A stretch of 64,000 nucleotides of DNA from Syntrophomonas sp. (GCA_016841425.1 JAENZE010000012.1:62001-126000); one strand, 5' to 3'; shown: positions 1 to 64,000, counted from the stretch's first letter. Numbers and translations are program-made. The notes: a model not told the origin generated them from the sequence alone.

Positions 1-150
1 GTTCTTCCGATCTGGCATAATATAACAAAAAAAGAAGTGATAGAGTTTAGTCCTTCTTTAGCTGATAAAGTAGCTCGCAATACTACTCTTAATACAGTTG
101 AAGAGATTGCAGGAGAAATAGCTGAACTAATTACTTCAGTAAATGGTTGA
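1..150 (+). CDS. TIR-domain protein, C-terminal end only
   Basis: An open frame enters from the left edge and stops at 148-150. It encodes the last 49 residues, beginning VLPIWHNITKKEV and running through SPSLADKVA to EEIAGEIAEL. That pattern (LPIWH, then S-P-S-L-A-D-K) is the usual final helix region of bacterial TIR domains. TIR proteins are often NAD-cleaving or signalling modules in defence, but the catalytic part is outside the window, so activity cannot be judged. No terminator is evident behind it. Confidence 0.7.
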   Translation, partial: VLPIWHNITKKEVIEFSPSLADKVARNTTLNTVEEIAGEIAELITSVNG

Positions 151-337
151 TCATTTACCTTCCCTCTCTCCACATTACATGAACAAGCAATCGGTGGATA
201 ATCAGAAGCATCGGGTGACGCGAGGCCGGGGTTATTGTCACCTATCGTAGGCTATCAACAAGCATTAAGCAACTGTTGGAAAATGATTGGTTTATCGAAC
301 TGCCCATTATCCATAAACCCCTTACCATCACCAGACA

Positions 338-1585
338 ATGGGTAAATCAGTTAAACATCAGAGCAAGCGGGTTAGAATTGACTGCGGATTGTTATGTTTA
401 CAAGAATTTATAAAACTAATCCAATTACAAAATCACCGAACCCTTGTGATGTGGGCATTGGATTGTGCAAAGCTGCCTTTGGAACAATTTGAAACAAAGT
501 ATCCCGATGAACGCAGACCCAGAACGTGTTTGGAGCTTTGCGAGGCTTGGGCTAGGGGCAAAATCAAAATGCCGATAGCAAAACAGGCTATTTTAGATTC
601 ACATGCAGTGGCTAAAGAAATTGATGACAGTGAATACGGTGCTTTATGCCACGCAATTGGACAGGCCGGAGCTGCTGTTCATGTAGAAACCCATGCTTTT
701 GGCTTGCCTATCTATGAATTGACGGCAATAGTTCTAAAATACGGAAAAGACAACTTTCCAAAACCAGTCAACGAAAAGATAAATTACTATTGTCAGCGTC
801 TGCAGTATTGGCAAGAAAATACTGATAAACTTAAACTTGACTGGGCAGATTTTTTATTGGATAACACCAGTCCGAACAAGGAAAGATTATTAAGCGAAAA
901 AAGAAAGTTAAAAAAAGTCCAAAATACCGAGCGAGAGGCAAAACCCGGAGAAATTATTACTTTCGGTACTTATCCACATACGTCGGATGGCGCGGACAGG
1001 ACGCCTATAAAGTGGCGGGTGCTGCAAAATTCAGGGAGTGAGCTGTTCATTTTGAGCGAATACATTTTGGACTGCAAGCGGTATCACGGCAAGTCCGTAG
1101 ATATTAAGTGGCGTGATTGTGTGGATATTACGTGGCGTGACTGTGATTTGCGCAAGTGGCTAAACGATGAATTCTATAACATTGCATTTACTGCCACAGA
1201 AAAGGAATTTATAAAGAAAACTCATTGCACGGACAATGGAGAAAGCAGCCCGGATACGGAGGACAAGGTTTTTTTGCTCAGCGTTAATGAGATAAAGGAT
1301 GTATCTGATAAACTTGGCAAGGATTTGCGGCGTGCTGTTGGAACGGACTTTGCCAAAGCGAAAAAGCCTGATGGGTGCAGCTTATATGTATATGATAAAA
1401 CGAACAAAGATAACTATATCATCAGAAACGGCGAAGAAGTTGGCTGTTCCTGGTGGTGGCTGCGAACACAAGGAAACAAGCCTTCGCGTGCGTTTTTTAT
1501 CGGTACAAGTTGCAGTATTCGCAGCTACGCGAATGTCAGTGCAGCCCGTGATGGCGTACGTCCCGCTTTAAAACTTAATATTTAG
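338..1585 (+). CDS. Imm5-like putative immunity protein fused to DUF6273
   Basis: 415 residues. Residues about 10-170 (RIDCGLLCLQEF, NHRTLVMWALDCA, AGAAVHVETHAFGLP) resemble the Imm5-like putative immunity family. After a charged linker, residues about 208-415 look like a DUF6273 domain: GEIITFGTYPHT, KWRVLQ, LSEYILDCKRYH, CDLRKWLNDEFY, a tryptophan run WWWLR and the ending GVRPALKL. DUF6273 is common in secreted or repeat-rich Firmicutes proteins and has no firm function. No signal peptide is seen. The ATG at 338 has no clear ribosome site, so the true start may differ. The neighbouring TIR gene suggests a defence or toxin-immunity pocket, which is inference. Confidence 0.6.
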   Translation: MGKSVKHQSKRVRIDCGLLCLQEFIKLIQLQNHRTLVMWALDCAKLPLEQFETKYPDERRPRTCLELCEAWARGKIKMPIAKQAILDSHAVAKEIDDSEYGALCHAIGQAGAAVHVETHAFGLPIYELTAIVLKYGKDNFPKPVNEKINYYCQRLQYWQENTDKLKLDWADFLLDNTSPNKERLLSEKRKLKKVQNTEREAKPGEIITFGTYPHTSDGADRTPIKWRVLQNSGSELFILSEYILDCKRYHGKSVDIKWRDCVDITWRDCDLRKWLNDEFYNIAFTATEKEFIKKTHCTDNGESSPDTEDKVFLLSVNEIKDVSDKLGKDLRRAVGTDFAKAKKPDGCSLYVYDKTNKDNYIIRNGEEVGCSWWWLRTQGNKPSRAFFIGTSCSIRSYANVSAARDGVRPALKLNI

Positions 1586-1820
1586 TTGCAAATTATCAAT
1601 AGAATGGGCAGTCGGCTTGCTAACTGATTCAAAATATCAGAGGAATGGTATTGACAATAATCTATGATCTGCTGGACCGCATTCATACAATATGGCAAAT
1701 GAAAGAACAGCGACTGGTAATTTTGTTTGGAATAATACCATCCTCGGACCCCCTTTATTTTTCAATACATAAATTGCCCGAAATAAACACTTGATTTAAC
1801 GGGCAAGGAGGTGTTTGTTA

Positions 1821-2753
1821 ATGAACGTGCATGAACGCTTAACGGAAGCGGTACGCTTAGTAAAGGAAAGAGAAAAGTGGCTTCATCGCAGAGAAATAAC
1901 CGGTAATCTAATTCAAGAACAGAAAAATCTCAGGGATCAACTGAAAGAACAATTGGCTTTGGAAAACAGAGATGTGGAAAGGTTGGACGGCATTACACTC
2001 CTTAATCTTTGGCATAGCCTCAGAGGAACTAAGGAAGAAACAAAACGAAAAGAGCAGGAGGAATATCTGAAAGCCAAACTTAAGTATGATGAAGCAAATG
2101 CTGCCCTGGCAGCACTTGAAGCAGATCTAACTAGAATGGACAGCATTTTAGCTTCCATGGGTGATCTGGACACTAAATACCAGCAGGCTGTACGGGACAA
2201 GGAACAGTATTTGCTTGGCTCCGGTGGATCTGAGGCCCAGTACCTGTTTCAGATGGCCGAACAGTTAGGCCGCTTAAAAGCCGAGGAAAAGGAATTGATA
2301 GAAGCAATTGAAGCCGGTAAGAAAGCGGAGCAAGCATTCTCTAAGGTGCAAAAAAGCTTAGGCAGTGCTCAAGGATGGGGTGCCGTTGACTTGTTGGGGG
2401 GAGGTCATCTAAGCACTGCGATAAAGCATTCATACATCAATGATGCCAGGAATGAAATAGACCAGGCTCAGTTGCTGTTGCGCAAATTTCAGCGGGAACT
2501 GGCTGATGTCAAAAATACGAATGACACCATTGAAATAGGCGGCTTAACAACATTTGCCGATTTCTTTCTGGATGGGTTATTATTCGACGCAATAGTTCAG
2601 TCTAAAATCAACACTGCCCGGGATCGCACCAAACAGCTCCAACGTGAGGTAAAGGCGACTATTCATGACCTGGACATTATGAAGGGGCAAAACAGCCAAA
2701 AACAATTGGAACTCGATCAAGAACGCAGGCGATTAATAGAAAACTTCAACTGA
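1821..2753 (+). CDS. Uncharacterised coiled-coil protein
   Basis: 310 residues. I chose the ATG at 1821 because AAGGAGGT ends 8 bases before it; a TTG at 1815 is possible but too close. The protein is rich in E, K, Q and L with heptad-like stretches at about 5-135 and 205-305. They flank a glycine-rich centre (GWGAVDLLGGGHLSTAIKH, about 190-208) that may be a turn between antiparallel coils. There is no signal peptide or membrane segment. I do not recognise a characterised family. It has no same-strand neighbour close enough to form an operon. Confidence 0.6.
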   Translation: MNVHERLTEAVRLVKEREKWLHRREITGNLIQEQKNLRDQLKEQLALENRDVERLDGITLLNLWHSLRGTKEETKRKEQEEYLKAKLKYDEANAALAALEADLTRMDSILASMGDLDTKYQQAVRDKEQYLLGSGGSEAQYLFQMAEQLGRLKAEEKELIEAIEAGKKAEQAFSKVQKSLGSAQGWGAVDLLGGGHLSTAIKHSYINDARNEIDQAQLLLRKFQRELADVKNTNDTIEIGGLTTFADFFLDGLLFDAIVQSKINTARDRTKQLQREVKATIHDLDIMKGQNSQKQLELDQERRRLIENFN

Positions 2754-2960
2754 GTGTTATTTGCTTGTGAAAATACTTGCCCTGTTATAAATGTTTTTTA
2801 CATGAACCGCTGGGATGGCTTAAGGTCAGATTAATGCTAAGGCGATAATTCTGTAATTGCGACGAAGATTACGAGGGCAGTGTTATTGGTTTAGATGGGG
2901 GTGTCCTTATGAGAAATGGCAGGGCAAATCATGATACTTTTTATCTTACTCTGAATAAGA

Positions 2961-3527
2961 TTATTTATAGGAAATGACAAAGTGCAAAATAGTTAATGAT
3001 GAGGAAGGGTTGACATACTTATGGGTACGATCTCCTCTGAAACGAATGGAATCGTGCTCATCCAGGTTGTAAGTATCGCCGTCAACTTCCACTATCAATT
3101 CACCGGACATTACCGTGACAAATTCCATCACTCCTGCCCGGTGGGCTTCTGAAGTATACTCACCTTTAGGCTGCAGGTATCCCCGATAAAGCTCCATCAT
3201 GCCATGGGATTGAAACAGAGGCTCCACGACCAGAACATCATTGGAACTGATCAGCTGCATCCCCTCTTTTTTGCGGACGATAGATACATCTGATTCTATA
3301 GATAATAACGAAGTTATCGGTATATTCAGGCCATTGGCTACTTTCCAGATCACGGACAATGTAGGGTTGGCTTCCCCGTGTTCGATCTTCAGCAGGGTTA
3401 ATTTGCTCACTCCGATTTGGTTGGCCAGGGATTCCACGCTGATCCCCTTATTCATACGAAGTTGACGCAGGTTTTCACCAATGCGTTTCCCTACCTCTCC
3501 TTCTTCCCAGGGCTTTTCATCAGTCAT
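2961..3527 (-). CDS. XRE-family regulator with C-terminal cupin sensor
   Basis: 188 residues. The N-terminal third is an XRE helix-turn-helix (IGENLRQLRMNKGISVESLANQIGVSKLTLLKIEHGEANPT in pieces, residues about 15-60). Residues about 110-187 form a single cupin barrel (GEYTSEAHRAG, GELIVEVDGDTYNL, DSIRFRGDRTHKY), the usual ligand-sensing part of this class. It is divergent from azlCD across a 250-bp AT-rich spacer with a 24-bp direct repeat. It is therefore the likely local regulator of amino acid export and possibly of itself. Ribosome site AAGGAG lies upstream of the start on the minus strand. Confidence 0.85.
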   Translation of the reverse strand: MTDEKPWEEGEVGKRIGENLRQLRMNKGISVESLANQIGVSKLTLLKIEHGEANPTLSVIWKVANGLNIPITSLLSIESDVSIVRKKEGMQLISSNDVLVVEPLFQSHGMMELYRGYLQPKGEYTSEAHRAGVMEFVTVMSGELIVEVDGDTYNLDEHDSIRFRGDRTHKYVNPSSSLTILHFVISYK

Positions 3528-3578
3528 TTATTTTCTCCTTTAAGCTGATACACTTTTCTGCATTCGTATATTATAATT

Positions 3579-3651
3579 TACTAGTAGTTAATTTTAATAT
3601 ACTATTATCGTTATATATATTATAATATACTACAAGTTAATTTTATTATAC
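3579..3651. promoter_or_regulatory. 24-bp direct repeat pair, candidate operator of azlCD/XRE-cupin
   Basis: Copies at 3579-3602 and 3628-3651 match at 21 of 24 positions. The core AGTTAATTTTA is identical and each copy is bounded by TACTA and ATAC. The start-to-start distance of 49 bp is near an integral number of helical turns (4.7). Their place between a divergent regulator and its presumed target suggests an operator. The regulator-site assignment is inference. Confidence 0.45.
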
Positions 3652-3778
3652 AATCCGTTATGATATATTAAATCATGTGGCATTCAGGCTTGCAAACAGG
3701 AGGCGTTATGCGGCTGCTCTGTTTACACGCAATTGGTGTTTGGAAATATGGGAGGATTATCAAGGTGGATGAAAAAAA

Positions 3779-4453
3779 GTGATTATAAAAACTGGTTTTA
3801 TAGAGGCTCTGCCGCTAGCCATAGCCATCGCGGCTTATGGCTTATCTTATGGTGTAATGGCAGATCAAGCCAGCTTCAGTCTGGTTACTGCGGTGGCGAT
3901 GTCTGTACTGGTGTTTTCCGGTTCAGTACAAATGGTAGCGGTTGCTATGGTGGCAGCCGGTGCAGGCATGGCAAGTGTGCTGGTAACTGCGGTTTTATTG
4001 AATCTTCGCAATCTATTATATGGAGCTGCGCTGGCTGAAGGCATCACGCCGGCCGGGAAATGGAGATGGCTGCTGGCTATGGGGGTATCAGACGAACCTT
4101 TTGTACTGGGGAGTGCCAGGTTTAAAAAATATGGACCAGATCCTCTGTATTTTGCGGCTGTGGTAGGAACTTTCTATATTGCCTGGATACTGGCTGCACT
4201 GCTGGGAAGCCTGATAGGAAACCAGGTCGACCCGCAAAAATGGGGCCTGGATCTGGCATTTCCGGTCACCTTCGCTGCACTCCTAATCCCGAGTCTCACT
4301 GATAAACCAGTTATTGCAACAGCACTGGCTGCAATAACTATAGCCATAGGGCTGGAATACTTCCTGCCTGGTAATGAATTCACCATCATAATTACGGGTG
4401 TTGTCGCACCGCTGGTAGGGCTTTATCTGTCAAGGAGGGCTTTGAGATGTTAG
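3779..4453 (+). CDS. azlC: AzlC-family amino acid exporter, large subunit
   Basis: 224 residues, hydrophobic throughout, with the AzlC hallmarks: ALPLAIAIAAYGLSYGVMA at the N terminus, FSGSVQMVA, LLNLRNLLYGAAL and GVSDEPF. With AzlD it forms a membrane pair; in Bacillus subtilis AzlCD exports branched-chain amino acids and their analogues. Substrate here is not visible. Start is GTG at 3779 with AAGGTGG about 10 bases upstream. An overlapping ATG at 3769 is in another frame. It overlaps azlD by 7 bp, indicating translational coupling. Confidence 0.85.
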   Translation: MIIKTGFIEALPLAIAIAAYGLSYGVMADQASFSLVTAVAMSVLVFSGSVQMVAVAMVAAGAGMASVLVTAVLLNLRNLLYGAALAEGITPAGKWRWLLAMGVSDEPFVLGSARFKKYGPDPLYFAAVVGTFYIAWILAALLGSLIGNQVDPQKWGLDLAFPVTFAALLIPSLTDKPVIATALAAITIAIGLEYFLPGNEFTIIITGVVAPLVGLYLSRRALRC

Positions 4454-4764
4454 ATCAATGGATTCTGATAGGAGTACTGGCTGCTGCTACTTACATGTCC
4501 CGCATAATCGGGGTTGAACTGATGGCAGGACGAGAGCTGAGTCCGACCCTGCGTTTGTATTTCAACTATGTGCCGGTAGCGATCATCTCCGCCCTTATCG
4601 TCAAACAGATCCTGGTCCCGGCAGATGAACAGCTGTTCATCTCGATTCCGGTTCTGATAGGCTGTATAGCAGCAGCTATCACTATCAAAATAAGCAAAAG
4701 CTTCCTCCCTTCGCTGGTGATTGGAATAATCATAGGATTGCTGATACGTTACTTTTTGATTTAA
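4447..4764 (+). CDS. azlD: AzlD-family amino acid exporter, small subunit
   Basis: 105 residues with four predicted membrane segments (QWILIGVLAAATYMSRI, YVPVAIISALIVKQIL, ISIPVLIGCIAAAITI, LVIGIIIGLLIRYFLI). The TYMSR and FNYVPVA stretches are typical of AzlD. It begins inside the last codons of azlC with AAGGAGG 9 bases before the ATG, so the two are co-translated. The length is normal for the family. Confidence 0.85.
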   Translation: MLDQWILIGVLAAATYMSRIIGVELMAGRELSPTLRLYFNYVPVAIISALIVKQILVPADEQLFISIPVLIGCIAAAITIKISKSFLPSLVIGIIIGLLIRYFLI

Positions 4765-5066
4765 ATCGTGCATTTCCTTGATCTCATACTTGTTGCTCGC
4801 TCTGACAAATTCTTTGACAAACTGAGAGAGCGGCTTTAGCCGTTCCTTATGCTATCCCAGAACCATAAATATTCCAATTATTACATAGGAAATTATTAAC
4901 ATAATGAAGAAGGGTTAAATAGGTTTCCTGTTGGTGCAGTATGAGGCTGAAGTTAACAGTGTCTAATGTCTCTCAGGGGAAGCAGTACTTCGGTGATGGC
5001 ATTTAAAGAATGGAGCCTGGCTATTGAGATGGCTTTTGCGTGGGAGAACACTGAAAAGGATGGGGA
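4765..5066. other. Gene-free stretch after azlD
   Basis: No gene is supported. A short complementary-strand frame near 4765-4855 encodes a plausible helix (HKERLKPLSQFVKEFVRAS) but has no start or known family and may be a decayed fragment. No T-rich terminator is evident after azlD. Confidence 0.4.
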
Positions 5067-5825
5067 ATGATGAGGGAGTTTATGAGCAGGAATTTTTTAC
5101 GGTACATGATATTTGTTCTTTTATTGTTTTGTGTTGGATGCACTGGCAATTCAATAAACGGAGAAGAACCTCCTGATATTACGCTTGCCAGGCAGGGGTT
5201 CTACAATGAAAGTCGAGCACAGTTTGTAGAAGGGGTAAAGGAATACATAAGTGAAGTCCCTGCAGATTCACCGGAGCTTCTGCCAGACTTTACTATAAAC
5301 CAGTTGGAAAAAGCAGAGTTGGGGGAGTATCTAGCTGTTTGGGAGCTGAAGAAGGGGGAGAAAATGTGGGAGGTCCAACTGGATCCTACAAAAAATGTAA
5401 CAGAGCAATTTATATCTAACAACACATACAGGTTTTCAATTATGGTCGAGGGCAGGGCAGTGGCAGATTATACTGTAACCATTGAGGAAGGAGAAATAGG
5501 GGGTGGATCCTGTAGTATAAATAATAAAATTCAGTATGCTTATGATGTGGCCAGGGCGAACGAGGTGGATATACAGCAATGCCGCCTGGTTTCTGGACCC
5601 GGGGGAGGGAGTATGTTCTTATTCTTTGTTGATAACGGAAAAGAGATTTGCAGTGGAGAACTCAAGGATTCAATGATTGATCTAACCATGAGTGAGGATA
5701 ATGTTGAAACATTCAAAAGACGAGTAACAGCATACAATCAAAAATGCCAGGAACCTCTCCCTGAGAACAATCCTGGCAGCTCAGATATATTTGCGCCGGC
5801 AGGACATACGCCACCGTTTTTTTAA
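5067..5825 (+). CDS. Putative lipoprotein
   Basis: 252 residues. Residues 10-25 are a hydrophobic signal ending in a lipobox, VLLLFCVGC, so Cys25 should be lipidated and the protein anchored outside the membrane. The mature part is mostly polar beta-prone sequence and ends in a proline-rich tail (AGHTPPFF). AAGGA 7 bases before the ATG supports this start. I recognise no domain. It is the first of several exported proteins at 5.0-10.5 kb that may serve the envelope. Confidence 0.65.
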   Translation: MMREFMSRNFLRYMIFVLLLFCVGCTGNSINGEEPPDITLARQGFYNESRAQFVEGVKEYISEVPADSPELLPDFTINQLEKAELGEYLAVWELKKGEKMWEVQLDPTKNVTEQFISNNTYRFSIMVEGRAVADYTVTIEEGEIGGGSCSINNKIQYAYDVARANEVDIQQCRLVSGPGGGSMFLFFVDNGKEICSGELKDSMIDLTMSEDNVETFKRRVTAYNQKCQEPLPENNPGSSDIFAPAGHTPPFF

Positions 5826-6024
5826 TGATTAATCTATTATTTAATATATGTCTTGATTGCTTTTTGCATAGTATTTAAGCTTGGAAAGTATCAACAATTA
5901 CTGATGTTCCAGTATAGGACAGGAGAAAGCTATTGGCCTTATATTATCGCCACAGCTGGATTCCCTGTAATTGTTGGGATGTCTGTGAGGTAAGACATGG
6001 AAACTCTTTGGAGGAGAAAACAGA

Positions 6025-6828
6025 ATGGTTAAAAGATGGGGGCTATATGCAGGCCTGGTTATTTTAATGATAATCTTAGCAGTTACTGCAGTTAGATTAT
6101 ACCCGGGCAAAGATGAAAGTGAGCCACAGCTGAGTATTGGTCAGGCAGTAAACATTTTTGCCCAAGAAGATATTCATTTAACCAAAAGCAGTGACTCTGA
6201 AGCTGCAGAAATAAACGGGATAAAACCGGCTACCTATTTTATAAATGATTCGAAAAACAAAATCGACATCTATCGCTATGACACTATTGATGAGCGTAAA
6301 ACTGCTTATATGATATATAGAGATAGTGATGAGGGGAGAGCAAATTCAGGGCCCCAAAATGCGAAAAATTTGATGTTCATTATTACACCGATTGATGATG
6401 AGCAAATGACTGTTAAGGATATGGAACTGTTATATAACGTATCAAAAACCATTTTTGAGAAATTAAATGATACCCAGGAAATTGTTTTTAGCGGAGCCGG
6501 TAGCAACTGGGAAGCGCTAATGGTAGTAAAATACTACGAATATTTTTATTATGGTGAAAATGAGACAATGAAGTATGACCATTATTATACGGAATCTGGC
6601 TCACTTAAATACCTCGGCCAGGATATAGAATCGGTAGGAGAAATATCTTACGAAACCCAGGATCCCACCGGCGGAGGTTCGGGCTCAAGGTCAAAATTAA
6701 AGCTTGATGGGACGTTAAGTCTGGGTTCGTCAGGAGGTACGGGAGCGATTCTTCGTGCTGACCAGGAAATAACTTTTACCATCAGATGGAATGATCAGGA
6801 AGAGACTTTTGTAGCCCGTTCTAAATAA
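6025..6828 (+). CDS. Membrane-anchored protein of unknown function
   Basis: 267 residues. One N-terminal membrane segment (LYAGLVILMIILAVTAVRLY, residues 7-26) precedes an outside domain of about 240 residues with many Y, D and E. A glycine/serine-rich stretch near 215-240 (GGGSGSRSKL, LGSSGGTG) looks like a linker or a beta-sandwich edge. There is no lipobox cysteine. GGAGG about 9 bases before the ATG supports the start. Family unknown. Confidence 0.6.
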   Translation: MVKRWGLYAGLVILMIILAVTAVRLYPGKDESEPQLSIGQAVNIFAQEDIHLTKSSDSEAAEINGIKPATYFINDSKNKIDIYRYDTIDERKTAYMIYRDSDEGRANSGPQNAKNLMFIITPIDDEQMTVKDMELLYNVSKTIFEKLNDTQEIVFSGAGSNWEALMVVKYYEYFYYGENETMKYDHYYTESGSLKYLGQDIESVGEISYETQDPTGGGSGSRSKLKLDGTLSLGSSGGTGAILRADQEITFTIRWNDQEETFVARSK

Positions 6829-7115
6829 TACTATAGGGAACGGAGTATATATTATTACGCTGGGGGAAGGCATGAAAGGAACCAAATGTCAATACAATAA
6901 CTGCATTAAAGCAGAATTCGGATTGTCAGATGCTTTATAATAATTTGCCTGGCAAATTATAGGATATGGAGTTATTCTGCGATGAAAGAAATGTTAAGCA
7001 GATGCGTAGTGAAATGAAGAAGAACTATTTAATCTCTCTTTTTTCACTGGTCTCAGCAGAAGAATTATAGGTAATTGTCGTCTTGCCTCCGGTAAGAACA
7101 GGACACTAGGAAAGG

Positions 7116-8345
7116 ATGCATAATGATATGTTAAACTACAAAAAGCCTGCATTTTGGGTTGCTACCTTGGCAATTATTGCAGTGGTGGTAATTTGTGGAG
7201 GTCTCATTAGTAATCCACAAAAAGAACCATTAACAGTAGAAGATTATGCTAATCAATTTATTGAGGAGCAAATTACAGCTTATGAAAAAAACGAATGGAC
7301 AGATGTCAAGATTATTGACAGCAAAATTACCAAACTTGAAAAAATAGCATCATTTAATGAACTACTTTCATCACCTGTAGAAATTTGGAGTCTTGAATAT
7401 CGCTTGCAACCTGATGATATAAGCAAGGCGCCCTTACCAGGTGGTATGAATGAAGTTGATGGATGGATTACAGAAGATAGCAGCATGGGCAAGCCTATGT
7501 TGGTTTTTTCTTATGAAGATTCAAAACCACAGTATTTAGGATGTACTTGGAGTGGGGAAGGTGATTTTACTACACTTGCAGGGCAGGAAACAGCAGTTCG
7601 CGTATTTCTTGAAGGGATAGATTTATTACCCAATGAAACTTATAGAGGAAATCATATTGTTGTAAAATTTCCACTGTCAACCGGGGAAACCTGCCAGCTA
7701 TTTTTGTCACAACCAGTTATTCAGGGAGATTTAGGCATTTGGTGTGTAGAGCGATGGATGGATGGAAATGGCTCTGTGTATTATGTTACTCCCCAGACTG
7801 ATGCCATAACGACGGATTATTATAAAGATTTGCAGGAACAATGTGATGGCGGACATAAACCTTCACTTTTAGATCCATTGCAAGCTGCACTTGAATACAT
7901 AAACAATGAACTTGGTCAACATGTTTCAATTAATAAGCTTGTTCCTGAATATTCTGCAAAAGTTGAAGATTTTCTAATAACTCCCGAAAGCCATTTTATA
8001 GGCTTTATTACTAACTTAAATGCTGACAGATCGTATTTTGACTTAGATCAAATCGAGTGGTTGACAAATGATGATACAGAAAGGCTAATGGAACTGGATA
8101 TAAAGCCTGATGAGATGCCTGATGGATACTATATATACAATCCCAATAACTATCCTATGTATTGTCAAGTAACAGAGCAAACCCAATATAGTATTATAAA
8201 TGGGGGTGGAGAAGCTACTCCTGAATCTGTTACTAAGGAAGAATTTATTGAGTATTTGGAGCAATATTCGGATTTTTCACCTCTGTTTAGAATCATTACC
8301 AAAGATGGATATGTGCAAAGCATTATAGAACAATATGTTCCATAG
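7116..8345 (+). CDS. BlaR1/M56-like C-terminal tail protein lacking the peptidase domain
   Basis: 409 residues. It opens with MLNYKKPAFWVATLAIIAVV, which resembles the last membrane helix and start of the extracellular tail of BlaR1-type (M56) regulators. The preceding four-helix HExxH peptidase part is missing. The rest is a long sensor-like region containing PSLLDPLQAALEYINNEL. AGGAAAGG sits before the ATG, so it may be expressed as a membrane-anchored remnant or evolved free tail. No blaI-like regulator is next to it. The family link rests on that N-terminal signature only. Confidence 0.55.
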   Translation: MHNDMLNYKKPAFWVATLAIIAVVVICGGLISNPQKEPLTVEDYANQFIEEQITAYEKNEWTDVKIIDSKITKLEKIASFNELLSSPVEIWSLEYRLQPDDISKAPLPGGMNEVDGWITEDSSMGKPMLVFSYEDSKPQYLGCTWSGEGDFTTLAGQETAVRVFLEGIDLLPNETYRGNHIVVKFPLSTGETCQLFLSQPVIQGDLGIWCVERWMDGNGSVYYVTPQTDAITTDYYKDLQEQCDGGHKPSLLDPLQAALEYINNELGQHVSINKLVPEYSAKVEDFLITPESHFIGFITNLNADRSYFDLDQIEWLTNDDTERLMELDIKPDEMPDGYYIYNPNNYPMYCQVTEQTQYSIINGGGEATPESVTKEEFIEYLEQYSDFSPLFRIITKDGYVQSIIEQYVP

Positions 8346-8358
8346 GAGGAAGTGTAAT

Positions 8359-8908
8359 TTGGAAATTATAAAAATTTAGATACTTGGGAACGGACAACAC
8401 ATTATAAGTTTTTCAAGAGAATGGATTATCCTCATTACAATATAAGTGTGAACATTGATATAACAAACTTTTGGCTAAAATCAAGTATTATAGGAGAGCA
8501 AGTTGTTTTGCATGATATGATACATCCATCTTTTACTGATATGTTAGACGGTACTGATCTATTCAAAATGGTAACAGTTAATATGGAAAAATCTATTTTA
8601 GACTTTAGTAAAAAGGCAAAAGAGAAGTCCAGAAATCAAACGGATTGTTTTGTTTTTGAAGATGTTGAAGGACGCGATGATTTAACGTATATTACTTGTG
8701 TTCCGTGGGTGTCATTTACCCATCTGTCACACACAATATCGTTTAATAAAGATGACTCTATTCCAAGATTGGCGTGGGGCAAGTACTTTAAAGAAAATGA
8801 TAAATTATTATTACATTTTCAGTACAAGCCCACCATTCATTTGTTGATGGGATTCATATAGGCAGGTACTTTGATTGTTTACAGGAATACCTTAACGAAT
8901 ATAGATAA
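8359..8908 (+). pseudogene. Broken chloramphenicol acetyltransferase-like gene
   Basis: This is a degraded relative of the intact gene at 20684-21313 and shares even its leader (GGAGGAAGTGTAATTTGG). Three lesions are seen: a 2-base gain right after the fifth codon creating TAG, an internal deletion of roughly 90 bases after the NIDITNF codons, and a 1-base loss before the catalytic HHSFVDG region so that this motif is read out of frame. The remaining open frame (8421-8861) cannot give an active enzyme. Confidence 0.8.
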
Positions 8909-8966
8909 TCAGAAGCTGCTTACACTGTAATTATTCATAGCCAAAATATAAAGAGGTGATGTTTGC

Positions 8967-9275
8967 TTGTACACGTCAACATGGGTGGCAATATATTTGC
9001 CATTATTTGCGACATTTTTTCTTATATTATCACAACAAAATAGACTCAAAAATTTAGCAATGTTTAAAAACATGAAGAGAAAGGGGTTAATAAATATGAC
9101 CAACGAGGTAATTAATAAGTATATAGGAAAGAATTGCAAGATATCTACAGGATCATTTGGCACAACTGTAAAAGGTAAAATAATTGAAGTGAAAGAAAAC
9201 TGGATTGAGGTTCAAACTAAAAATGGTAACGAACTGATAAATGCTGATTATATACAAAGTGTTAAAATAATGTAA
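8967..9275 (+). CDS. Small membrane-anchored protein with Sm-like C-terminal domain
   Basis: 102 residues from a TTG start preceded by AAGAGGTGAT. An N-terminal membrane segment (VAIYLPLFATFFLILSQQ) is followed by a basic linker. A compact beta-rich region follows (IGKNCKISTGSFGTTVKGKI, WIEVQTKNG, INADYIQSVKI), whose alternation resembles small Sm/LSm-like or DUF6897-type barrels. A second ATG at 9097 would give only the soluble part. The fold assignment is tentative. Confidence 0.5.
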   Translation: MYTSTWVAIYLPLFATFFLILSQQNRLKNLAMFKNMKRKGLINMTNEVINKYIGKNCKISTGSFGTTVKGKIIEVKENWIEVQTKNGNELINADYIQSVKIM

Positions 9276-9341
9276 AGTTAAGACAGCCCGGGGAAGCAGA
9301 ACGATTGTCCCCCGATTAATAAAAGATTAGGAGATCACAGC

Positions 9342-10499
9342 ATGAAGAAAACCATAGCGCTTATTGTGGCGATGTTTCTGGTGTTAACCCTTGTCGGCTG
9401 CTCAAGCGCGCCGCAGGTAAGTACAGGGAATCCATCTGTATCTCAAAATGAAAATAGTAATGAGCAAGCGGAAAATGCAAGCAAGTTTGTTGCTACTGCA
9501 GAATCTGATATTCCAGCTTACTATTTTATAAGCAATATCTTTCTTGGCAGCTGTGATGTGGACGGTTGGCACAGCCTTTGTGACACTGCAGGCGGCTACG
9601 GTGAAGATGATATCGGCGACGCCACAGTCTTTTATACAAAAGATTTACTAGCCGTTCTCAAATATTCCCTCTATGATGACGGAGAATATGTGGGCGATGC
9701 TGATCGGATTGTATGGCTGACTGAGGAGGAGCACGGGCTCGGTACCTTTGAAATCGATGGGACTGCGGAGAAGTTTTCAAAATACGGAGAGCTATATAAA
9801 GGATCTGACTATAAATTCGAAGCACACCGAATATTTAACCTTCCCGTAAAACTTGGGAATGAACTTGCAGAGCTTGTTATTCCTGACTACAACTTCTGTA
9901 GTTACTTTATATTGGAAAATCACGAAACGGTGTATGATTCCTCTTCCGGTTTGCTTGCAACAAACAGCAATGCAGAGATTTCCCCCTGTGTGCTTTCACA
10001 TAATGAGGAAGTCACACCAAAAGGCATGCAGACCTTGAACGATTTGTTTAAGGAAGCTGGGATGGAGAACACAATCCCCAACTTCACAGACTGTATTCGC
10101 GGCGATTTTGACGCTGACGGCAAGGACGAATATGTGATAATAGCGAACAGTCCGGTGGATGATCTCCACTGGCCTGCCATTGCCGGCGAAGGTGAAAGGG
10201 ATATGGTGGGTACTTTTTCGGCTATTCTATACCAGGAGGATGACGGTAAGGTGCAGGTACTTCATAATGATATGCGCCCCATGAAAGAGACCGTCACTTT
10301 TTCCAACGGACAGTATAGTGTTTTAGACATTGAACATTGCCATAACGTCACCCTTGAGTCAGCAGGAGACTTAAACGGCGACGGAATTTATGAAATAGCT
10401 GCACGAATAGGAGTGTGGGAAAGCGGATACACCCTGATGTTTTCTCAGAATGAAAATGGTATTTACGAAGTCGTCCTGCGTGCGAACTGGGGTTTGTAA
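9342..10499 (+). CDS. Putative lipoprotein with calcium-loop-like repeats
   Basis: 385 residues. The signal peptide ends in LVLTLVGC, a lipobox with Cys20, followed by a Ser/Asn/Gln-rich tether. Two acidic loops, DFDADGKDEY (about 252-261) and DLNGDGIYEI (about 344-353), match the D-x-D-x-D-G pattern of EF-hand-like or FG-GAP calcium loops, so calcium binding is plausible. GGAGATCA precedes the ATG. No enzyme motif is seen. Confidence 0.65.
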   Translation: MKKTIALIVAMFLVLTLVGCSSAPQVSTGNPSVSQNENSNEQAENASKFVATAESDIPAYYFISNIFLGSCDVDGWHSLCDTAGGYGEDDIGDATVFYTKDLLAVLKYSLYDDGEYVGDADRIVWLTEEEHGLGTFEIDGTAEKFSKYGELYKGSDYKFEAHRIFNLPVKLGNELAELVIPDYNFCSYFILENHETVYDSSSGLLATNSNAEISPCVLSHNEEVTPKGMQTLNDLFKEAGMENTIPNFTDCIRGDFDADGKDEYVIIANSPVDDLHWPAIAGEGERDMVGTFSAILYQEDDGKVQVLHNDMRPMKETVTFSNGQYSVLDIEHCHNVTLESAGDLNGDGIYEIAARIGVWESGYTLMFSQNENGIYEVVLRANWGL

Positions 10500-10633
10500 G
10501 AGCAAAACCAAGGGAAACCAAAGACCAGCTAACTAAAGTCAAGCTTTTTTTGGCACTACCCAGAACACTAAAAATAGGCGCAAACAGCTATCTTTCGCAT
10601 TAGCGAAGTCTAGAATTCAGTAAATCGAGGTTT

Positions 10634-11902
10634 TTAGGCTACAAACGCTAATCTTTTATTGAATCGAGCCCTTTGTTCTTCAGGTGTTATAAGGACAAAG
10701 GGCTTCTGTTTTTTCAGGACTGAAAAAATGATATGGAGCAATTTGTTCATCACGGCACCTAATGCCTGTTTCTTGGCCTTACTCTTCGTTTTTTCTTGAT
10801 AATAATCATAGAGAACTGGGTTAACCAAACTTCCATTTGCCGCTTTCCTAATGGCAACAGTGGCAGCTATGTATAGTGCTCTGCGAAGATAAGGTGACCC
10901 TCGCTTGGTTACCTTGTTGTGCGTTCCGGTGAAATTGCCTGACTGTCTGACGGAAGGATCAACACCGCAATACGCTACCAGCTGTTTGGCTCTCTTAAAC
11001 CGGTGAATTCCACCAATCTCAGCGGCAATCAAAGGAGCCAAGTTCTCACCCAATCCAGGGATACTCTTTAATAGCGCAATATCGGGTATATGTGTAGATA
11101 AGGCTTCAATCTCCTGGTTCAAACGATTCATCTGCTCAATCGTGTGTTTCATACTGCTGACGAACACGGAAATACAGGTGAACAATGCTTCAGATTGTAT
11201 ACCGATAATTTGAGCTTCATGGGCACTTTGTTTGAGTAAGGCATACTTTTTCTCAGCATATGCCTGTCCTCTCTTTGAATTAGCCATAATTAGACTGATA
11301 ACCATTTCGTGACTGGCCGACAAGAACGCGGCAGGAGAAGGATAGTGCGTTAGGAATTCTATAGATGTTTTCGAAGACACATTAGGAAATATCTTCGTAA
11401 ACCCAAACCATACCTGATCCAGCGCAGCGACAAGTTGATTTAAGGTAGCCACTTTTTGCTCTGAACAATGATGCAATGTTCGGCATAGTGTTTGGAGATT
11501 GGCCATTTCGGGTGTCTTTGGCTCATACAAACGAAGATCTAGGATAAAGGGTAGTCTGGCCAGTTCTTCACAATCCAGCTTATCAGTTTTAGTTTTCCTA
11601 ATACCAGAATTCTTGATAGAATGAGATTGGATAGGATTTATCAGAATCACTTGCAAGTCGTTTCTGGTAAAGAAGTGGACGAGGCGTGAGGAGTAATGCC
11701 CGGTTGACTCGATTACGAGTGTGGGCCAGCTTCCAAACGTCTCTTCCACTTTCTTGAGTACTGCCAGGACAGATGATAAACCTTTTCCACAGTTTGATGC
11801 TTCGAATGGCTTCCGATAAACTGAGCCGGATGGTGAAAGGATACAATACCACGATGTTTCTTTAGCAACATCAATACCGACAACAGGACAATTGTTCTCC
11901 AT
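10634..11902 (-). CDS. IS110-family transposase
   Basis: 422 residues. The N-terminal DEDD RuvC-like domain shows GIDVAKET, LVIESTGHYS and KTDKLDCEELA, supplying the acidic residues. The C-terminal Transposase_20 domain shows LKSIPGLGENLAPLIAAEIG and the serine motif CGVDPSVRQSGNF, followed by KVTKRGSPYLRRALY. The protein recombines DNA at target and donor loops guided, in this family, by a bridge RNA from the noncoding end. Start is the ATG at 11902 with TGGAGGT upstream. It is full length and apparently intact, without terminal inverted repeats, as expected. Confidence 0.92.
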   Translation of the reverse strand: MENNCPVVGIDVAKETSWYCILSPSGSVYRKPFEASNCGKGLSSVLAVLKKVEETFGSWPTLVIESTGHYSSRLVHFFTRNDLQVILINPIQSHSIKNSGIRKTKTDKLDCEELARLPFILDLRLYEPKTPEMANLQTLCRTLHHCSEQKVATLNQLVAALDQVWFGFTKIFPNVSSKTSIEFLTHYPSPAAFLSASHEMVISLIMANSKRGQAYAEKKYALLKQSAHEAQIIGIQSEALFTCISVFVSSMKHTIEQMNRLNQEIEALSTHIPDIALLKSIPGLGENLAPLIAAEIGGIHRFKRAKQLVAYCGVDPSVRQSGNFTGTHNKVTKRGSPYLRRALYIAATVAIRKAANGSLVNPVLYDYYQEKTKSKAKKQALGAVMNKLLHIIFSVLKKQKPFVLITPEEQRARFNKRLAFVA

Positions 11903-11973
11903 AGCATAACCTCCAGATTGTAGATTGAAGGATTGCCCATTCCATAACCCCGGTATGCAGCCTTGCGCGTTAA

Positions 11974-12198
11974 ACGGGAATAATTGATCCCAACCAGCCA
12001 AAACGCATAATACCCTGGAATGGAGTAATAGTCTACGGTACGGGGATAAGACAACTCTACCCCTGGGACGGTTACATTAACACCCTTCAAGAGTATTATC
12101 GTCATGACTATTGGGATTCCATTGAACAATCCGTTCAACTACAATTTACAGGGGACGGTTCTTGCGGTTGGCCATTTGTTATGGATCATGACTTTTGA
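11974..12198 (+). pseudogene. Unidentified gene fragment next to IS110
   Basis: A 74-codon open stretch without a start codon reads like real protein (RIIPWNGVIVYGTGIRQLYP, then WDGYINTLQEYYRH) up to a stop inside the palindromic repeat. It is probably the surviving 3' end of a gene truncated by the transposon. Family not recognised. Confidence 0.35.
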
Positions 12199-12242
12199 TA
12201 ATTCCTTTGAAGAAAAATTAATCAACCGCAAGAACCGTCCCC
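12152..12242. repeat. Palindromic repeat with 20-bp inverted ends
   Basis: GGGGACGGTTCTTGCGGTTG at 12152-12171 is exactly mirrored by its reverse complement at 12223-12242, with 51 bp between. It could fold into one long hairpin. The GGGGACGG...CCGTCCCC theme recurs at 17331-17376, so this looks like a small dispersed palindromic (MITE- or REP-like) element. Confidence 0.7.
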
Positions 12243-12320
12243 TTGGTTACTACCGGGGCAGACGGATCGTTGCTGAATAAAGCGAAGCCTCATGAAGTCA
12301 ATCAAGGGAGAGTGCAATAT

Positions 12321-13178
12321 ATGAGAATAGGATTTATCGGCTTAGGTGTAATGGGAAAAAGCATGGCTTTGAATCTAATGAAGGTGGGATATCCGTTGAA
12401 TATCTATACCCGCACGAAAAGCAAAGCCGCTGAATTAACAGCAAAAGGGGCAATCTGGATGGACACTGCCGGTCAGGTCGCTGCAGCGTCAGATGTTATT
12501 ATAACCATTGTAGGTTATCCGAAAGACGTTGAAGAGGTTTATTTTGGAGAAAACGGGATTCTTGACAATGCACAACAAGGCTCTGTTTTAATCGACATGA
12601 CAACATCTTCTCCGCTGCTGGCTCAAAAAATCTATGAACAGGCGAAGGCCAGAAATATATCTGCCCTTGATGCACCTGTTTCAGGAGGAGATGTTGGTGC
12701 AAGAGAAGCCAGACTTTCCATTATGGTTGGCGGTGACCCGGAAGCATTTGAAAGGGTGAAACCCGTTTTCGAGGCAATGGGTAAAAACACTGTGCTGCAA
12801 GGGGAAGCGGGAGCAGGGCAGCATACGAAGATGTGCAATCAGATTGCGATTGCTTCCAATATGATTGGGGTTTGTGAAGCTGTGGCTTATGCGCAGAAAG
12901 CCGGCCTGGATCCCGAAACTGTTTTGAAAAGTATCGAATCAGGAGCAGCCGGCAGCTGGTCTCTCAGCAATCTGGCGCCAAGAATGATCACAGGTGATTT
13001 TGCACCGGGATTTTACGTAAAACACTTTGTTAAAGATATGACGATTGCTTTAGATGCCGCCAAAGAAATGGGAATGCTGACGCCTGGCCTGGAATTGGCA
13101 AAAACGCTGTACGAAAAACTGGCAGCTGATGGAGCAGAAGACGATGGTACGCAGGCACTTTTTAAACTATTTATCTAG
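12321..13178 (+). CDS. NAD(P)-dependent beta-hydroxyacid dehydrogenase (3-hydroxyisobutyrate dehydrogenase family)
   Basis: 285 residues. The N-terminal Rossmann motif GFIGLGVMGKSMALNLMK starts at residue 4, followed by the substrate-binding motif DAPVSGGDVGAREA (about 117-130) and the catalytic-lysine helix GAGQHTKMCNQ (Lys about 171). The family reduces or oxidises 3-hydroxyisobutyrate, tartronate semialdehyde or succinic semialdehyde; which one cannot be read here. ATG at 12321 is preferred over an upstream in-frame start because it begins directly at the Rossmann fold and has AGGGAG upstream. Confidence 0.88.
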   Translation: MRIGFIGLGVMGKSMALNLMKVGYPLNIYTRTKSKAAELTAKGAIWMDTAGQVAAASDVIITIVGYPKDVEEVYFGENGILDNAQQGSVLIDMTTSSPLLAQKIYEQAKARNISALDAPVSGGDVGAREARLSIMVGGDPEAFERVKPVFEAMGKNTVLQGEAGAGQHTKMCNQIAIASNMIGVCEAVAYAQKAGLDPETVLKSIESGAAGSWSLSNLAPRMITGDFAPGFYVKHFVKDMTIALDAAKEMGMLTPGLELAKTLYEKLAADGAEDDGTQALFKLFI

Positions 13179-13190
13179 AAGGACAGTACT

Positions 13191-13376
13191 TTGTTTTCAC
13201 AAGCAGAGTCAGCTAAATTATTTGCTAAATTTGAAACAGCTGAACAATTTGTAAAAAGCCAGGGTTATCAGATCATGATGAACAGCGGTGCAAATTATGA
13301 TTTGCAGCTTCCCAGTTCTTTTGATGAGGTAATAAATGGTGTACATATAACTAGGCATACTTTTACCGAGGAATAA
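13191..13376 (+). CDS. Small protein of unknown function
   Basis: 61 residues from a TTG at 13191 with AAGGAC before it, 12 bases after the dehydrogenase stop. It is amphipathic at the N terminus (AESAKLFAKFETAEQFVKSQ) and polar after that. It may be an operon partner of the dehydrogenase or a fragment of a larger protein. No family recognised. Confidence 0.4.
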   Translation: MFSQAESAKLFAKFETAEQFVKSQGYQIMMNSGANYDLQLPSSFDEVINGVHITRHTFTEE

Positions 13377-13497
13377 ATATTAATTTTGCAGGAGTTTGAT
13401 TCTTCTTGTAGAAATATAAAATAACAACGGGATGGCAGTAGTTGTCCAGCAAGGGATTGAAATACCCGGTATTATAGTATTGTAGGCTGATATAACT

Positions 13498-13551
13498 CGA
13501 CCATGAAGGTCTTTTCTATGTTTTGGAAAAGATTGGAATGGTCGTTTTTTT
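13498..13551 (+). terminator. Rho-independent terminator or attenuator ahead of tsaA
   Basis: CGACCAT pairs with ATGGTCG, with inner CTTTTC pairing with GAAAAG, followed by seven T. It ends only 23 bases before the tsaA start. It therefore either ends the preceding unit or acts as an attenuator in the leader of the uptake operon. Confidence 0.65.
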
Positions 13552-13574
13552 ATGCCGGAAAGTAGGTGGGAAAC

Positions 13575-14033
13575 ATGGAACTTAAAGCAATTGGGGTAAT
13601 CCACAGTCCATATATTGAACCGGATGATGCACCCATACAAGGACGACTGGCGGAAGAAATATTGGAAATTGAGGTCTTTCCCGAATATATGGATGGAATG
13701 AAGGATATTGACCAGGTCAGCCACTTGATTGTCTTGTATTGGTGTGATCGGGCTGACCGGGGGATAATGCAATCTATCACCCCATTTAGCACGGACCCTA
13801 AAGGTGTCTTTTCCTGCCGCGCACAAATGCGGCCCAACCCCATTGCCTTTTGTATTGCCGAAGTACTGGAACGGAATGAAAATATCCTGCGAGTCAAAGG
13901 GGTCGAGGCCCTGGAGGGAAGTCCCTTGCTGGACTTGAAGCCCTACTCCAGCGCAATAGACAGTATCGCAGGCATTCGCATCGGCTGGATGCCACCGGAC
14001 GCGTTTGCTTCCAGACGCAGGTACCGTGAATGA
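13575..14033 (+). CDS. TsaA/TrmO-like protein
   Basis: 152 residues of the TsaA (UPF0066) beta-barrel family: IGVIHSPY at the start, VSHLIVLYWCDRADR, the SAM-contacting stretch FSCRAQMRPNPIAFCIAEVL, and DLKPYSSAID near the end. E. coli TrmO of this family methylates the t6A base of tRNA-Thr; other members sit with metal-uptake or molybdopterin genes and may have other substrates. Start ATG 13575 has AGGTGG 6 bases upstream. It leads the FecCD-type transport operon, which hints at a metal or cofactor role. Confidence 0.8.
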   Translation: MELKAIGVIHSPYIEPDDAPIQGRLAEEILEIEVFPEYMDGMKDIDQVSHLIVLYWCDRADRGIMQSITPFSTDPKGVFSCRAQMRPNPIAFCIAEVLERNENILRVKGVEALEGSPLLDLKPYSSAIDSIAGIRIGWMPPDAFASRRRYRE

Positions 14034-14097
14034 TGCTGCCCCATACAAAATGCAGATGAGGATTAAGATATCTTGAAAGTAAGGACTACTATTTATT

Positions 14098-15147
14098 ATG
14101 AAAAAAGATTATGCAGCATACACAACCAGAAAGAAGCTGATTATCCTGTTGTTAATGGCGGCAACTCTTGCGGTAGCATTATATGCTATTGCGCGCGGGT
14201 CCATGAATTTTTCAATATCGGAGGTGGTTTTAGCCCTTATAGGTCAGGGTGATCCCACTTCTCATGCTGTAGTGCGAAATATACGCCTGCCCAGAGTATT
14301 AGCCGGGATCCTGGCTGGAGCAGGCCTGTCGGTAGCGGGGTGTGTAATGCAGAACAATTTAAGAAACCCGCTGGCTTCTCCTTTTACCCTGGGGTTATCC
14401 CACGCTGCAGCCTTTGGAGCTACATTCGCTATTGTTGTTCTGGGAGTAGGCACTATTCAGAATTCCTCCACTGATGCAGTGATAATCAATAACCCTTATC
14501 TGGTTACCACCTCTGCTTTTATCTGGGTCATGGTGGCAACGGTGACCATCCTTATACTGGCCAAGTTTCGAGGAGTATCCCCGGAAGCTATGGTGCTGGC
14601 AGGGATTGCCCTGGGTTCATTGTTCACCGCTGGAACCACTATTATCCAGTATTTCACTCCGGATGTACAGGTGGCAGCTACGATTTTTTGGACTTTTGGA
14701 GACCTGGGCAGAGCCTCCTGGAAGGAAGTTTGGATTATGGCTGCTGTTGTCGTACTGGTATTGATTTATTTTCTATTTAAAAGATGGGATTACAATGCCT
14801 TGGACAGCGGAGAAGAAACTGCCAAGGGATTGGGAGTCAATGTGGAAAGAGTACGCATGGCAGGCATGTTTACAGCGGCTTTGACGGTTGCGGTGCTGAC
14901 CTCTTTTCTTGGTATTATTGGTTTTGTCGGCCTGGTGGGGCCGCACATGATGAGGAGAATTATCGGCGGAGACCATCGGTTTTTAATCCCGGCTTCAGCG
15001 TTATGCGGCTCACTGCTGCTGCTGGCATCAGATACTGTGGCCAGGACCATTGTTTCGCCAGTTGTACTGCCCGTAGGGGCTATAACTTCATTCATGGGCG
15101 CACCGCTCTTCTTGTATCTACTAACCAGGGGGTATCAGAAAAGATGA
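14098..15147 (+). CDS. FecCD-family ABC transporter permease
   Basis: 349 residues, about nine membrane helices. Family motifs include IRLPRVLAGILAGAGLSVAG, NPLASPFTLGLSHAAAFGA, GDLGRASW and the ATPase-coupling stretch GFVGLVGPHMMRRIIGGDHR. It carries iron-siderophore, haem, cobalamin or related metal complexes inward together with the next two genes. The gene overlaps the ATPase start by 4 bp (ATGA), so they are translated together. Substrate unknown. Confidence 0.9.
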   Translation: MKKDYAAYTTRKKLIILLLMAATLAVALYAIARGSMNFSISEVVLALIGQGDPTSHAVVRNIRLPRVLAGILAGAGLSVAGCVMQNNLRNPLASPFTLGLSHAAAFGATFAIVVLGVGTIQNSSTDAVIINNPYLVTTSAFIWVMVATVTILILAKFRGVSPEAMVLAGIALGSLFTAGTTIIQYFTPDVQVAATIFWTFGDLGRASWKEVWIMAAVVVLVLIYFLFKRWDYNALDSGEETAKGLGVNVERVRMAGMFTAALTVAVLTSFLGIIGFVGLVGPHMMRRIIGGDHRFLIPASALCGSLLLLASDTVARTIVSPVVLPVGAITSFMGAPLFLYLLTRGYQKR

Positions 15148-15896
15148 TATTAGATATTAAAGGACTTGCATTTAACTATCCTGGCCGATCGGTGCTGCAG
15201 GATATTAACTTCCGGGTGGAAAAGGGAGATTTTTTAGCTATTCTGGGTACCAACGGAGTGGGCAAAACTACTATGCTAAAATGCATCAACCGGATCCTGA
15301 AACCATGCGAGGGGGTGGTCTTGGTGGAAAATGAAGATGTCTACAAGCTCAGCCGGATTGATCTGGCTAAGCGCATAGGCTATGTTTCCCAGCGCCAGGA
15401 GACTCCCTGCTACACCGTTTTTGATGCGGTTCTGCTGGGGCGAAAGCCTTATATCAAATGGGATGTTTCTGACCAAGACATAGAAATAACCAACCAGGTT
15501 ATGGAATTACTTGAGTTAACCGACTATTCGCTGCGTTACCTGGATGAACTCAGCGGTGGTGAGCTGCAGAAAGTGGTCATAGCCCGGGCCCTGGCACAGG
15601 AGCCGGATGTATTGCTTTTTGACGAACCCACCAGCAGCCTTGACTTAAAAAACCAGTTTGAGGTCTTAAAATTGATTAATAAAGTCGTAAAGAGCAAGCA
15701 GGTAGCCGCTATTGTAACCATGCACGATCTCAACCTGGCTGTTCGATTTGCTGAAAAGTTCCTGATGCTTAAGGACGGTGCGATTTTTGCCGCTGGCGGT
15801 TTGGAGGTGATTACTCCGGCCAATGTCGAAAGTGTTTACTCCATTCCCGTTAGTGTGGAACAGTTCGGCGGGGTTCCGGTGGTACTGCCGATATAG
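15144..15896 (+). CDS. FecE/BtuD-type ABC transporter ATPase
   Basis: 250 residues. Walker A GTNGVGKTT (about 37-45), Q-loop YVSQRQE, ABC signature LSGGELQKV, Walker B VLLFDEPTSSLD and switch histidine in MHDLN are all present. It powers the FecCD permease encoded immediately upstream. I chose the ATG at 15144 because it starts at the usual MILDIKGL beginning and overlaps the permease stop. Confidence 0.92.
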   Translation: MILDIKGLAFNYPGRSVLQDINFRVEKGDFLAILGTNGVGKTTMLKCINRILKPCEGVVLVENEDVYKLSRIDLAKRIGYVSQRQETPCYTVFDAVLLGRKPYIKWDVSDQDIEITNQVMELLELTDYSLRYLDELSGGELQKVVIARALAQEPDVLLFDEPTSSLDLKNQFEVLKLINKVVKSKQVAAIVTMHDLNLAVRFAEKFLMLKDGAIFAAGGLEVITPANVESVYSIPVSVEQFGGVPVVLPI

Positions 15897-15959
15897 AACA
15901 AAACCTGGCTTTGTTTGAGTAAATGATAGCCTGATAATATGTAAAGGAGTGAAGGAAAT

Positions 15960-17063
15960 GTGAAGAAAAAAAACCTGGCCTTGATACTGATGGTCCTCTT
16001 ATTTAGTGTCGCTGCTTTGGGGGGCTGCACTTCCCAGGACAGCAGCACACCGAAAGTACAGCAAATTACGGTGACTGATACCCTGGGCAGAGAAGTTGCC
16101 GTAACGACTCCGGTTGATGCTGTGGTAGGAGTGGGCCCCGGTTCCTTGAGGCTTTATTGTTATATTAATGGAATGGACAAGGTAGTAGGTGTGGAAAACT
16201 TTGAAAAGAAAGATTCGACTGGCAGGCCTTATATGCTGGCTTACCCGGAGCTGGCCAACCTGCCTGTTATCGGCAGCGGAGGTCCCAGTTCCACACCCGA
16301 TGCTGAACAAATCGTAGCTGTGCAGCCTGATGTGATTTTTGCCGATGGTTCATTGGATCAAGCGGCAGCCGATATGCTGCAGGATAAGACCGGAGTGCCG
16401 GTCATTGTATTGAATTATGGTGAATTAGGAACATTTAACGAATCTGTCTATGCTTCCATAAGCATGATTGGAGAGGTCATGGGCATGGAAGAGAGAGCTC
16501 AGGAAGTGGTTGATTATATCAAGGCATGCCAGCAGGATCTCGAAGACCGGGTCAAGGATGTTCCTGAGGAAAATAAACTCACTGTTTATGTGGGTGCTCT
16601 GGGCATGAGAGGCACTCATGGAATCCAGAGTACTCAGGGCCAATTCCCTCTGTTTGATATAGTAGGAGCCCGCAATGTAGTTGATGAGACAGGAGATACA
16701 GGATCGGTTATGATTGATCTGGAGAAGCTGATCGAGTGGAATCCGGACAAAATATTCATTGACGGGAGCGGATACAGCCTGGTAGTACAGGACTATGATA
16801 AAAACCCGACTTTTTACCAAACCCTTTCCGCGTATCAAAACGGTGAAATTTACGGACAGCTTCCTTTCAACTATTATACTACCAACATAGATACGGCTCT
16901 GGCCGATGCTTATTACATCGGCAAAGTTACTTACCCGGAGCAATACCAGGATATAGACCCGGAAAAGAAAGCTGACGAGATATATACCTTCTTTCTTGGG
17001 AAGCCTGTGTACGAACAGATGAAAACAGATTTCGGCGGGTTTAAAAAGCTGAATTTGGAATAA
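15960..17063 (+). CDS. FecB/BtuF-type substrate-binding lipoprotein
   Basis: 367 residues from a GTG with AAGGAG upstream. The signal peptide ends in SVAALGGC, a lipobox with Cys23. The mature part has the TroA-type fold marks: ITVTDTLGREVAV, AEQIVAVQPDVIFADGS, and VMIDLEKLIEWNPDKIFIDG. It captures the ligand outside and hands it to the permease. Gene order permease, ATPase, binding protein is unusual but known. A strong terminator follows. Confidence 0.9.
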   Translation: MKKKNLALILMVLLFSVAALGGCTSQDSSTPKVQQITVTDTLGREVAVTTPVDAVVGVGPGSLRLYCYINGMDKVVGVENFEKKDSTGRPYMLAYPELANLPVIGSGGPSSTPDAEQIVAVQPDVIFADGSLDQAAADMLQDKTGVPVIVLNYGELGTFNESVYASISMIGEVMGMEERAQEVVDYIKACQQDLEDRVKDVPEENKLTVYVGALGMRGTHGIQSTQGQFPLFDIVGARNVVDETGDTGSVMIDLEKLIEWNPDKIFIDGSGYSLVVQDYDKNPTFYQTLSAYQNGEIYGQLPFNYYTTNIDTALADAYYIGKVTYPEQYQDIDPEKKADEIYTFFLGKPVYEQMKTDFGGFKKLNLE

Positions 17064-17117
17064 CAGTACAACAGGAGCTGCCGCTTTTTGTAGGGCAGCT
17101 GGTCCAATGTGGTTTTA

Positions 17118-17151
17118 GACCGCCTTACTTATAAGGCGGTCGTGTTATTTT
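17118..17151 (+). terminator. Rho-independent terminator of the uptake operon
   Basis: Perfect 10-bp stem GACCGCCTTA/TAAGGCGGTC with a CTTA loop, followed by GTGTTATTTT. It lies 55 bases after the binding-protein stop. Confidence 0.85.
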
Positions 17152-17196
17152 CTGACCTGTACAACACTTTGATAAATTTCTGCCCGTGATTTTTTA

Positions 17197-17334
17197 TTAA
17201 ATCGATTGCGGATGCTCTTCATCTGGATAAATCGGCGTATTAGTTAGCTGCTTACAGAGTGCAAGTTTTACCGATTTGTTTATGTTACTGAGTAAACCGT
17301 AATGTTTGATTTTCATAAATTCTGCAAGACACGG
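17197..17334 (-). pseudogene. IS91-like transposase, C-terminal remnant
   Basis: On the minus strand an open stretch reads LAEFMKIKHYGLLSNINKS, then VKLALCKQLTNTPIYPDEE and a stop. The KIKHYGLLSN motif followed by a Leu/Cys-rich helix is the tail of IS91-family (rolling-circle) transposases. It is cut off at its N-terminal side by the palindromic repeat at 17331-17376. Confidence 0.6.
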
Positions 17335-17376
17335 GGACGATGTCTGCCCTTTTAAGACAGTAGAAACCGTCCCCGA
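17331..17376. repeat. Second copy of the GGGGACGG palindromic repeat type
   Basis: ACGGGGACGA and ACCGTCCCCG form imperfect inverted ends around an inner GTCT...AGAC hairpin. The end sequence resembles the repeat at 12152-12242. The rest of 17377-17522 shows no gene. Confidence 0.5.
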
Positions 17377-17522
17377 GCAAATTTAGGAGCTCTTGAAACA
17401 ATCTGCACATTAATCTACTATCTTCTTGCGTTAATCCCTGCCCCTCCGGGCTTCCTAATATGGTATAAATCCCATTATTTAACTTTTACTCATCTCCTAG
17501 TTTAAGGCCAAGTCTGGCTGAT

Positions 17523-18314
17523 TTACTCTCCAATAAATACGGGATCTCGTTTTTCCAAAAACGCAGTAAGCCCTTCAGGATAATCTTTGGTGTAACCAGC
17601 TTTTTCTACGCCCAGTCTTTCCAACTCAATCTGTTTTTCTAAACAGGGCATTATTGATTCATTCACCAATTGTTTGGCCATTCCATAGGCCGTTGTAGCA
17701 CCCTTGGCTATCTGGTTAGCCCATTTCAAAGCAGCCTCGTTTAATTCATCTGGTGCGACCACCATATTTACCAAGCCCATGGCCAATGCTTCTTCAGCAT
17801 TAATGACCGGGTCAAGGAAAAGAAATTCATTGGTCTTACCCCACCCAACCAACCGTGGTACAAAAACAGTGAATCCTCCATCTGGTACTAAGCCAAGACT
17901 TGTATAAGCCTGTTTAAATTTTGCGGTTTTAGCCGCAATTTTAAGATCGCATGCCATAGCAATACTGAATCCCGCGCCTCCTACTGCTCCATTAATTGCT
18001 GCGATTACAGGTTTTTCCGACTGCCTTATTTCCAGGATAGCCCGATTAAGAGATTTTGTTAGCTGTTTATAATATGCAGGAGGGTCAGTGTTTACAACTT
18101 CCTTACCCTTGATTAAATCTCCACCTGAGCAGAATGCTTTTCCCGTGCCGGTAAGAATAATGGATCTTATTTGTTTTGATCTACGGCTTTCCTCCATTGC
18201 TAATGTTATATCATCTGATAATTCAATATTTAACGCATTAAACTCATCAGGCCGATTAATAGTAATAATCCCCACATTTCCAACACATTCAAAAAGAACT
18301 GTTTGTAGATTCAT
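17523..18314 (-). CDS. Enoyl-CoA hydratase/isomerase family protein
   Basis: 263 residues (crotonase fold). Motifs: the oxyanion strand ILTGTGKAFCSGGDL, the hexapeptide region AINGAVGGAGFSIAMACDLK and the catalytic-side loop SLGLVPDGGFTVFVPRLVG. The second catalytic acid position appears as D in PDGG rather than a classic glutamate pair, so isomerase or other crotonase chemistry is possible. Start ATG 18314 has AAGGAGG upstream; a further upstream in-frame start adds residues foreign to the family. It acts on short acyl-CoA, likely with the next gene. Confidence 0.85.
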   Translation of the reverse strand: MNLQTVLFECVGNVGIITINRPDEFNALNIELSDDITLAMEESRRSKQIRSIILTGTGKAFCSGGDLIKGKEVVNTDPPAYYKQLTKSLNRAILEIRQSEKPVIAAINGAVGGAGFSIAMACDLKIAAKTAKFKQAYTSLGLVPDGGFTVFVPRLVGWGKTNEFLFLDPVINAEEALAMGLVNMVVAPDELNEAALKWANQIAKGATTAYGMAKQLVNESIMPCLEKQIELERLGVEKAGYTKDYPEGLTAFLEKRDPVFIGE

Positions 18315-18517
18315 ATAAAAGACCTCCTTAACAAGAATTTTCATTTTGCAACTTAAAAACTGAGGAGCCGTCATCTCTGGTATAATGTTTTTGCCAACAA
18401 CACATTTGCTTTACGTGAACCTGTATCTGACCCAAGTCTATTAACCTTTAAAATCCCCCACTTACTCCACATTATTGAGTGAGACAAGATTAAATGATTC
18501 CCTATATACTAGAAAAA

Positions 18518-19660
18518 TTAGAAAGTGATGATGTTATTGCTTATTATCAATTTTTGTATTTCGTTAGTTCCCTGATAGATTTCAGTAATTTTTGCATCCC
18601 GCATCATTCTTTCCACTTGATTATCCCGGATATAACCGTGGCCACCGTAGATTTGTATAGCATTGTTAGTTACCCACATTGCGGTTTGGGCCGCTTTGAG
18701 TTTGGCTATGGAAGCATCAACAGCAAAAGGTAACCCGTTATCTTTTTTCCAGGCTGCACGATAGGTTAGAAGCCTAGAAGCCTCAATTTCAACAAGCATA
18801 TCGGCTAGTTTGAAAGACAAGGATTGAAAACTAACTATTGGTTTACCAAACTGGACTCTAGTCTTGGCGTATTCTAAAGCCTTTTCATAAGCCCCCTGTG
18901 CTATTCCCGTAGCTTGGGCAGCTATACCAATACGCCCGCAGTTAAGACTCTTCATAGCTATGGAATACCCTTGCCCAATTTCTCCTAAAAGGTTCTGCTT
19001 GGGAATACGACAATCATCCATTATCACATCGCAGATCTGTGTACCACGAAGCCCCATCTTCTTTTCAAATTTTCCAAAACTCAGACCAGGCCTGCCCTTT
19101 TCCACTATAAAGATGCTTATGCCTTTTCCTTTTAGATCTTTTGGCCCTGTACGGGCAGCAACAAGATAGATGTCAGCAGCTGCTGCATTAGTGGTAAAGC
19201 ATTTCCGACCATTTAATATCCACTCATTACCGGCAATTTCTGCCTTGGTAGACATTGCCATAGCATCAGACCCAGCATCAGGTTCGGTAACTGCAAACGC
19301 TCCTTGTCTCTGGCCTGTGGCAAGCAGGGGCAACAGTTTTTTTTGCTCTTCTGTCCCATATTCATATATAGGCAGAATACATAAAACCACATGCACCGCT
19401 AGAGTATCTCCAGCAGATGGATCAACGCGCGATATCTCCTCTACAGCGATGGCAAAGGCAACCTGATCCATGCCCGCTCCCCCCCATCGTTCTTCAAGAC
19501 TTATACCGGTTAATCCTAGCTCTGCCATAGCCCTAAAAGTATGGGGATCATAGTATTCCTTCTCATCCCGGTCAGTAACTCCGGGACCAAGGACATTTTC
19601 AGCAAATTCTCTTATGGTTTTCCTGAGCATTTCTTGTTCCGCGCTAAACGCGAATTTCAC
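18518..19660 (-). CDS. Acyl-CoA dehydrogenase
   Basis: 380 residues, the normal length for short-chain acyl-CoA dehydrogenases. FAVTEPDAGSDAMAMSTKAE and the FAD-binding FTTNAAAADIYLVAARTG are seen, then GYSIAMKSLNCGRIGIAAQATG and the C-terminal QIYGGHGYIRDNQVERMMRD plus EIYQGTNEIQKLII, which holds the catalytic-base glutamate. It oxidises acyl-CoA to enoyl-CoA and passes electrons to ETF. It is followed by the crotonase gene on the same strand, a beta-oxidation pair. The upstream double palindrome probably controls it. Confidence 0.92.
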   Translation of the reverse strand: MKFAFSAEQEMLRKTIREFAENVLGPGVTDRDEKEYYDPHTFRAMAELGLTGISLEERWGGAGMDQVAFAIAVEEISRVDPSAGDTLAVHVVLCILPIYEYGTEEQKKLLPLLATGQRQGAFAVTEPDAGSDAMAMSTKAEIAGNEWILNGRKCFTTNAAAADIYLVAARTGPKDLKGKGISIFIVEKGRPGLSFGKFEKKMGLRGTQICDVIMDDCRIPKQNLLGEIGQGYSIAMKSLNCGRIGIAAQATGIAQGAYEKALEYAKTRVQFGKPIVSFQSLSFKLADMLVEIEASRLLTYRAAWKKDNGLPFAVDASIAKLKAAQTAMWVTNNAIQIYGGHGYIRDNQVERMMRDAKITEIYQGTNEIQKLIISNNIITF

Positions 19661-19785
19661 TAATTATCTCTCCTCTCTCTTGTAGATTCCGGATTAAAAA
19701 CATACTGCACTGCCCGTTCGAACATATGTCTTAACCGAATACTAAAAAAAACAAACAGATACTGTAATTTTAATATACCTCTAAA

Positions 19786-19815
19786 TTAAGGTACCTTAAA
19801 TTTAAGGTATCTTAA
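19786..19815. promoter_or_regulatory. Tandem palindromic operator upstream of the acyl-CoA dehydrogenase
   Basis: TTAAGGTACCTTAA (19786-19799, perfect palindrome) and TTAAGGTATCTTAA (19802-19815, one mismatch) lie 2 bp apart, 126 bp upstream of the dehydrogenase start. Two dimer sites 16 bp centre to centre suggest a TetR- or MarR-type repressor. The regulator is not encoded in the window in any evident way. Confidence 0.55.
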
Positions 19816-19876
19816 TACTAATATATACAGTGGATGCATGTCAATTATAAAAATGATTAGAAACACTAGTTCATAG

Positions 19877-20125
19877 ATCATCATAATATTAATCTGGGGC
19901 GGCATTACAATCTTTGATTACAGACGGGTCTGTCATAATTTTGAAAGACCTGTTTTTGCTATACCGGCAGAAACAGCGGATGATGGCGCTTCGGGTACCT
20001 ACAAAGGATTGGGGTATTCATTCGATATAGAAGGAAATTTTATGCCGGAGGACGAATTTCCGGGTGTAACCCGGGCTCGATTTTATTGGTTTGGCAAGAT
20101 GATTGAGGAATGGGTGAGAGACTAA
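19877..20125 (+). pseudogene. 5'-truncated small membrane-anchored protein
   Basis: An 82-codon frame begins directly after a TAG without a start codon: a hydrophobic end (IIIILIWGGITIFDYRRV), then FERPVFAIPAE, GLGYSFDIEGNFMPEDEFPG. It reads like a compact one-helix outside protein that has lost its first codons. The rest of 19661-20236 holds only the operator and leader sequences. Confidence 0.45.
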
Positions 20126-20236
20126 TTACAAGAACGAAGTAATTTTCTATTCGCACATGTATACCCTGTTAAAATATAATAAGGACAGTAAGCGATTTAT
20201 ATTTTTGGGGGGAGAATTGGGAAATGGGGGAAGAGA

Positions 20237-20623
20237 ATGAATTTTATCGGTAATATAATCTGGCTGCTGATCGGTGGGATTATTGCAGCTGTTTTATGGG
20301 CTTTATCCGGTATGGTTTTGTGTATAACCATCATAGGGATACCATTTGGGCTGCAGTGTTTCAAGATTGCTGGTTTTGTGTTGTGGCCTTTTGGAAGGGA
20401 GATAGAACTCGGTCATTTTGGGGCGGGTGGATTGATCTTCAATATCATCTGGCTCATCGTTTTTGGCTGGGAGTTTGCCATAACTCATGTCATCATAGGG
20501 TTAATCTTCTGTATAACCATCATCGGGATACCCTTCGGAATCCAGCATTTCAAATTTGCTATGCTGGGGCTCATACCTTTTGGGGCGAGAATAATCAGTC
20601 ATAATCAAGTTTCCTGTGTTTGA
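20237..20623 (+). CDS. YccF-family inner membrane protein
   Basis: 128 residues containing the two YccF repeats, each ending CITIIGIPFG (at about 29-38 and 92-101), separated by a glycine-rich turn. About four membrane segments. The function of YccF proteins is unknown. GGGGGAAGAG precedes the ATG. A terminal region rich in polar residues follows the last helix. Confidence 0.85.
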   Translation: MNFIGNIIWLLIGGIIAAVLWALSGMVLCITIIGIPFGLQCFKIAGFVLWPFGREIELGHFGAGGLIFNIIWLIVFGWEFAITHVIIGLIFCITIIGIPFGIQHFKFAMLGLIPFGARIISHNQVSCV

Positions 20624-20683
20624 GAAGCCAAAAAACAAGTTGTTTTTCCTGAGTGAACCTGGGAATATAGGAGGAAGTGTAAT

Positions 20684-21313
20684 TTGGAAATTATAAATTT
20701 TGATACCTGGGAACGTACAACACATTATAAATTTTTCAAGAGAATGGATTATCCTCATTACAATATATGTATGAATATTGATATAACCAACTTCGTGGCT
20801 AAGATTGAAGAAAATAAAATTCCATTTTATTACGCTATGATATATGCAGCAACTTATGCTTTAAATCAAGTAAAGGAATTTCGTTACCGTATTAGAGGAG
20901 AACAAGTTGTTATGCACAATATAATACATCCATCCTTTTCTGATATGTCCAACGGCACTGATTTATTCAAAATGGTGACTGTGTATATGGAAAAATCCAT
21001 TATTGACTTTACGAAAAAGGCAGAAGAAAAGTCAAAAAATCAAACGGATTATTTTATTATTGAAGATGTTGAAGGACGGGATGATTTAACTTATATTACT
21101 TGTGTTCCATGGGTGTCATTTACCCAACTATCGCATACAATATCCTTTGATAAAGATGACTCTATTCCGAGATTGGCATGGGGCAGGTACTTTAAAGAGG
21201 GTGAAAAAATACTGTTGCCATTTTCAGTACAAGCCCACCATTCTTTTGTTGATGGTATTCACATAGGCAAGTACATTGATTGTTTACAGAAATACCTTAA
21301 CGAATATAGCTAA
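20684..21313 (+). CDS. Chloramphenicol acetyltransferase-like protein
   Basis: 209 residues from a TTG start with AGGAGG upstream. CAT family marks: WERTTHYKFFKRMDYPHYN at the start, VPWVSFTQLSH in the middle and AHHSFVDGIHIGKYI near the end, where the second His of HHSFVDG is the catalytic base. The family transfers acetyl from acetyl-CoA to chloramphenicol. Many genomic homologues are not proven resistance enzymes. A decayed relative, including its leader, lies at 8359-8908. Confidence 0.85.
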   Translation: MEIINFDTWERTTHYKFFKRMDYPHYNICMNIDITNFVAKIEENKIPFYYAMIYAATYALNQVKEFRYRIRGEQVVMHNIIHPSFSDMSNGTDLFKMVTVYMEKSIIDFTKKAEEKSKNQTDYFIIEDVEGRDDLTYITCVPWVSFTQLSHTISFDKDDSIPRLAWGRYFKEGEKILLPFSVQAHHSFVDGIHIGKYIDCLQKYLNEYS

Positions 21314-21348
21314 TCTAGTTACTACAATAAAACGATTTAGGGGTGGTT

Positions 21349-21495
21349 ATGTTGAATCCTAAAACATGTTATAATTCTTTGCTTGCTCAAAAAGTGATTG
21401 AAGGTCTGGATAAGCGTAATATTGAAAGGGTTTATTGCGAGACCAGGGAAGAAGCCGTCAGAAAAGTACTTCCCAATTATTTAATTAGTTTTTGA
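21349..21495 (+). pseudogene. N-terminal fragment of a LUD-domain (LutC-like) protein
   Basis: 48 codons: MLNPKTCYNSLLAQKVIEGL, then KRNIERVYCETREEAVRKVL, then a premature end. This is the usual N terminus of DUF162/LUD lactate-utilisation-type proteins, which normally continue with a glycine-rich stretch for about 150 further residues. The remainder is absent, so it is a truncated relic. Confidence 0.6.
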
Positions 21496-21518
21496 TGGGT
21501 TGACTTTATTAAAGGGGG

Positions 21519-21968
21519 ATGGACATGGAATATAAAGAAGTTGTGGGGCGGATTGCTCCATGTGGGCTGGATTGCTCCCGCTGCGCCGATTACGCTGGCG
21601 GGGAGATTCCGAAACTGAGCCTACGGTTGGGCGAACTATTAAACGGGTACCTTCGTGTGGCCAAAATAAAAGAGGAAATAAATCCGATATTCACTGGCTA
21701 CCCCCAGTTTGAAGAGGTGCTGAAGTCATTCGCCCAGGCTGCTTGCAGCGGATGCCGGGGAAATAACGTGCTTTGCCCCATCGAGTGCGCTGCTGGTGAA
21801 TGCAGCAAGGAAAAAGGAGTGGATTTTTGCTTCCAGTGTGAGGAATTTCCCTGCTCCAAGAAGATAGCCCCCCAGATACAAGCGCGGTGGCTGAAATTCA
21901 ACCTGCGGATGAAGGAGATCGGGGTGGAGGAATTCTACCGGGAGCAAAGCAGATTTCCCCGGTATTAG
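21519..21968 (+). CDS. DUF3795 cysteine-rich protein
   Basis: 149 residues with eleven cysteines in family-typical places: IAPCGLDCSRC near the start, CSGCRG, CPIECAAGECSKEKG and FCFQCEEFPCSKK. Such proteins probably bind a metal or an Fe-S cluster; function is unknown. AAGGGGG stands before the ATG. The first residues before VVGRIAPCGLDC are short, supporting this start. Confidence 0.8.
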   Translation: MDMEYKEVVGRIAPCGLDCSRCADYAGGEIPKLSLRLGELLNGYLRVAKIKEEINPIFTGYPQFEEVLKSFAQAACSGCRGNNVLCPIECAAGECSKEKGVDFCFQCEEFPCSKKIAPQIQARWLKFNLRMKEIGVEEFYREQSRFPRY

Positions 21969-22025
21969 GTGGGCTATAAGTTGATTCTAAGACAGGAAGG
22001 TAAATTAGATCATAGAAAAGAGTTA

Positions 22026-22054
22026 GGCGTTAGGTGGGATCGGGCCCTAACGCC
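22026..22054 (-). terminator. Hairpin downstream of the Pro/Glu-rich gene
   Basis: GGCGTTAGG/CCTAACGCC, a perfect 9-bp stem with an 11-base loop. In the minus direction it is followed by TAACTCTTTTC, a weak T-rich tail. It sits 40 bases past the stop of the 22094 gene. Confidence 0.5.
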
Positions 22055-22093
22055 GTGGAGGATTCCTGATTATTAAGTACATGATAATGCAAG

Positions 22094-22672
22094 TTAATGA
22101 GGGTTCCTCATCCGCCTCTTCCGTTCCATGAATGTTTCATGCGTTCTTGTCATTTTTTGAGGTTTTGGTGCTTCGGGAGTATCTGAAGTTTCATCTGTCT
22201 CTTCTGACAGTTCAAGCATTTCAAGCATCTCTTCTGTTTCGGGCGTCTCTTGTGTTTCTAGTTTTTCTGGTGTTTCCAGTATTTTGTACGTTTCTGGCTT
22301 TTCTTCAGGTACTTCTAACGTTTCGGATGTTATTGGTTCTTCTTCTGCTTCGGGTATTTCAAGCATTTCTGGTGTCTCTGGTTCCGCAGGTATTTCCAGC
22401 TGTTCGGGGGTTGCGGATGCTTCATTTATCTCCGGTGTTTCGGACAATTCAGGCTTTTCTGGCTTTCCTGGTATTTCAGTTATTCCAAGGGTTTTGTTTT
22501 CTTGCTGCAATTCTTTAGATCTTATTATGGTTTCTTGGTCTAAAACCGAATTAATAGGTGAATTAACGGTGATAAATGCTTTGCTGCAAAAGGGACAGAA
22601 CATATCACCTGACAGAGGAGTAGTGGATTTGCTCCACTCTTTACATGATTGGCAATGCAACCAATAAGCCAC
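22094..22672 (-). CDS. Zinc-ribbon protein with long Pro/Glu/Thr repeat region
   Basis: 192 residues from a GTG with AAAGGAG upstream. Residues 1-35 form a zinc ribbon (C-x2-C at 7/10 and C-x2-C at 26/29). Residues about 60-170 are a degenerate repeat of (E/P)-T-P-E-x-(L/P)-E units, highly acidic and likely extended. The last 20 residues are strongly basic (HETFMERKRRMRNPH). The arrangement suggests a nucleic-acid or partner-binding head and tail joined by a charged spacer. No family recognised. Confidence 0.65.
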   Translation of the reverse strand: MAYWLHCQSCKEWSKSTTPLSGDMFCPFCSKAFITVNSPINSVLDQETIIRSKELQQENKTLGITEIPGKPEKPELSETPEINEASATPEQLEIPAEPETPEMLEIPEAEEEPITSETLEVPEEKPETYKILETPEKLETQETPETEEMLEMLELSEETDETSDTPEAPKPQKMTRTHETFMERKRRMRNPH

Positions 22673-23120
22673 TGGTATTAGCTCCTTTCTTATTAATTTT
22701 GACTGGTCAGCAAATGACTCTTTTTAGTTGACAAACCATCGATCTTTCTAACACTTTATGGCATTTGAATAATTTATGTTACTATGGATACTATTTGAAG
22801 ATATGCAAGAATAAAGTAAGTCCTGCTCCGGAAAGTTGATCGAGTTTCTTTGTCGATCCCAATAAATCCGGATTGGGCTTCCTTTTTCCTGGCGGAAGGC
22901 CACAGCTCTTATAATAATTGCTATATTGTGTTTATTCGGTAATATATATGAATTTACAGCTAAGGTAAGAACAGTTAATGGCTGTAAAGCGTGTTTTCTT
23001 ATATGAATATAATATACTAGCCAGGAAAGATATAGCCTAAAAAAGCAGCTCGCAAGATCCCATGCTGCGAGCCTAAAAAAGATATATTTACATATGATGT
23101 CAGGCACCTAAGATTATTTC
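22673..23120. other. Intergenic stretch between two minus-strand units
   Basis: No convincing gene. A 119-codon minus-strand frame here has no ribosome site, atypical composition and no recognisable motif. The stretch contains the terminator of the two-component operon (23038-23075). Confidence 0.5.
23038..23075 (-). terminator. Terminator of the two-component operon
   Basis: GCTCGCA/TGCGAGC stem with an 11-base loop, followed in the minus direction by TGCTTTTTTA. It is about 50 bases past the kinase stop. Because the other side is also A/T rich it may act both ways. Confidence 0.7.
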
Positions 23121-25118
23121 TTATTCTTCCGTCCACAAAGGTAAGGCTGTCGTCACCTTGAATAAATCGCCATCGATTTCCAGCTGAAATTCTCCTCCCT
23201 GCAGAGTGGTTAAACTCTGAGCAATGGAAAGGCCCAGGCCTGATCCGTCGGTGCTTCTGGATTCATCCCCACGTACGAAGCGTTCGGTGAGCTGCTCCGG
23301 AGAGATATTAAGAGGAAAAGCGGAGATATTTTTTATGGTAAAAGATCCATAGCCATCATCCGAGGCAATATCAATATATACCCGGGTATGGGGCATGGAG
23401 TATTTTACCACGTTGGACAGCAGATTTTCGGCTATTCGCCACATATGTCTGCCATCTCCTCGTACGGCGATAGTTTCATCAGCCGTGTTAATATGAAGGG
23501 CCAACTGGGCTTGCTGGATTTTCGCCTCATATTCTCCGCAAGCCTGCATTATCAGTTCATGCAGGTCCACTTTTTCACCGGTTATGGTCAGATTACCGCT
23601 GGATGCCTTGCTGGCTTCCACCAGATCTTCAATAAGCTGCTTCAGGCGGTCGGATTTTTCTTCTAATACATTTACATATTCAGCTGCCCTTTCATTTTCT
23701 AGTTTTTCCTTCTTGAGCAGGTCAACATAATTGATGATAGAAGTGAGCGGAGTTTTCAGGTCATGGGAGACATTGGTGATAAGATCGGTTTTCATTCGTT
23801 CTCCTTTGACCGCTATGGCAACCGCTTTTTTCAATCCTCCCTGGAGGCTGTGGATATCCTCTGCAAAAGCTGACAGGCTAACAGGAATGATTGCGCTATC
23901 CAAAGGGTAATCCAGATTTCCAGCCGAGATTTCTTTGACTGCTTCCATAATCTGTGGCAGGGCCACCAGTGATCTGGCTATAAAATAGACTACTCCGGCG
24001 TTGAATGCAATTAATAGCAATACCATAAAAAGAAAGTTTCCGTTTATAAAGCCATAGTAGCTTTGCTCACATAAGATAAATAGCAATCCGTTTATGAAGC
24101 CATATCCCCCTAGCAGAATTAACATCCATACTTTGAAAACTTTGCCCTGGAAAGCCAGGCGGAGGAAACCTTTTAAAACCGAGCCGAGCTTGTATATCAG
24201 AGAGTTAGTGAAAATCTGCCCGGTCTTTATCTGTTCTGCCATGGATAAAACATAGAATAAACCGATGAAGATATCCAGGCTGAGAACAATGGCCAAAAAT
24301 ACAAAGGTCACAATATCAGGTATCCCCATGGAAGTACGGACCCCTATGGTCAATGAGAGGACAGCCGCTATAGCAACCAGCAGGGTATGCACATCGGTAT
24401 ACAGCCTGACTGGCCGTTGGGTCTTTATTTCTTCCGGATCACGGAGAAGGGTGATATATATCAGATATATAAAAGCCAGAGCCATGAGGAAAAAAGAAAT
24501 AATCGATACAGTGGAAGCGGTCTGGGACAGTACTTTGCTCCGATTGAAATCAACATAGTAATCATAGAAGGCATCCCCAGGCTGCAGGGGTTCTGCTACT
24601 GCTGCATATACCTCGTAGGGGCGGTCTGTTATCAAACCCTTAATATCCTCCATTATAGCTATATTGCCATCCGAGGTCCGACCATTGAAGAAGACGGTGG
24701 ACGGCTGCTTCTGTATGAACCCGATAGGGTCGGTCTCTTCAGCATCCAGGTTGCTCCACCACTGACCGGTTTCGGTATTACGAACATAGTATACAAAATT
24801 GACCATGGTAGGGAACCTATCATCAATGGGATTCACCTGCGGCCAATTATCATCTTCGCTAGCTGAATCTCCGGCAGTGTTTTCCGTATTATCTTCGTCC
24901 GGGACTGCGAGATAGTATTCTACTGTATTGTACAAGGTCCGGGAGAAGGTACTCTGGAATGAATAAGTTTCGGTATAAGAGGAGGCATTTGCCGCCTGCC
25001 TGTTGTCCAGCCACAAAATGCAGCCTCCCATAGTTCCTAAAAAGCCCAGCCAGACTATTATAATAGCAAGCAGTTTAGCCCCGCTGGAATAGCTAATATT
25101 TCTCAATTTTATATCCAA
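23121..25118 (-). CDS. Multi-pass sensor histidine kinase
   Basis: 665 residues. A first membrane helix (about 14-36), an outside region of about 165 residues, then five or six more helices between 203 and 385, unusual for a class I kinase. The HisKA box is NVSHDLKTPLTS with phospho-acceptor His452. The ATPase domain shows ENLLSNVVKYS and DGSGLGLSIAQ. Translation starts at TTG, inside the end of the response-regulator gene (26-bp overlap), so the two are coupled. Signal unknown; the outside part may sense envelope stress. Confidence 0.88.
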   Translation of the reverse strand: MDIKLRNISYSSGAKLLAIIIVWLGFLGTMGGCILWLDNRQAANASSYTETYSFQSTFSRTLYNTVEYYLAVPDEDNTENTAGDSASEDDNWPQVNPIDDRFPTMVNFVYYVRNTETGQWWSNLDAEETDPIGFIQKQPSTVFFNGRTSDGNIAIMEDIKGLITDRPYEVYAAVAEPLQPGDAFYDYYVDFNRSKVLSQTASTVSIISFFLMALAFIYLIYITLLRDPEEIKTQRPVRLYTDVHTLLVAIAAVLSLTIGVRTSMGIPDIVTFVFLAIVLSLDIFIGLFYVLSMAEQIKTGQIFTNSLIYKLGSVLKGFLRLAFQGKVFKVWMLILLGGYGFINGLLFILCEQSYYGFINGNFLFMVLLLIAFNAGVVYFIARSLVALPQIMEAVKEISAGNLDYPLDSAIIPVSLSAFAEDIHSLQGGLKKAVAIAVKGERMKTDLITNVSHDLKTPLTSIINYVDLLKKEKLENERAAEYVNVLEEKSDRLKQLIEDLVEASKASSGNLTITGEKVDLHELIMQACGEYEAKIQQAQLALHINTADETIAVRGDGRHMWRIAENLLSNVVKYSMPHTRVYIDIASDDGYGSFTIKNISAFPLNISPEQLTERFVRGDESRSTDGSGLGLSIAQSLTTLQGGEFQLEIDGDLFKVTTALPLWTEE

Positions 25119-25788
25119 TACCCCATACCACCTTTAAATATTTTGGTTCTCTAGGATTGATTTCAATCTTTTCCCTTATTCTCCTTATATGTACGGCCAC
25201 CGTGTTTTCTGCTGCATAAGAAGGTTCATTCCATACCTGCTCATAAATCTGTGCTATGGAAAATACATGACCCATGTTCTCCATTAAAAATACTACTATC
25301 CCATATTCTATAGGAGTCAGCCGAATGATTTCCCCATCTACTCGTACCTCTTTGCCTTCTCGGTCCAGTTCCAGACCGCCGGTTTTTAATATACCGTTTT
25401 TCAAGGCTATACTACCCAGGGCGGTGTAGCGGCGCATCTGCGATTTAACCCGGGCCATCAATTCCAAAGGGTTAAAAGGTTTGGTTACATAATCATCTGC
25501 TCCAAAATTAAGCCCGGCAATCTTATCCGTGTCCTCTGATTTCGCTGAAATGATTATAATGGGAATATTGCGGTCTTCACGAATCCTAATGGTGGCCGAA
25601 AGACCATCCAGTTCCGGCATCATAATATCCAATAAAATCAAGTGAATTTCATGTTCGCTTAAAGCCTGCAGGGCTTGAGTCCCGGTATAGGCTTTTTCTA
25701 CCCCATAGCCTTCCTGTTTTAAGTAGATTTCCAGAGCATCGACAATGGCTGTATCATCATCACATATTAGTACATTTAATCTTTCCAT
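25093..25788 (-). CDS. OmpR/PhoB-family response regulator
   Basis: 231 residues. Receiver domain: acidic pair in LICDDD, phospho-acceptor Asp54 in LLDIMMPELDG, ISAKSE and the conserved Lys in DYVTKPFNPLEL. The C-terminal winged helix (RLTPIEYGIVVFLMEN, NTVAVHIRRIREKIE, VWGIGYKI) binds DNA. The ATG at 25788 has TGGAGGA upstream and begins at the true domain start. It shares an operon with the kinase. Confidence 0.92.
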   Translation of the reverse strand: MERLNVLICDDDTAIVDALEIYLKQEGYGVEKAYTGTQALQALSEHEIHLILLDIMMPELDGLSATIRIREDRNIPIIIISAKSEDTDKIAGLNFGADDYVTKPFNPLELMARVKSQMRRYTALGSIALKNGILKTGGLELDREGKEVRVDGEIIRLTPIEYGIVVFLMENMGHVFSIAQIYEQVWNEPSYAAENTVAVHIRRIREKIEINPREPKYLKVVWGIGYKIEKY

Positions 25789-25896
25789 AAAATTCCTCCA
25801 TTGCTCTCTATTCAATTTATTTAACTGCTCGAATACAACCACCTGCCTTCTACTGCATATTCTGGCAGGTAAAATTTACAAACTGCTTGATAAAAA

Positions 25897-25915
25897 TCTT
25901 AAGACTTTCTTAAGA
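25897..25915. promoter_or_regulatory. 11-bp-spaced TCTTAAGA pair, likely response-regulator site
   Basis: TCTTAAGA at 25897-25904 and 25908-25915, separated by CTT. The 11-bp repeat period is characteristic of OmpR/PhoB-family binding. It lies 109 bp upstream of the response-regulator start, so autoregulation is plausible. Confidence 0.5.
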
Positions 25916-26414
25916 ACCGGGCAGTCTCAAAACAGATACCGGGGTATGCTTGCTGTGGTATTACCAGGTTATCGTACAGTCATCTATTCACTAATAATCA
26001 CACATGGTCTATTAGTAACTTATGCGCCGGGACAAGACTTGTCAAGGAGACTTGGGAAACAACAAATATACATCCGAATAACCTTTCTTGTACCCGGGTG
26101 CAAGCAAGCTGAATGGATGGCGTATATACAGTAAGTAAGATTAATTACTGCTGCTACTTAAAACGATAATAGGGTTTTGGTTCCTGGTCATGACAAACAT
26201 CTTCCTGTCCAAGTTGAAGGAATATCAGATTGTGGTGATATAAAGTTGAGGATAAGGTTATTAGGCAATTATATTCCCAGCTGGTTAAACGTTTACTGGA
26301 TAAGGTGATCGATTCCCAAACAATAATTCGCAGCCAAAGAAAAATTCAATTGCGTATTACCATGAAAAAGCAGTAGTATTTAATGTAATTCAACAATTCG
26401 GATGAGGTGAGTTT
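25916..26414. other. Gene-poor stretch with one fragment
   Basis: No complete gene is supported. A 45-codon frame at 26239-26376 without a start (VIRQLYSQLVKRLLDKVIDS, ending RITMKKQ) looks like the C-terminal tail of a larger lost protein. The remainder shows nothing recognisable. Confidence 0.4.
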
Positions 26415-26876
26415 ATGATGTCAATAATTGCCCTGCTTATCCTGCTGGTCATAGCAGCACTTGTTATAGGAGTGATTGCAGCGGCAGTAAAGACGAGTAA
26501 TTCTGAAGGAGGGAACCAAGTGATAAAAAACGTTTATATTTATCTGGTGCTATTTGCTACTCTGATGATGACCATTGGCGGGAGCGTGGCCGCTTTTATG
26601 GCGGTTGCTGACATTGTATTCCCGGCTCCATATTATCAGTCGTTTGAAGAATATAAACAGATAGGTGTGCAAAAGGCGCCTGATACTGAAAGTACAGAGA
26701 ATTTGTCTGATGCTGAATTAAAAGCCAGATACGATGCCATGGTGGAAGCGGAAATCAATCGTCAAAAGAGCAGGGCTCAAAATAGTCTAATAAAAAGCCT
26801 GGGTTGGATTATAGTTCCTCTGCCGGTGTTTGTCTATTACCAGAGACGTTTAGGAGAGAAGACCAAGGAACTCTAA
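26415..26876 (+). CDS. Small multi-helix membrane protein (DUF5671-like)
   Basis: 153 residues. Helix 1 (IIALLILLVIAALVIGVIAA), a short loop, helix 2 beginning IKNVYIYLVLFATLMMTIGG, a soluble acidic loop, then a final hydrophobic stretch (SLGWIIVPLPVFVYYQRRL). The IKNVYIYLV beginning of helix 2 recalls DUF5671 membrane proteins. GATGAGGTGAG precedes the ATG. Function unknown. Confidence 0.55.
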   Translation: MMSIIALLILLVIAALVIGVIAAAVKTSNSEGGNQVIKNVYIYLVLFATLMMTIGGSVAAFMAVADIVFPAPYYQSFEEYKQIGVQKAPDTESTENLSDAELKARYDAMVEAEINRQKSRAQNSLIKSLGWIIVPLPVFVYYQRRLGEKTKEL

Positions 26877-27167
26877 CTAGGAAGGGGGCGTTGTATCAGC
26901 TTAATGATCATGCCCCTGCGAAGGATTTGCTGCATATGCCAGAAACTTCGCCATACTCGGTATAAACCTGGTAAGTTCTACAGTTAAAGATACCGCGGGA
27001 CGATTTAAGGGCATTCTCGAATCCGGATAATGCCCGATATAGGTACGCCCTCCCCCCCCGAAATACCTCCAAAATTTGCATGTAAAAAAAAGTCACATTA
27101 AGCCGAGTGCCTGCATATAGTGTAAAGCACTCTATTTTTTGGTTTGCAAATATCAGGAGGTGGTTTA

Positions 27168-27536
27168 GTGTCCTTCCTGGGATGGTTCTTAGCTGTTGCT
27201 GCGGTGGTAAAGGGCAGCCTGTTATTGTTTGGTTACCTGAACAATCAGGTATTTCCCCAGCCTTTAAATGAAGCGGAAGAAAAACGATATCTGCAGGAAT
27301 TAAGGGAAGGTAGTGAAGAAGCACGAAATATATTGGTGGAACGAAACCTGCGTTTGGTTGCTCATGTGGTGAGGAAATACGAGAATACCGGCGAGGATAT
27401 GGAGGATCTAATATCAATCGGTACTATAGGTCTTATTAAGGGGATAAAAACCTTTGATGATGAAAAAGGTGTTAAACTTGCCACCTATGTCGCTCGTTGT
27501 ATAGACAATGAAATGTTAATGTCAGGATATGCGTAA
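27168..27536 (+). CDS. sigK: Sporulation sigma factor SigK, N-terminal part, interrupted
   Basis: 122 residues from GTG with AGGAGGTGG upstream. It follows SigK closely: a hydrophobic pro-sequence (FLGWFLAVAAVVKGSLLLFG), FPQPLNEAEEKRYL, region 2 with NLRLVAHVVRKYENTGEDME, LISIGTIGLIKG and YVARCIDNEMLM. Then it ends in SGYA and a stop, losing the rest of region 2, region 3 and region 4 (about 110 residues). A CATATAGT at 27114-27121 could be the -10 of a sigma-E-type mother-cell promoter. It cannot work as a sigma factor unless the insert is excised during sporulation. Confidence 0.9.
   Translation: MSFLGWFLAVAAVVKGSLLLFGYLNNQVFPQPLNEAEEKRYLQELREGSEEARNILVERNLRLVAHVVRKYENTGEDMEDLISIGTIGLIKGIKTFDDEKGVKLATYVARCIDNEMLMSGYA
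27507..27511 (+). other. Candidate left attachment core (AATGA) of the sigK-intervening element
   Basis: AATGA lies in the codons for D-N-E of CIDNEMLM. The Bacillus subtilis skin recombination core in sigK is a 5-bp AATGA at the equivalent place. Similarity to SigK fades 4-5 codons later, so the true junction is within about 27507-27525. Confidence 0.55.
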
Positions 27537-27729
27537 TCTAAAACGCCTACATATTGGGATTTGTAAGCCCTTGATACTAACTACTAAAACTAAAAGGTTA
27601 CTAATTAATGGTAATTTTACCCTATTGCCTTATAAATTGCACGAAAAATTTTAATAAAGCCCTGCAAGAAGTCCCCTATCTTCAACGCCATAGGGCGTAA
27701 GTCAAGAGCAACCACTCATCACAGGTCAA

Positions 27730-27757
27730 AACCACCTGTCAATGGGTGGTTTTTTTA
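27730..27757 (+). terminator. Rho-independent terminator 1 at the element left end
   Basis: AACCACC/GGTGGTT stem with an 8-base loop and a T7 run. Confidence 0.8.
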
Positions 27758-27772
27758 TACCACTCTTTTTTG

Positions 27773-27814
27773 GGCCGGGTTGGATGCTTTACGCTGAAAA
27801 TCCGGCCTTTTTTT
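27773..27814 (+). terminator. Rho-independent terminator 2 at the element left end
   Basis: GGCCGG/CCGGCC with a 23-base loop and seven T, 25 bases before the first gene of the element. It could serve as an attenuator for that gene. Confidence 0.6.
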
Positions 27815-27838
27815 ATGAGCAAAAAAGGAGTGGTAGAC

Positions 27839-28939
27839 ATGGAGCCTAAAAAATTAAAAAGAATGGTAATTAAAGAGGAATTAGTAGCCCTTACTGGTGA
27901 TTTTAAGTTGGCTATAGTGTTAAACCAAATGATTTATTGGGCTGAAAAACGAAATGATGCAGATAAGTTTATTGAGGAAGAAAGAGATCGCTATAACAAA
28001 TATTCTGTATCGGCAAGTGATAGTCCTAACATAGAAATATCTCATGGTTGGATATATAAGAAAGCAGAAGAACTAGCCGAAGAGACTATGATAGGGGTGT
28101 CAAAAAAGACAATGCTGAATTACTTAGATACACTGACACAAAAAGGCTGGTTACACAGAAGACGCAATCCAAAACTAGCCATGGATAAAACATATCAATA
28201 TCGAGTTGACTTGGTAGCGATTCAGAAGGATCTGCTTTCATTAGGCTACTCCTTAGATGGATATAGCATTGGAACTACGAAGTTACAAAACGAAAATAGC
28301 GAAAATACGGGGATTAGAGCATTATGCTCTAAAGAAAGCCCGAAATATTGCGATTTACCTTTTGAAACTTCGACAGGAAAAAATGAAACTTCGACAGGAA
28401 AAAATGAAACTCCGAGGGTAAAAAATGAAACTCCGAGGGTAAAAAATGAAACAGCAATACCAGAGATTACAACAGAGATTACCACAAAGATTACAAAACA
28501 AAAAGAAAATGATGATGAAGCTTTTTACCCTGCAAAGGATTTAGGTGCTCCAGAAGGAGCAGAATGTGATGATGAAATTTATGTTTGGGAAATACCAAAC
28601 CAGGGTAAAGATGATCCAGTAAAGATTCTTTTAAAATACGATATCGTACTAAGTGAGAAAAATCCTGCCACTAGAAATTGCTTAGAAAGGCTGAAGCAAT
28701 ATACCCCAGAACAAATAGAAGTCATTGGCAGGGTATTAAGCGAGAAAGAAGCAGCTGGCAAAATAAAAAACGCAGCAGGGCTGATAGTGCAGGACCCCAG
28801 AGTATGCCAAAGAATATTAGAGGGCAAATTCTATCCGGAATACACCCACTTTCAAAACAATAAACAAAAACTATTAGCCAGTAAGGAGAAAAACGAAGAG
28901 TATGAGATATACATTCCACCAACAATGCGTGAAATGTGA
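27839..28939 (+). CDS. Winged-helix replication-initiation-like phage protein
   Basis: 366 residues from ATG 27839 (AAAAAAGGAG upstream). Residues about 8-130 resemble the winged-helix N-terminal region of phage and plasmid replication proteins (LTGDFKLAIVLNQMIYWAEK, HGWIYKKAEELAEETMIGVS, LDTLTQKGWLHRRRNP). A low-complexity linker of four 7-residue repeats (ETSTGKN twice, ETPRVKN twice) and a Thr/Ile run (EITTEITTKITK) follow. The C-terminal part (EQIEVIGRVLSEKEAAGKIK, GLIVQDPRV) is DnaD-like in style. Probably loads the replisome at an element origin. Confidence 0.7.
   Translation: MEPKKLKRMVIKEELVALTGDFKLAIVLNQMIYWAEKRNDADKFIEEERDRYNKYSVSASDSPNIEISHGWIYKKAEELAEETMIGVSKKTMLNYLDTLTQKGWLHRRRNPKLAMDKTYQYRVDLVAIQKDLLSLGYSLDGYSIGTTKLQNENSENTGIRALCSKESPKYCDLPFETSTGKNETSTGKNETPRVKNETPRVKNETAIPEITTEITTKITKQKENDDEAFYPAKDLGAPEGAECDDEIYVWEIPNQGKDDPVKILLKYDIVLSEKNPATRNCLERLKQYTPEQIEVIGRVLSEKEAAGKIKNAAGLIVQDPRVCQRILEGKFYPEYTHFQNNKQKLLASKEKNEEYEIYIPPTMREM
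28364..28447 (+). repeat. Four 21-bp tandem repeats inside the replication gene
   Basis: Two copies of GAAACTTCGACAGGAAAAAA(T) and two of GAAACTCCGAGGGTAAAAAA(T), at 28364, 28385, 28406 and 28427. They encode a spacer in the protein. In phage and plasmid rep genes such iterons can also be initiator binding sites. Confidence 0.8.
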
Positions 28940-29042
28940 GTTGCCCGAATTTCACAATAAAGCTTCTAATTTAATTTTAGGCCTTGCTTTAGTCCTAAAT
29001 ATATTCTAATATATGATTATAGAATTTAAATAACTCAATAAA

Positions 29043-29130
29043 AATAAAACAAGTAACCGACAACAGATTTGTCCCAAAACTGCTGGCGGTATTCCTGTGT
29101 CTACCAGCCGCTTAATTAAGCGGCTTTTTT
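29043..29130 (+). ncRNA. 88-nt structured leader repeat, copy 1
   Basis: Identical at 85 of 88 positions to 51925-52012. It contains an imperfect long hairpin (29056-29090: ACCG..CA..CAGATTT pairing with AAACTG..TG..CGGT around GTCCC) and ends in the terminator GCCGCTTAATTAAGCGGC plus T-run. It stands upstream of the Ycf46-like gene. No protein is encoded. Confidence 0.6.
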
Positions 29131-29131
29131 T
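29107..29131 (+). terminator. Terminator within leader repeat copy 1
   Basis: Perfect 18-base palindrome GCCGCTTAATTAAGCGGC followed by seven T. Confidence 0.8.
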
Positions 29132-29155
29132 ATTGGCAAAATTAATAAAAAGATA

Positions 29156-29178
29156 CCGCGAAATACGCGGGGAAGGAG
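29156..29178 (+). promoter_or_regulatory. Hairpin-RBS element 1 (ahead of the AAA ATPase)
   Basis: Stem CCGCG/CGCGG with loop AAATA, then GGAAGGAG as ribosome site 7 bases before ATG 29186. AT-rich ATTGGCAAAATTAAT lies upstream after the terminator. Confidence 0.7.
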
Positions 29179-29185
29179 AGTTTAT

Positions 29186-30679
29186 ATGTTTAAAAAGAAT
29201 TTACAGTCGGCTATGAAGGCTGGCGTACCAATTGTGTCAATAACCACTCCAGAGTGGGAAAGATGCTTAAATGATATTGGACACGTCACAAGAAACGAAG
29301 GTTCGGAAATCATGACCTGGGACCCAGTTTATGGCCTGTTAAATGGAGAAAAGGAATGTCTAGGCAACCCGGCAAACACACTCGCTATGCTGGATGTTGT
29401 AGGGGGGACAGAAGATACCATAATTGTATTCTTTAATTTTAACGGTAATTTAAAGACCCCAGCGGTAATACAGAAAATACGTGAAACTGCTAATATCGTT
29501 AAAACCCGGGGAAGCATGATGGTGCTGGTTTCTAGTTCTGGTGAGATCCCACGGGAATTAGAAAAAGAGATAATTGTAATTGATTATGCACTTCCGCAAA
29601 GAGAAGATATCAAGGCAATTGTTGAATCATTAGGCGGGTACAAGGGAGAATCATTGAACCGGCTGGTGGATGCAGCGGCCGGCTTAACGCAAACCGAAGC
29701 CGAAAATATTATCTCATTGGCATTGGTTAAAAACGATCTAGCCATAACCGATCAAACCATCGAAGAAGTCAAACGGCAGAAAGCCCAGGCACTTAAAAAA
29801 TCAGGAGTGCTTGAGTTATACGAGCCCGAGAACTTACCAAGCGTTGGTGGTCTGGACACATTAAAACTCTGGTTATGGGAACGCGGAAAAGCTTTTTTAC
29901 CAGAAGCCAGAGAGTTTGGATTACCGTTTCCTAAAGGAATACTGGTATTCGGCATACCTGGAACTGGTAAATCCTTAATCGCCAAGACCATCGCGAAACA
30001 ATGGTCAATGCAATTGTTGGTGATGCAAAACGTCTTGGATAAATATGTTGGTGAGAGCGAAAAACGCATGAAAGAAGCTTTAAAGCAAGCAGAAGCCATG
30101 GCCCCCTGCGTACTTTTTATCGATGAAATTGAAAAATTCTTCGCAGGAGTGGGCGGCAGCGGAGATTCAGGCGTTTCATCTCGAATTTTCGGCCAGTTTT
30201 TGACATGGATGCAAGAATGCCAGAAACCGGTTTTCGTAGTAGCCACCGCTAATAACATAGCGGCTCTCCCACCAGAATTACTGCGTAAGGGGCGTTTTGA
30301 TGAATCATTCTTTGTGGATTTGCCGGGACAATCCGACCGGGAGGAAATATTTAAAATCCATTTAACCCGCAAGAACCGAAATCCCGAAGAATTTGATCTC
30401 AATAAGCTGGCAGTCGCTACAGCAGGGTATACCGGTTCCGAACTCGAACAGGTTGTCATTGCTGGTCTATACCGGGCATTTGCTAAAAAACAGGATATAA
30501 ACACTGATCTATTGATTGATGTAGCCCAGGAGACCCCGCCACTGTCTGTAACTATGGATGAGACTATAAGTGCCATGCGGCAGTGGGGAAAAGAACGGGC
30601 AAGACCAGCTTCATCAGTCAATGAAGAACCTGAAAAGAAAAATAATGCCTTTATAACGGCCAGAAAAATAAGAGGGTAA
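29186..30679 (+). CDS. Ycf46-like AAA+ ATPase
   Basis: 497 residues. An N-terminal degenerate ATPase-like region (about 1-190) precedes a full AAA+ module: Walker A GIPGTGKS (about 254-261), the pore-type stretch VLDKYVGESEKRMKEAL, Walker B VLFIDEIEKFF, sensor 1 VVATANN and arginine fingers LRKGRFDESF. This domain order matches Ycf46-type ATPases of cyanobacteria and plastids. In those genomes Ycf46 often travels with DUF1257/Ycf35; here a DUF1257-like gene occurs at 52167 with the same leader RNA. Probably a remodelling ATPase. Confidence 0.85.
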   Translation: MFKKNLQSAMKAGVPIVSITTPEWERCLNDIGHVTRNEGSEIMTWDPVYGLLNGEKECLGNPANTLAMLDVVGGTEDTIIVFFNFNGNLKTPAVIQKIRETANIVKTRGSMMVLVSSSGEIPRELEKEIIVIDYALPQREDIKAIVESLGGYKGESLNRLVDAAAGLTQTEAENIISLALVKNDLAITDQTIEEVKRQKAQALKKSGVLELYEPENLPSVGGLDTLKLWLWERGKAFLPEAREFGLPFPKGILVFGIPGTGKSLIAKTIAKQWSMQLLVMQNVLDKYVGESEKRMKEALKQAEAMAPCVLFIDEIEKFFAGVGGSGDSGVSSRIFGQFLTWMQECQKPVFVVATANNIAALPPELLRKGRFDESFFVDLPGQSDREEIFKIHLTRKNRNPEEFDLNKLAVATAGYTGSELEQVVIAGLYRAFAKKQDINTDLLIDVAQETPPLSVTMDETISAMRQWGKERARPASSVNEEPEKKNNAFITARKIRG

Positions 30680-30693
30680 GGTACGCGCGTACC
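30680..30693. repeat. Palindrome GGTACGCGCGTACC
   Basis: A perfect 14-bp palindrome directly after the Ycf46-like stop codon. A near copy (GGTACGCGAGTACC) is just before the DUF1257-like gene at 52131-52144. Confidence 0.55.
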
Positions 30694-30738
30694 TTCTGAA
30701 TAATCTTTTTATTCCGGGTAGCCGGGGGAAATCAAACG

Positions 30739-30755
30739 CCCCTGGTTTCCAGGGG
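30739..30755 (+). promoter_or_regulatory. GC-rich hairpin just before a ribosome site
   Basis: CCCCTGG/CCAGGGG with a TTT loop, then TAGGAAGGAG and ATG 30773. It is of the second, GC-rich hairpin-RBS type seen in the element. Confidence 0.55.
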
Positions 30756-30772
30756 TAGGAAGGAGAATTAAT

Positions 30773-31753
30773 ATGTCAATTATCAAAGGTCAGAAGGAAG
30801 CAAAATTTCGGAATGCTTTTTTTAAATGCCCATCTATTGACAGTGGGTTGGAGGCTGCAGGAAAAGCGTTAGGGTGTGGCCGACAAGAAATTTTCGATTA
30901 TTTCATGAATTTCACACCTTCGGTGCATGATGTTTTAACGGCGTATATTTACGCCTGCCGTTACAAAGTGCTTAACGACCAAGGTCTTACTCAAGGGAAA
31001 ATAGCAGAAATCGTTGGATATAACCACAGTACCGTTCACAAAGCAATTAAAGTCGTTAACACATTTCGCCCTAATCAGATTAACCCAAAACTAGCGTATA
31101 CAGCTTACCAGGATGCAGTTTATACAGAAGATCCGTTTAAGAGCATTAAGCGCAGGCTTGCTAGGCAAAAGAAGAAGCGATTTGAACCTCTACCAAAAAG
31201 ATTAGCTCGATACGTTGAAAGGGTACAAGAAGTCGCTGAATTAAAAAAATCTGGTAAATCTAATAGAGAAATTGCAGATATATATAATATCAGTATGAGT
31301 GCTACCAGCCGTTTGGTTCGGGCCGGAGATATTCCGTTGGACGTTTTGCAACAAGCTCCGAGTATTGTCGCAATCAAGGAAGCAACATTCGCCGATAATC
31401 CCACAAAACATTTGCAAACGCTCACAAAAGCGGTACATGAATCAAAAGAAAAACCTAATATAAAGCAGGAAGTTAAACAAACGACACCAAAAATGTTGTC
31501 TGTTAACGAGCAATTAGAGGAAACAGCATTAGGAATACTAAAAATGCTTACCGAATACAAACGCTTGGAAAACTTCAAAGAAAGCCATGAAGAAACAATT
31601 CAGTCTCTTCATAGCAAAATGCAAGAACAGCAGGAAACAATCAGGAAATTAAGAAAAGAAAATGCCAAACTGCAGGAACTAAATAGCAGACAAAACCTGC
31701 AGGTCAAAGGTGTTTTACATCAATTAAACCAGGTTGTTAACCTCACCAATTAA
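30773..31753 (+). CDS. Double helix-turn-helix protein with coiled-coil tail
   Basis: 326 residues. First HTH at about 68-95 (GLTQGKIAEIVGYNHSTVHK), whose HSTV recalls DnaA domain IV. Second HTH at about 160-185 (KSNREIADIYNISMSATSRL). The last 100 residues are a strong coiled coil (QSLHSKMQEQQETIRKLRKE). Two DNA-binding heads plus a dimerising tail suggest an element-encoded origin- or partition-binding protein or a regulator. No exact family recognised. Confidence 0.55.
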   Translation: MSIIKGQKEAKFRNAFFKCPSIDSGLEAAGKALGCGRQEIFDYFMNFTPSVHDVLTAYIYACRYKVLNDQGLTQGKIAEIVGYNHSTVHKAIKVVNTFRPNQINPKLAYTAYQDAVYTEDPFKSIKRRLARQKKKRFEPLPKRLARYVERVQEVAELKKSGKSNREIADIYNISMSATSRLVRAGDIPLDVLQQAPSIVAIKEATFADNPTKHLQTLTKAVHESKEKPNIKQEVKQTTPKMLSVNEQLEETALGILKMLTEYKRLENFKESHEETIQSLHSKMQEQQETIRKLRKENAKLQELNSRQNLQVKGVLHQLNQVVNLTN

Positions 31754-31765
31754 AAAATAGTAACG

Positions 31766-31791
31766 GTGCCTCCATTATTGGGGGCACTTTT
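31766..31791 (+). terminator. Rho-independent terminator
   Basis: GTGCCTCC/GGGGGCAC with one wobble pair, followed by TTTTGCT. It separates the HTH gene from the peptidase gene. Confidence 0.65.
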
Positions 31792-31834
31792 GCTATGTAA
31801 AAATCCTCTTTTCAAGAGGGAAAGGAATGAACAA

Positions 31835-32809
31835 ATGAAAAAGATCAGAATATTTTTACTGGTAGTAATATTGATTATTCAGCCAACAGTTACTTCAGCA
31901 GCAGTATATATCAATCAAGAATACATTGACATCAACCATATAAATATTGATCACTGCAATTATATCACCCTGGAAGATGCAGTAGCCTCTCTTGGATATT
32001 TACCACCTGATGAAGCAATAAATTATGTTGATGAATATATCCCGATCAGATCTATAGCTGAAGAGCAGGGGTATTTCATTCGTTGGGATGAAGAAAATGT
32101 TTATCTGGATGATAGCGAGCCGTTAATATTCAGGCAAACAATCGGCAGCAGCTATCAGGACCGTCCAATAGAGGCGGTATATTTAACTCCACCGGCTTAC
32201 GACAAGACTATACTGACCACCTTTGCCGTACACGGCTTTGAGGATCAGTATTATCGGGATGGGGTTATATTGACTCAAATAGCCGAACAGGTAATTAAAT
32301 ACTTCTCTGATCAGCCGGAATTGCTGAAATTCACGCGACTGATTATCATCCCATGTGTTAACCCAGACGGAGTAAATACTGGTATTAGCAACAACGGTTT
32401 TGGCAGGTGTAATAGTCAAGGTATAGACATTAATCGTGACTTTGATTATAACTGGGGTAAGATCAATAACTCACGCAACAAAACCGGCAATCAACCATTT
32501 ACTTCGCCAGAAGCACAGGTGCTAAGAGATATTGTCTTAAACGAAAACCCAGACATTGTTTTGGATTTCCATGGCTGGTTGGATTGTTGCTACAGCAGCG
32601 ACATAGAACTTAAAAACTGTTTTATGAGCAGTTTAAATCTTGGAGCTGAGAAGAAAGCTCTGCCAAGGTATAAACCTCAGCAGGGATACTTCGTTGGTTG
32701 GGCATCACAATATGCAAAAGCAGCCCTTATAGAATACAAATACAAAGATGCTGACATATTAACTACCCAGACCATACAAGCTTTCAATAAGTTAATTCAG
32801 AATATATAA
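31835..32809 (+). CDS. Secreted M14-family zinc carboxypeptidase
   Basis: 324 residues from ATG 31835 (AAAGGA upstream). A clear signal peptide (KKIRIFLLVVILIIQPTVTSA) is followed by a short copper-amine-oxidase-like or dockerin-free N-terminal region and an M14 domain. Zinc ligands are in TTFAVHGFEDQYY (H..E) and VLDFHGW; substrate residues are in NPDGVN and DINRDF; the catalytic glutamate is in ALIEYKY. M14 enzymes of this group trim gamma-D-glutamyl-diamino acid bonds of peptidoglycan. In a phage-like element it could aid lysis or, if expressed in the mother cell, spore wall processing. Confidence 0.75.
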   Translation: MKKIRIFLLVVILIIQPTVTSAAVYINQEYIDINHINIDHCNYITLEDAVASLGYLPPDEAINYVDEYIPIRSIAEEQGYFIRWDEENVYLDDSEPLIFRQTIGSSYQDRPIEAVYLTPPAYDKTILTTFAVHGFEDQYYRDGVILTQIAEQVIKYFSDQPELLKFTRLIIIPCVNPDGVNTGISNNGFGRCNSQGIDINRDFDYNWGKINNSRNKTGNQPFTSPEAQVLRDIVLNENPDIVLDFHGWLDCCYSSDIELKNCFMSSLNLGAEKKALPRYKPQQGYFVGWASQYAKAALIEYKYKDADILTTQTIQAFNKLIQNI

Positions 32810-32866
32810 TAGTCTTAGGAATTGTGGGGACTCCTGACTGCGATTAGCGGAAGGGAGTTGAGGCGT

Positions 32867-32935
32867 ATGAATCGATACGAAGTCATATTACTTATGGTCC
32901 TTGTGTTGTTTGCGCTGGCTCTCATAATAAGATAG
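32867..32935 (+). CDS. 22-residue single-helix membrane peptide
   Basis: MNRYEVILLMVLVLFALALI plus IR, preceded by GAAGGGAG. A single membrane segment occupies almost the whole peptide. It may be a tiny holin- or regulator-like membrane peptide linked to the M14 enzyme upstream. This is plausible by ribosome site and composition only. Confidence 0.4.
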   Translation: MNRYEVILLMVLVLFALALIIR

Positions 32936-33067
32936 AGCCGCATAACCTCTTAATATAAGAGAGTAGCAGCTCTACAGATTAAAGCTATTAAGCGAATCGC
33001 TTGTTAGGGGAACCGACCCCACGATTCCTATATTTATTATATAACACATATGAATCTAATATTCAAG

Positions 33068-33093
33068 AGCCGTCCAAACGGGCGGCTTTTTTA
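33068..33093 (+). terminator. Rho-independent terminator
   Basis: AGCCGTCC/GGGCGGCT with AAAC loop, then TTTTTTATTGG, the tail shared by most terminators of this element. Confidence 0.75.
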
Positions 33094-33114
33094 TTGGAAA
33101 AATTAAAATTAAAT

Positions 33115-33139
33115 CTTGCGATCTTACGCAGGGAAGGAA
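33115..33139 (+). promoter_or_regulatory. Hairpin-RBS element 2 (ahead of the HD-domain gene)
   Basis: Stem CTTGCG/CGCAGG (one G-U pair), loop ATCTTA, then GAAGGAAG and GTG 33148. AAAATTAAAT precedes the stem. Confidence 0.7.
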
Positions 33140-33147
33140 GTGAAAAA

Positions 33148-34059
33148 GTGTTAAATGATTTTTATCTCGTGAAAAAAGCGGAAATAGGAACCGCAAGTAA
33201 CGGTTCTAAGTATTTGAATCTGACGTTGTTTGATGGTAAAAAAACATTACCAGCTAAACAATGGGATTTTACCGGAGAGCCGCCTAAAATCGGGGATATA
33301 TTATTAATTAAGGCAACGCTAGGAGAGTACCGGGGATCCCCGCAAGCTACTATCAATAGCTGGAAATTAGCTGAACCCGGGGAATGTTCGATTGAGAAAT
33401 TTGTCCCGGTTATCCAGCAGGATGTCAATCAGATATACCAGCGGATATGTAAAGCAGCGGAGACAATTATGGATGGTAGTCTCAGGGCTTTAACTGTTAA
33501 GACCTTGGAGTGCAACGAAGCTTCGTTCAAGGCAGCGCCGGCCTCAATAAGTATCCACCACGGTTATCTGGGTGGTTTAGCAGAACATACCCTTAATGTG
33601 CTTAACCTGGCCGTAACCATAGCAAAGCAATCTCCGGAAAACCTGGATATGGATTTAGTAATAGCCGGAGCGATTCTGCATGATATAGGCAAAATTGAAA
33701 CCTATACATGGGAACGCGGTTTTATCGAACGTTCAGTACAGGGAAGGCTTATCGAACACATAGTATTCGGAACCCTGATAATCCAAGAGATTGCTAATGT
33801 TTTAGAAATCTCTTTTGAGGAAATTGAAAAATTGATGCACATTATTGTATCGCATCATGGCAGGCAAGAATGGGGATCGCCCGTTGAGCCAGCCACGAAG
33901 GAAGCTATGATAGTCCACCGAGCCGATGAAACCGAAGCCAAAATGACCATGGTTGATGAAGCAATAGCTAATATAGAAGATGCAGATGCAAAATGGCTGT
34001 ACCTTAAACCAGACAATATCCAGTTACTCTACCAGGGTAAAGAAAAACAATCAAACTAA
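33148..34059 (+). CDS. YhaM-like OB-fold plus HD-domain nuclease
   Basis: 303 residues; GTG 33148 chosen because it follows the hairpin-RBS element. Residues about 5-75 are an OB-type nucleic-acid-binding domain (DFYLVKKAEIGTASNGSKYL, LTLFDGKKTLPAKQWDF). Residues about 130-290 are an HD phosphohydrolase: HHGYLGGLAEHTLNV, GAILHDIGKIETY, IVSHHGRQEWG. This OB-HD order is that of the 3'-5' exoribonuclease YhaM, which also trims DNA. It could process element transcripts or replication intermediates. Confidence 0.8.
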   Translation: MLNDFYLVKKAEIGTASNGSKYLNLTLFDGKKTLPAKQWDFTGEPPKIGDILLIKATLGEYRGSPQATINSWKLAEPGECSIEKFVPVIQQDVNQIYQRICKAAETIMDGSLRALTVKTLECNEASFKAAPASISIHHGYLGGLAEHTLNVLNLAVTIAKQSPENLDMDLVIAGAILHDIGKIETYTWERGFIERSVQGRLIEHIVFGTLIIQEIANVLEISFEEIEKLMHIIVSHHGRQEWGSPVEPATKEAMIVHRADETEAKMTMVDEAIANIEDADAKWLYLKPDNIQLLYQGKEKQSN

Positions 34060-34081
34060 AGCCTGGAAGATGATAAAAACA

Positions 34082-34108
34082 AGCCACCTGGAAACAGGTG
34101 GCTCTTTT
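34082..34108 (+). terminator. Rho-independent terminator
   Basis: AGCCACCTG/CAGGTGGCT with a GAAA loop followed by CTTTTT. Confidence 0.8.
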
Positions 34109-34132
34109 TATGCAATGTTTTAAAAATTATAT

Positions 34133-34157
34133 CTTGCGATCTACGCAAGGAAAGGAG
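34133..34157 (+). promoter_or_regulatory. Hairpin-RBS element 3 (ahead of the ERF-like gene)
   Basis: Fully paired stem CTTGCG/CGCAAG, loop ATCTA, then GAAAGGAG and ATG 34164. AAAAATTATAT precedes it. Confidence 0.75.
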
Positions 34158-34163
34158 CGTTTA

Positions 34164-34967
34164 ATGAGTTTAAAAGAAGAATGGCTGCAAAAAGCCAAAG
34201 AAATTCAGGAGAAAAACGACAAGATAATGGCTCGCATCCCAGAAGAATACCGGCATTATGTCCAGCATTTATCCAGAGCATCTAAGGTTGCCAAAAAGGT
34301 AGTCCAACTGGATAAGGAACTGGAAGAGGCCGGATATTTTACTACAGATAATGGCACTTATCTTAACGTCACCAATGCTTATCTCACTGTAGCCGGGAAG
34401 AATGCCATGTTAACCGATTGGGTAGAGGAAAAAGATTATCGGTTTTCTATTGAAAACGAAATAATCACGCTCAAGGAAAAATTCTTCATAAAAACAGTTA
34501 TCAAAATAACCAATGAAAAAGGTGAAGAAATCCGTCGAGCCACCTCTACAGTACCGGTTAATATTGGAGGCACTGGGGTAGACAGAACCAACCCCTACGA
34601 AAATGCGGAAACCTCAGCGGTAGGCCGGGCATTAACTTTCCTGGGCATGGGCCGGCAGTTAGGCGAAATAGCGTCCTACGAAGAAGTAGTGGAAGCAGAC
34701 CGGCTAAGTGAAGAACAAGAAGCCGCCGAACCGGAAGGTTTTATTATCGATTCATTCGATTTTAAGGATGAAACGAAAAAAGCCGGGAAAATCCGTTTGG
34801 TAGGTACAAACGGGGAAATACAAGAATTATTCGGTTGGGGTAAAGTATTCCAGGAATTTGTGGATAAAGCGAGAGCGGGCAGCAGGGTAAAAATTAAAAC
34901 CGAACTTTTCCGGACTCAGGCCCAACAGGAAGCCCAGAAATTAGTCGATTATGAGATCGTAGCTTAA
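34164..34967 (+). CDS. ERF-like single-strand annealing protein (tentative)
   Basis: 267 residues from ATG 34164. The central stretch NPYENAETSAVGRALTFLGM near 150-170, after a beta-rich core (YFTTDNGTYLNVTNAYLTVA; KFFIKTVIKITNEKGEE), resembles the ETSA-x-GRAL-x-x-LG signature of ERF/RecT-like phage recombinases. The C-terminal third looks like an OB-like domain. It lies with an exonuclease-type gene (36214) and a coiled-coil gene, the usual company of annealing proteins. Family assignment is by this motif only. Confidence 0.5.
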   Translation: MSLKEEWLQKAKEIQEKNDKIMARIPEEYRHYVQHLSRASKVAKKVVQLDKELEEAGYFTTDNGTYLNVTNAYLTVAGKNAMLTDWVEEKDYRFSIENEIITLKEKFFIKTVIKITNEKGEEIRRATSTVPVNIGGTGVDRTNPYENAETSAVGRALTFLGMGRQLGEIASYEEVVEADRLSEEQEAAEPEGFIIDSFDFKDETKKAGKIRLVGTNGEIQELFGWGKVFQEFVDKARAGSRVKIKTELFRTQAQQEAQKLVDYEIVA

Positions 34968-34980
34968 GGGGGCATGAGTA

Positions 34981-35463
34981 ATGGATAATATATTAAAAGC
35001 CATTTCTGAAGCACCCGAGGCCATAGCTAATCTTGAATCAGATAATCTGGAAATCAAACGACAGTGCAGCAAACTCAAGGAACAAATGGATGGTATCAGG
35101 AAATCCACCTGGGCTGCAGTAGCCAACGAAAAAGAAGATGGGAAGAAAGTTTATCCCAATGCCGAAATGCGGGACATCGAAGTGGAACGCCGGTTGGCTG
35201 AAAGCAATGATTATCAAGAAGCCGTAATAAGTCTGGAAGTATTCGAGGCCCAAAAAGCTAGGAACGAAATCAAATTGCAGCAGTTAATAAATCAATTCTC
35301 CGTTGATCGGTACAAACTTCGGCTCTATACAGCTGAAAAAACGGAACGGGCAGCAACAACCTTCAATGAAGGGTTAAACACCCTTTATCATCTGGGGAAA
35401 ATAATCACTACATTCAAAGCAATACCGGAATTTATGCCCCGTGAAGAGAATTGCCCCTACTAA
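34981..35463 (+). CDS. Coiled-coil protein of the recombination cluster
   Basis: 160 residues, acidic and helical, with heptads at about 12-45 and 75-110 (EAVISLEVFEAQKARNEIKL). ATG 34981 follows GGGGGC 13 bases after the ERF-like stop, so it is in the same transcript. No domain recognised; position suggests an accessory to recombination or replication. Confidence 0.6.
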   Translation: MDNILKAISEAPEAIANLESDNLEIKRQCSKLKEQMDGIRKSTWAAVANEKEDGKKVYPNAEMRDIEVERRLAESNDYQEAVISLEVFEAQKARNEIKLQQLINQFSVDRYKLRLYTAEKTERAATTFNEGLNTLYHLGKIITTFKAIPEFMPREENCPY

Positions 35464-35500
35464 ATCTCTTTTATCGCCCCGAAGGGTAGGAAAAACGACA

Positions 35501-35519
35501 CCTACCCTTTAAGGGTGGG
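35501..35519 (+). promoter_or_regulatory. GC-rich hairpin just before a ribosome site
   Basis: CCTACCC/GGGTGGG (one wobble) with loop TTTAA, followed by TGAAAGGAGG and GTG 35536. Confidence 0.55.
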
Positions 35520-35535
35520 TGAAAGGAGGAAAACA

Positions 35536-36189
35536 GTGAAACAATTTTACCAAAAAGTAGATACAAGGTCCCGTAGTGTAATGATCAATTTTCTGCGGAA
35601 TCATTTTCGTTATGACACGATGAACAGCTGGAATCGTTCAAGCAGTTATGCAAATAACCTTAAGGTCCACAACTTGGGCCTACCTCGGGAAATAGAAAGA
35701 AAGGCCTTTGAGCTGCTAAGTGTTGATGATATCTACATGGAGATTAATGATTTAATCAGCAATTGGAATTACGATCATCAGTATCAATGGCAAGTAGGGT
35801 TTAATGGTCGTAGCGGTGGCTATCTGGTTTTATATCAGGGATGCCTGGAACCCACAAAGCATAAATCCTTTTGTACTAACTGTGGGCAGCTTAATTTCCA
35901 AACAACCGAGAAATCGAATCGATGCGGAGTATGTAGTCAAAATACCAGAGTCAATCTGGAGAAGCCCCGCATGATGATAAAAACATACCCTGGCAGGGGT
36001 ACAGACCAAGATGATGATTTTGAAGATTGGTCATTAGGCGAACTCAAAAAACGGGTTAAGCTGGTACAGGATTTTGACCGGCTTTGTGATGATATCGTGG
36101 CACAGCTAATCTATATCTGCGAGAACTTTGAAGTGGTGGAGCAGGAAATATGTGTTCCTAAGACTATAAAGGTTCTACAGGAAGTGTGA
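35536..36189 (+). CDS. Zinc-ribbon protein of unknown function
   Basis: 217 residues from GTG 35536 (AAAGGAGG upstream). A helical N-terminal half contains many aromatics and histidines (NYDHQYQWQVGFNGRSGGYL), and a zinc ribbon at about 114-137 has C-x2-C twice (CTNCGQ and CGVCSQ). The C-terminal 60 residues are helical and end in a short beta strand. The ribbon suggests nucleic-acid contact. Family not recognised. Confidence 0.6.
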   Translation: MKQFYQKVDTRSRSVMINFLRNHFRYDTMNSWNRSSSYANNLKVHNLGLPREIERKAFELLSVDDIYMEINDLISNWNYDHQYQWQVGFNGRSGGYLVLYQGCLEPTKHKSFCTNCGQLNFQTTEKSNRCGVCSQNTRVNLEKPRMMIKTYPGRGTDQDDDFEDWSLGELKKRVKLVQDFDRLCDDIVAQLIYICENFEVVEQEICVPKTIKVLQEV

Positions 36190-36213
36190 AATCTCTTTTA
36201 AGGAGGAATGAAA

Positions 36214-37380
36214 GTGCTAGAAAACTATATAAACCATGTATCGTTTTCAAATCTGGATAAATATCAAAAATGCCCTTATCAGTGGTATTTACGGTATATA
36301 GAAAGACACCCGGATGAAGCCGGTGACTCGGCCCAGATAGGCAAACTGGGGCATCTGATGATAAAAGCAGCTATAGCCGGAAAAATAAGACCAGACCTTG
36401 ATGCTTTCAATGATCTGGTTATCGATATAGCCAGCGGTGAATGTCCAAAACTCTCACTCAAAGAGAGAGTAGAAGCTAAGCAGCTTTATCAGAAATACGG
36501 TTCAAGTAACATTACCAACCTTTATGAATGGGTTTTGTTTGCATTGGATGTACGGAGTAAACATAAAGGCAGAGTAGAATTAGAAAAAGAAGTCTCCTGC
36601 ATTATACCCGGTATACCAGTACCGATGGAAATGCATATTGATTTTGTTAATAAAGATACAATCATAGACTGGAAAACTGGTCGTAATACCGAACCTGTAA
36701 GTTCTCACCAATTAGGTCTGTATGCCTATGGTGTTGGCAGGGCAAAAAATGTAAACCCGAGCCAATTTACCAGAAAATTTGTTTTTACAGGCTTACAGAA
36801 ACAATATGAGGACAAAAAGCCAATCCAGGATGCTCTTTCATGGGCATTAAATATCTATGAACACATAGAAGAAGATCTTGAAGGGCTCGCCTTCATGGGA
36901 AAAGGCGTATTCAAAAAGAATGCCGGTACCGCCTGTCGCTGGTGTCCGTATAAAGAAACTTGCTTTGAGGAAAATTTAGGGCCTGTTGAATTGATCAACA
37001 TCCCGGAAGAGATATTAACTTATAGTCAAGCTGAAGAAGTAGCTAGAGCCATACTTCTTATGGAAGAAAAACTAAACGTAGCGCAAAAGGCTCTGCAGGT
37101 ATATTGCGAAGAAAATAACCTTCTTATGCAGACTAATGGCGAATACTTTGGATGGTACCCCGGCTCCATAAGCCGAAAATGGGATAAGATGAAAATCTAT
37201 GAAGCCGTTAGGGATTTGCCGGCAGAGGATATTATCAAAGCTTTTAGCGTGGACCTTAGAGGCATCAACGCTTTGGCAAAAAACAATGATTGCATAAATC
37301 TTGCAATCCAGGAAGCAGTAACAACTGAAACAGGAAAGCCAAAGTTCAAACACGCATCTAAACCGCCTAAAGCAAGTTAA
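36214..37380 (+). CDS. PD-(D/E)XK (RecB/Cas4-like) nuclease with Fe-S cysteines
   Basis: 388 residues. GTG 36214 fits AAGGAGG spacing (7) better than ATG 36208, which almost touches it. Motifs: SFSNLDKYQKCPYQWYLRY with the first cysteine, GKLGHLMIKA, the catalytic core MHIDFVNKDTIIDWKTGRN (D..D-x-K), QLGLYAYGV, and the distal CRWCPYKETC giving three more cysteines for a 4Fe-4S cluster as in AddB/Cas4. Likely the exonuclease partner of the ERF-like annealing protein. Confidence 0.85.
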   Translation: MLENYINHVSFSNLDKYQKCPYQWYLRYIERHPDEAGDSAQIGKLGHLMIKAAIAGKIRPDLDAFNDLVIDIASGECPKLSLKERVEAKQLYQKYGSSNITNLYEWVLFALDVRSKHKGRVELEKEVSCIIPGIPVPMEMHIDFVNKDTIIDWKTGRNTEPVSSHQLGLYAYGVGRAKNVNPSQFTRKFVFTGLQKQYEDKKPIQDALSWALNIYEHIEEDLEGLAFMGKGVFKKNAGTACRWCPYKETCFEENLGPVELINIPEEILTYSQAEEVARAILLMEEKLNVAQKALQVYCEENNLLMQTNGEYFGWYPGSISRKWDKMKIYEAVRDLPAEDIIKAFSVDLRGINALAKNNDCINLAIQEAVTTETGKPKFKHASKPPKAS

Positions 37381-37384
37381 AAAG

Positions 37385-37407
37385 AGCCCCGCAAGGGGCT
37401 TTTTTTA
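37385..37407 (+). terminator. Rho-independent terminator
   Basis: AGCCCC/GGGGCT, GCAA loop, seven T. Confidence 0.85.
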
Positions 37408-37429
37408 TACCCGAAAATAAAAATTAAAT

Positions 37430-37456
37430 CCTGCGAAATACGCGGGGAAGGGAGTG
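37430..37456 (+). promoter_or_regulatory. Hairpin-RBS element 4
   Basis: Stem CCTGCG/CGCGGG (one U-G pair), loop AAATA, then GAAGGGAG and ATG 37462. AAAATTAAAT upstream. Confidence 0.7.
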
Positions 37457-37461
37457 ACTAT

Positions 37462-37680
37462 ATGTTAGAAAAATCTGAAGAAGGGAATAAGCTGATCAAT
37501 CTCCAGATCCAAGTTGTGCTGGATGGAGATGTACTTGCTTTGCCGGTATATAATCGGCAAGGCTGTTTATTGTTGAGTAAAGGCGCAACTATAAGCGAAC
37601 AGAACCGGAGTCAATTACGCAACCACGGGGTCAACCAAGTTGTCGTAATGCTAAAAGAAAGGAAAGCGCTGGTATGTTAG
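37462..37680 (+). CDS. Small beta-rich protein resembling HD-GYP leader domains
   Basis: 72 residues. The pattern VLDGDVLALPVYNRQGCLLL then SKGATISEQNRSQLRNHGV resembles the short domain that precedes HD-GYP domains, here on its own. It overlaps the next gene's start by 7 bp. It may be a partner or sensor for the LuxR-type protein. Tentative. Confidence 0.45.
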   Translation: MLEKSEEGNKLINLQIQVVLDGDVLALPVYNRQGCLLLSKGATISEQNRSQLRNHGVNQVVVMLKERKALVC

Positions 37681-37898
37681 ACAAACAAGATGCTGCTACA
37701 AATATTGAACAAAAACTATGTGAACGCGAAAAAGAAGTGCTTAAGTGTCTTAGTAGCGGCATGAACAACCAGGAAATTGCCACGGAATTATATCTATCCA
37801 CCGGAACCGTGAAAAACTATGTAAGCTCGATACTGAGCAAATTAGAGGTTCGGGATAGGGTAGGATTGGTGCTATATGCACTTAAAGCAGGGATTTGA
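37674..37898 (+). CDS. LuxR/GerE-type DNA-binding protein
   Basis: 74 residues consisting almost solely of a GerE helix-turn-helix: LCEREKEVLKCLSSGMNNQE, then IATELYLSTGTVKNYVSSIL, then KLEVRDRVGLVLYA. No receiver domain, so it acts as a stand-alone transcription regulator like phage or GerE-type small regulators. Start overlaps the preceding gene, so translation is coupled. Confidence 0.85.
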   Translation: MLDKQDAATNIEQKLCEREKEVLKCLSSGMNNQEIATELYLSTGTVKNYVSSILSKLEVRDRVGLVLYALKAGI

Positions 37899-38028
37899 AT
37901 CTCTATTATAAACCCTGATCTAACAGAAAATGAATAACGGGTAATTTCTAAGCCTCCACCTATGGTCGGGGCGGTCTCTATAACTGTGGCCGCTTCCGGT
38001 CACAGTGTATTTCAAAGGAGGTCTTATA

Positions 38029-38847
38029 ATGACGAAAGAAATAAAAATGGCTGAAGAATATTGGAGTGCAGTATTTAAGTTTGCGGATACCGCAAATAAC
38101 CTTCACGAGAAGGGGTATAGTATAGAGCTTGTGGCTGAATTAATGAAAAGCAATCCGGAGCAGACTGAACAACGGGTCAAGTTAGCCCAAGCTTTTCCGC
38201 CTGAAAAACGAATCAAGAATGTGCCGATCACGGTTTATCAGGCAGCGGTTGAATTTCCCAATCCCCAACAGATAGTTAAAGAAGCCTGGGAAAAGAACTG
38301 GACTACTAGTGATATTCAATTCCAACTATCAAAATGGAAAGGGGAAAGAAACAAAATTAAATTAAAAAGAACTCCCATAGAAGAAGCCCTGGGCGTAGAT
38401 AATGAAGGCATGACCACAGCCAAAAAGCTGTACGCATTTCTTGAATTGCGTCCTGGTGATTATTCAAGGTGGGTAAAGAAAAATATAGAAAAAAATATTT
38501 TTGCCGAGGCCGGGAAGGATTATATAATATTCCGCATGGATGCGGAGTGGCGAAAATCTGGCGTTCGCGGGCAATTTGCGAGAGATTATAAGCTCACTGC
38601 AAGGTTTGCGAAAAAATTAGCAATGGTTTCTCAAACTCCTAAAGGAGAAGAAGCCAGAAACTATTTCATCCGTATAGAGGAAGCTGTTTTTGCCAAAGCA
38701 CAGGATATTCCTGTATCCTTCAATGGGATGTCTTTAGAAGAACAGGCTAATGCAATTCTGGAAGCCTTGGAGCAGGGTAAGTCATTGCCAAATACCTTCA
38801 AAAAGAATCTTGCACAAAACGCAGCAAAACTCAAAAGAGTCAAATAA
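38029..38847 (+). CDS. AntA/AntB-type phage antirepressor
   Basis: 272 residues from ATG 38029 (AAAGGAGG upstream; hairpin CTGTG/CACAG before that). Residues about 128-230 are an AntA domain: TTAKKLYAFLELRPGDYSRW, IEKNIFAEAGKDYIIF, ARDYKLTARFAKKLAMVSQT, GEEARNYFIRIEE. The N-terminal 100 residues are helical and may bind a partner. AntA-type proteins lift phage repressor control. Its presence marks the region as prophage-like. Confidence 0.85.
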   Translation: MTKEIKMAEEYWSAVFKFADTANNLHEKGYSIELVAELMKSNPEQTEQRVKLAQAFPPEKRIKNVPITVYQAAVEFPNPQQIVKEAWEKNWTTSDIQFQLSKWKGERNKIKLKRTPIEEALGVDNEGMTTAKKLYAFLELRPGDYSRWVKKNIEKNIFAEAGKDYIIFRMDAEWRKSGVRGQFARDYKLTARFAKKLAMVSQTPKGEEARNYFIRIEEAVFAKAQDIPVSFNGMSLEEQANAILEALEQGKSLPNTFKKNLAQNAAKLKRVK

Positions 38848-38856
38848 TCCACCAGC

Positions 38857-38883
38857 ACCCGGGTCATATTAAATGGCCCGGGT
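38857..38883 (+). promoter_or_regulatory. GC-rich hairpin between antirepressor and ankyrin gene
   Basis: ACCCGGG/CCCGGGT with a 13-base loop, then ATTTCAAAAGGAGGG and ATG 38907. It may act as a weak terminator or 5' cap hairpin. Confidence 0.5.
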
Positions 38884-38906
38884 ATTTCAAAAGGAGGGCT
38901 TTTAAC

Positions 38907-39341
38907 ATGGAATTAATTAAAACAATAAAGGACCAGGATGCTGAAAAGGTTGAAAATTTACTGTTTAATAAATATGTCGATCCTAATGCGGCTGATAAAA
39001 ACAAAACCACTGCTTTAATGTATGCGGTAAAAGGTAATCCTGAAATAGTTCAATTACTACTTAAGGCCGGGGCTGATATTAATAGCCAGGATATGCTTGG
39101 TAGAACAGCTTTGATTGAAGCGGTGATTTGCCGTAATGTAATGGCCGTTCAGACATTGGTTGATGCCGGAATAGATATTTGGGCAAGAGATGATTATCAG
39201 GAGAATGCCGCAAAAAAGGCAATCGAGAGTCAACAAACCCAGATAGCAAAGATATTGTTTAATGCAGCTTTTGATGCCCTTTATCAAAGTAGTCAACCAC
39301 CCCAGGCACAAGGCCAGGGGCTTGGGGGGAGAACCCCGTAA
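38907..39341 (+). CDS. Ankyrin-repeat protein, 3' end altered by a transposon
   Basis: 144 residues with three ankyrin repeats (NKTTALMYAVKGNPEIVQLL, LKAGADINSQDMLGRTALIE, VDAGIDIWARDDYQENAAKK). Ankyrin proteins bind other proteins. The last codons (QGQGLGGRTP) lie in the GC-rich hairpin that begins the IscB element, so the original C terminus has probably been replaced. AAAGGAGGG before the ATG. Confidence 0.75.
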   Translation: MELIKTIKDQDAEKVENLLFNKYVDPNAADKNKTTALMYAVKGNPEIVQLLLKAGADINSQDMLGRTALIEAVICRNVMAVQTLVDAGIDIWARDDYQENAAKKAIESQQTQIAKILFNAAFDALYQSSQPPQAQGQGLGGRTP

Positions 39342-39563
39342 GCCCGGTTGATTAGCCTCAGTCTATCAGACTACGTTATGCCGGAATGGTATTAATACCG
39401 AAATAGGCACCATGGGATACTCCACACGTCCCATGCACTGCGGTTAGTGGTTAAACATCGCTGAAGGGTAAGGCGAAGTGCCGCTGGCAAAAACCCGGTA
39501 TAACATTGGCGAAGTGGACCCACTGCCGAAAGGCAGAATTATTTCTGAAAGGAAGTTAACAAA
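39315..39563 (+). ncRNA. IscB omega RNA (HEARO RNA)
   Basis: The 250 bases directly upstream of iscB hold several GC-rich hairpins and sequence blocks typical of HEARO RNAs, for example CTGAAGGGTAAGGCGAAGTG, CTGCGGTTAGTGG and GGCGAAGTGGACC. In this class the guide is at the 5' end, which would read into the 3' end of the ankyrin gene. Boundaries are approximate. Confidence 0.75.
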
Positions 39564-40883
39564 ATGGTTTATGTAAAGTCAGCGGAAGGCAAGCCTTTAA
39601 TGCCAACCGAAAGACACGGCAAGGTACGTCGGATGCTGAAGGAAGGCAGAGCAAAAGTAGTTAAGGCTAAACCCTTTACCATTCAACTAACCTATGAAAC
39701 AACACATTACACCCAGGCAGTGGCACTGGGTGTAGATGCGGGTTATTCGCATGTAGGATTTTCCGCAGTAACCGAAAAGGAAGAGATGTTAGCCGGGGAA
39801 ATACATCTGCTGAAAGGACAAGTAGAACGTAACCGTGACAGATCAAGCTACCGCAGACAAAGGAGGAGTAGACTGCGTTACCGGGTACCGAGATTTGACA
39901 ATCGGAAAAAGCCTGAAGGCTGGCTTGCTCCAAGTCTGCAGAATAAGCTGGATACACATATCCGGTTAATAGAAAAGATTGAATCTATTCTGCCAGTAAG
40001 CCGGGTAATAGTAGAAGTAGCCAGTTTTGATATTCAGGCTATTAAGAATCCCGGGATAGAAGGCAAAGAGTACCAACAGGGTGAACAGGCAGGTTACTGG
40101 AATCTGCGGGAATACATACTACACCGTGATGGGCACCGTTGCCAAAACCCTGGCTGCAAAAACAGGTCAAAGGAACAGGTTCTGCAATTACACCATATAG
40201 GGTATTGGAAAGGTGATCGTACTGACCGGCCCGGGAATTTAATCACGCTCTGCGACAAGTGCCATAAGCCAGAAAAGCACAAAGAAGGCAAATTACTATG
40301 GGGTTGGCAACCCAAAATCAAACCATTTAAAGCTGAGACATTTATGACGGTTGTGCGATGGAAGCTGGTTAATGCATTGGGATGTGAACATACCTACGGT
40401 TATATCACTAAAACCAGAAGGATTGAGTTAGAATTGGAAAAATCACATAGCAACGATGCTTTTTGTATTGCAGAAGGAACTAACCAGAAAAGGACAGAAC
40501 CAATTAAAATTGATCAGGTACGTCGAAATAATCGGAGCTTGCAGAAATTTTACGATGCCAGGTACATTGATCAGCGTACCGGAGAGAAAACCAGCGCCCA
40601 AGAATTAAATTGTGGCCGACGTGCCCGTAACAAAAACCTTAATACCGAAAACCTGCGTAAGTATCGTGGTGAGAAATTATCGCCAGGACGGGTAAGTATT
40701 CGCAGGAAGAGGTACCCATATCAGCCAGGCGATACCATATTGTATCAAGGAAAGGAATGTACTGTTAAAGGTGTCCAGAACCTGGGAGCATATATTAAGC
40801 TTACTGAATTAAGTAAACCTGTAAAAACATCAAAAATCCAGATCCTACGTTATGGGAAGGGACTGCGTGTTTATGCAAGTTAA
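39564..40883 (+). CDS. iscB: IscB RNA-guided nuclease
   Basis: 439 residues. N-terminal PLMP domain (GKPLMPTERHGKVRRMLKEG); RuvC-I Asp58 in ALGVDAGYSHVG; arginine-rich bridge helix (SSYRRQRRSRLRYRVPRFDN); RuvC-II Glu151 in VIVEVASFD; an HNH domain with zinc cysteines 193, 198, 230 and 233 and the His pair 210-211; RuvC-III His295 and Asp298 in SHSNDAF. A C-terminal basic domain follows. All catalytic residues are present, so an active omega-RNA-guided nuclease, the ancestor type of Cas9, is expected. GAAAGG precedes the ATG. Confidence 0.93.
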   Translation: MVYVKSAEGKPLMPTERHGKVRRMLKEGRAKVVKAKPFTIQLTYETTHYTQAVALGVDAGYSHVGFSAVTEKEEMLAGEIHLLKGQVERNRDRSSYRRQRRSRLRYRVPRFDNRKKPEGWLAPSLQNKLDTHIRLIEKIESILPVSRVIVEVASFDIQAIKNPGIEGKEYQQGEQAGYWNLREYILHRDGHRCQNPGCKNRSKEQVLQLHHIGYWKGDRTDRPGNLITLCDKCHKPEKHKEGKLLWGWQPKIKPFKAETFMTVVRWKLVNALGCEHTYGYITKTRRIELELEKSHSNDAFCIAEGTNQKRTEPIKIDQVRRNNRSLQKFYDARYIDQRTGEKTSAQELNCGRRARNKNLNTENLRKYRGEKLSPGRVSIRRKRYPYQPGDTILYQGKECTVKGVQNLGAYIKLTELSKPVKTSKIQILRYGKGLRVYAS

Positions 40884-41280
40884 AACAAAGGCCATCAGTC
40901 ATAGTAAGTACAACATCAACTATCATCTAGTCTGGTGCCCAAAGTATCGTCACCAAATTCTTACTGGACAGGTGGAAACCTATCTGAAAGAACTGATTAA
41001 TAATATCTGCGTCCATTACGAATACGAAGTATTGTCAATAGAGGTAATGCCGGATCATATTCACCTATTTGTATCAGTTAAACCGTATATCAGTTCTACA
41101 GAAGTAGTTAAGACTATTAAGAGCATTACAGCAGTATGTATATTTAAGAAATTTTCAAACCTCAAAAAGTGTAAATTCTGGGGGTCTGGCCTATGGAGTA
41201 AGGGCTACTACGTGGGTACTGCAGGTACAGTGTCTGCAGAAACTATTCAAAAGTATATCGAAAATCAGAAAGTGATGTAA
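40873..41280 (+). CDS. tnpA: IS200/IS605-type TnpA (Y1 HUH transposase)
   Basis: 135 residues from ATG 40873, overlapping iscB by 11 bp. HUH motif PDHIHLF (His62, His64) and catalytic Tyr128 in ETIQKYIENQ are present, along with YHLVWCPKYRHQIL. It cuts and joins single-stranded transposon ends recognised by the end hairpins. Length is normal; apparently intact. Confidence 0.92.
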   Translation: MQVKTKAISHSKYNINYHLVWCPKYRHQILTGQVETYLKELINNICVHYEYEVLSIEVMPDHIHLFVSVKPYISSTEVVKTIKSITAVCIFKKFSNLKKCKFWGSGLWSKGYYVGTAGTVSAETIQKYIENQKVM

Positions 41281-41385
41281 TAACTTTTCTTTGATGCCAA
41301 AACGGAGGGTGCGCTTGCATTTCGCCCACGAGGGGCGAGGTTTTACGTGCGATTATATAAACTAGCGTAAAGGAGGATAAGAGCA

Positions 41386-41532
41386 ATGCAAATATGCGAA
41401 ATCTGTGGAAAAAAAACAGATAATTATTCCACCTGCGATTCTTGCGAGCTGATATATTGCATAGAACACTTGGGCGATCACAACGAATGCCCGGTTTGCG
41501 GTGGAGAACATACTTTCAAAGAGAATTTTTAG
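41386..41532 (+). CDS. Small zinc-finger protein
   Basis: 48 residues: MQICEICGKKTDNYSTCDSC, then ELIYCIEHLGDHNECPVCGG and a short tail. Eight Cys and two His can hold two zinc ions in an interleaved (B-box/RING-like) pattern. AAAGGAGG lies before the ATG. It starts shortly after the IscB element's right end and leads the ASCH gene by 16 bases. Confidence 0.6.
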   Translation: MQICEICGKKTDNYSTCDSCELIYCIEHLGDHNECPVCGGEHTFKENF

Positions 41533-41548
41533 GAAAGAGGGTTAAATT

Positions 41549-42037
41549 ATGCTAATAAAACCCACAAAAGCATTAACCGTATATCAGCCCTGGGCCTCAT
41601 TAATTGCACAAAAGTTGAAGAAAAATGAGACCCGCAGCTGGCGTACAAAATACCGTGGACCGTTGGCGATCCATGCAGCAATAGGTATGCCAAAAGAAGC
41701 TAAAGCATTTTGCCCTGAAGTTGCAAGAATTATAGGAGTTAACCCCTATAGTGGATCTCATTGGTACTACCTGGAACAGCACTCAGATGTTATGGGTGGT
41801 TTTGGTCAAATACTGGCCACCTGCAACCTAGTTGATTGTGTCCAAGTTATTGATGAAGAACCGGGAATTTTCGCACTACTGGAAAATGGGAAGTATATAG
41901 ATGGTCCCGAACTTTTGTTTGGAGATTACAGGCCCGGCAGATATGTATGGATTCTCGATAATATCAAAAAACTTCCCAAACCAGTAGCTGTCAAAGGCAA
42001 ACAAGGTCTTTGGAACTGGTATATGGACAGTGTGTGA
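41549..42037 (+). CDS. ASCH-domain protein
   Basis: 162 residues. LTVYQPWASLIAQKLKKNET, SWRTKYRGPLAIHAA and GDYRPGRYVWILDNI are the ASCH (EVE/PUA-like) hallmarks; such domains bind RNA or modified bases, and some hydrolyse N4-acetylcytidine. Its phage context suggests interaction with modified nucleosides, but this is inference. GAAAGAGGG precedes the ATG. Confidence 0.8.
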   Translation: MLIKPTKALTVYQPWASLIAQKLKKNETRSWRTKYRGPLAIHAAIGMPKEAKAFCPEVARIIGVNPYSGSHWYYLEQHSDVMGGFGQILATCNLVDCVQVIDEEPGIFALLENGKYIDGPELLFGDYRPGRYVWILDNIKKLPKPVAVKGKQGLWNWYMDSV

Positions 42038-42049
42038 AGGGGTGGTTTT

Positions 42050-42415
42050 ATGAAATTTATTATCCCAGGCCGGCTACCCGGTTTAAACGATATGATCAAC
42101 GCAGCCCGAACCAGTCTCTATAAGTCAGCAGAACTGAAACAAACATACACCGATTTGGTAGCTTGGTACGCCAAAAGTGCCAGGCTGCCCCACGTTGTCC
42201 AAGCTGACTTCATAATAACGTGGTATGAAAAAGACAAAAAAAGGGACAAAGACAATGTTATGGCTGGCCAGAAACTACTGTTTGACGGCTTAGTTAAAGC
42301 AGGAATATTAAAAAACGATGGCTGGAAACAGGTAGGGGATATAACTCATAGAGTTAGGGTCGATCATGACAATCCCAGGATAGAAATTGAAATAATTGAA
42401 ATCAAAGCGAGTTAA
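42050..42415 (+). CDS. rusA: RusA-family Holliday-junction resolvase
   Basis: 121 residues. PGRLPGLNDMINAAR near the start and the catalytic WYEKDKKRDKDNVMAGQKLL with acidic residues spaced as in RusA, then GILKNDGWKQVGDI. RusA resolves recombination junctions in many phages. It follows the ASCH gene by 12 bases in one transcript. Confidence 0.9.
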   Translation: MKFIIPGRLPGLNDMINAARTSLYKSAELKQTYTDLVAWYAKSARLPHVVQADFIITWYEKDKKRDKDNVMAGQKLLFDGLVKAGILKNDGWKQVGDITHRVRVDHDNPRIEIEIIEIKAS

Positions 42416-42454
42416 ACGCAAGAACCTAACAGATATTCAGTAATCCAGGAACTA

Positions 42455-42479
42455 AGCGACCTCTCGGGGTCGCTTTTTT
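42455..42479 (+). terminator. Rho-independent terminator
   Basis: AGCGACC/GGTCGCT with a 6-base loop and T-run, tail TTTTTTATTGGG. Confidence 0.85.
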
Positions 42480-42501
42480 ATTGGGAAATTTTTAAATACA
42501 T

Positions 42502-42529
42502 CCCGCGTTTATATACGCAGGGAAAGGAG
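42502..42529 (+). promoter_or_regulatory. Hairpin-RBS element 5 (ahead of ligA)
   Basis: Stem CCCGCG/CGCAGG with one mismatch, 8-base loop, then GAAAGGAG and ATG 42536. TTTTTAAATACAT upstream. It is the most divergent complete copy. Confidence 0.6.
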
Positions 42530-42535
42530 CGATTT

Positions 42536-44449
42536 ATGAGTAAAAACGCAGTTTTGAGAGAGCAGTTGTCCCTGTTTGATATGGCGTATGAACAGGGGAA
42601 TCCTTTGATTTCCGATACGGAGTACGAAAAAAAGTACAACGAACTCAAGAAATTTGAGGAAAAACATGGAGTCCCAGCAGATTCACCGACCCAAGTGATT
42701 CCGTTCAGCAGGGTAAAAGGTTTAGAAGTAGTAAAACACCCAAAACCCATGCTATCACTGAATAAGGTAAATGACTTTGTAGACCTCAGGAAGTGGTTTG
42801 TACCGGGTCAACAAATCTCAATCCAGCCGAAACTAGACGGATTAACAGTCGTACTCAAATACGAAAATGGAGAACTGGCAGACGCAGTTTTAAGAGGTGA
42901 TGGATACGAAGGAGAAAGGATTTTGCATATCGTTAGAACGATACAAAGCCTTCCTCAACAAATATCCTACCAAGAAAAACTGGAAGCCAGAGGGGAAATT
43001 TTCATCCCATTTAAAGTATTTGAGGAACTTAACAACGGTGAGTATGCCAATCCCCGGTCAATGGCAGCTGGTGCAGTAAGATTACTTGATGCCAATATAG
43101 CGGCCAAAAGAAAACTTGATATTAAAATCTTTGACTTGGTTTCATCAAACGAGGAATTTATAACCGATTTTGAACAGTTAATGTTTTTATTTAATATCGG
43201 TTTGCCGGTAGTAGATACCAAAGTCAAAGAAAACCTGGAAAAAATCATAAGCTATTGCAGCCACTATGAGCGGGAAACCCGTAAGACCCTGCCATATCCC
43301 ATAGATGGGTTGGTATTAAAAATCAATGATCTGGCAATACGAGAAAAAATGGGCGAAACCAGTAAAACCCCTAAGTGGGCGATAGCGTTTAAATTCGAGA
43401 GTGAAGAAGAATTTACCACTCTGGGATGTGTCCAATGGCAGGTTGGGAAAACCGGGCAAGTTACTCCGGTGGCAATATTTGACCCGATTAAAATTGATGG
43501 GGTGATTATAACCAAAGCCACTCTGCACAACTTTGGTTTTATCCAGGAGCAAAATCTCAAACTAGGCAGCCGCATAGTGGTAGCGCGCGCCAATGATGTT
43601 ATACCGAAGGTAGTCAAAGCAGTAAGTGAAGGAATTGCCGAAATAACCCTACCCAAGAACTGTCCAATATGCGGAGCAGCTGTAAAACTTAACGGGGCTA
43701 ACGCCTATTGTACCGGCACCGAATGTCCTGGCCAGCTAAAGGAAAAACTGATCCACTTCTGTTCCCGTGATGCTATGGATATAAAGGGGATGGGCGAAGA
43801 AACCATAAAAACCCTTTTTAACCTGCATTACATAAAGACTCCGGCAGACCTCTACACCCTGCACCAAATAGCTGACAGTATAAAATCTCTGTATGCCTAT
43901 GGTGATAAAAAAGTGCGGGCTATGCTGGATGGGATAGAAGAAAGCAAAAATCAGCCGTTTCAGAAAGTGTTATATGCGATCAATGTTCCTTATCTGGGTA
44001 GAACCAATGCAAAGGCCCTGGTCAAAGAATTTAGAAACATCGATTCTTTGATGGCAGCTTCAGCTGAACGGCTCAGAGAGGTTGAAGGGATAGGCAATAT
44101 TACGGCCGAAACAATAGCGGAGTTTTTTAAAGACGAAAAACTGATAAACGAGTTAAAAGCTCATGGTCTGTGTTTCGTCAGCGAAGAACCGCAAGAATCG
44201 TCCGAGACAGCCCTGAAAGATATGGTTTTTGTAATTTCCGGAACCCTATCTAAGCCAAGACAATTCTTTGAGGATGTCATAGTCGCAAATGGGGGTAAGG
44301 TAACCGGAACCGTAAGCAAAAAGACCAATTATTTAATTTTAGGTCCGGATAAAAGCGGTACGGCCAAACACAAACAGGCTGAGAAGCTAGGTATACCCAT
44401 TATTAACGAGGAAACATTCTGGCAGCTGGTAGGTGGTAGAGTTGAATAA
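42536..44449 (+). CDS. ligA: NAD-dependent DNA ligase LigA
   Basis: 637 residues, near full length (typical 660-680). Adenylation-site Lys99 in QPKLDGLT, OB domain (WQVGKTGQVTPVAIFDPIKI), zinc finger with Cys 376, 379, 392 and 397, helix-hairpin-helix region, and a C-terminal BRCT domain (about 560-637; VFVISGTLSKPRQFFEDVIV). It seals nicks using NAD. Having a complete bacterial-type ligase is unusual for an integrated element. It is coupled to the exonuclease gene by overlap. Confidence 0.95.
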   Translation: MSKNAVLREQLSLFDMAYEQGNPLISDTEYEKKYNELKKFEEKHGVPADSPTQVIPFSRVKGLEVVKHPKPMLSLNKVNDFVDLRKWFVPGQQISIQPKLDGLTVVLKYENGELADAVLRGDGYEGERILHIVRTIQSLPQQISYQEKLEARGEIFIPFKVFEELNNGEYANPRSMAAGAVRLLDANIAAKRKLDIKIFDLVSSNEEFITDFEQLMFLFNIGLPVVDTKVKENLEKIISYCSHYERETRKTLPYPIDGLVLKINDLAIREKMGETSKTPKWAIAFKFESEEEFTTLGCVQWQVGKTGQVTPVAIFDPIKIDGVIITKATLHNFGFIQEQNLKLGSRIVVARANDVIPKVVKAVSEGIAEITLPKNCPICGAAVKLNGANAYCTGTECPGQLKEKLIHFCSRDAMDIKGMGEETIKTLFNLHYIKTPADLYTLHQIADSIKSLYAYGDKKVRAMLDGIEESKNQPFQKVLYAINVPYLGRTNAKALVKEFRNIDSLMAASAERLREVEGIGNITAETIAEFFKDEKLINELKAHGLCFVSEEPQESSETALKDMVFVISGTLSKPRQFFEDVIVANGGKVTGTVSKKTNYLILGPDKSGTAKHKQAEKLGIPIINEETFWQLVGGRVE

Positions 44450-45461
44450 ACTACTTATCATCGATGGTTCCAGTATCTTGACCACCTGTTTCTTCGCTAC
44501 AGTACCAAGGGAATATTACTATGGGAAAACGCCTGAAGAAAAGCAGGCAGCGTTATCCAGGGTAATGAAAACCAGTAACGGTATCTGCGTTAACGGTGTA
44601 TATACGGCCATGAAAAGCCTGACTAAGCTACTGAATAGCCAAAAGCCGAGTCATTTGGCAGTAGCATGGGACATAACCCGGGATACATTCCGTAGGAGGA
44701 TATATCCCGAGTATAAAGGCAACCGAGCCGAAACTGTTCCTGAGTTAAAATCACAATTCATATTGATGCAAGAACTGCTGGAAGAAGCTAATATTCAGCA
44801 ATTCATGGATGCCAATTTAGAAGCAGACGATCTTATAGGTTCACTAGCAAAGCAATTTGAACAGCAGCTACCAACCTATATCTATACCAAAGACCAAGAT
44901 TGCCTGCAACTGGTGAGTGATTACACTCGACTCTGGCTGAACACCGGCAAAGCTGATGAGCTGAAAAAGGAATATAACGTCTCTGGGATCCCCGACAATT
45001 GTTTTGAGTTTACACCAATGTATGTGAAAGAAGTCTATGGTCTGGACCCGATCCAGATCATAGATAAGAAAGCATTAGAAGGCGATACCAGCGACAATAT
45101 CCCAGGAGTCAAAGGAGTAGGTGAGAAAGCCTGTATCCCATTATTGCAGGAATTTGGCACCATAGAAGTGATTTATGAAGCCTTAGAGGATGATGAAAAA
45201 TCTTTTAAAGAGACCTGTAAAGCTTTGGGTGTACGATCTCCTGTAAAAGCCCTAAAAGAAGGTAAGGAAAGCGCATTTATGAGCAAGAACCTTGCTACTA
45301 TTAGATGTAAAAACCTTGAAGTCACCCTGGATGAGCTAACACTTGTGGTGAACGAAATAGCTTTAAACAGGAAATACAAAGAATTTGAGTTTAAAAGCCT
45401 TGTTAAGCCAGCTCAAGAAGCACCAAAACTTATGGTTGCAAAACAAGGGAGTCTTTTTTAA
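44442..45461 (+). CDS. Pol I-type 5'-3' exonuclease / flap endonuclease
   Basis: 339 residues from TTG 44442 (AGGTGG upstream; a GTG at 44433 is the alternative), overlapping ligA. Motifs: LLIIDGSSIL, YPEYKGNRAETVPELKSQF, LEADDLIGSLAK, YTKDQDCLQLV and the helix-hairpin-helix GDTSDNIPGVKGVGEK. It removes RNA primers and flaps ahead of LigA. No polymerase domain is attached. The C-terminal QGSLF may be a clamp-binding peptide (Q-x-x-L-F type). Confidence 0.92.
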   Translation: MNKLLIIDGSSILTTCFFATVPREYYYGKTPEEKQAALSRVMKTSNGICVNGVYTAMKSLTKLLNSQKPSHLAVAWDITRDTFRRRIYPEYKGNRAETVPELKSQFILMQELLEEANIQQFMDANLEADDLIGSLAKQFEQQLPTYIYTKDQDCLQLVSDYTRLWLNTGKADELKKEYNVSGIPDNCFEFTPMYVKEVYGLDPIQIIDKKALEGDTSDNIPGVKGVGEKACIPLLQEFGTIEVIYEALEDDEKSFKETCKALGVRSPVKALKEGKESAFMSKNLATIRCKNLEVTLDELTLVVNEIALNRKYKEFEFKSLVKPAQEAPKLMVAKQGSLF

Positions 45462-45483
45462 ATTAAAAGATGGAGGTTCAGGT

Positions 45484-45693
45484 ATGTATAGCAGTATTGA
45501 TAACCCGTCACATGAGGAGTGGATTAATGAAAGCAGTAGACTGCTTAATGAACTTAAGGATCATCTTGACTACTACACCCAAAAAGTCACAGAGTATCAA
45601 GAAAAACAAGATGATTTTATGGTTAAGTTTTATTGTTTAAAGCTTTTAGAAGCCAATAAAAAATTGCAAATGTTAAAAGTTGTGGCTCAGTAA
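45484..45693 (+). CDS. Small helical protein
   Basis: 69 residues from ATG 45484 (TGGAGG upstream), mostly one amphipathic helix pair (WINESSRLLNELKDHLDYYT, LLEANKKLQMLKVVAQ). Follows the exonuclease gene by 22 bases. Function unknown. Confidence 0.55.
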   Translation: MYSSIDNPSHEEWINESSRLLNELKDHLDYYTQKVTEYQEKQDDFMVKFYCLKLLEANKKLQMLKVVAQ

Positions 45694-45714
45694 AAGGAAT
45701 TTCCATAAAAAAAT

Positions 45715-45732
45715 CCCGCCCTTCGGGGCGGG
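45715..45732. terminator. Hairpin, possible terminator
   Basis: CCCGCCC/GGGCGGG with UUCG tetraloop. An A-run precedes it and no T-run follows, so on the + strand it may only stabilise or slow transcription. Confidence 0.45.
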
Positions 45733-45753
45733 GAATATAAAATACACATTCTG

Positions 45754-45783
45754 TTAAAACTGCGAAATAAGGAAGGTGAGGAA
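45754..45783 (+). promoter_or_regulatory. Degenerate hairpin-RBS element
   Basis: CTGCGAAATA is kept but the pairing arm CGCAG is missing; AAGGAAGGTGAGG then leads to ATG 45789. It looks like a decayed copy of the hairpin-RBS family. Confidence 0.45.
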
Positions 45784-45788
45784 AATTT

Positions 45789-46040
45789 ATGGAGAGTAAT
45801 TTATTAGACGGTGGAGATTTTGAGAAATTTTTGGTTATAAAGACAGAGGATTATAAAAAGCTATCGGAAGCACAAAGAGCTGAATTAGCTGGAATTTTTA
45901 ATAGTATTGGAAGGATACGTAAAGCAGAAAAGAAACGTATGTTTAATCAGTATTTTGTTATTAATATAGATGAACCCTATGCCCCTGAAATCGTAAACAT
46001 TTTAAAAGCAAACGGACACTGGGGTACGCATTCCAAGTAA
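45789..46040 (+). CDS. Small protein of unknown function
   Basis: 83 residues, alternating helix and strand (FEKFLVIKTEDYKKLSEAQR; QYFVINIDEPYAPEIVNILK). GGAAGGTGAGG precedes the ATG. No motif recognised; it stands alone between a hairpin and a terminator. Confidence 0.55.
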   Translation: MESNLLDGGDFEKFLVIKTEDYKKLSEAQRAELAGIFNSIGRIRKAEKKRMFNQYFVINIDEPYAPEIVNILKANGHWGTHSK

Positions 46041-46058
46041 AATATGATACGCAATATA

Positions 46059-46082
46059 CCGCTCAAATGAGCGGCTTTTTTA
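46059..46082 (+). terminator. Rho-independent terminator
   Basis: CCGCTCA/TGAGCGG with a 2-base loop, then CTTTTTTAATGG. Confidence 0.8.
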
Positions 46083-46103
46083 ATGGAAATTTATAAATTT
46101 GAT

Positions 46104-46129
46104 CTTGCGCTATACGCAAGGAAAGGAGG
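46104..46129 (+). promoter_or_regulatory. Hairpin-RBS element 6 (ahead of tdk)
   Basis: Fully paired stem CTTGCG/CGCAAG, loop CTATA, then GAAAGGAGG and ATG 46141. TTATAAATTTGAT upstream. Confidence 0.75.
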
Positions 46130-46140
46130 TTTATACCAAT

Positions 46141-46683
46141 ATGGGAAATATCGAAGTAATCACAGGACCAATGTTCTCAGGAAAAACCACTGAGTTGCTG
46201 CGTAGGCTGGAAAGGTATGTGCTGGCAGGGTGCAGTTATATTGCTATAAAACCTGCGGTAGACACTCGCGACCAATCCACAACCATTAAGACCATCAGGG
46301 GCGAAGTGAACTTAAATCCAATCAAAGTAGCAAGTCTTTATTCTGTAAAACCGACCACAAAAGTTGTTTTATTGGATGAGGGTCAATTTTTCGGGCCGGA
46401 GATAATTCAGTTTTGTCAAACTATGAGAGACCAGGGTAGAATCGTAATCATCAGTGGACTGGATATGGATTATCTGAGGCAGCCGTTTGGCTCGATGGAT
46501 AAGTTGATGGCAATAGCCGACAGCGTCACCAAACTAACGGCTATCTGCTCTTGTGGAAAAGAAGCTATATTTACTCAAAAACTCAATCTTAATAGCCAAT
46601 ATATAGACATTGGGGATACGGAAAAGTATATTCCTGTTTGCACCGATTGCTATAAAGTGGGTTTGAAGGAGTGTGTGTCATGA
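46141..46683 (+). CDS. tdk: Thymidine kinase, type II
   Basis: 180 residues. P-loop GPMFSGKTTELLRR at the start, VVLLDEGQFFG, SGLDMDYLRQPFG, and zinc-binding CSCGKEA with the distal CTDC. The enzyme salvages thymidine to dTMP and is common on large phages. The stop overlaps the next ATG. ATG 46141 rather than an upstream in-frame codon because of GAAAGGAGG. Confidence 0.95.
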   Translation: MGNIEVITGPMFSGKTTELLRRLERYVLAGCSYIAIKPAVDTRDQSTTIKTIRGEVNLNPIKVASLYSVKPTTKVVLLDEGQFFGPEIIQFCQTMRDQGRIVIISGLDMDYLRQPFGSMDKLMAIADSVTKLTAICSCGKEAIFTQKLNLNSQYIDIGDTEKYIPVCTDCYKVGLKECVS

Positions 46684-47123
46684 TATTTGAAATTATCAAT
46701 TTTAGTGATACATACACCTTGGAATCAAAGGATTTTGGAACAGCTTGTATCGCTGCATTATTGCTGGGTGAAGGTCAATATGCCATTCAACAGGTTGATG
46801 GCAATCTCGAAATGCCTATATTCCTTTTTGGAGGCTGTGACGAATGGTTTTATAAGCAATTCGATATGGGTTTATCGGATTATATTGACCAGATCACTAA
46901 CCAAGGTTGGAGACAAATAGCTGAATGCCTGGATGGTGTTGTAATCGGCAACTCGCAAAAACGAGAAATATACAAACAGAATTTTATTCAACTTGAAAGT
47001 AAAGAAAGCAAAAAGGAATGGCGAGATAAATGGCACGAAGAACACCGTAGTTCGCTCAACAATATCGGCGCCAGATCATGGGCTTTAGCCCAAAGGATAC
47101 GAGAGATACATAAGGAGGGGTAA
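46680..47123 (+). CDS. Protein of unknown function downstream of tdk
   Basis: 147 residues; ATG 46680 overlaps the tdk stop (ATGA). N-terminal alpha/beta part with FGTACIAALLLGEGQYAIQQ and FLFGGCDEWFYKQF, then a charged helical C terminus (KKEWRDKWHEEHRSS). No family recognised. Tight coupling to tdk suggests a shared job in nucleotide supply or simply co-expression. Confidence 0.6.
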   Translation: MIFEIINFSDTYTLESKDFGTACIAALLLGEGQYAIQQVDGNLEMPIFLFGGCDEWFYKQFDMGLSDYIDQITNQGWRQIAECLDGVVIGNSQKREIYKQNFIQLESKESKKEWRDKWHEEHRSSLNNIGARSWALAQRIREIHKEG

Positions 47124-47124
47124 A

Positions 47125-47421
47125 ATGCAGCCGGTAGTATTAAAAATTGAAGGCATTAAATGCGACAATCCCGACTGTGATTTCAAAGATGATTCCGTAG
47201 TCTACGAGGATTATAAAGTGTGGTTAAATAAACCTTGTCCCAAGTGTGGAACAAACCTCTTGACCGAGGCAGATTTGAAAGCGGTCAAAAAATTAAAGAA
47301 ATTTGCGAATATCGTTAATTTCTTTTTGAGGCCTTTTATAAAACCCGATATTAACGTAAAGCGGAAAACAGTGGATGTAGAAATGAACGGCACAGGGACC
47401 ATGCAGTTCAAAATGGATTAA
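47125..47421 (+). CDS. Small zinc-ribbon protein
   Basis: 98 residues. Two cysteine pairs (CDNPDC and CPKCG, about 13-18 and 38-42) form a rubredoxin-like zinc ribbon, followed by a basic helix and a beta-rich tail ending NGTGTMQFKMD. AGGAGGGG precedes the ATG, 2 bases after the previous gene. Confidence 0.55.
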   Translation: MQPVVLKIEGIKCDNPDCDFKDDSVVYEDYKVWLNKPCPKCGTNLLTEADLKAVKKLKKFANIVNFFLRPFIKPDINVKRKTVDVEMNGTGTMQFKMD

Positions 47422-47509
47422 TGTCTTTGTCCTTTCCATTCATAATGTCACCGAAAGCCAGGCTAAAACGTCTAATTAGTGACGAAATTATAGGAAGGAG
47501 AGGAATAAC

Positions 47510-47728
47510 GTGGCACCTGATATCATATCAATAAGATGCGTGACATTCGGCACACATTACATTGTGGGAAAGAAAGGTCCTGACGGTCGTATCATTGACC
47601 AAATATGTGATAATAGTATGACTTGGGAAGATCATATAGACTATGTGTATACGGTCTATGATGGTCTTGGTAAACGCATAACTGAACTTGTCAATGCACC
47701 AGTTGAAATCACCTATAAAGGCGAATAG
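47510..47728 (+). CDS. Small beta-rich protein of unknown function
   Basis: 72 residues from GTG 47510 with GAAGGAGAGG upstream. Strand-rich (IISIRCVTFGTHYIVGKKGP, YVYTVYDGLGKRITELVNAP). A histidine and an acidic loop are present but no known motif. Confidence 0.5.
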   Translation: MAPDIISIRCVTFGTHYIVGKKGPDGRIIDQICDNSMTWEDHIDYVYTVYDGLGKRITELVNAPVEITYKGE

Positions 47729-47744
47729 TAGATTCTATCATAAG

Positions 47745-47772
47745 AAGCCCTCAGAAATGGGGGCTTTTTTTA
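47745..47772 (+). terminator. Rho-independent terminator
   Basis: AAGCCC/GGGCTT with a 10-base loop and TTTTTTTATTGGG. Confidence 0.8.
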
Positions 47773-47795
47773 TTGGGTTTTAACTCAAAATAAAT

Positions 47796-47819
47796 CCTGC
47801 GAAATACGCAGGGAAGGAG
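47796..47819 (+). promoter_or_regulatory. Hairpin-RBS element 7
   Basis: Fully paired stem CCTGCG/CGCAGG, loop AAATA, then GAAGGAG and ATG 47830. CAAAATAAAT upstream. Closest to the family consensus. Confidence 0.75.
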
Positions 47820-47829
47820 CTGTTGTTAT

Positions 47830-48162
47830 ATGAAAACCCCTGACTTTTTTGTAAAAAAGGACGGGAAAACAAAGTTTGTCGATCCCAGGCCGGACCTATC
47901 TAACCCCAAAGAATCAAGGTTATTTGGAATGCTTTTAGCAAAGGCATGGGAAAAAAGCCCAGAACTAGCCGTATTGCTTCATGGTTTCAGATGCCAGGGT
48001 ACAATACTAGCAGCCGATAATATAAAGCTGCAGCCAGTTATCAGCCTATCGGCAGGGTGGCCTTCGGCAGAGGACTATAACAAGGAAAAGAAAAGGCTGA
48101 TGCCGTTTCTCGAAACGATCAAAAGCCTTTTCAAAGAATTAAGGGGGTGTTTGGATGGCTAG
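47830..48162 (+). CDS. Protein of unknown function coupled to the methylase
   Basis: 110 residues: KFVDPRPDLSNPKESRLFGM, ELAVLLHGFRCQGTILAADN. It overlaps the methylase gene by 8 bp. Its alpha/beta look and coupling suggest a partner or specificity subunit, but no motif confirms that. Confidence 0.55.
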   Translation: MKTPDFFVKKDGKTKFVDPRPDLSNPKESRLFGMLLAKAWEKSPELAVLLHGFRCQGTILAADNIKLQPVISLSAGWPSAEDYNKEKKRLMPFLETIKSLFKELRGCLDG

Positions 48163-49177
48163 ACTTGCGTCACAAGCGAATCTGCAGTATATCCCAACAC
48201 AGGATAGGATCAGAAGAATTATTAAGTCTTATCTTGAGTTTCCCTTAAAAGGCACTACTTGTTTAGATCCCTGTTGCGGGCCTGGAGACGCACTACTGGA
48301 AATATGTCCAGAAGGCAACTTCTTATTCGGTATGGAGCTGCATACAGGCAGAGCATTGGAAGCCAAGAAGAAAGCCTTCGTACAGGTGCTTGCAGGGCCA
48401 TTCGAGAACTCGATTATCTCAAATCGGGTTTTTGGTTTTGCCTTCGTGAATCCACCGTATGATTGGGTTGCTGGTGGTGGCCATAGGTACGAAGAAGTTT
48501 TTCTAGGGCGGGTGATACAGTATATCGCACCTAAAGGCGTTTTGTGCTACATCGTACCCACTTCTCTTTTTGAGCATCGGGGCGAACAAGTTTTAAAAGT
48601 GCTTTTAGAAAACTTCTCTAATGTTAGGATATGCAAATATCCCGAACCTGAATATCAGGAGTTTCGGCAAGTAGTTATCTTTGGAGTAAAAAAACCAATG
48701 GAAAGAGTAACTGCATCATCGGAATGGTGGGAAGATCAAGTGGCTAGAATTACAACCGCTGAGATACCCGAACTCGAAACCATACAGACCCCAATATATT
48801 CAATACCCTATGTTAACCCTGGGTTTGTGAGGACATTTAGAGTGAACTATTATGATGCAGTCTTAGCCGAAAACGAAAGTAAAATCCTATCGTTTCTGGA
48901 AAAATTAAAGCCTAAAAACGCCGTTAAAAAACTAACAGCACCATATTATATGGACAAAGCTTTATTAGCTTTACTTGCAGTTGGGGGTTATATAGATGGC
49001 AAGATGCCAGGGCATTTCTTGTCGGGCAGGTATGAAAACCACGAAGTATCCAAGACCGATATTGATATGGATACCGGGGAAGAGATTTACACCACCCGAA
49101 AAACGTCCTCTTCTGTTTTTTATATTCTCACCAGAGAACCAGATGAAAATGGAAGCAGGATACGAGAAATCCGGTAA
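48155..49177 (+). CDS. DUF6094-type SAM-dependent DNA methyltransferase (N6-adenine type motif)
   Basis: 340 residues. SAM-binding motif I LDPCCGPGDALLEI (about 37-50) and catalytic motif IV FVNPPYDW (about 97-104), the NPPY form of N6-adenine methyltransferases. It continues with KGVLCYIVPTSLF, and a C-terminal part with GGYIDGKMPGHFLSGRY resembles DUF6094. Probably modifies element DNA, perhaps against host restriction. No partner endonuclease is visible. Confidence 0.75.
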   Translation: MARLASQANLQYIPTQDRIRRIIKSYLEFPLKGTTCLDPCCGPGDALLEICPEGNFLFGMELHTGRALEAKKKAFVQVLAGPFENSIISNRVFGFAFVNPPYDWVAGGGHRYEEVFLGRVIQYIAPKGVLCYIVPTSLFEHRGEQVLKVLLENFSNVRICKYPEPEYQEFRQVVIFGVKKPMERVTASSEWWEDQVARITTAEIPELETIQTPIYSIPYVNPGFVRTFRVNYYDAVLAENESKILSFLEKLKPKNAVKKLTAPYYMDKALLALLAVGGYIDGKMPGHFLSGRYENHEVSKTDIDMDTGEEIYTTRKTSSSVFYILTREPDENGSRIREIR

Positions 49178-49190
49178 AGGAGGAAACATA

Positions 49191-49427
49191 ATGGCCCAAA
49201 ACATGAGTCACTGTCGCTTTAGAAACACAAAAAAGGCACTTGAAGAGTGTTTAGAAGCGTTGCGTGAAGAGGATATAGAAAATCGCGAAGACAGATATGC
49301 AGCAAAGGAAATGTTTCGAACATTTTTGAAATTCTGCTATGAGTTTGGCCTCATCGATGAGTTTGATGACACCCAATTAGAGAAATTCATTAATAGTTGT
49401 TATATCGAAGAAATCGAAGAGGAATAA
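49191..49427 (+). CDS. Small acidic helical protein
   Basis: 78 residues from ATG 49191 (AAAGGAGG upstream). Helical with many E and D (KKALEECLEALREEDIENRE, ending YIEEIEEE). Follows the methylase by 13 bases. Could be a DNA-mimic-like acidic protein, which is a guess from charge only. Confidence 0.55.
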   Translation: MAQNMSHCRFRNTKKALEECLEALREEDIENREDRYAAKEMFRTFLKFCYEFGLIDEFDDTQLEKFINSCYIEEIEEE

Positions 49428-49475
49428 CCTTACGGCCGCTAATGCCGAGGTTTCAATATCTGCTAGGAGGAAAGA

Positions 49476-49889
49476 ATGCGTAAAAAAATATTTAAAGATA
49501 GGTTATATTGGCAAAGCGTAGCCCAGGGTATCATGGATAAACGTAGCGAGGCCGAAAAGGAAATCGAGTCTAAATTCTTCATAACACTATCTAGGGAAGA
49601 TCAGAAACGATCAATAATTCTCAGGGATAGAGAGTTGAAAGAATTTGCTGCCAAAATGGGATTTGAAATCGGCTCTTATGTATGCGATTCCAGTAATCAT
49701 ATATGGGAAGTGACCTGGGTATCAACTTACAGCGGGATGTTGGATGTAGACGATATAACAATCACACTGCAAGATGAAACCGGCGATTGGGTTAATCTTT
49801 GCAGCCGCAGAGTTAATTATAACGGTCTGAAAGAACGCAACTATTTCGATAATTATATCCCGCTGGGTGATAAGGCAAATACCGCATAG
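49476..49889 (+). CDS. Protein of unknown function
   Basis: 137 residues. Helical, basic N-terminal half (RSEAEKEIESKFFITLSRED), then a beta-rich domain (GFEIGSYVCDSSNHIWEVTW, LDVDDITITLQDETGDWVNL). AGGAGG stands before the ATG. Not recognised. Confidence 0.5.
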   Translation: MRKKIFKDRLYWQSVAQGIMDKRSEAEKEIESKFFITLSREDQKRSIILRDRELKEFAAKMGFEIGSYVCDSSNHIWEVTWVSTYSGMLDVDDITITLQDETGDWVNLCSRRVNYNGLKERNYFDNYIPLGDKANTA

Positions 49890-49900
49890 GAGGAACAAAT

Positions 49901-50056
49901 ATGTACTGTTTTTACAACGCTCATTGTCAAGACTGTCTTTGTAGCAGCTGTATGTATAAAAGAACAGATAGCTGTATAGATGGCAAGGGCTCTTGCGACC
50001 AATGTAAAAATGATACACATATAGTATTTTGCTTTTGCTACGAAAGGGATGATTAA
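49901..50056 (+). CDS. Cysteine-rich small protein
   Basis: 51 residues with ten cysteines: MYCFYNAHCQDCLCSSCMYK, then CIDGKGSCDQC, then IVFCFCYERDD. AGGAGG before the ATG and stop only one base before the next ATG. The spacing suggests several zinc knuckles. Function unknown. Confidence 0.55.
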   Translation: MYCFYNAHCQDCLCSSCMYKRTDSCIDGKGSCDQCKNDTHIVFCFCYERDD

Positions 50057-50299
50057 ATGATCAATGTTCAAAAGGAAAACGGCAGCACTTATAATGTGAT
50101 ATTTGCCAGAAATTCCGTTACCAATGCGTTGGTGAGCGAGGTGGAAAAACAAATTGAACTTAATGGTAAATGCCGGGTCAGTTTCAATGTAGTGGGCAGG
50201 ACTAAACATATAGGGCTGTCCCATGAATTGTTTGAGAAGTTTCCCGAATACCAGTTTGATATTTATGATTACATCTGTATAATCACCAAGCCTGAGTAA
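50057..50299 (+). CDS. Small protein of unknown function
   Basis: 80 residues, alpha/beta mix (VEKQIELNGKCRVSFNVVGR, EYQFDIYDYICIITKPE). It begins directly after the preceding stop codon. AAAGGGATGA upstream serves as ribosome site. Confidence 0.5.
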   Translation: MINVQKENGSTYNVIFARNSVTNALVSEVEKQIELNGKCRVSFNVVGRTKHIGLSHELFEKFPEYQFDIYDYICIITKPE

Positions 50300-50317
50300 A
50301 AAAGAAAGGAGATTTTT

Positions 50318-50401
50318 ATGAAATCTTCTGATATTAAACCACAGATTAAGGGCCAAAGTGATAAATATAGCTGGAATTTATCTAAAACTCCGCAAGAATA
50401 C
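50318..50401 (+). pseudogene. 5' part of a small gene split by the TnpB element
   Basis: 28 codons (MKSSDIKPQIKGQSDKYSWN, ending KTPQEY) with AAAGGAG upstream, then the reading frame runs into transposon DNA and stops at 50411-50413. Joined to 51618-51845 it would give one 103-residue protein. Confidence 0.55.
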
Positions 50402-50438
50402 TCCCTCCTCTAGGCGAAGCGTAGGTGGGAGATGAATT

Positions 50439-51578
50439 GTGAAGAAAGGAGGCGATAGGCTGAAAACTTACAAATATCGCTTATATCCAACTAAAGCCCA
50501 AAAGCAAAACCTCGATGAAAACCTAAACCTTTGTCGAGTGCTATATAACACTGCATTAAGTCAACGCAAAACAGCTTATCGCCAACAACGAATTAGCTTA
50601 AACTATTACGACCAAGCTAGCGAACTTAAAGAAGTAAAAGAATGTCTACCTGAATATAAATACATTCATTCTCAAGTCTTGCAGGATGTGTTAAAACGAG
50701 TAGACAAGGCATTTCAAAACTTCTTTCGTAGAGTTAAATTAGGTGAAAAACCCGGCTATCCACGGTTTAAAGGTTACGGCTGGTACGATAGTTTTACTTA
50801 TCCGCAATCGGGATTTTCCCTCTCTGATAACAGTAAAGGCAACCAGAGATTAAAACTCTCGAAAATCGGCAGTATCAAAATCAAGCTGCATCGTGCTATC
50901 AAAGGTAAGATTAAAACCTGTACGATAAAACGAGAGTTTAATAACTGGTACGTCTGTTTGTCCTGCGAAGCTGAACATGAGCTTTTACCTAAGACTCATA
51001 AATCAGTTGGTGTTGACGTTGGTATTGAGAAATACGCTGCTTTATCTGATGGAATTTTGATTGAGAATCCTAAGTTCTTGCGTAAATCAGAATCTAAACT
51101 CAAACATGAGCAGCGTTGCTTATCCCGCAAGAAGAAAGGTTCATACTCCCGTATTAAGCAACGACAGAGACTCGCAAAACTCCATCACAAAATCAAGAAC
51201 CAGCGTAATGACTTCTTGCATAAGGAGTCTCGCAAATTAGTCAAAAACTACGATGTAATCGTGCTTGAAGATCTGCGGGTAAAGAATATGGTCAAAAACC
51301 ATCATCTCGCAAAATCCATCTCTGATGCTGCGTGGGCTAAATTCACCGAATATCTTTCTTACAAGGCTGAGAGTGCCGGTAAGAAGGTAGTGTTCGTGAA
51401 TCCACGCAATACATCGCAAATTTGTTCAAAGTGCGGTGAAACGGTCAAGAAGTCACTTTCGATTAGGGTTCACAAATGCCCTTCCTGTGGACTTATTCTT
51501 GATCGTGACGTAAATGCCGCAATAAATATTTTGAGGTTGGGAACCAGCCCCGGTGGAGCCACGGCATTAGCCGGGTGA
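50439..51578 (+). CDS. tnpB: TnpB RNA-guided nuclease
   Basis: 379 residues from GTG 50439. A CTG at 50460, 7 bases after AAAGGAGG and starting directly at the usual LKTYKYRLYPTKAQ, may be the real start. RuvC residues: Asp in VGVDVGIEKYAAL, Glu in VIVLEDLRVKNM, Asp in ILDRDVNAAINIL; zinc finger CSKCGETV...CPSCG. Length is near the usual 370-400. All catalytic residues are present, so an active guide-RNA-dependent nuclease, ancestor type of Cas12, is possible. Confidence 0.93.
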   Translation: MKKGGDRLKTYKYRLYPTKAQKQNLDENLNLCRVLYNTALSQRKTAYRQQRISLNYYDQASELKEVKECLPEYKYIHSQVLQDVLKRVDKAFQNFFRRVKLGEKPGYPRFKGYGWYDSFTYPQSGFSLSDNSKGNQRLKLSKIGSIKIKLHRAIKGKIKTCTIKREFNNWYVCLSCEAEHELLPKTHKSVGVDVGIEKYAALSDGILIENPKFLRKSESKLKHEQRCLSRKKKGSYSRIKQRQRLAKLHHKIKNQRNDFLHKESRKLVKNYDVIVLEDLRVKNMVKNHHLAKSISDAAWAKFTEYLSYKAESAGKKVVFVNPRNTSQICSKCGETVKKSLSIRVHKCPSCGLILDRDVNAAINILRLGTSPGGATALAG

Positions 51579-51617
51579 TGAAGCCAGAAGCTCGCCAATT
51601 TATTGGTGAGTAGTTCA
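51530..51617 (+). ncRNA. Candidate TnpB guide RNA (reRNA) at the right end
   Basis: In TnpB elements the guide scaffold overlaps the 3' end of tnpB and the right end, with the guide reading past the end. Here the GC-rich GGTTGGGAACCAGCC and CGGTGGAGCCACGGC hairpins and the end hairpin fit that place. Inferred by position. Confidence 0.45.
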
Positions 51618-51845
51618 CTGAAAGATAATATTGTAACCGTTAATTCAAACGATATATTCAACTCATACAAAGCGGAAGTTGCATCTTTGATCAATAAGAA
51701 GGTTCTGACCATAGAGGATACAGTAAGACTAAAAACCCTCAATGAAATACTGGCAGAACAGGACATCGATCTATCGCAAATGTCTCGTAGCAGCCGGAAG
51801 AAACTAATGCAACAAGCAGATAGCCAATTAGTCCTATTTGGCTAG
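51618..51845 (+). pseudogene. 3' part of the small gene split by the TnpB element
   Basis: 75 codons (LKDNIVTVNSNDIFNSYKAE, VASLINKKVLTIEDTVRLKT, ending ADSQLVLFG). It could still be translated from a TTG or GTG at 51603-51606 inside the transposon end. The ending QLVLFG is a possible clamp-binding peptide (Q-x-x-L-F). Family unknown. Confidence 0.5.
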
Positions 51846-51857
51846 TGAATCATAAAA

Positions 51858-51894
51858 ATAAAGGAGAATACTCTTAAATTCTCCTTTATTTTTT
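51858..51894 (+). terminator. Rho-independent terminator
   Basis: ATAAAGGAGAAT/ATTCTCCTTTAT, 12-bp stem with an 8-base loop and T6. Confidence 0.85.
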
Positions 51895-51924
51895 CTTTTT
51901 AAAGATTTATAATTAACTTAATAA

Positions 51925-52012
51925 AATAAAACAAGTAACCGACAACAGATTTGTCCCAAATCTGCTGGCGGTGTTCCTTTGTCTACCAGCCGCTTAATTA
52001 AGCGGCTTTTTT
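51925..52012 (+). ncRNA. 88-nt structured leader repeat, copy 2
   Basis: 85 of 88 positions equal copy 1 (29043-29130). Here the long hairpin (51938-51972) is better paired: ACCG/CGGT, CA/TG and CAGATTT/AAATCTG around GTCCC. It ends in GCCGCTTAATTAAGCGGC and T6. It lies upstream of the DUF1257-like gene. Confidence 0.6.
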
Positions 52013-52034
52013 AGTTGCATAAAACCTCCTAAAA

Positions 52035-52072
52035 GCCGTGGTTAGAACTTAGTTTCAGCCACGGCCTTTTTT
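52035..52072 (+). terminator. Rho-independent terminator
   Basis: GCCGTGG/CCACGGC with a 17-base loop, then CTTTTTTATTGG. It is the second terminator in a row before the DUF1257-like gene. Confidence 0.8.
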
Positions 52073-52108
52073 ATTGGTGTTTTTAACACAATGTATTGAA
52101 AAATATAT

Positions 52109-52163
52109 CTTGCGAAATACGCAGGGAAATGGTACGCGAGTACCTTTATAAGAAAGGAGTGGG
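52109..52163 (+). promoter_or_regulatory. Hairpin-RBS element 8 with an inserted palindrome
   Basis: Stem CTTGCG/CGCAGG, loop AAATA, then GGAAAT, the palindrome GGTACGCGAGTACC (52131-52144) and a separate AAAGGAG before ATG 52167. It is the only copy where the ribosome site is moved away from the hairpin. Confidence 0.65.
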
Positions 52164-52166
52164 CAA

Positions 52167-52835
52167 ATGAGTCACTGGTTTTCAGTTAAAACCAAATTTA
52201 ATAGCATTGATGCTATTAAAAAAGCAGCAACGCAGTTAGGTTATATGGTAACCCATAATCGTATGTGCAGAGGATACCAAGGACAGGAAACGCCTTGCGA
52301 TCTTGTTATGAAACTCCCAGGGGAATATGACCTTGGGTTTAAAAAACAAGAGGATGGCACATATGAGATAGTTGCCGATTTCTGGGCTAATCACATTAGT
52401 GATTATTTAGCAAATGCTAATGCCCTAAAAGAAGCAGAAAAACTATTCAATGAAAAAATCCAGAACCAGGAATGGAGTTACAGTGAAGCTGAAGCTTTTA
52501 TGAATGAAGCTAAAATTAGTAAATTCATGCAAGCGTATAACTGTGCAGCTCTGGAAGAATTGGTAAGGATGCAAGGACTTCAGTATATCGCAAACACCCT
52601 GCCAGATGGTTCCATAGTCTATGAAACTTATGGTAATACCAATCCTGAAGAAAAGGTGATCACAACAGTTAATGCAGATGGTGATTTAAAAGTCGAAGCT
52701 GAAGGATTTACCGGAACATCGTGTACCGATGCGACCGCATTTCTGCAAAATCTCGGAATAGTAGAAGAATCCGAAAATAAACCGGAGTTTTACGCCGAGG
52801 AAAATCTTATCATGGAGGTTAATAATGGAAAATAA
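52167..52835 (+). CDS. DUF1257 (Ycf35-like) protein
   Basis: 222 residues. MSHWFSVKTKFNSIDAIKKA, then ATQLGYMV, is the usual DUF1257/Ycf35 N terminus; a second helical region (AAATLG-like KISKFMQAYNCAALEELVRM) and a beta-rich tail follow. In cyanobacteria and some Firmicutes elements DUF1257 proteins occur with Ycf46-type AAA ATPases. Here that ATPase is at 29186 with the same 88-nt leader. Function unknown; likely a cofactor or substrate adaptor of the ATPase. Confidence 0.75.
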   Translation: MSHWFSVKTKFNSIDAIKKAATQLGYMVTHNRMCRGYQGQETPCDLVMKLPGEYDLGFKKQEDGTYEIVADFWANHISDYLANANALKEAEKLFNEKIQNQEWSYSEAEAFMNEAKISKFMQAYNCAALEELVRMQGLQYIANTLPDGSIVYETYGNTNPEEKVITTVNADGDLKVEAEGFTGTSCTDATAFLQNLGIVEESENKPEFYAEENLIMEVNNGK

Positions 52836-53244
52836 CGTAGTTTGTATCAGCCGACAAAAATTGGAGGAAATCGAAGATCAATTGGCATTCTTCAAAGAAG
52901 AAGTTGATATCCAAAAAGGTAGTATCCAGAATTTATCGAGACGTCTGGTTGATGCTCAACTTAATTGCATCAAAGAGGTATCATTCTGTGATAGCCAGGG
53001 TAATGAACACAAAGTTATTTACAATGATGGCGACAATAGTGCAGGATTACCTAGCGGATGGGGACTTGAAGAGAACAGTCTTTTATATAATGCCTTAGAA
53101 AATCTTGAAATTTACAAAAAGGCGTTAGGAATATTGGCTAGACGTCATGCGGTAAAAACAGAGTTATCGCCGCACCCTTCGGTAGCGAATAAGATTTTTG
53201 AATGGGCGGTAGAAGATGCCAGAAAGGGGATGCGACATGGCTAA
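52825..53244 (+). CDS. Coiled-coil protein coupled to the DUF1257 gene
   Basis: 139 residues; ATG 52825 overlaps the DUF1257 gene end by 11 bp with GGAGG upstream. N-terminal coiled coil (KLEEIEDQLAFFKEEVDIQK), central Gly/Asp loop, C-terminal helices. In DUF1257 neighbourhoods a small partner (DUF2997 in cyanobacteria) is common, but I see no clear match. Confidence 0.55.
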   Translation: MENNVVCISRQKLEEIEDQLAFFKEEVDIQKGSIQNLSRRLVDAQLNCIKEVSFCDSQGNEHKVIYNDGDNSAGLPSGWGLEENSLLYNALENLEIYKKALGILARRHAVKTELSPHPSVANKIFEWAVEDARKGMRHG

Positions 53245-53491
53245 ATTCTTTATACGTCCAGAGGGCGCAGTAGAAGGGTTGTATAGTGATGAAATTCCCT
53301 TAAAGAATCTAGGATACCTGGATATCAAACGAGCAACCAATGTTGAATTTTGTTCGGATCGCCAAGAGTGGCTAGTAACTCTACCCGATGGGACCGAAGT
53401 CTACTCCGATACAAACCGAGAAAAGGCTTTGGCATGGGAAAGAGATTACTGCGATAATCTACTGGCTGCAGGGTACAGAGTAGGAAAATAA
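53237..53491 (+). CDS. Small protein of the DUF1257 operon
   Basis: 84 residues from ATG 53237 (AAAGGGGA upstream), overlapping the previous gene by 8 bp. Beta-rich (MAKFFIRPEGAVEGLYSDEI; EFCSDRQEWLVTLPDGTEVY), followed by a C-terminal helix. Probably a partner of the two genes before it. No family recognised. Confidence 0.5.
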   Translation: MAKFFIRPEGAVEGLYSDEIPLKNLGYLDIKRATNVEFCSDRQEWLVTLPDGTEVYSDTNREKALAWERDYCDNLLAAGYRVGK

Positions 53492-53577
53492 TTAAGGTTA
53501 GGTGGTAAACCGTGATACAACCTTCTCTCTCCATCATACATGGGGCGTTTGGTGGGTAAGAGAGGAGGTGGAGGTAC

Positions 53578-53673
53578 ATCGATCTCATTATACTTATAAC
53601 AGCTTTTGTAAAGCTATTAAAAGCAATTGTAGACCTAGTACACTCCATCGCCAAGAAAAAGAAAAGGCGTTAG
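53578..53673 (+). CDS. Candidate 31-residue hydrophobic-basic peptide with ATC start
   Basis: The frame IDLIILITAFVKLLKAIVDL then VHSIAKKKKRR is preceded by AGGAGGTGG at suitable distance, but its first codon is ATC, a very rare start, and an in-frame stop lies just upstream. One hydrophobic helix plus a KKKKRR tail resembles small membrane toxins or holin-like peptides. Weakly supported. Confidence 0.3.
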   Translation: MDLIILITAFVKLLKAIVDLVHSIAKKKKRR

Positions 53674-53829
53674 GTAATTAACACCAACGCACACACAATA
53701 AAACTTGAACTTAAAAACCACCAACGCTCCGTCAATGGTTGAATATAGTATAACATAATGTTATTTAACTAAACAATATCTATATTTGACTCTATTCTCT
53801 TTTGTACGGCTTTGGCCGGGAATTTTAAT

Positions 53830-53847
53830 GCCCGGCGTTAGCCGGGC
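53830..53847 (+). promoter_or_regulatory. GC-rich hairpin just before a ribosome site
   Basis: GCCCGGC/GCCGGGC with GTTA loop, then GAAAGGAGG and ATG 53864. A second outer GCCGGG (53813-53818) could pair instead of the first arm. Confidence 0.6.
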
Positions 53848-53863
53848 GAAAGGAGGAAAATCC

Positions 53864-54988
53864 ATGAGTATATGGGATAACGTAACAGGCGTAGAAAACG
53901 CCGAAAGCAATTATATCGGTAAACGGTTCGCTTATGCCAGAAAGGAAAGCAAAAAGGGCATTAGGTATGATTTTCTAATACCGATTTTGAACGAAGCTGG
54001 ATTAGATAATTATGCACCCAACCCGCCTACTCCGGCAGATGCTTTCCGTAGAGCCTGCCAGGACATTCCGAAAAGGTATGTCCATGACAAGGAAAGCGGC
54101 CGGAAATATAAAATCAATATGATTTTAATCGACGAGTCTGCCGACCCGATAATTAGAAATCTCCAGTTAACCGAAATTGATAAACAGAATCGTACCTCTA
54201 CAGACGGTAAACTGGTAGCACAAATTAAATTCTTCAGGGATAGCGAAGCTATAGTAGCTTATCACGGGTATCAGGCGGGATATGAGTTCGATACCTGCCC
54301 TGACTTTGTTTGTGACCGGATACAGGCAGCTATCGAACGGTTTCGGAAAGAACGGGATCTTGTTTCCGAAATGCAGATTCACAATATAATACAGAAAATC
54401 TTGCAGGATGCAGGCAACCCAGTCAACCGCATATTAAGCACATGGAACATTCCAGTAACCAGAGAGGAATTATTAGATAGATTACTCAGGGTAGCCGAAA
54501 GATTAAACGAGTATGAAGAAGGAATCTTTGTAACAGACACCCTGCCAGTGATCCGTACTCCCGAGGTTACAAGCAAAGTCAAAGCGGATGCGGTTATCTA
54601 TGCAGTTGACAAGCTGAATAGTCTTTATAAGAAAGCCAAAGACGATATTTCTGTTTCTACCGATGTAGAGAAAACCACTCTACGAGTTAAAGGACAGCTT
54701 AAACAAGAGGCAGAAAAAGTAATGTCTTTAGTTGAGGAATATGAGTCAATTTTAGGTGAGGCTATGGATGAAGTCAGGCAAGCTCGGGAGATCACCGAGA
54801 GTAAACTGAAAGAGTTTGCGGATTCACCCGAACAGCAGATGCGGCACAGAGAAACAAAACGGAGATTAAGGTCCGGGGGTAATAAGCCAGCAGCAGTCGA
54901 AGCAATTTCTGAAGAAGTCGAAAAACCCGTTCGCCGGATAAAAGGGATGCAGGCTCAAGCACAAGTGCAGGCGTCTTTAGCAATGTAA
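53864..54988 (+). CDS. Large uncharacterised element protein (DUF6744-like)
   Basis: 374 residues from ATG 53864 (AAAGGAGG upstream). N-terminal alpha/beta part (GKRFAYARKESKKGIRYDFL, RACQDIPKRYVHDKESGRKY, LVAQIKFFRDSEAIVAYHGY) and a helical C-terminal half with coiled coil (RVKGQLKQEAEKVMSLVEEY) and a basic tail. It resembles conserved proteins of large phage-like elements, perhaps DUF6744, but I cannot confirm. No membrane segment. Confidence 0.55.
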   Translation: MSIWDNVTGVENAESNYIGKRFAYARKESKKGIRYDFLIPILNEAGLDNYAPNPPTPADAFRRACQDIPKRYVHDKESGRKYKINMILIDESADPIIRNLQLTEIDKQNRTSTDGKLVAQIKFFRDSEAIVAYHGYQAGYEFDTCPDFVCDRIQAAIERFRKERDLVSEMQIHNIIQKILQDAGNPVNRILSTWNIPVTREELLDRLLRVAERLNEYEEGIFVTDTLPVIRTPEVTSKVKADAVIYAVDKLNSLYKKAKDDISVSTDVEKTTLRVKGQLKQEAEKVMSLVEEYESILGEAMDEVRQAREITESKLKEFADSPEQQMRHRETKRRLRSGGNKPAAVEAISEEVEKPVRRIKGMQAQAQVQASLAM

Positions 54989-55051
54989 AAAATGCCCTCC
55001 ATTTTGGGGGGCAAAATCCCTTTTTACAGGGGAAGGAGTGAGTACAAAGTA

Positions 55052-55375
55052 ATGAAGATTTTAGATATTGACTATCTTAACAGTGCAATATCGGCCAAAG
55101 CCGAACACAAGAGCAAAATAGATGATGTTATTAAGGATGAGGCTCAAAGAATTTTGCGCCTGATGGATTTTCTAACGGAAGAATATATAACCGAGGAAAT
55201 ACTTGCCGTACCCTTAGAAGAATGGGAACTTGAAGAAGAATTGGTTGCATTAGAAGAGGGAACCACGCCAATAGCACGTTACATTTTGGCGAATGAGGAA
55301 AAACGCAACTATTACAACCATTACTACAACCAATTTCGTTCAGCCCCGTTGCCCAAGGCACAAGACTTTGTGTAG
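55052..55375 (+). CDS. Acidic helical protein of unknown function
   Basis: 107 residues from ATG 55052, after GGGGAAGGAG and a short CCC/GGG hairpin. Very acidic middle (LAVPLEEWELEEELVALEEG) and a Tyr/Asn-rich run (RNYYNHYYNQF). It starts the row of genes leading into the ubiquitin-like cassette. Confidence 0.5.
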   Translation: MKILDIDYLNSAISAKAEHKSKIDDVIKDEAQRILRLMDFLTEEYITEEILAVPLEEWELEEELVALEEGTTPIARYILANEEKRNYYNHYYNQFRSAPLPKAQDFV

Positions 55376-55386
55376 GGGGTGGCAGG

Positions 55387-55905
55387 ATGTATCCAGATTA
55401 TTATGGTTTTAATGAGGAATTAATCGACCAATACCTGGGCACTCTTTATAATCTAAAAACTCTGTTATATATCAAAAAAGAACTGGGTGATTATGCAGAT
55501 ATTACTGACAGGTATTTTGGCTATAGTCCTTACTGTGGTGATAGCGAAGCAGTTTTTTTCCGGAGCGCAATTGCGATTATCCTTGGCTTAAATGAAGAAC
55601 AAGAACTAAACATCGCAGAAGAATATTATATTAAGGAAGATTTTTTAAAAGAATACCCAGATATTCAGGAAGATATCAAAGAGGAAATAGATGAAATAGC
55701 CGAGCTGAAAATCCCGGCAGTATATGCGGATATATGTGAACAAATTGAAATTCCTAAAGACTCAGGTGAGTTTAGATATAGAAGGATTAATGAAAAATTT
55801 AGTCACATATATTTCGCTGCAGATGAATGGCCTTTTCGTGAAGATCTATTCAATTTCTTCATAAAAGTCAGGAAAATTGCTGAAGGTTTGGAGGTGGCGG
55901 CATGA
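55387..55905 (+). CDS. Acidic protein upstream of the E2-like gene
   Basis: 172 residues, rich in E, D, I and Y (EYPDIQEDIKEEIDEIAELK). ATG 55387 has GGGGGTGG upstream; the end overlaps the E2-like gene by 4 bp (ATGA). No JAB, ParB or other PRTRC-type motif seen. Its coupling makes it a candidate partner of the cassette. Confidence 0.5.
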   Translation: MYPDYYGFNEELIDQYLGTLYNLKTLLYIKKELGDYADITDRYFGYSPYCGDSEAVFFRSAIAIILGLNEEQELNIAEEYYIKEDFLKEYPDIQEDIKEEIDEIAELKIPAVYADICEQIEIPKDSGEFRYRRINEKFSHIYFAADEWPFREDLFNFFIKVRKIAEGLEVAA

Positions 55906-56540
55906 TACATTTATTTCTTCAAGAAGACGGTGTTTTTATCGAATTAGAGAATGATGGGAAAAAAGAATTTAGAGAGGTCAATATTAAAGAGTTGATTGAT
56001 ATATTCAACAGCGCAGTCAGGGATGTAGTAGAAGATGTCATAGAAACCCCACTATTACCGCCCGGCACAATTAAATTCGACATAGACCCTTCTAATCCGG
56101 CTAATTATAAACTATATATGTTCAAAGAGCCAACAATTGGCCCGATAACATTTGAAAGCCGGCAATATACAGTAGGATACCCTGCAAGCGTCCATCTATT
56201 TAAAGTTCGGAATAGGGTAGTTACTCAGGTGAAAATATGGGCCATTCAGGGTAAAAACCTAACGCCCGATGCCCCTATATATCATTATCCATACTTCAAT
56301 GCCTACAGTGACGGCAGGATATGCATCGGAACAAATCGTATTCCAGTAGAAGAACCCTGGCAGTTATTTAAAATGCCCGACATTTTAAAAGTTATGCCTT
56401 CTAATTTAGGGTTAAGTACACATAACAACGCTGGATTACAAGGTGATTCTTTATTAAAGGCGGTAGAGGATAAACCGTTTCCGGATACCTGGTTAAAACC
56501 ATACCACAAAAAACTTAAAGACATTCTTAAAGAGGGGTAA
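55902..56540 (+). CDS. E2-like protein (PRTRC protein B / Prok-E2 family D type)
   Basis: 212 residues. The C-terminal half shows PIYHYPYFNAYSDGRICIGT with Cys141, then PWQLFKMPDILKVMPSNLGL and STHNN. Pattern and cysteine place match PRTRC system protein B, which is an E2-fold (ubiquitin-conjugating-like) family. The N-terminal half is a beta-rich domain. With the Ubl-like and E1-like genes downstream it forms a minimal conjugation-type cassette. Whether Cys141 acts is untested. Confidence 0.7.
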   Translation: MIHLFLQEDGVFIELENDGKKEFREVNIKELIDIFNSAVRDVVEDVIETPLLPPGTIKFDIDPSNPANYKLYMFKEPTIGPITFESRQYTVGYPASVHLFKVRNRVVTQVKIWAIQGKNLTPDAPIYHYPYFNAYSDGRICIGTNRIPVEEPWQLFKMPDILKVMPSNLGLSTHNNAGLQGDSLLKAVEDKPFPDTWLKPYHKKLKDILKEG

Positions 56541-56555
56541 AAACCCCTCTTTTTT
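56531..56555 (+). terminator. Rho-independent terminator
   Basis: AGAGGGG/CCCCTCT with TAAAAA loop and T-run; its first arm overlaps the E2-like stop codon region. Confidence 0.85.
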
Positions 56556-56576
56556 ATTGGGTAAATAAAACTATAT

Positions 56577-56601
56577 CTCGCGATATACGCGAGGAAAGGA
56601 G
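56577..56601 (+). promoter_or_regulatory. Hairpin-RBS element 9 (ahead of the Ubl-like gene)
   Basis: Fully paired stem CTCGCG/CGCGAG, loop ATATA, then GAAAGGAG and ATG 56608. Relative to CTTGCG/CGCAAG, the second base pair is changed on both sides. Confidence 0.75.
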
Positions 56602-56607
56602 TGTCTT

Positions 56608-56964
56608 ATGAGTAATAATTTATTTGGCGAATTTGGTGAGCAGCCAACAGAAAATACCTGCGGAGCCAAAGCGACCAAAACATCTAAAAAGACAGGCAGC
56701 GCGCCTGTTAAAAAAGGTTCACTGGAAGAGAAATTACCTGCTAGAAATATGCAGGTTAAAATGTACTCGGATTTTTACCAGTACGAAGCCCCAGACGATC
56801 TCCAAGACCCAACTTTGGATGACGTTAGGAAATGGTTATTGAATAACCATGGCTTTACCGAGCTGGCTGATTCTAAAAGAGTTGGCATGTTTGTAGTAAA
56901 TTCAGAAGTTGAAGGTGAGGAAAAGTATATCTATTGTGGCGTGAAGTTCGAAAAGATGGGATAA
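56608..56964 (+). CDS. Ubiquitin-like beta-grasp protein (PRTRC protein C type)
   Basis: 118 residues. A Lys/Ser/Thr-rich disordered head (about 1-45) precedes a compact domain: MQVKMYSDFYQYEAPDDLQD, PTLDDVRKWLLNNHGFTELA, GMFVVNSEV, YIYCGVKFEKMG. The order and the VRKWL helix resemble PRTRC protein C, a ubiquitin-like family. The chain ends in glycine, as conjugated Ubls do, though only a single Gly. Role as a protein tag is inference. Confidence 0.6.
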   Translation: MSNNLFGEFGEQPTENTCGAKATKTSKKTGSAPVKKGSLEEKLPARNMQVKMYSDFYQYEAPDDLQDPTLDDVRKWLLNNHGFTELADSKRVGMFVVNSEVEGEEKYIYCGVKFEKMG

Positions 56965-56976
56965 AGGAGGAACAAA

Positions 56977-57279
56977 ATGTTAAACGCTATTGAAGTCGAT
57001 GGTCCAAAGACCATAGTAAAGGCAGAAGAATTTGAAAGAATGTATCTGGAGAATAAACGGTTGAAAGCTCAGTTGAAACAAGAACGGAAAGTTCGGGAAA
57101 GGACAGAGCTTTCATTGGAACAAATCAAAAACCAGTACGCAAAATTGGAAAAGGAAACCCGGCAGCACAAGGCGATTTTTGAATTAGCAGAAGATGCTTT
57201 CATCAACAAACAAATAAACCCCGAAGATCAGGGTTATATGGGTGCCATCGCCAGAACGCTTACTAGGGCTTCTCAATAA
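56977..57279 (+). CDS. Coiled-coil protein inside the Ubl cassette
   Basis: 100 residues, almost all one coiled coil (EFERMYLENKRLKAQLKQER, LEQIKNQYAKLEKETRQHKA), followed by a short polar tail. AAAGGAGG precedes the ATG, 12 bases after the Ubl-like gene. Possibly a scaffold. Confidence 0.55.
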   Translation: MLNAIEVDGPKTIVKAEEFERMYLENKRLKAQLKQERKVRERTELSLEQIKNQYAKLEKETRQHKAIFELAEDAFINKQINPEDQGYMGAIARTLTRASQ

Positions 57280-57324
57280 AGTTTATAACATCCTATTTAT
57301 TAACGGCAGTGCCGTGGGAAAAAT

Positions 57325-57341
57325 CCCCGGCGTTGCCGGGG
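57325..57341 (+). promoter_or_regulatory. GC-rich hairpin just before a ribosome site
   Basis: CCCCGGC/GCCGGGG with GTT loop, then TAGAAAGGA and ATG 57357. Confidence 0.6.
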
Positions 57342-57356
57342 TAGAAAGGAATAAAG

Positions 57357-57908
57357 ATGATATTATACCATGTTTCATTTAATGCAATTGAAAATGGCAT
57401 ACTTTATCCCAGGATACCGGAAAGCCGGGCTCCCCATGAGGATAAATCAATTCCAAGAATCTGTTTTGCAGACAGTATTGAAAACTGCCTAACAGCTATA
57501 CCCGGGGGAGGCCGGGCCTTAAAAAACCTTTTATTTAGGTCAAAAGTAATGCCCATATCGGCAGTGCTCCATGTGTACCACATAAACACACTAACTGTGC
57601 CAAAAGAAAACCTAGTACCAAACTCAGAGGTAGTAAGGTATGTACCAGATGCAAAGCACACGGGAGAAGTCTGGGTAATAAACCAAAACACAGTATGCAC
57701 TCACCAGATCATTGAAGTGACCAACGCACACGTTAAGCACGGAACAGATCTGTACGGTAAAGACGTTTACGAGGTACGCTATTTGGAATGGCGCCCACTA
57801 GGAGAATTGCCGCTTAACGCCCCTGAAATCATAATTGAAAAAGCCAAAGCCAGACTGCAAATAGGTGCTGGTTTTTCAATTAGAAGCGTACTAGCAGAAT
57901 GGGATTAG
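57357..57908 (+). CDS. Unknown protein between Ubl-like and E1-like genes
   Basis: 183 residues. It begins MILYHVSFNAIENGILYPRI, then PESRAPHEDKSIPRICFADS and IENCLTAIPGGG. This opening (LYHVS, PRxP, RxCF, SIExCL) occurs in a family of uncharacterised phage and plasmid proteins; a compact ADP-ribosyl- or RES-like fold is imaginable but unproven. Its place in the cassette makes it a candidate enzyme or target. Confidence 0.5.
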   Translation: MILYHVSFNAIENGILYPRIPESRAPHEDKSIPRICFADSIENCLTAIPGGGRALKNLLFRSKVMPISAVLHVYHINTLTVPKENLVPNSEVVRYVPDAKHTGEVWVINQNTVCTHQIIEVTNAHVKHGTDLYGKDVYEVRYLEWRPLGELPLNAPEIIIEKAKARLQIGAGFSIRSVLAEWD

Positions 57909-57918
57909 GGGTGTTTCA

Positions 57919-58737
57919 ATGATTTTAGATGATATAAACATGATATCAATTGTTCAAGTAGGCTGTGGCGGCACCGGGGGCTATCTGGTCCCTAAAGTCG
58001 CCCGGCTATTAATGACCTTGGCAAGCTTCAAAAAAGAAGTAAGGGTAATTTACACAATTAATGACTTTGATTTTGTAGAAGAAAAAAATCTTTATCGCCA
58101 GAACTTTATCCAGGGTGATCTAGGAAAAAACAAAGCTGATGTGTGTGCTTTACGATATGGCAGTCATTTTGAAGTGAATATCATAAGCTGCTCCGAGAAA
58201 AAAGAAAACTCCGATCAGCTTAAAAACTTATTTTCACTACGTGCAAATGACGGTATGTGTTGGAGCCCGAAAGTCCTGTGTATTTTAATCGGGGCGGTAG
58301 ACAATAACAAGGCTCGGAAAGTAATGCACGACTTATTTCATAATTGGAATGGCTTCGGATATGGGCACTCACTGGTATACATTGATGGTGGGAATGGAAA
58401 ATTCACTGGGCAAGTAGTTACTGGCTACAGGACCCCTAAAGAAATCATATTGCCACCTGTAGGGGATGTGTTCCCAGAAGCCTTAATAGAAGATGAACAA
58501 GAACAACCACAAAACTGTGCGCTCAACGCCTTACAAAACCCACAAAACATCGGGGCTAATGATATGGCCGCAACACTGATTTTTAGCATAGTCAATGTGT
58601 TGTTGACTGACAACGAAATCAACTCCCATATCATTAATTTTGATGGCAAGACCCAGGAGATCAGTACCAGAGGAAATAAGGAGATTGCGGAGGGTGGTGA
58701 GTTAAATGCCATTGATAGTGGGTTGTGCTTGCGGTAA
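57919..58737 (+). CDS. E1-like ThiF-family protein (PRTRC ThiF type)
   Basis: 272 residues. Rossmann nucleotide-binding motif VQVGCGGTGGYLVPK (about 12-26), then NDFDFVEEKNLYRQNFIQGD with the Asp, Arg and Asn used by E1/ThiF enzymes to adenylate a Ubl C terminus, and Lys in LGKNKADV. It is shorter than full E1 and shows no clear catalytic-cysteine domain, like PRTRC ThiF. It ends the cassette. GGGGTG precedes the ATG. Confidence 0.8.
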   Translation: MILDDINMISIVQVGCGGTGGYLVPKVARLLMTLASFKKEVRVIYTINDFDFVEEKNLYRQNFIQGDLGKNKADVCALRYGSHFEVNIISCSEKKENSDQLKNLFSLRANDGMCWSPKVLCILIGAVDNNKARKVMHDLFHNWNGFGYGHSLVYIDGGNGKFTGQVVTGYRTPKEIILPPVGDVFPEALIEDEQEQPQNCALNALQNPQNIGANDMAATLIFSIVNVLLTDNEINSHIINFDGKTQEISTRGNKEIAEGGELNAIDSGLCLR

Positions 58738-58846
58738 AGCAACTATTCAGAAAGAATGGGATTCGGAATTAGGTCAATACTATTGCTTTATCGAATGCAA
58801 ACATTGTAATTATTATTGGGAAGGACCCATGGATTACGGAATATAA
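58706..58846 (+). CDS. Small zinc-ribbon protein
   Basis: 46 residues: MPLIVGCACGKATIQKEWDS, then ELGQYYCFIECKHCNYYWEG and a short tail. Two C-x(1-2)-C pairs form a zinc ribbon. It overlaps the ThiF gene by 32 bp with GGAGGGTGG upstream, so it is translated with it. Confidence 0.55.
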   Translation: MPLIVGCACGKATIQKEWDSELGQYYCFIECKHCNYYWEGPMDYGI

Positions 58847-58850
58847 GCAA

Positions 58851-58877
58851 AAACCACCTGGAAACGGGTGGTTTTTT
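58851..58877 (+). terminator. Rho-independent terminator
   Basis: AAACCACC/GGTGGTTT with an 8-base loop and T-run; ends the Ubl cassette transcript. Confidence 0.85.
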
Positions 58878-58914
58878 GTAAAAGATATTCTTTTTCAAGG
58901 AAGGAGGTAAATAA

Positions 58915-61050
58915 ATGTTTACCAAAGTTACGAAAAGACCACGAAAAATCAACGGCGAAAACATTAGCCGTACAGTAGATTTTGACCCGAGTAAAATCAC
59001 CACGGCAATCTATAAAGCGGCTATGGCAGTAGGGGGACGGGATTATAACCGAGCCATGGAACTTACCACAAATGTACTATCACGACTAGAAGAATTATAT
59101 CCGGATCGTGATATGGTTGCGGTGGAAGAAATCCAGGATGTTGTTGAATGGGTATTGGTTCATAAAGGGCATTATAAGACAGCCCGGGCCTATATTATAT
59201 ACCGGCATCAGCATTCCGAAATCAGAACCGGCGAGATAGTCCGGAACCAGGATAAAATCGACACGTATCTAGGCAAGAATGATTTGGCTGTGCGTGAGAA
59301 TGCAAATATGACTTTTTCCCTGCAAGGCTTAAACGTTCATGTTTCGGAAGGTGCTATTCAACAATATTGGTTAGATAAAATCTATCCCGAACACATTAAA
59401 AACACTTATTTAAACGGGGATTATCATATCCACGATTTAGGGGTGTTGGCTCCATATTGTGTAGGGTGGGATCTACAAGGTTTACTAAGGGAAGGTTTTA
59501 CCGGTGTAGGAGGGAAAATCACCAGCTCACCAGCCAAGCATTTTTCAAGTGCATTAGGGCAAATTGTAAATTATCTTTACACCCTGCAAGGTGAAGCAGC
59601 CGGGGCACAGGCTTTCTCGAACTTTGATACATTACTGGCGCCATTTGTGAAATATGATGGGCTTAATTGTCAACAGGTAAAACAAGCCATGCAGACATTC
59701 ATGTATAATATGAACGTGCCAACCAGGGTAGGTTTTCAAACACCTTTTACAAACATAACTATGGATCTTAAAATCCCTGAACACCTAAAAAACGAACCGG
59801 TAATAATAGGTGGGGAATATAAAGACACTGTGTATGGCGACTACCAGGAAGAAGTTGATATGATCAACAAGGTGTTCGCTGAAATAATGCTGGAAGGGGA
59901 TGCAGAAGGCAGAGTATTTACCTTCCCTATCCCTACTTATAACATCACAGAAGATTTTGACTGGGATAATCCGAATTATGAGCCTATATGGGAGATGACT
60001 GCCAAGTATGGCATACCCAATTTTGCTAATTACATCGGTTCTGATCTGAACCCAGAAGATACTCGGAGTATGTGTTGCCGGCTCCGATTAGATAATCGGG
60101 AGCTGCGTAAAAGAATGGGTGGATTATTTGCATCTGTTCCACTTACCGGCTCTATTGGGGTAGTAACTATTAATATGCCCCGAATTGGTTATCTATCACA
60201 AACCAAAGATGAGTTTTATTCAAAATTGGGAATGATTATGGATATTGCCAAAGATAGTTTGGAAATCAAGCGGAAAGTGCTTGAAAACTGGACAGGAGAA
60301 GGGCTTTATCCTTACACTCGTTTCTACTTGAAAGACATTTTTGGTTCAACGGGCCAGTATTGGATTAATCATTTTTCGACTATAGGGGTCATTGGGATGA
60401 ATGAGTGTTGTCTAAATTTCATAGGGGAAGGCATTCACACCCTGGAAGGTCAGCAGTTCACTTTGGAAGTAATGGATTTTATGCTGGATAGGATAAAGTG
60501 TTATGTTGAGAAAACAGGGAATCTTTATAACCTTGAAGCCACACCAGCAGAGGGAGCCAGTTATAAACTGGCTTTAAAAGACAAAGAGAAACTTCCTGGT
60601 ATCATAACTGCCGGAACCCAAGAAACACCGTATTATACTAACTCATCTCAGTTGCCAGTTGGATACACCGATGATTTATTTGAAGCCTTGTTGATACAAG
60701 AAGCACTTCAAGATAAGTATACTGGCGGCACCACATTCCACATATTTTTGGGGGAAAAGATGCCCGACACAGAATCAGTCAGGCATTTGCTACACAAGGT
60801 ATGTCACAATTTCAAGTTGCTTTATTTCACTATTACCCCGACATTCAGTGTTTGTCTGAAACACGGGTATATCTCCGGAGAACATTTTGAATGCCCTCTA
60901 TGTTATCAAGAAGGGGTAATAAACGAGTGTGAAGTTTACTCCAGAGTAGTCGGCTATATTAGGCCGGTTCGTCAGTGGAATAAAGGTCAACGTCAAAACT
61001 ATCAGGAACGTAGAATGTATAATGCTCAAAAAAATACTATCGCAATATAA
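58915..61050 (+). CDS. nrdD: Anaerobic (class III) ribonucleoside-triphosphate reductase
   Basis: 711 residues. ATP-cone at about 15-105 (ISRTVDFDPSKITTAIYKAA), the long barrel with GDYHIHDLG, NTTM-like FTNITMD and MNECCLNF, a C-terminal zinc site (CLKHG, CPLC), and the glycyl-radical site RVVGYIRPV with Gly680. It makes dNTPs without oxygen, which requires an activase NrdG not seen in the window (host or further right). AAGGAGG precedes the ATG. Confidence 0.95.
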   Translation: MFTKVTKRPRKINGENISRTVDFDPSKITTAIYKAAMAVGGRDYNRAMELTTNVLSRLEELYPDRDMVAVEEIQDVVEWVLVHKGHYKTARAYIIYRHQHSEIRTGEIVRNQDKIDTYLGKNDLAVRENANMTFSLQGLNVHVSEGAIQQYWLDKIYPEHIKNTYLNGDYHIHDLGVLAPYCVGWDLQGLLREGFTGVGGKITSSPAKHFSSALGQIVNYLYTLQGEAAGAQAFSNFDTLLAPFVKYDGLNCQQVKQAMQTFMYNMNVPTRVGFQTPFTNITMDLKIPEHLKNEPVIIGGEYKDTVYGDYQEEVDMINKVFAEIMLEGDAEGRVFTFPIPTYNITEDFDWDNPNYEPIWEMTAKYGIPNFANYIGSDLNPEDTRSMCCRLRLDNRELRKRMGGLFASVPLTGSIGVVTINMPRIGYLSQTKDEFYSKLGMIMDIAKDSLEIKRKVLENWTGEGLYPYTRFYLKDIFGSTGQYWINHFSTIGVIGMNECCLNFIGEGIHTLEGQQFTLEVMDFMLDRIKCYVEKTGNLYNLEATPAEGASYKLALKDKEKLPGIITAGTQETPYYTNSSQLPVGYTDDLFEALLIQEALQDKYTGGTTFHIFLGEKMPDTESVRHLLHKVCHNFKLLYFTITPTFSVCLKHGYISGEHFECPLCYQEGVINECEVYSRVVGYIRPVRQWNKGQRQNYQERRMYNAQKNTIAI

Positions 61051-61056
61051 CCAATC

Positions 61057-61081
61057 AACCCCTCAATCGAGGGGTTTTTTT
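61057..61081 (+). terminator. Rho-independent terminator
   Basis: ACCCCTC/GAGGGGT, AATC loop, T7. Confidence 0.85.
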
Positions 61082-61103
61082 ATGGAGTTTTTTAAAATTA
61101 CAT

Positions 61104-61128
61104 CCTGCGATAAACGCGGGGAAAGGAG
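61104..61128 (+). promoter_or_regulatory. Hairpin-RBS element 10 (ahead of dnaN)
   Basis: Stem CCTGCG/CGCGGG (one U-G pair), loop ATAAA, then GAAAGGAG and ATG 61135. TTTTAAAATTACAT upstream. Confidence 0.75.
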
Positions 61129-61134
61129 AATGAT

Positions 61135-62253
61135 ATGAAAATATTGATTGAGCAAAAGAAGTTGGCAGAAATGCTGAATATGGCAGCCAGAGCCGCATCA
61201 AAGGGCACAAATGTAGTACCAGCTTTAGCCGGAGTACATTTAGAAGCTTTAAACGGCACCTTAACTCTGACTGCAAGCAACTTTGATATGGCAGTCAAAA
61301 CCTCAACCAACGAGGTGGAAATCGTGCAAGAGGGCGAAGCGTTATCCAACGCTCAATATCTAGCTGATTTCATCAGTAAGCTGGATACCAGTCCAATATC
61401 CATTGAGTTGACCAAAACCGCTAAATTAGCCATCAAATATGGCAAAAGCAAAGGTAACATCAACACCTTGAACAAAGATGGCTGGGTATCGCCCAAGATT
61501 GATGGAGAAGGCTTTATTGAAAACTTCTGCGTTAAATCCAAGGATCTGAAAAAAGCTTTGGAAGCGGTAATGTTCGCTGCAGCCAATGATCATTTCCGTA
61601 AAGTGTTTACAGGAGTCCTGTTTGACATTAAAGACGGAGTGGTTAATATGGTGGCTTCGGATACCCACAAGTTGGCATGGTATACAATCAGTGACGTTAA
61701 TAACCCTAAAGAAGGGCAGTTTATAGCCCCCACCAAACTACTCAAGGAAGTAATAAGGGCGCTAAAGGATACTGAGGACTTGGTAACCGTAATGTCTAAT
61801 GATAGTACACTGGTTTTCAAAATGGAGGAAACCGTCATATCTATACGGCTTCTTGATGGGCAATATCCTGACTACCGGGCAATAATACCGGCTACAACCC
61901 ATGAGATGAGTATGGCTACTGAAAATTTAAGATCATCACTGGAAAGAATACGGACTCTTCCCCAGGAAGATAAACTAAAACTTCCAGCAGCTAAATTCTG
62001 TATTAACGGCAAAGGAGAAATAAAAGTAGAATACACCTCCGATATTGCTGGTGCAATTACCGAAGTCATAGCTTTGGAGGATAGTCCATCCCTGGAAGAA
62101 GAATTAACTGTTATTCTCAACGCCAGTTACCTACAGGAAATAGCCAGGAATATTAATACCAAGATCCACATTGGCTTTACGGGTCCAGCAACACCAATAC
62201 TTATAAATGGCGAAGAAGCCGTTGCAAAGTATGTTCTGGTTCCCATGAGGTAA
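61135..62253 (+). CDS. dnaN: DNA polymerase III beta sliding clamp
   Basis: 372 residues, the standard DnaN length with three clamp folds. Marks include LTASNFDMAVKT, SDTHKLAWYTI, VIRALKDTEDLVTVMSNDST, LLDGQYPDYRAIIP and the C-terminal ILINGEEAVAKYVLVPMR. It would form the ring that holds element polymerase, ligase and exonuclease to DNA. A full bacterial clamp is rare in integrated elements and suggests a near-complete own replisome. Confidence 0.95.
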   Translation: MKILIEQKKLAEMLNMAARAASKGTNVVPALAGVHLEALNGTLTLTASNFDMAVKTSTNEVEIVQEGEALSNAQYLADFISKLDTSPISIELTKTAKLAIKYGKSKGNINTLNKDGWVSPKIDGEGFIENFCVKSKDLKKALEAVMFAAANDHFRKVFTGVLFDIKDGVVNMVASDTHKLAWYTISDVNNPKEGQFIAPTKLLKEVIRALKDTEDLVTVMSNDSTLVFKMEETVISIRLLDGQYPDYRAIIPATTHEMSMATENLRSSLERIRTLPQEDKLKLPAAKFCINGKGEIKVEYTSDIAGAITEVIALEDSPSLEEELTVILNASYLQEIARNINTKIHIGFTGPATPILINGEEAVAKYVLVPMR

Positions 62254-62261
62254 AGAACTCA

Positions 62262-62290
62262 AACAGTCTCTATATTTTGAGATTGTTTTT
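62262..62290 (+). terminator. Rho-independent terminator
   Basis: CAGTCTC/GAGATTG (one wobble) with an 8-base loop and T5. Between it and the SSB gene a further hairpin, GCAC/GTGC inside GCC/GGC (62312-62338), precedes AAAAGGAGG. Confidence 0.65.
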
Positions 62291-62357
62291 GTTTATATGA
62301 AATTTTAAAATGCCTTTTTAGCACATATAGTGCAAGGCGAAAAGGAGGAAAATATCA

Positions 62358-63026
62358 ATGAATACTGTTAATGGTGATGTTTTTGCCGGTAAAATAACTA
62401 AAGCTTTTCCGGTAGATAAGGGATTCAAAGGGTTATTGCAGTTGGATGAGAATCAAGCCATCGGGGTGCAGGTATCCTACGATGGCAAACTCAAAGAAAA
62501 GCTGGCTGAATCGGTAGGGGAAAATGTAATACTGGTTGGCAGCTTGAGTTTCCCGGGTAAAGACCAGTCCATTCCTGTTTTAGAAGCAAGAGGAACACTG
62601 GGAAGCAGCCTGCTTGTAAAAAGAGGTCGTTTGAGTAAAGACCCGGAACTGAAATATTCTCCCCAGGGTAAAGCATATACCCAGTTTTCCATGGCCGTAA
62701 ACCGGGGATATGGGGATAATAAAACCTCATATTTTATAAACTGCACCCTTTTTGGAAACGACAGAGAGAAGAATGCCGCCACAGCACTGGCTGAAAACGC
62801 CCAGAAGGGGCAGGAAATAATCGTAAAAGGCCGGTTGACCACCAATAAGAGTGGCGATAAAACCTATTTCAATATGATCGTAGATGAATTTGAATTTATC
62901 TTCTCGGGCAGCGGTAAGAGTAACGGCAACAGCACAAAGGCTGAGGACGATCCCTATGCTGCATACCTGGACATCGGGACTATAGTCGATGATAGCGGCA
63001 TTGATGATGACGAAATACCATTCTAG
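62358..63026 (+). CDS. ssb: Single-stranded DNA-binding protein with extra N-terminal domain
   Basis: 222 residues. Residues about 80-185 are the SSB OB fold (LVKRGRLSKDPELKYSPQGK, QFSMAVNRG, YFINCTLFGNDREKNA, GQEIIVKGRL) and the chain ends in the acidic tip DDSGIDDDEIPF that recruits partners. Residues 1-78 form an additional beta-rich domain not found in ordinary SSBs. GAAAAGGAGG precedes the ATG. It likely serves the element's replisome. Confidence 0.88.
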   Translation: MNTVNGDVFAGKITKAFPVDKGFKGLLQLDENQAIGVQVSYDGKLKEKLAESVGENVILVGSLSFPGKDQSIPVLEARGTLGSSLLVKRGRLSKDPELKYSPQGKAYTQFSMAVNRGYGDNKTSYFINCTLFGNDREKNAATALAENAQKGQEIIVKGRLTTNKSGDKTYFNMIVDEFEFIFSGSGKSNGNSTKAEDDPYAAYLDIGTIVDDSGIDDDEIPF

Positions 63027-63038
63027 GGGCAATGCGTG

Positions 63039-63059
63039 AGCCGGGGATAATCCCCGGCT
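63039..63059 (+). promoter_or_regulatory. GC-rich hairpin before the primase gene
   Basis: AGCCGGGGA/TCCCCGGCT, 9-bp stem with TAA loop, then TTTAGCC and later AAAGGAG before TTG 63088. It may also end the SSB transcript weakly. Confidence 0.55.
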
Positions 63060-63087
63060 TTAGCCTAATAAGGAAAGGAGTGAAAGT

Positions 63088-64000
63088 TTGGCAAAGTCAG
63101 TAGATTTTGATCTAGTCGATATTATCGACATAGCGCAACAACTTAACTTAAAGCTTCACTCTATTCAGGGCGGGAAACAATATGAAACGCATTGCTGGAA
63201 GTGTGAAGATGAAAGCATACATGGTAAACTCACTATAAACCCTATTAAGGGCGTATATCGTTGCGCCAAATGCGGGTATAGCGGTAACGTCTATACTATG
63301 GCTCATGACATCCTGGGATACAAGGAAAGTGCATTGGAATTACTGGTCGGGAATAAACTGGATTACCAACCACAGCAAAGAAGAAAGCAGGCACTTCCTA
63401 AAGAAAATTCGATTGCTCCAATCGATATAAGACATGCGGTATATACAGCGTTTCTTAAAAGGATGATACTGCACTCTTCGCATCGGCAAGATCTGCGTAG
63501 CCGTGGTTTAAACGATGCAATAATACAGCAGAAGGGTTATAAATCCACCCTGCATTGGGACTCCACTGTTGGTGTTTGTTATCTTCTACAGAAAGAAGGT
63601 TATTCGCTGCAGGGTATTCCTGGCTTTTACGAAAAGGATGGCCAGTGGTTATTTATGACCGTACCGGGCTTTCTTATCCCGATAAGAGACAAAGAAAACC
63701 GGATTCAGGGCTTACAGATCAGGGTAGATGATAGCATATTAAAGCAGAAGCCTAATTTAAGTAAATACATCTGGAAGTCCTCAGCTGGTAAACTCAATGG
63801 TACTTCAAGTGGAGCGCCGGTGCATATCGCAAGACCGAGTAAGCCCACTATACCTAGTGTAGCCTATATCACAGAAGGGCCACTCAAGGCCGACATAGCC
63901 GCAGAGTATATTGGCGGGACCTTCATAGGTACAGCTGGCGTAGGGCTTTACAAACAAGCGGTAGAAGCGGCAAAGGAATTAGGAATAACTACCGCTCCGG
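63088..64000 (+). CDS. DnaG-like primase with zinc finger and Toprim domain, cut by window end
   Basis: 304 codons are visible from TTG 63088 (AAAGGAG 7 bases upstream). A CHC2-like zinc finger comes first (HCWKCEDE and RCAKCGYSG, about 38-70), then an uncharacterised middle (LHSSHRQDLRSRGLNDAIIQ), and the start of a Toprim domain (SVAYITEGPLKADIAAEYIG, about 258-277) with the catalytic glutamate. It would make primers for element replication. A helicase domain could follow beyond the window. Confidence 0.8.
   Translation, partial: MAKSVDFDLVDIIDIAQQLNLKLHSIQGGKQYETHCWKCEDESIHGKLTINPIKGVYRCAKCGYSGNVYTMAHDILGYKESALELLVGNKLDYQPQQRRKQALPKENSIAPIDIRHAVYTAFLKRMILHSSHRQDLRSRGLNDAIIQQKGYKSTLHWDSTVGVCYLLQKEGYSLQGIPGFYEKDGQWLFMTVPGFLIPIRDKENRIQGLQIRVDDSILKQKPNLSKYIWKSSAGKLNGTSSGAPVHIARPSKPTIPSVAYITEGPLKADIAAEYIGGTFIGTAGVGLYKQAVEAAKELGITTAP

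Follow-up and report, generated by a model that had tools for sequence, protein, structure and literature searches.

A JAB-less E2-Ubl-E1-like cassette related to PRTRC systems in a mobile element of Syntrophomonas

Results

Organization of the cassette and its nearest relatives

We analyzed a stretch of 64,000 nucleotides from Syntrophomonas sp. (GCA_016841425.1 JAENZE010000012.1:62001-126000, hereafter the window) and found that a mobile element of this clostridial bacterium carries genes for an E2-like enzyme, a ubiquitin-like protein (Ubl) and an E1-like enzyme, with no JAB peptidase in either the locus or the source genome. The cassette is probably best explained as a one-way conjugation system, with a Ubl encoded in its mature form, that acts at the replisome of the mobile replicon. 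The operon spans 53858-58737 on a single strand with short gaps; its genes and three replication genes of the same element are as follows.

53858..54988, + strand: DUF6744 protein, at the head of the apparent operon (PF20529, E 7e-17; the next open reading frame begins 3 nt on)
54992..55375, + strand: small helical protein, conserved in the operons of G032 and L024 (L017 3898-4221, L024 1218-1541)
55387..55905, + strand: helical partner protein, candidate for the alpha-helical protein of type 6d operons (4-nt overlap with the E2 start; synteny with L017 3414-3905)
55902..56540, + strand: E2-like conjugating enzyme of family D (PF14460), with Cys141, and Asn133 in a YPxxN motif
56608..56964, + strand: Ubl with Gly118 at the stop codon (independent profile, AlphaFold2 model, structural comparison)
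56977..57279, + strand: coiled-coil protein, an insertion peculiar to the Syntrophomonas locus (G032 and L024 lack it between Ubl and ThiF)
57357..57908, + strand: protein with a predicted ADP-ribosyltransferase (ART) fold, a locus-specific insertion (model, structural ranking, jumbo-phage relatives)
57919..58737, + strand: E1-like/ThiF adenylating enzyme (PF00899; TIGR03736 below its cut-off), with a GCGGTGG loop, Asp128, Arg60, Lys72 and Cys200
61135..62253, + strand: element-encoded DNA sliding clamp, DnaN/beta (PF00712, PF02767 and PF02768 above cut-off)
62358..63026, + strand: single-stranded DNA-binding protein (SSB) of the element (PF00436)
42536..44449, + strand: NAD-dependent DNA ligase of the element, with an N-terminal clamp-docking motif QLSLF (PF01653 and others; motif scan)

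Related loci were gathered from plasmids, phages, genomes and IMG/VR; single-protein scans of viral contigs with ThiF, Ubl and the 57357 protein returned no relatives, and alignments were needed. The nearest relatives, G032 (a genome of the same family as the source, with loci L012, L016 and L017) and L024 (a locus of a Clostridiales metagenome-assembled genome), share one gene order, namely small protein, (helical protein), E2, Ubl, ThiF. In L024 the Ubl stop and the ThiF start overlap, and a SEC-C protein lies between E2 and Ubl in G032. Since 56977 and 57357 have no counterpart in the Ubl-ThiF interval of either relative, both genes are considered insertions in the Syntrophomonas locus. Thus, the five open reading frames that a first-pass annotation had set in one row (E2-like, beta-grasp-like, coiled-coil, unknown and ThiF-like) are all present where it placed them, but they are not a conserved unit: 54992 and 55387 belong to it whereas 56977 and 57357 do not, and the same five-gene order was not found in G032 or L024. 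The 54992 protein shares with both relatives its position and, as read by eye, the pattern Y[IV]TE.[IV]L[AS]VP.E[ED]W, and gave no match above chance in the library search. The 55387 protein occupies the same place in G032; its best match in other clades (L005, E 0.013) was not significant.

E2, E1 and Ubl components

The E2-like protein matched PF14460 (Prok-E2_D) at E 2e-11, scoring 44.4 bits where the cut-off is 25. The cysteine of its GRICIGT motif, which had been pointed out before, is residue 141; it is invariant in 124 aligned relatives and is kept in all 16 JAB-less rows of the alignment. Asn133 is found in 119 of the 124 relatives, the other five having His, and His174 is present in the window protein in a column that is not conserved across the aligned set. 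The ThiF protein (272 aa) matched PF00899 (E 5.8e-11) and, below its cut-off, TIGR03736 (E 5.6e-29). PF00899 was the sole domain found, which indicates a stand-alone E1 without rhodanese. The ThiF/E1-like identity proposed before is thus confirmed, with the gene ending at 58737 rather than 58846, and the E1 catalytic residues, whose absence would have spoken against it, are present: G15, G17, D49, N57, Q61, K72, D128, R133 and G164 are invariant across the 124 relatives, R60 is kept in 122 and Cys200 in 123, the single exception being a gap in one JAB-less row.

Because no library model matched the Ubl (56608-56964), it was tested with an independent profile derived from 83 Ubls of other clades, and it ranked first among the 272 open reading frames of the window (E 1.9e-4; next 0.61). 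The AlphaFold2 model, based on 18 related sequences, predicted a disordered tail at residues ~1-45 and a beta-beta-alpha-beta-beta core at residues 46-118 (pLDDT ~90; block pLDDT 73-94). Foldseek alone yielded no significant match of this model in the PDB, and neither the Ubl nor the E2 family had a relative there at the sequence level. A second structural alignment returned mostly ubiquitin-like folds, among them SAMP1, ubiquitin and the bacterial Ubl 8tyx (Z 5.3-4.7). Together with a reading frame that stops exactly after Gly118, the predicted ubiquitin-like beta-grasp core bears out the earlier description of a beta-grasp-like protein ending in Gly. As the gene ends at this Gly, no protease would be needed for maturation.

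For the inserted 57357 protein (model pLDDT 72), Foldseek gave no PDB match below E 0.1, and ranks 1-38 of a VIA-align comparison were all ART-fold chains (Z 4.0-6.3, the best 6.3 over 100 residues), which is suggestive, not proof, of an ART fold. Its relatives occur in jumbo phages and megaplasmids and have the conserved patterns YHxS, PRIC and VxDAxxTxExW.

Relationship to type 6d and PRTRC systems

The cassette belongs to the lineage of operon type 6d as defined by Iyer et al. (2006; PMC1779556), which is related to PRTRC. It shares with 6d a small Gly-terminal Ubl, a rhodanese-free stand-alone E1, the conserved E2 Cys and a sporadic distribution, frequently on mobile elements, and 55387 is a candidate for the helical partner. 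In contrast with 6d, it has no JAB in locus or genome and contains two inserted genes. As for the downstream E2 His of 6d, the window protein has His174, in a column that varies among the aligned relatives. By curated cut-offs it is not a member of PRTRC (NCBIfam TIGR03734-TIGR03742): E2 reached 38.2 bits against PRTRC_B (cut-off 131.45) and ThiF 101.2 bits against PRTRC_ThiF (cut-off 144.75), whereas the window Ubl had no match to PRTRC_C (TIGR03738), a profile matched by four of 17 aligned relatives. Thus, the PRTRC B, C and ThiF profile search that had been suggested gave sub-cut-off matches for B and ThiF and none for C; these matches and the plasmid-type setting constitute the likeness to PRTRC. 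The idea of a reduced PRTRC-like system therefore holds in the sense of a JAB-less PRTRC relative of type 6d, but not of PRTRC proper. ParB had also been reported as not seen, and no PRTRC_parB match was obtained among the element proteins scanned.

Absence of the JAB peptidase

The earlier observation that JAB was not seen has been extended from the window, where neither the family profile nor a JAMM regular expression gave any match, to whole genomes. At E <= 1 the family profile found no JAB in the source genome (G000), in G032, in the genomes of L024 and L031, or in the complete plasmids NZ_CP067354, NZ_CP014843 and NC_017998; the same profile detected all three positive controls as well as JABs located away from the operon in Cytobacillus and in three virus records. 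The source genome contained only sub-cut-off matches to PF14464, and its best PRTRC_A match had an E value of 0.2 (11.8 bits versus a cut-off of 101.8).

Almost all relatives encode a JAB in which the JAMM motif is intact, either separate or fused behind the Ubl (fusion in 52 loci). Loci without a JAB number 25 with copies counted, those of temperate phages being classed from 12-17 kb of flanking sequence alone; a small Gly-terminated Ubl open reading frame lies beside the operon in all 25, and in four to five of them a JAB is present elsewhere on the replicon. A quick unrooted ThiF tree with 124 rows requires four changes to account for the absence of JAB, at least two of which are forced by starred branches. 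Such counts cannot distinguish gain and loss, and several long branches are uncertain. The window ThiF groups with L017 and L024 (SH-aLRT 99). The absence of JAB is real and recurrent, and we read the pattern as one of probable repeated loss, because the JAB-less loci are surrounded by JAB-bearing ones. As JAB was described as always fused or adjacent in such operons (Iyer et al., 2006; PMC1779556), a JAB-less cassette is a departure from 6d.

Two candidate replacements of JAB were rejected. RadC-like genes were found near the operon in G032 and L031 alone and not in the window, and the 57357 protein, considered as a substitute deconjugase for its place, has the predicted fold of an ART and not of a protease.

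Mobile element and replication context

The element occupies approximately ~27.0-64.3 kb in window coordinates. Its left-flank chromosome matches congeners up to ~26.88 kb, its right flank lies on another contig in congeners and is duplicated in the source genome, and no flanking direct repeat stood out. A 23.8-kb contig assigned to a Thermincola ferriacetica bin appears to be the same as the window from 40.58 to 64.35 kb; over the 14.4 kb compared (L023, window 49919-64354) the two are identical except for a few differences within the final 31 bases. The contig points either to a second host or to an error in binning.

Besides the clamp, SSB and ligase, the element encodes a 5'-3' exonuclease, a DUF6094 methyltransferase and a primase-like protein, the last two of which were found in 53 and 23 of the loci, respectively. 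Replication genes often cluster for other reasons.

A sliding-clamp gene lies within ~1 kb of the operon in 19 relatives. In many loci of Oscillospiraceae, the ThiF stop overlaps the DnaN start by 4 nt (ATGA in most), and the loci of temperate phages have a clamp (processivity-factor) gene immediately before the Ubl gene. Among the phage clamps, those of L171 (E 4.6e-18), L180 (1.6e-5) and L157 (7e-4) matched PHROG 947 (DNA polymerase processivity factor), and that of L164 had no match to it. Clamp adjacency requires seven changes on the ThiF tree, with operon overlap or abutment in two separate lineages. In the window, the clamp gene is located ~2.4 kb downstream on the same strand, behind nrdD and without overlap with ThiF.

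QL[SD]LF is the consensus of bacterial clamp-binding peptides. A widened form of it, Q[LMFIV][SDANEGT]LF, chosen after seeing examples, was strongly enriched in Ubl tails. It occurred in 10 of 70 non-redundant tails (0.07 expected from shuffles), for example as QLDLF, QFSLF, QLALF or QMDLF, compared with 12 of the 2091 remaining genes of these loci (Fisher p 3e-10). The 10 carriers are not fully independent, since they are confined to one Bacilli group and one Oscillospiraceae group. The window Ubl tail has a degenerate motif, SNNLF, in which only the LF core is kept.

Discussion

On the basis of its conserved chemistry, the cassette likely performs conjugation. ThiF would adenylate the C-terminal Gly of the Ubl, which Cys200 probably takes as a thioester and which would then be passed on to Cys141 of E2; E2 may attach it to target lysines, perhaps aided by the small helical partners 54992 and 55387. 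The cassette would have descended from type 6d with loss of the JAB protease, and because JAB appears to be lost and the Ubl ends at Gly with no need of a protease, tagging would run in one direction only, unless the conjugates are cleaved by an unrelated protease. From the neighbourhood and motifs we infer targets at the replisome, most plausibly around the sliding clamp, of the element to whose replication module the cassette belongs; the element would presumably benefit from this tagging.

The first-pass annotation had left open a conjugation or a sulfur-carrier-like system, and tagging in replication or defence. The E2, Ubl and E1 are indeed a real, reduced set. ThiF-type E1s commonly serve sulfur carriers, and the Ubl C terminus could form a thiocarboxylate that delivers sulfur to a cofactor, tRNA or DNA; PAPS-reductase-family genes occur in the locus of 10 of the 124 relatives and directly downstream of ThiF in L009. 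However, this link is rare and scattered, no sulfur enzyme was recognized in the scanned proteins of the element, and conservation extends to the E1 Cys and to the invariant Cys of a dedicated E2, an enzyme that is not known to have a role in sulfur carriers. A sulfur carrier thus seems improbable. We regard as unlikely, though slightly less so, a defence cassette directed against phages or plasmids that would exclude the competitors of the element in the manner of Bil, an anti-phage Ubl-conjugation system according to experiments cited in PMC12660748 and PMC13373217. The cassette is mobile and PADLOC gave weak E1-E2 matches to ThiF, but it gave nothing for E2 or Ubl, no defence neighbours were recognized, and the relatives themselves reside on phages and large plasmids inside replication gene clusters. 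Of the two settings, the neighbourhood favours replication, and defence is without support.

Loss of JAB might also have left a non-working cassette on its way out. The interruption of the operon by two extra genes, a frameshift that splits the ThiF gene of G032 and an element helicase reduced to a C-terminal remnant in the window would fit such decay, whereas intact catalytic residues in the window and in JAB-less relatives, and the persistence of JAB-less versions with open frames in several lineages, make it very improbable.

The cassette can also be compared with known systems that have similar parts. Bil/Bub systems share the Ubl, E1 and E2 logic. In Bil, the Ubl comprises two domains and is matured by a JAB, and the E1 is larger and two-lobed (PMC11354881), in contrast with the single-domain pre-matured Ubl, minimal E1 and missing JAB of the window cassette. 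Eukaryotic PCNA modification by ubiquitin or SUMO is a functional analogy only: Ubl conjugation would be tied to a sliding clamp in both if the clamp hypothesis is right, but the enzymes are only distantly related and the clamp is a hypothetical substrate here. We propose the link between Ubl cassette and clamp as a testable hypothesis; no paper linking PRTRC/6d systems to the clamp was found among the openly licensed literature. A broader proposal, which we put forward tentatively and consider doubtful, is that the 6d/PRTRC-like systems of plasmids and phages are the bacterial counterpart of PCNA ubiquitin/SUMO signalling, in which the Ubl would be brought to the sliding clamp of the replicon by an N-terminal docking motif or an operon-coupled clamp, and JAB-less versions would tag replisome proteins irreversibly.

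PRTRC/6d systems were described in 2006, and the openly licensed literature searched yielded no study of their function. The system is of a known kind in a JAB-less form, and the sliding-clamp link is its new and testable part. JAB would be dispensable when the Ubl is encoded pre-matured, which breaks the stated rule of 6d operons, and a minimal three-gene cascade (Ubl, E1 and E2) is available for reconstitution. The clamp link, if confirmed, would provide a target and a function for the whole family, parallel to eukaryotic clamp modification.

Linkage to sliding-clamp genes, and other genes of the element

Relatives of the cassette were linked to sliding-clamp genes in two arrangements. In Oscillospiraceae loci (L028, L041, L042, L048, L060, L065, L081, L089, L091, L098, L120 and L008), the ThiF and sliding-clamp genes overlapped by 4 nt, and in temperate-phage loci (L157, L164, L172 and L180) the Ubl gene was directly preceded by a sliding-clamp gene. 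Clamp-docking-like motifs were also present in three products of the element, listed here with other features of that element:

29186-30679, CDC48/PAN-like AAA ATPase (TIGR01243, E = 3e-42, below the cut-off)
39564-40883, IscB RNA-guided nuclease
42536-44449, ligase, N-terminal motif QLSLF
44433-45461, exonuclease, C-terminal motif QGSLF
50439-51578, TnpB RNA-guided nuclease
51603-51845, helicase C-terminal remnant adjoining TnpB, motif QLVLF
52167-52835, DUF1257-DUF2997 fusion
57357-57908, predicted ART-fold protein, 10 nt before ThiF

The full-size counterpart of the helicase remnant (677 aa) was found in G032, a genome of the same family (L017 6646-8679). The ThiF gene of G032 is split by a frameshift (L017 1121-1839), which represents either real decay or a sequencing error. 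Window positions 49919-64354 had the same sequence as L023, part of a contig that binning assigned to Thermincola ferriacetica (probably G267:C54); this identity reflects either recent transfer or misbinning of the metagenome-assembled genome.

Bacillus phage KLEB27-3 and contigs from IMG/VR (L006 2673-3422; L116-L119) carried poly-Ubl genes, in which tandem Ubl repeats end in GVKG or GTKG, with JAB encoded separately from them.

Relatives of the predicted ART-fold protein occurred in jumbo phages (of Pseudomonas, Erwinia and Klebsiella) and Bacillota megaplasmids. Finally, the pairing of the AAA ATPase with the DUF1257-DUF2997 fusion in one element resembles the Ycf46/Ycf35 partners.
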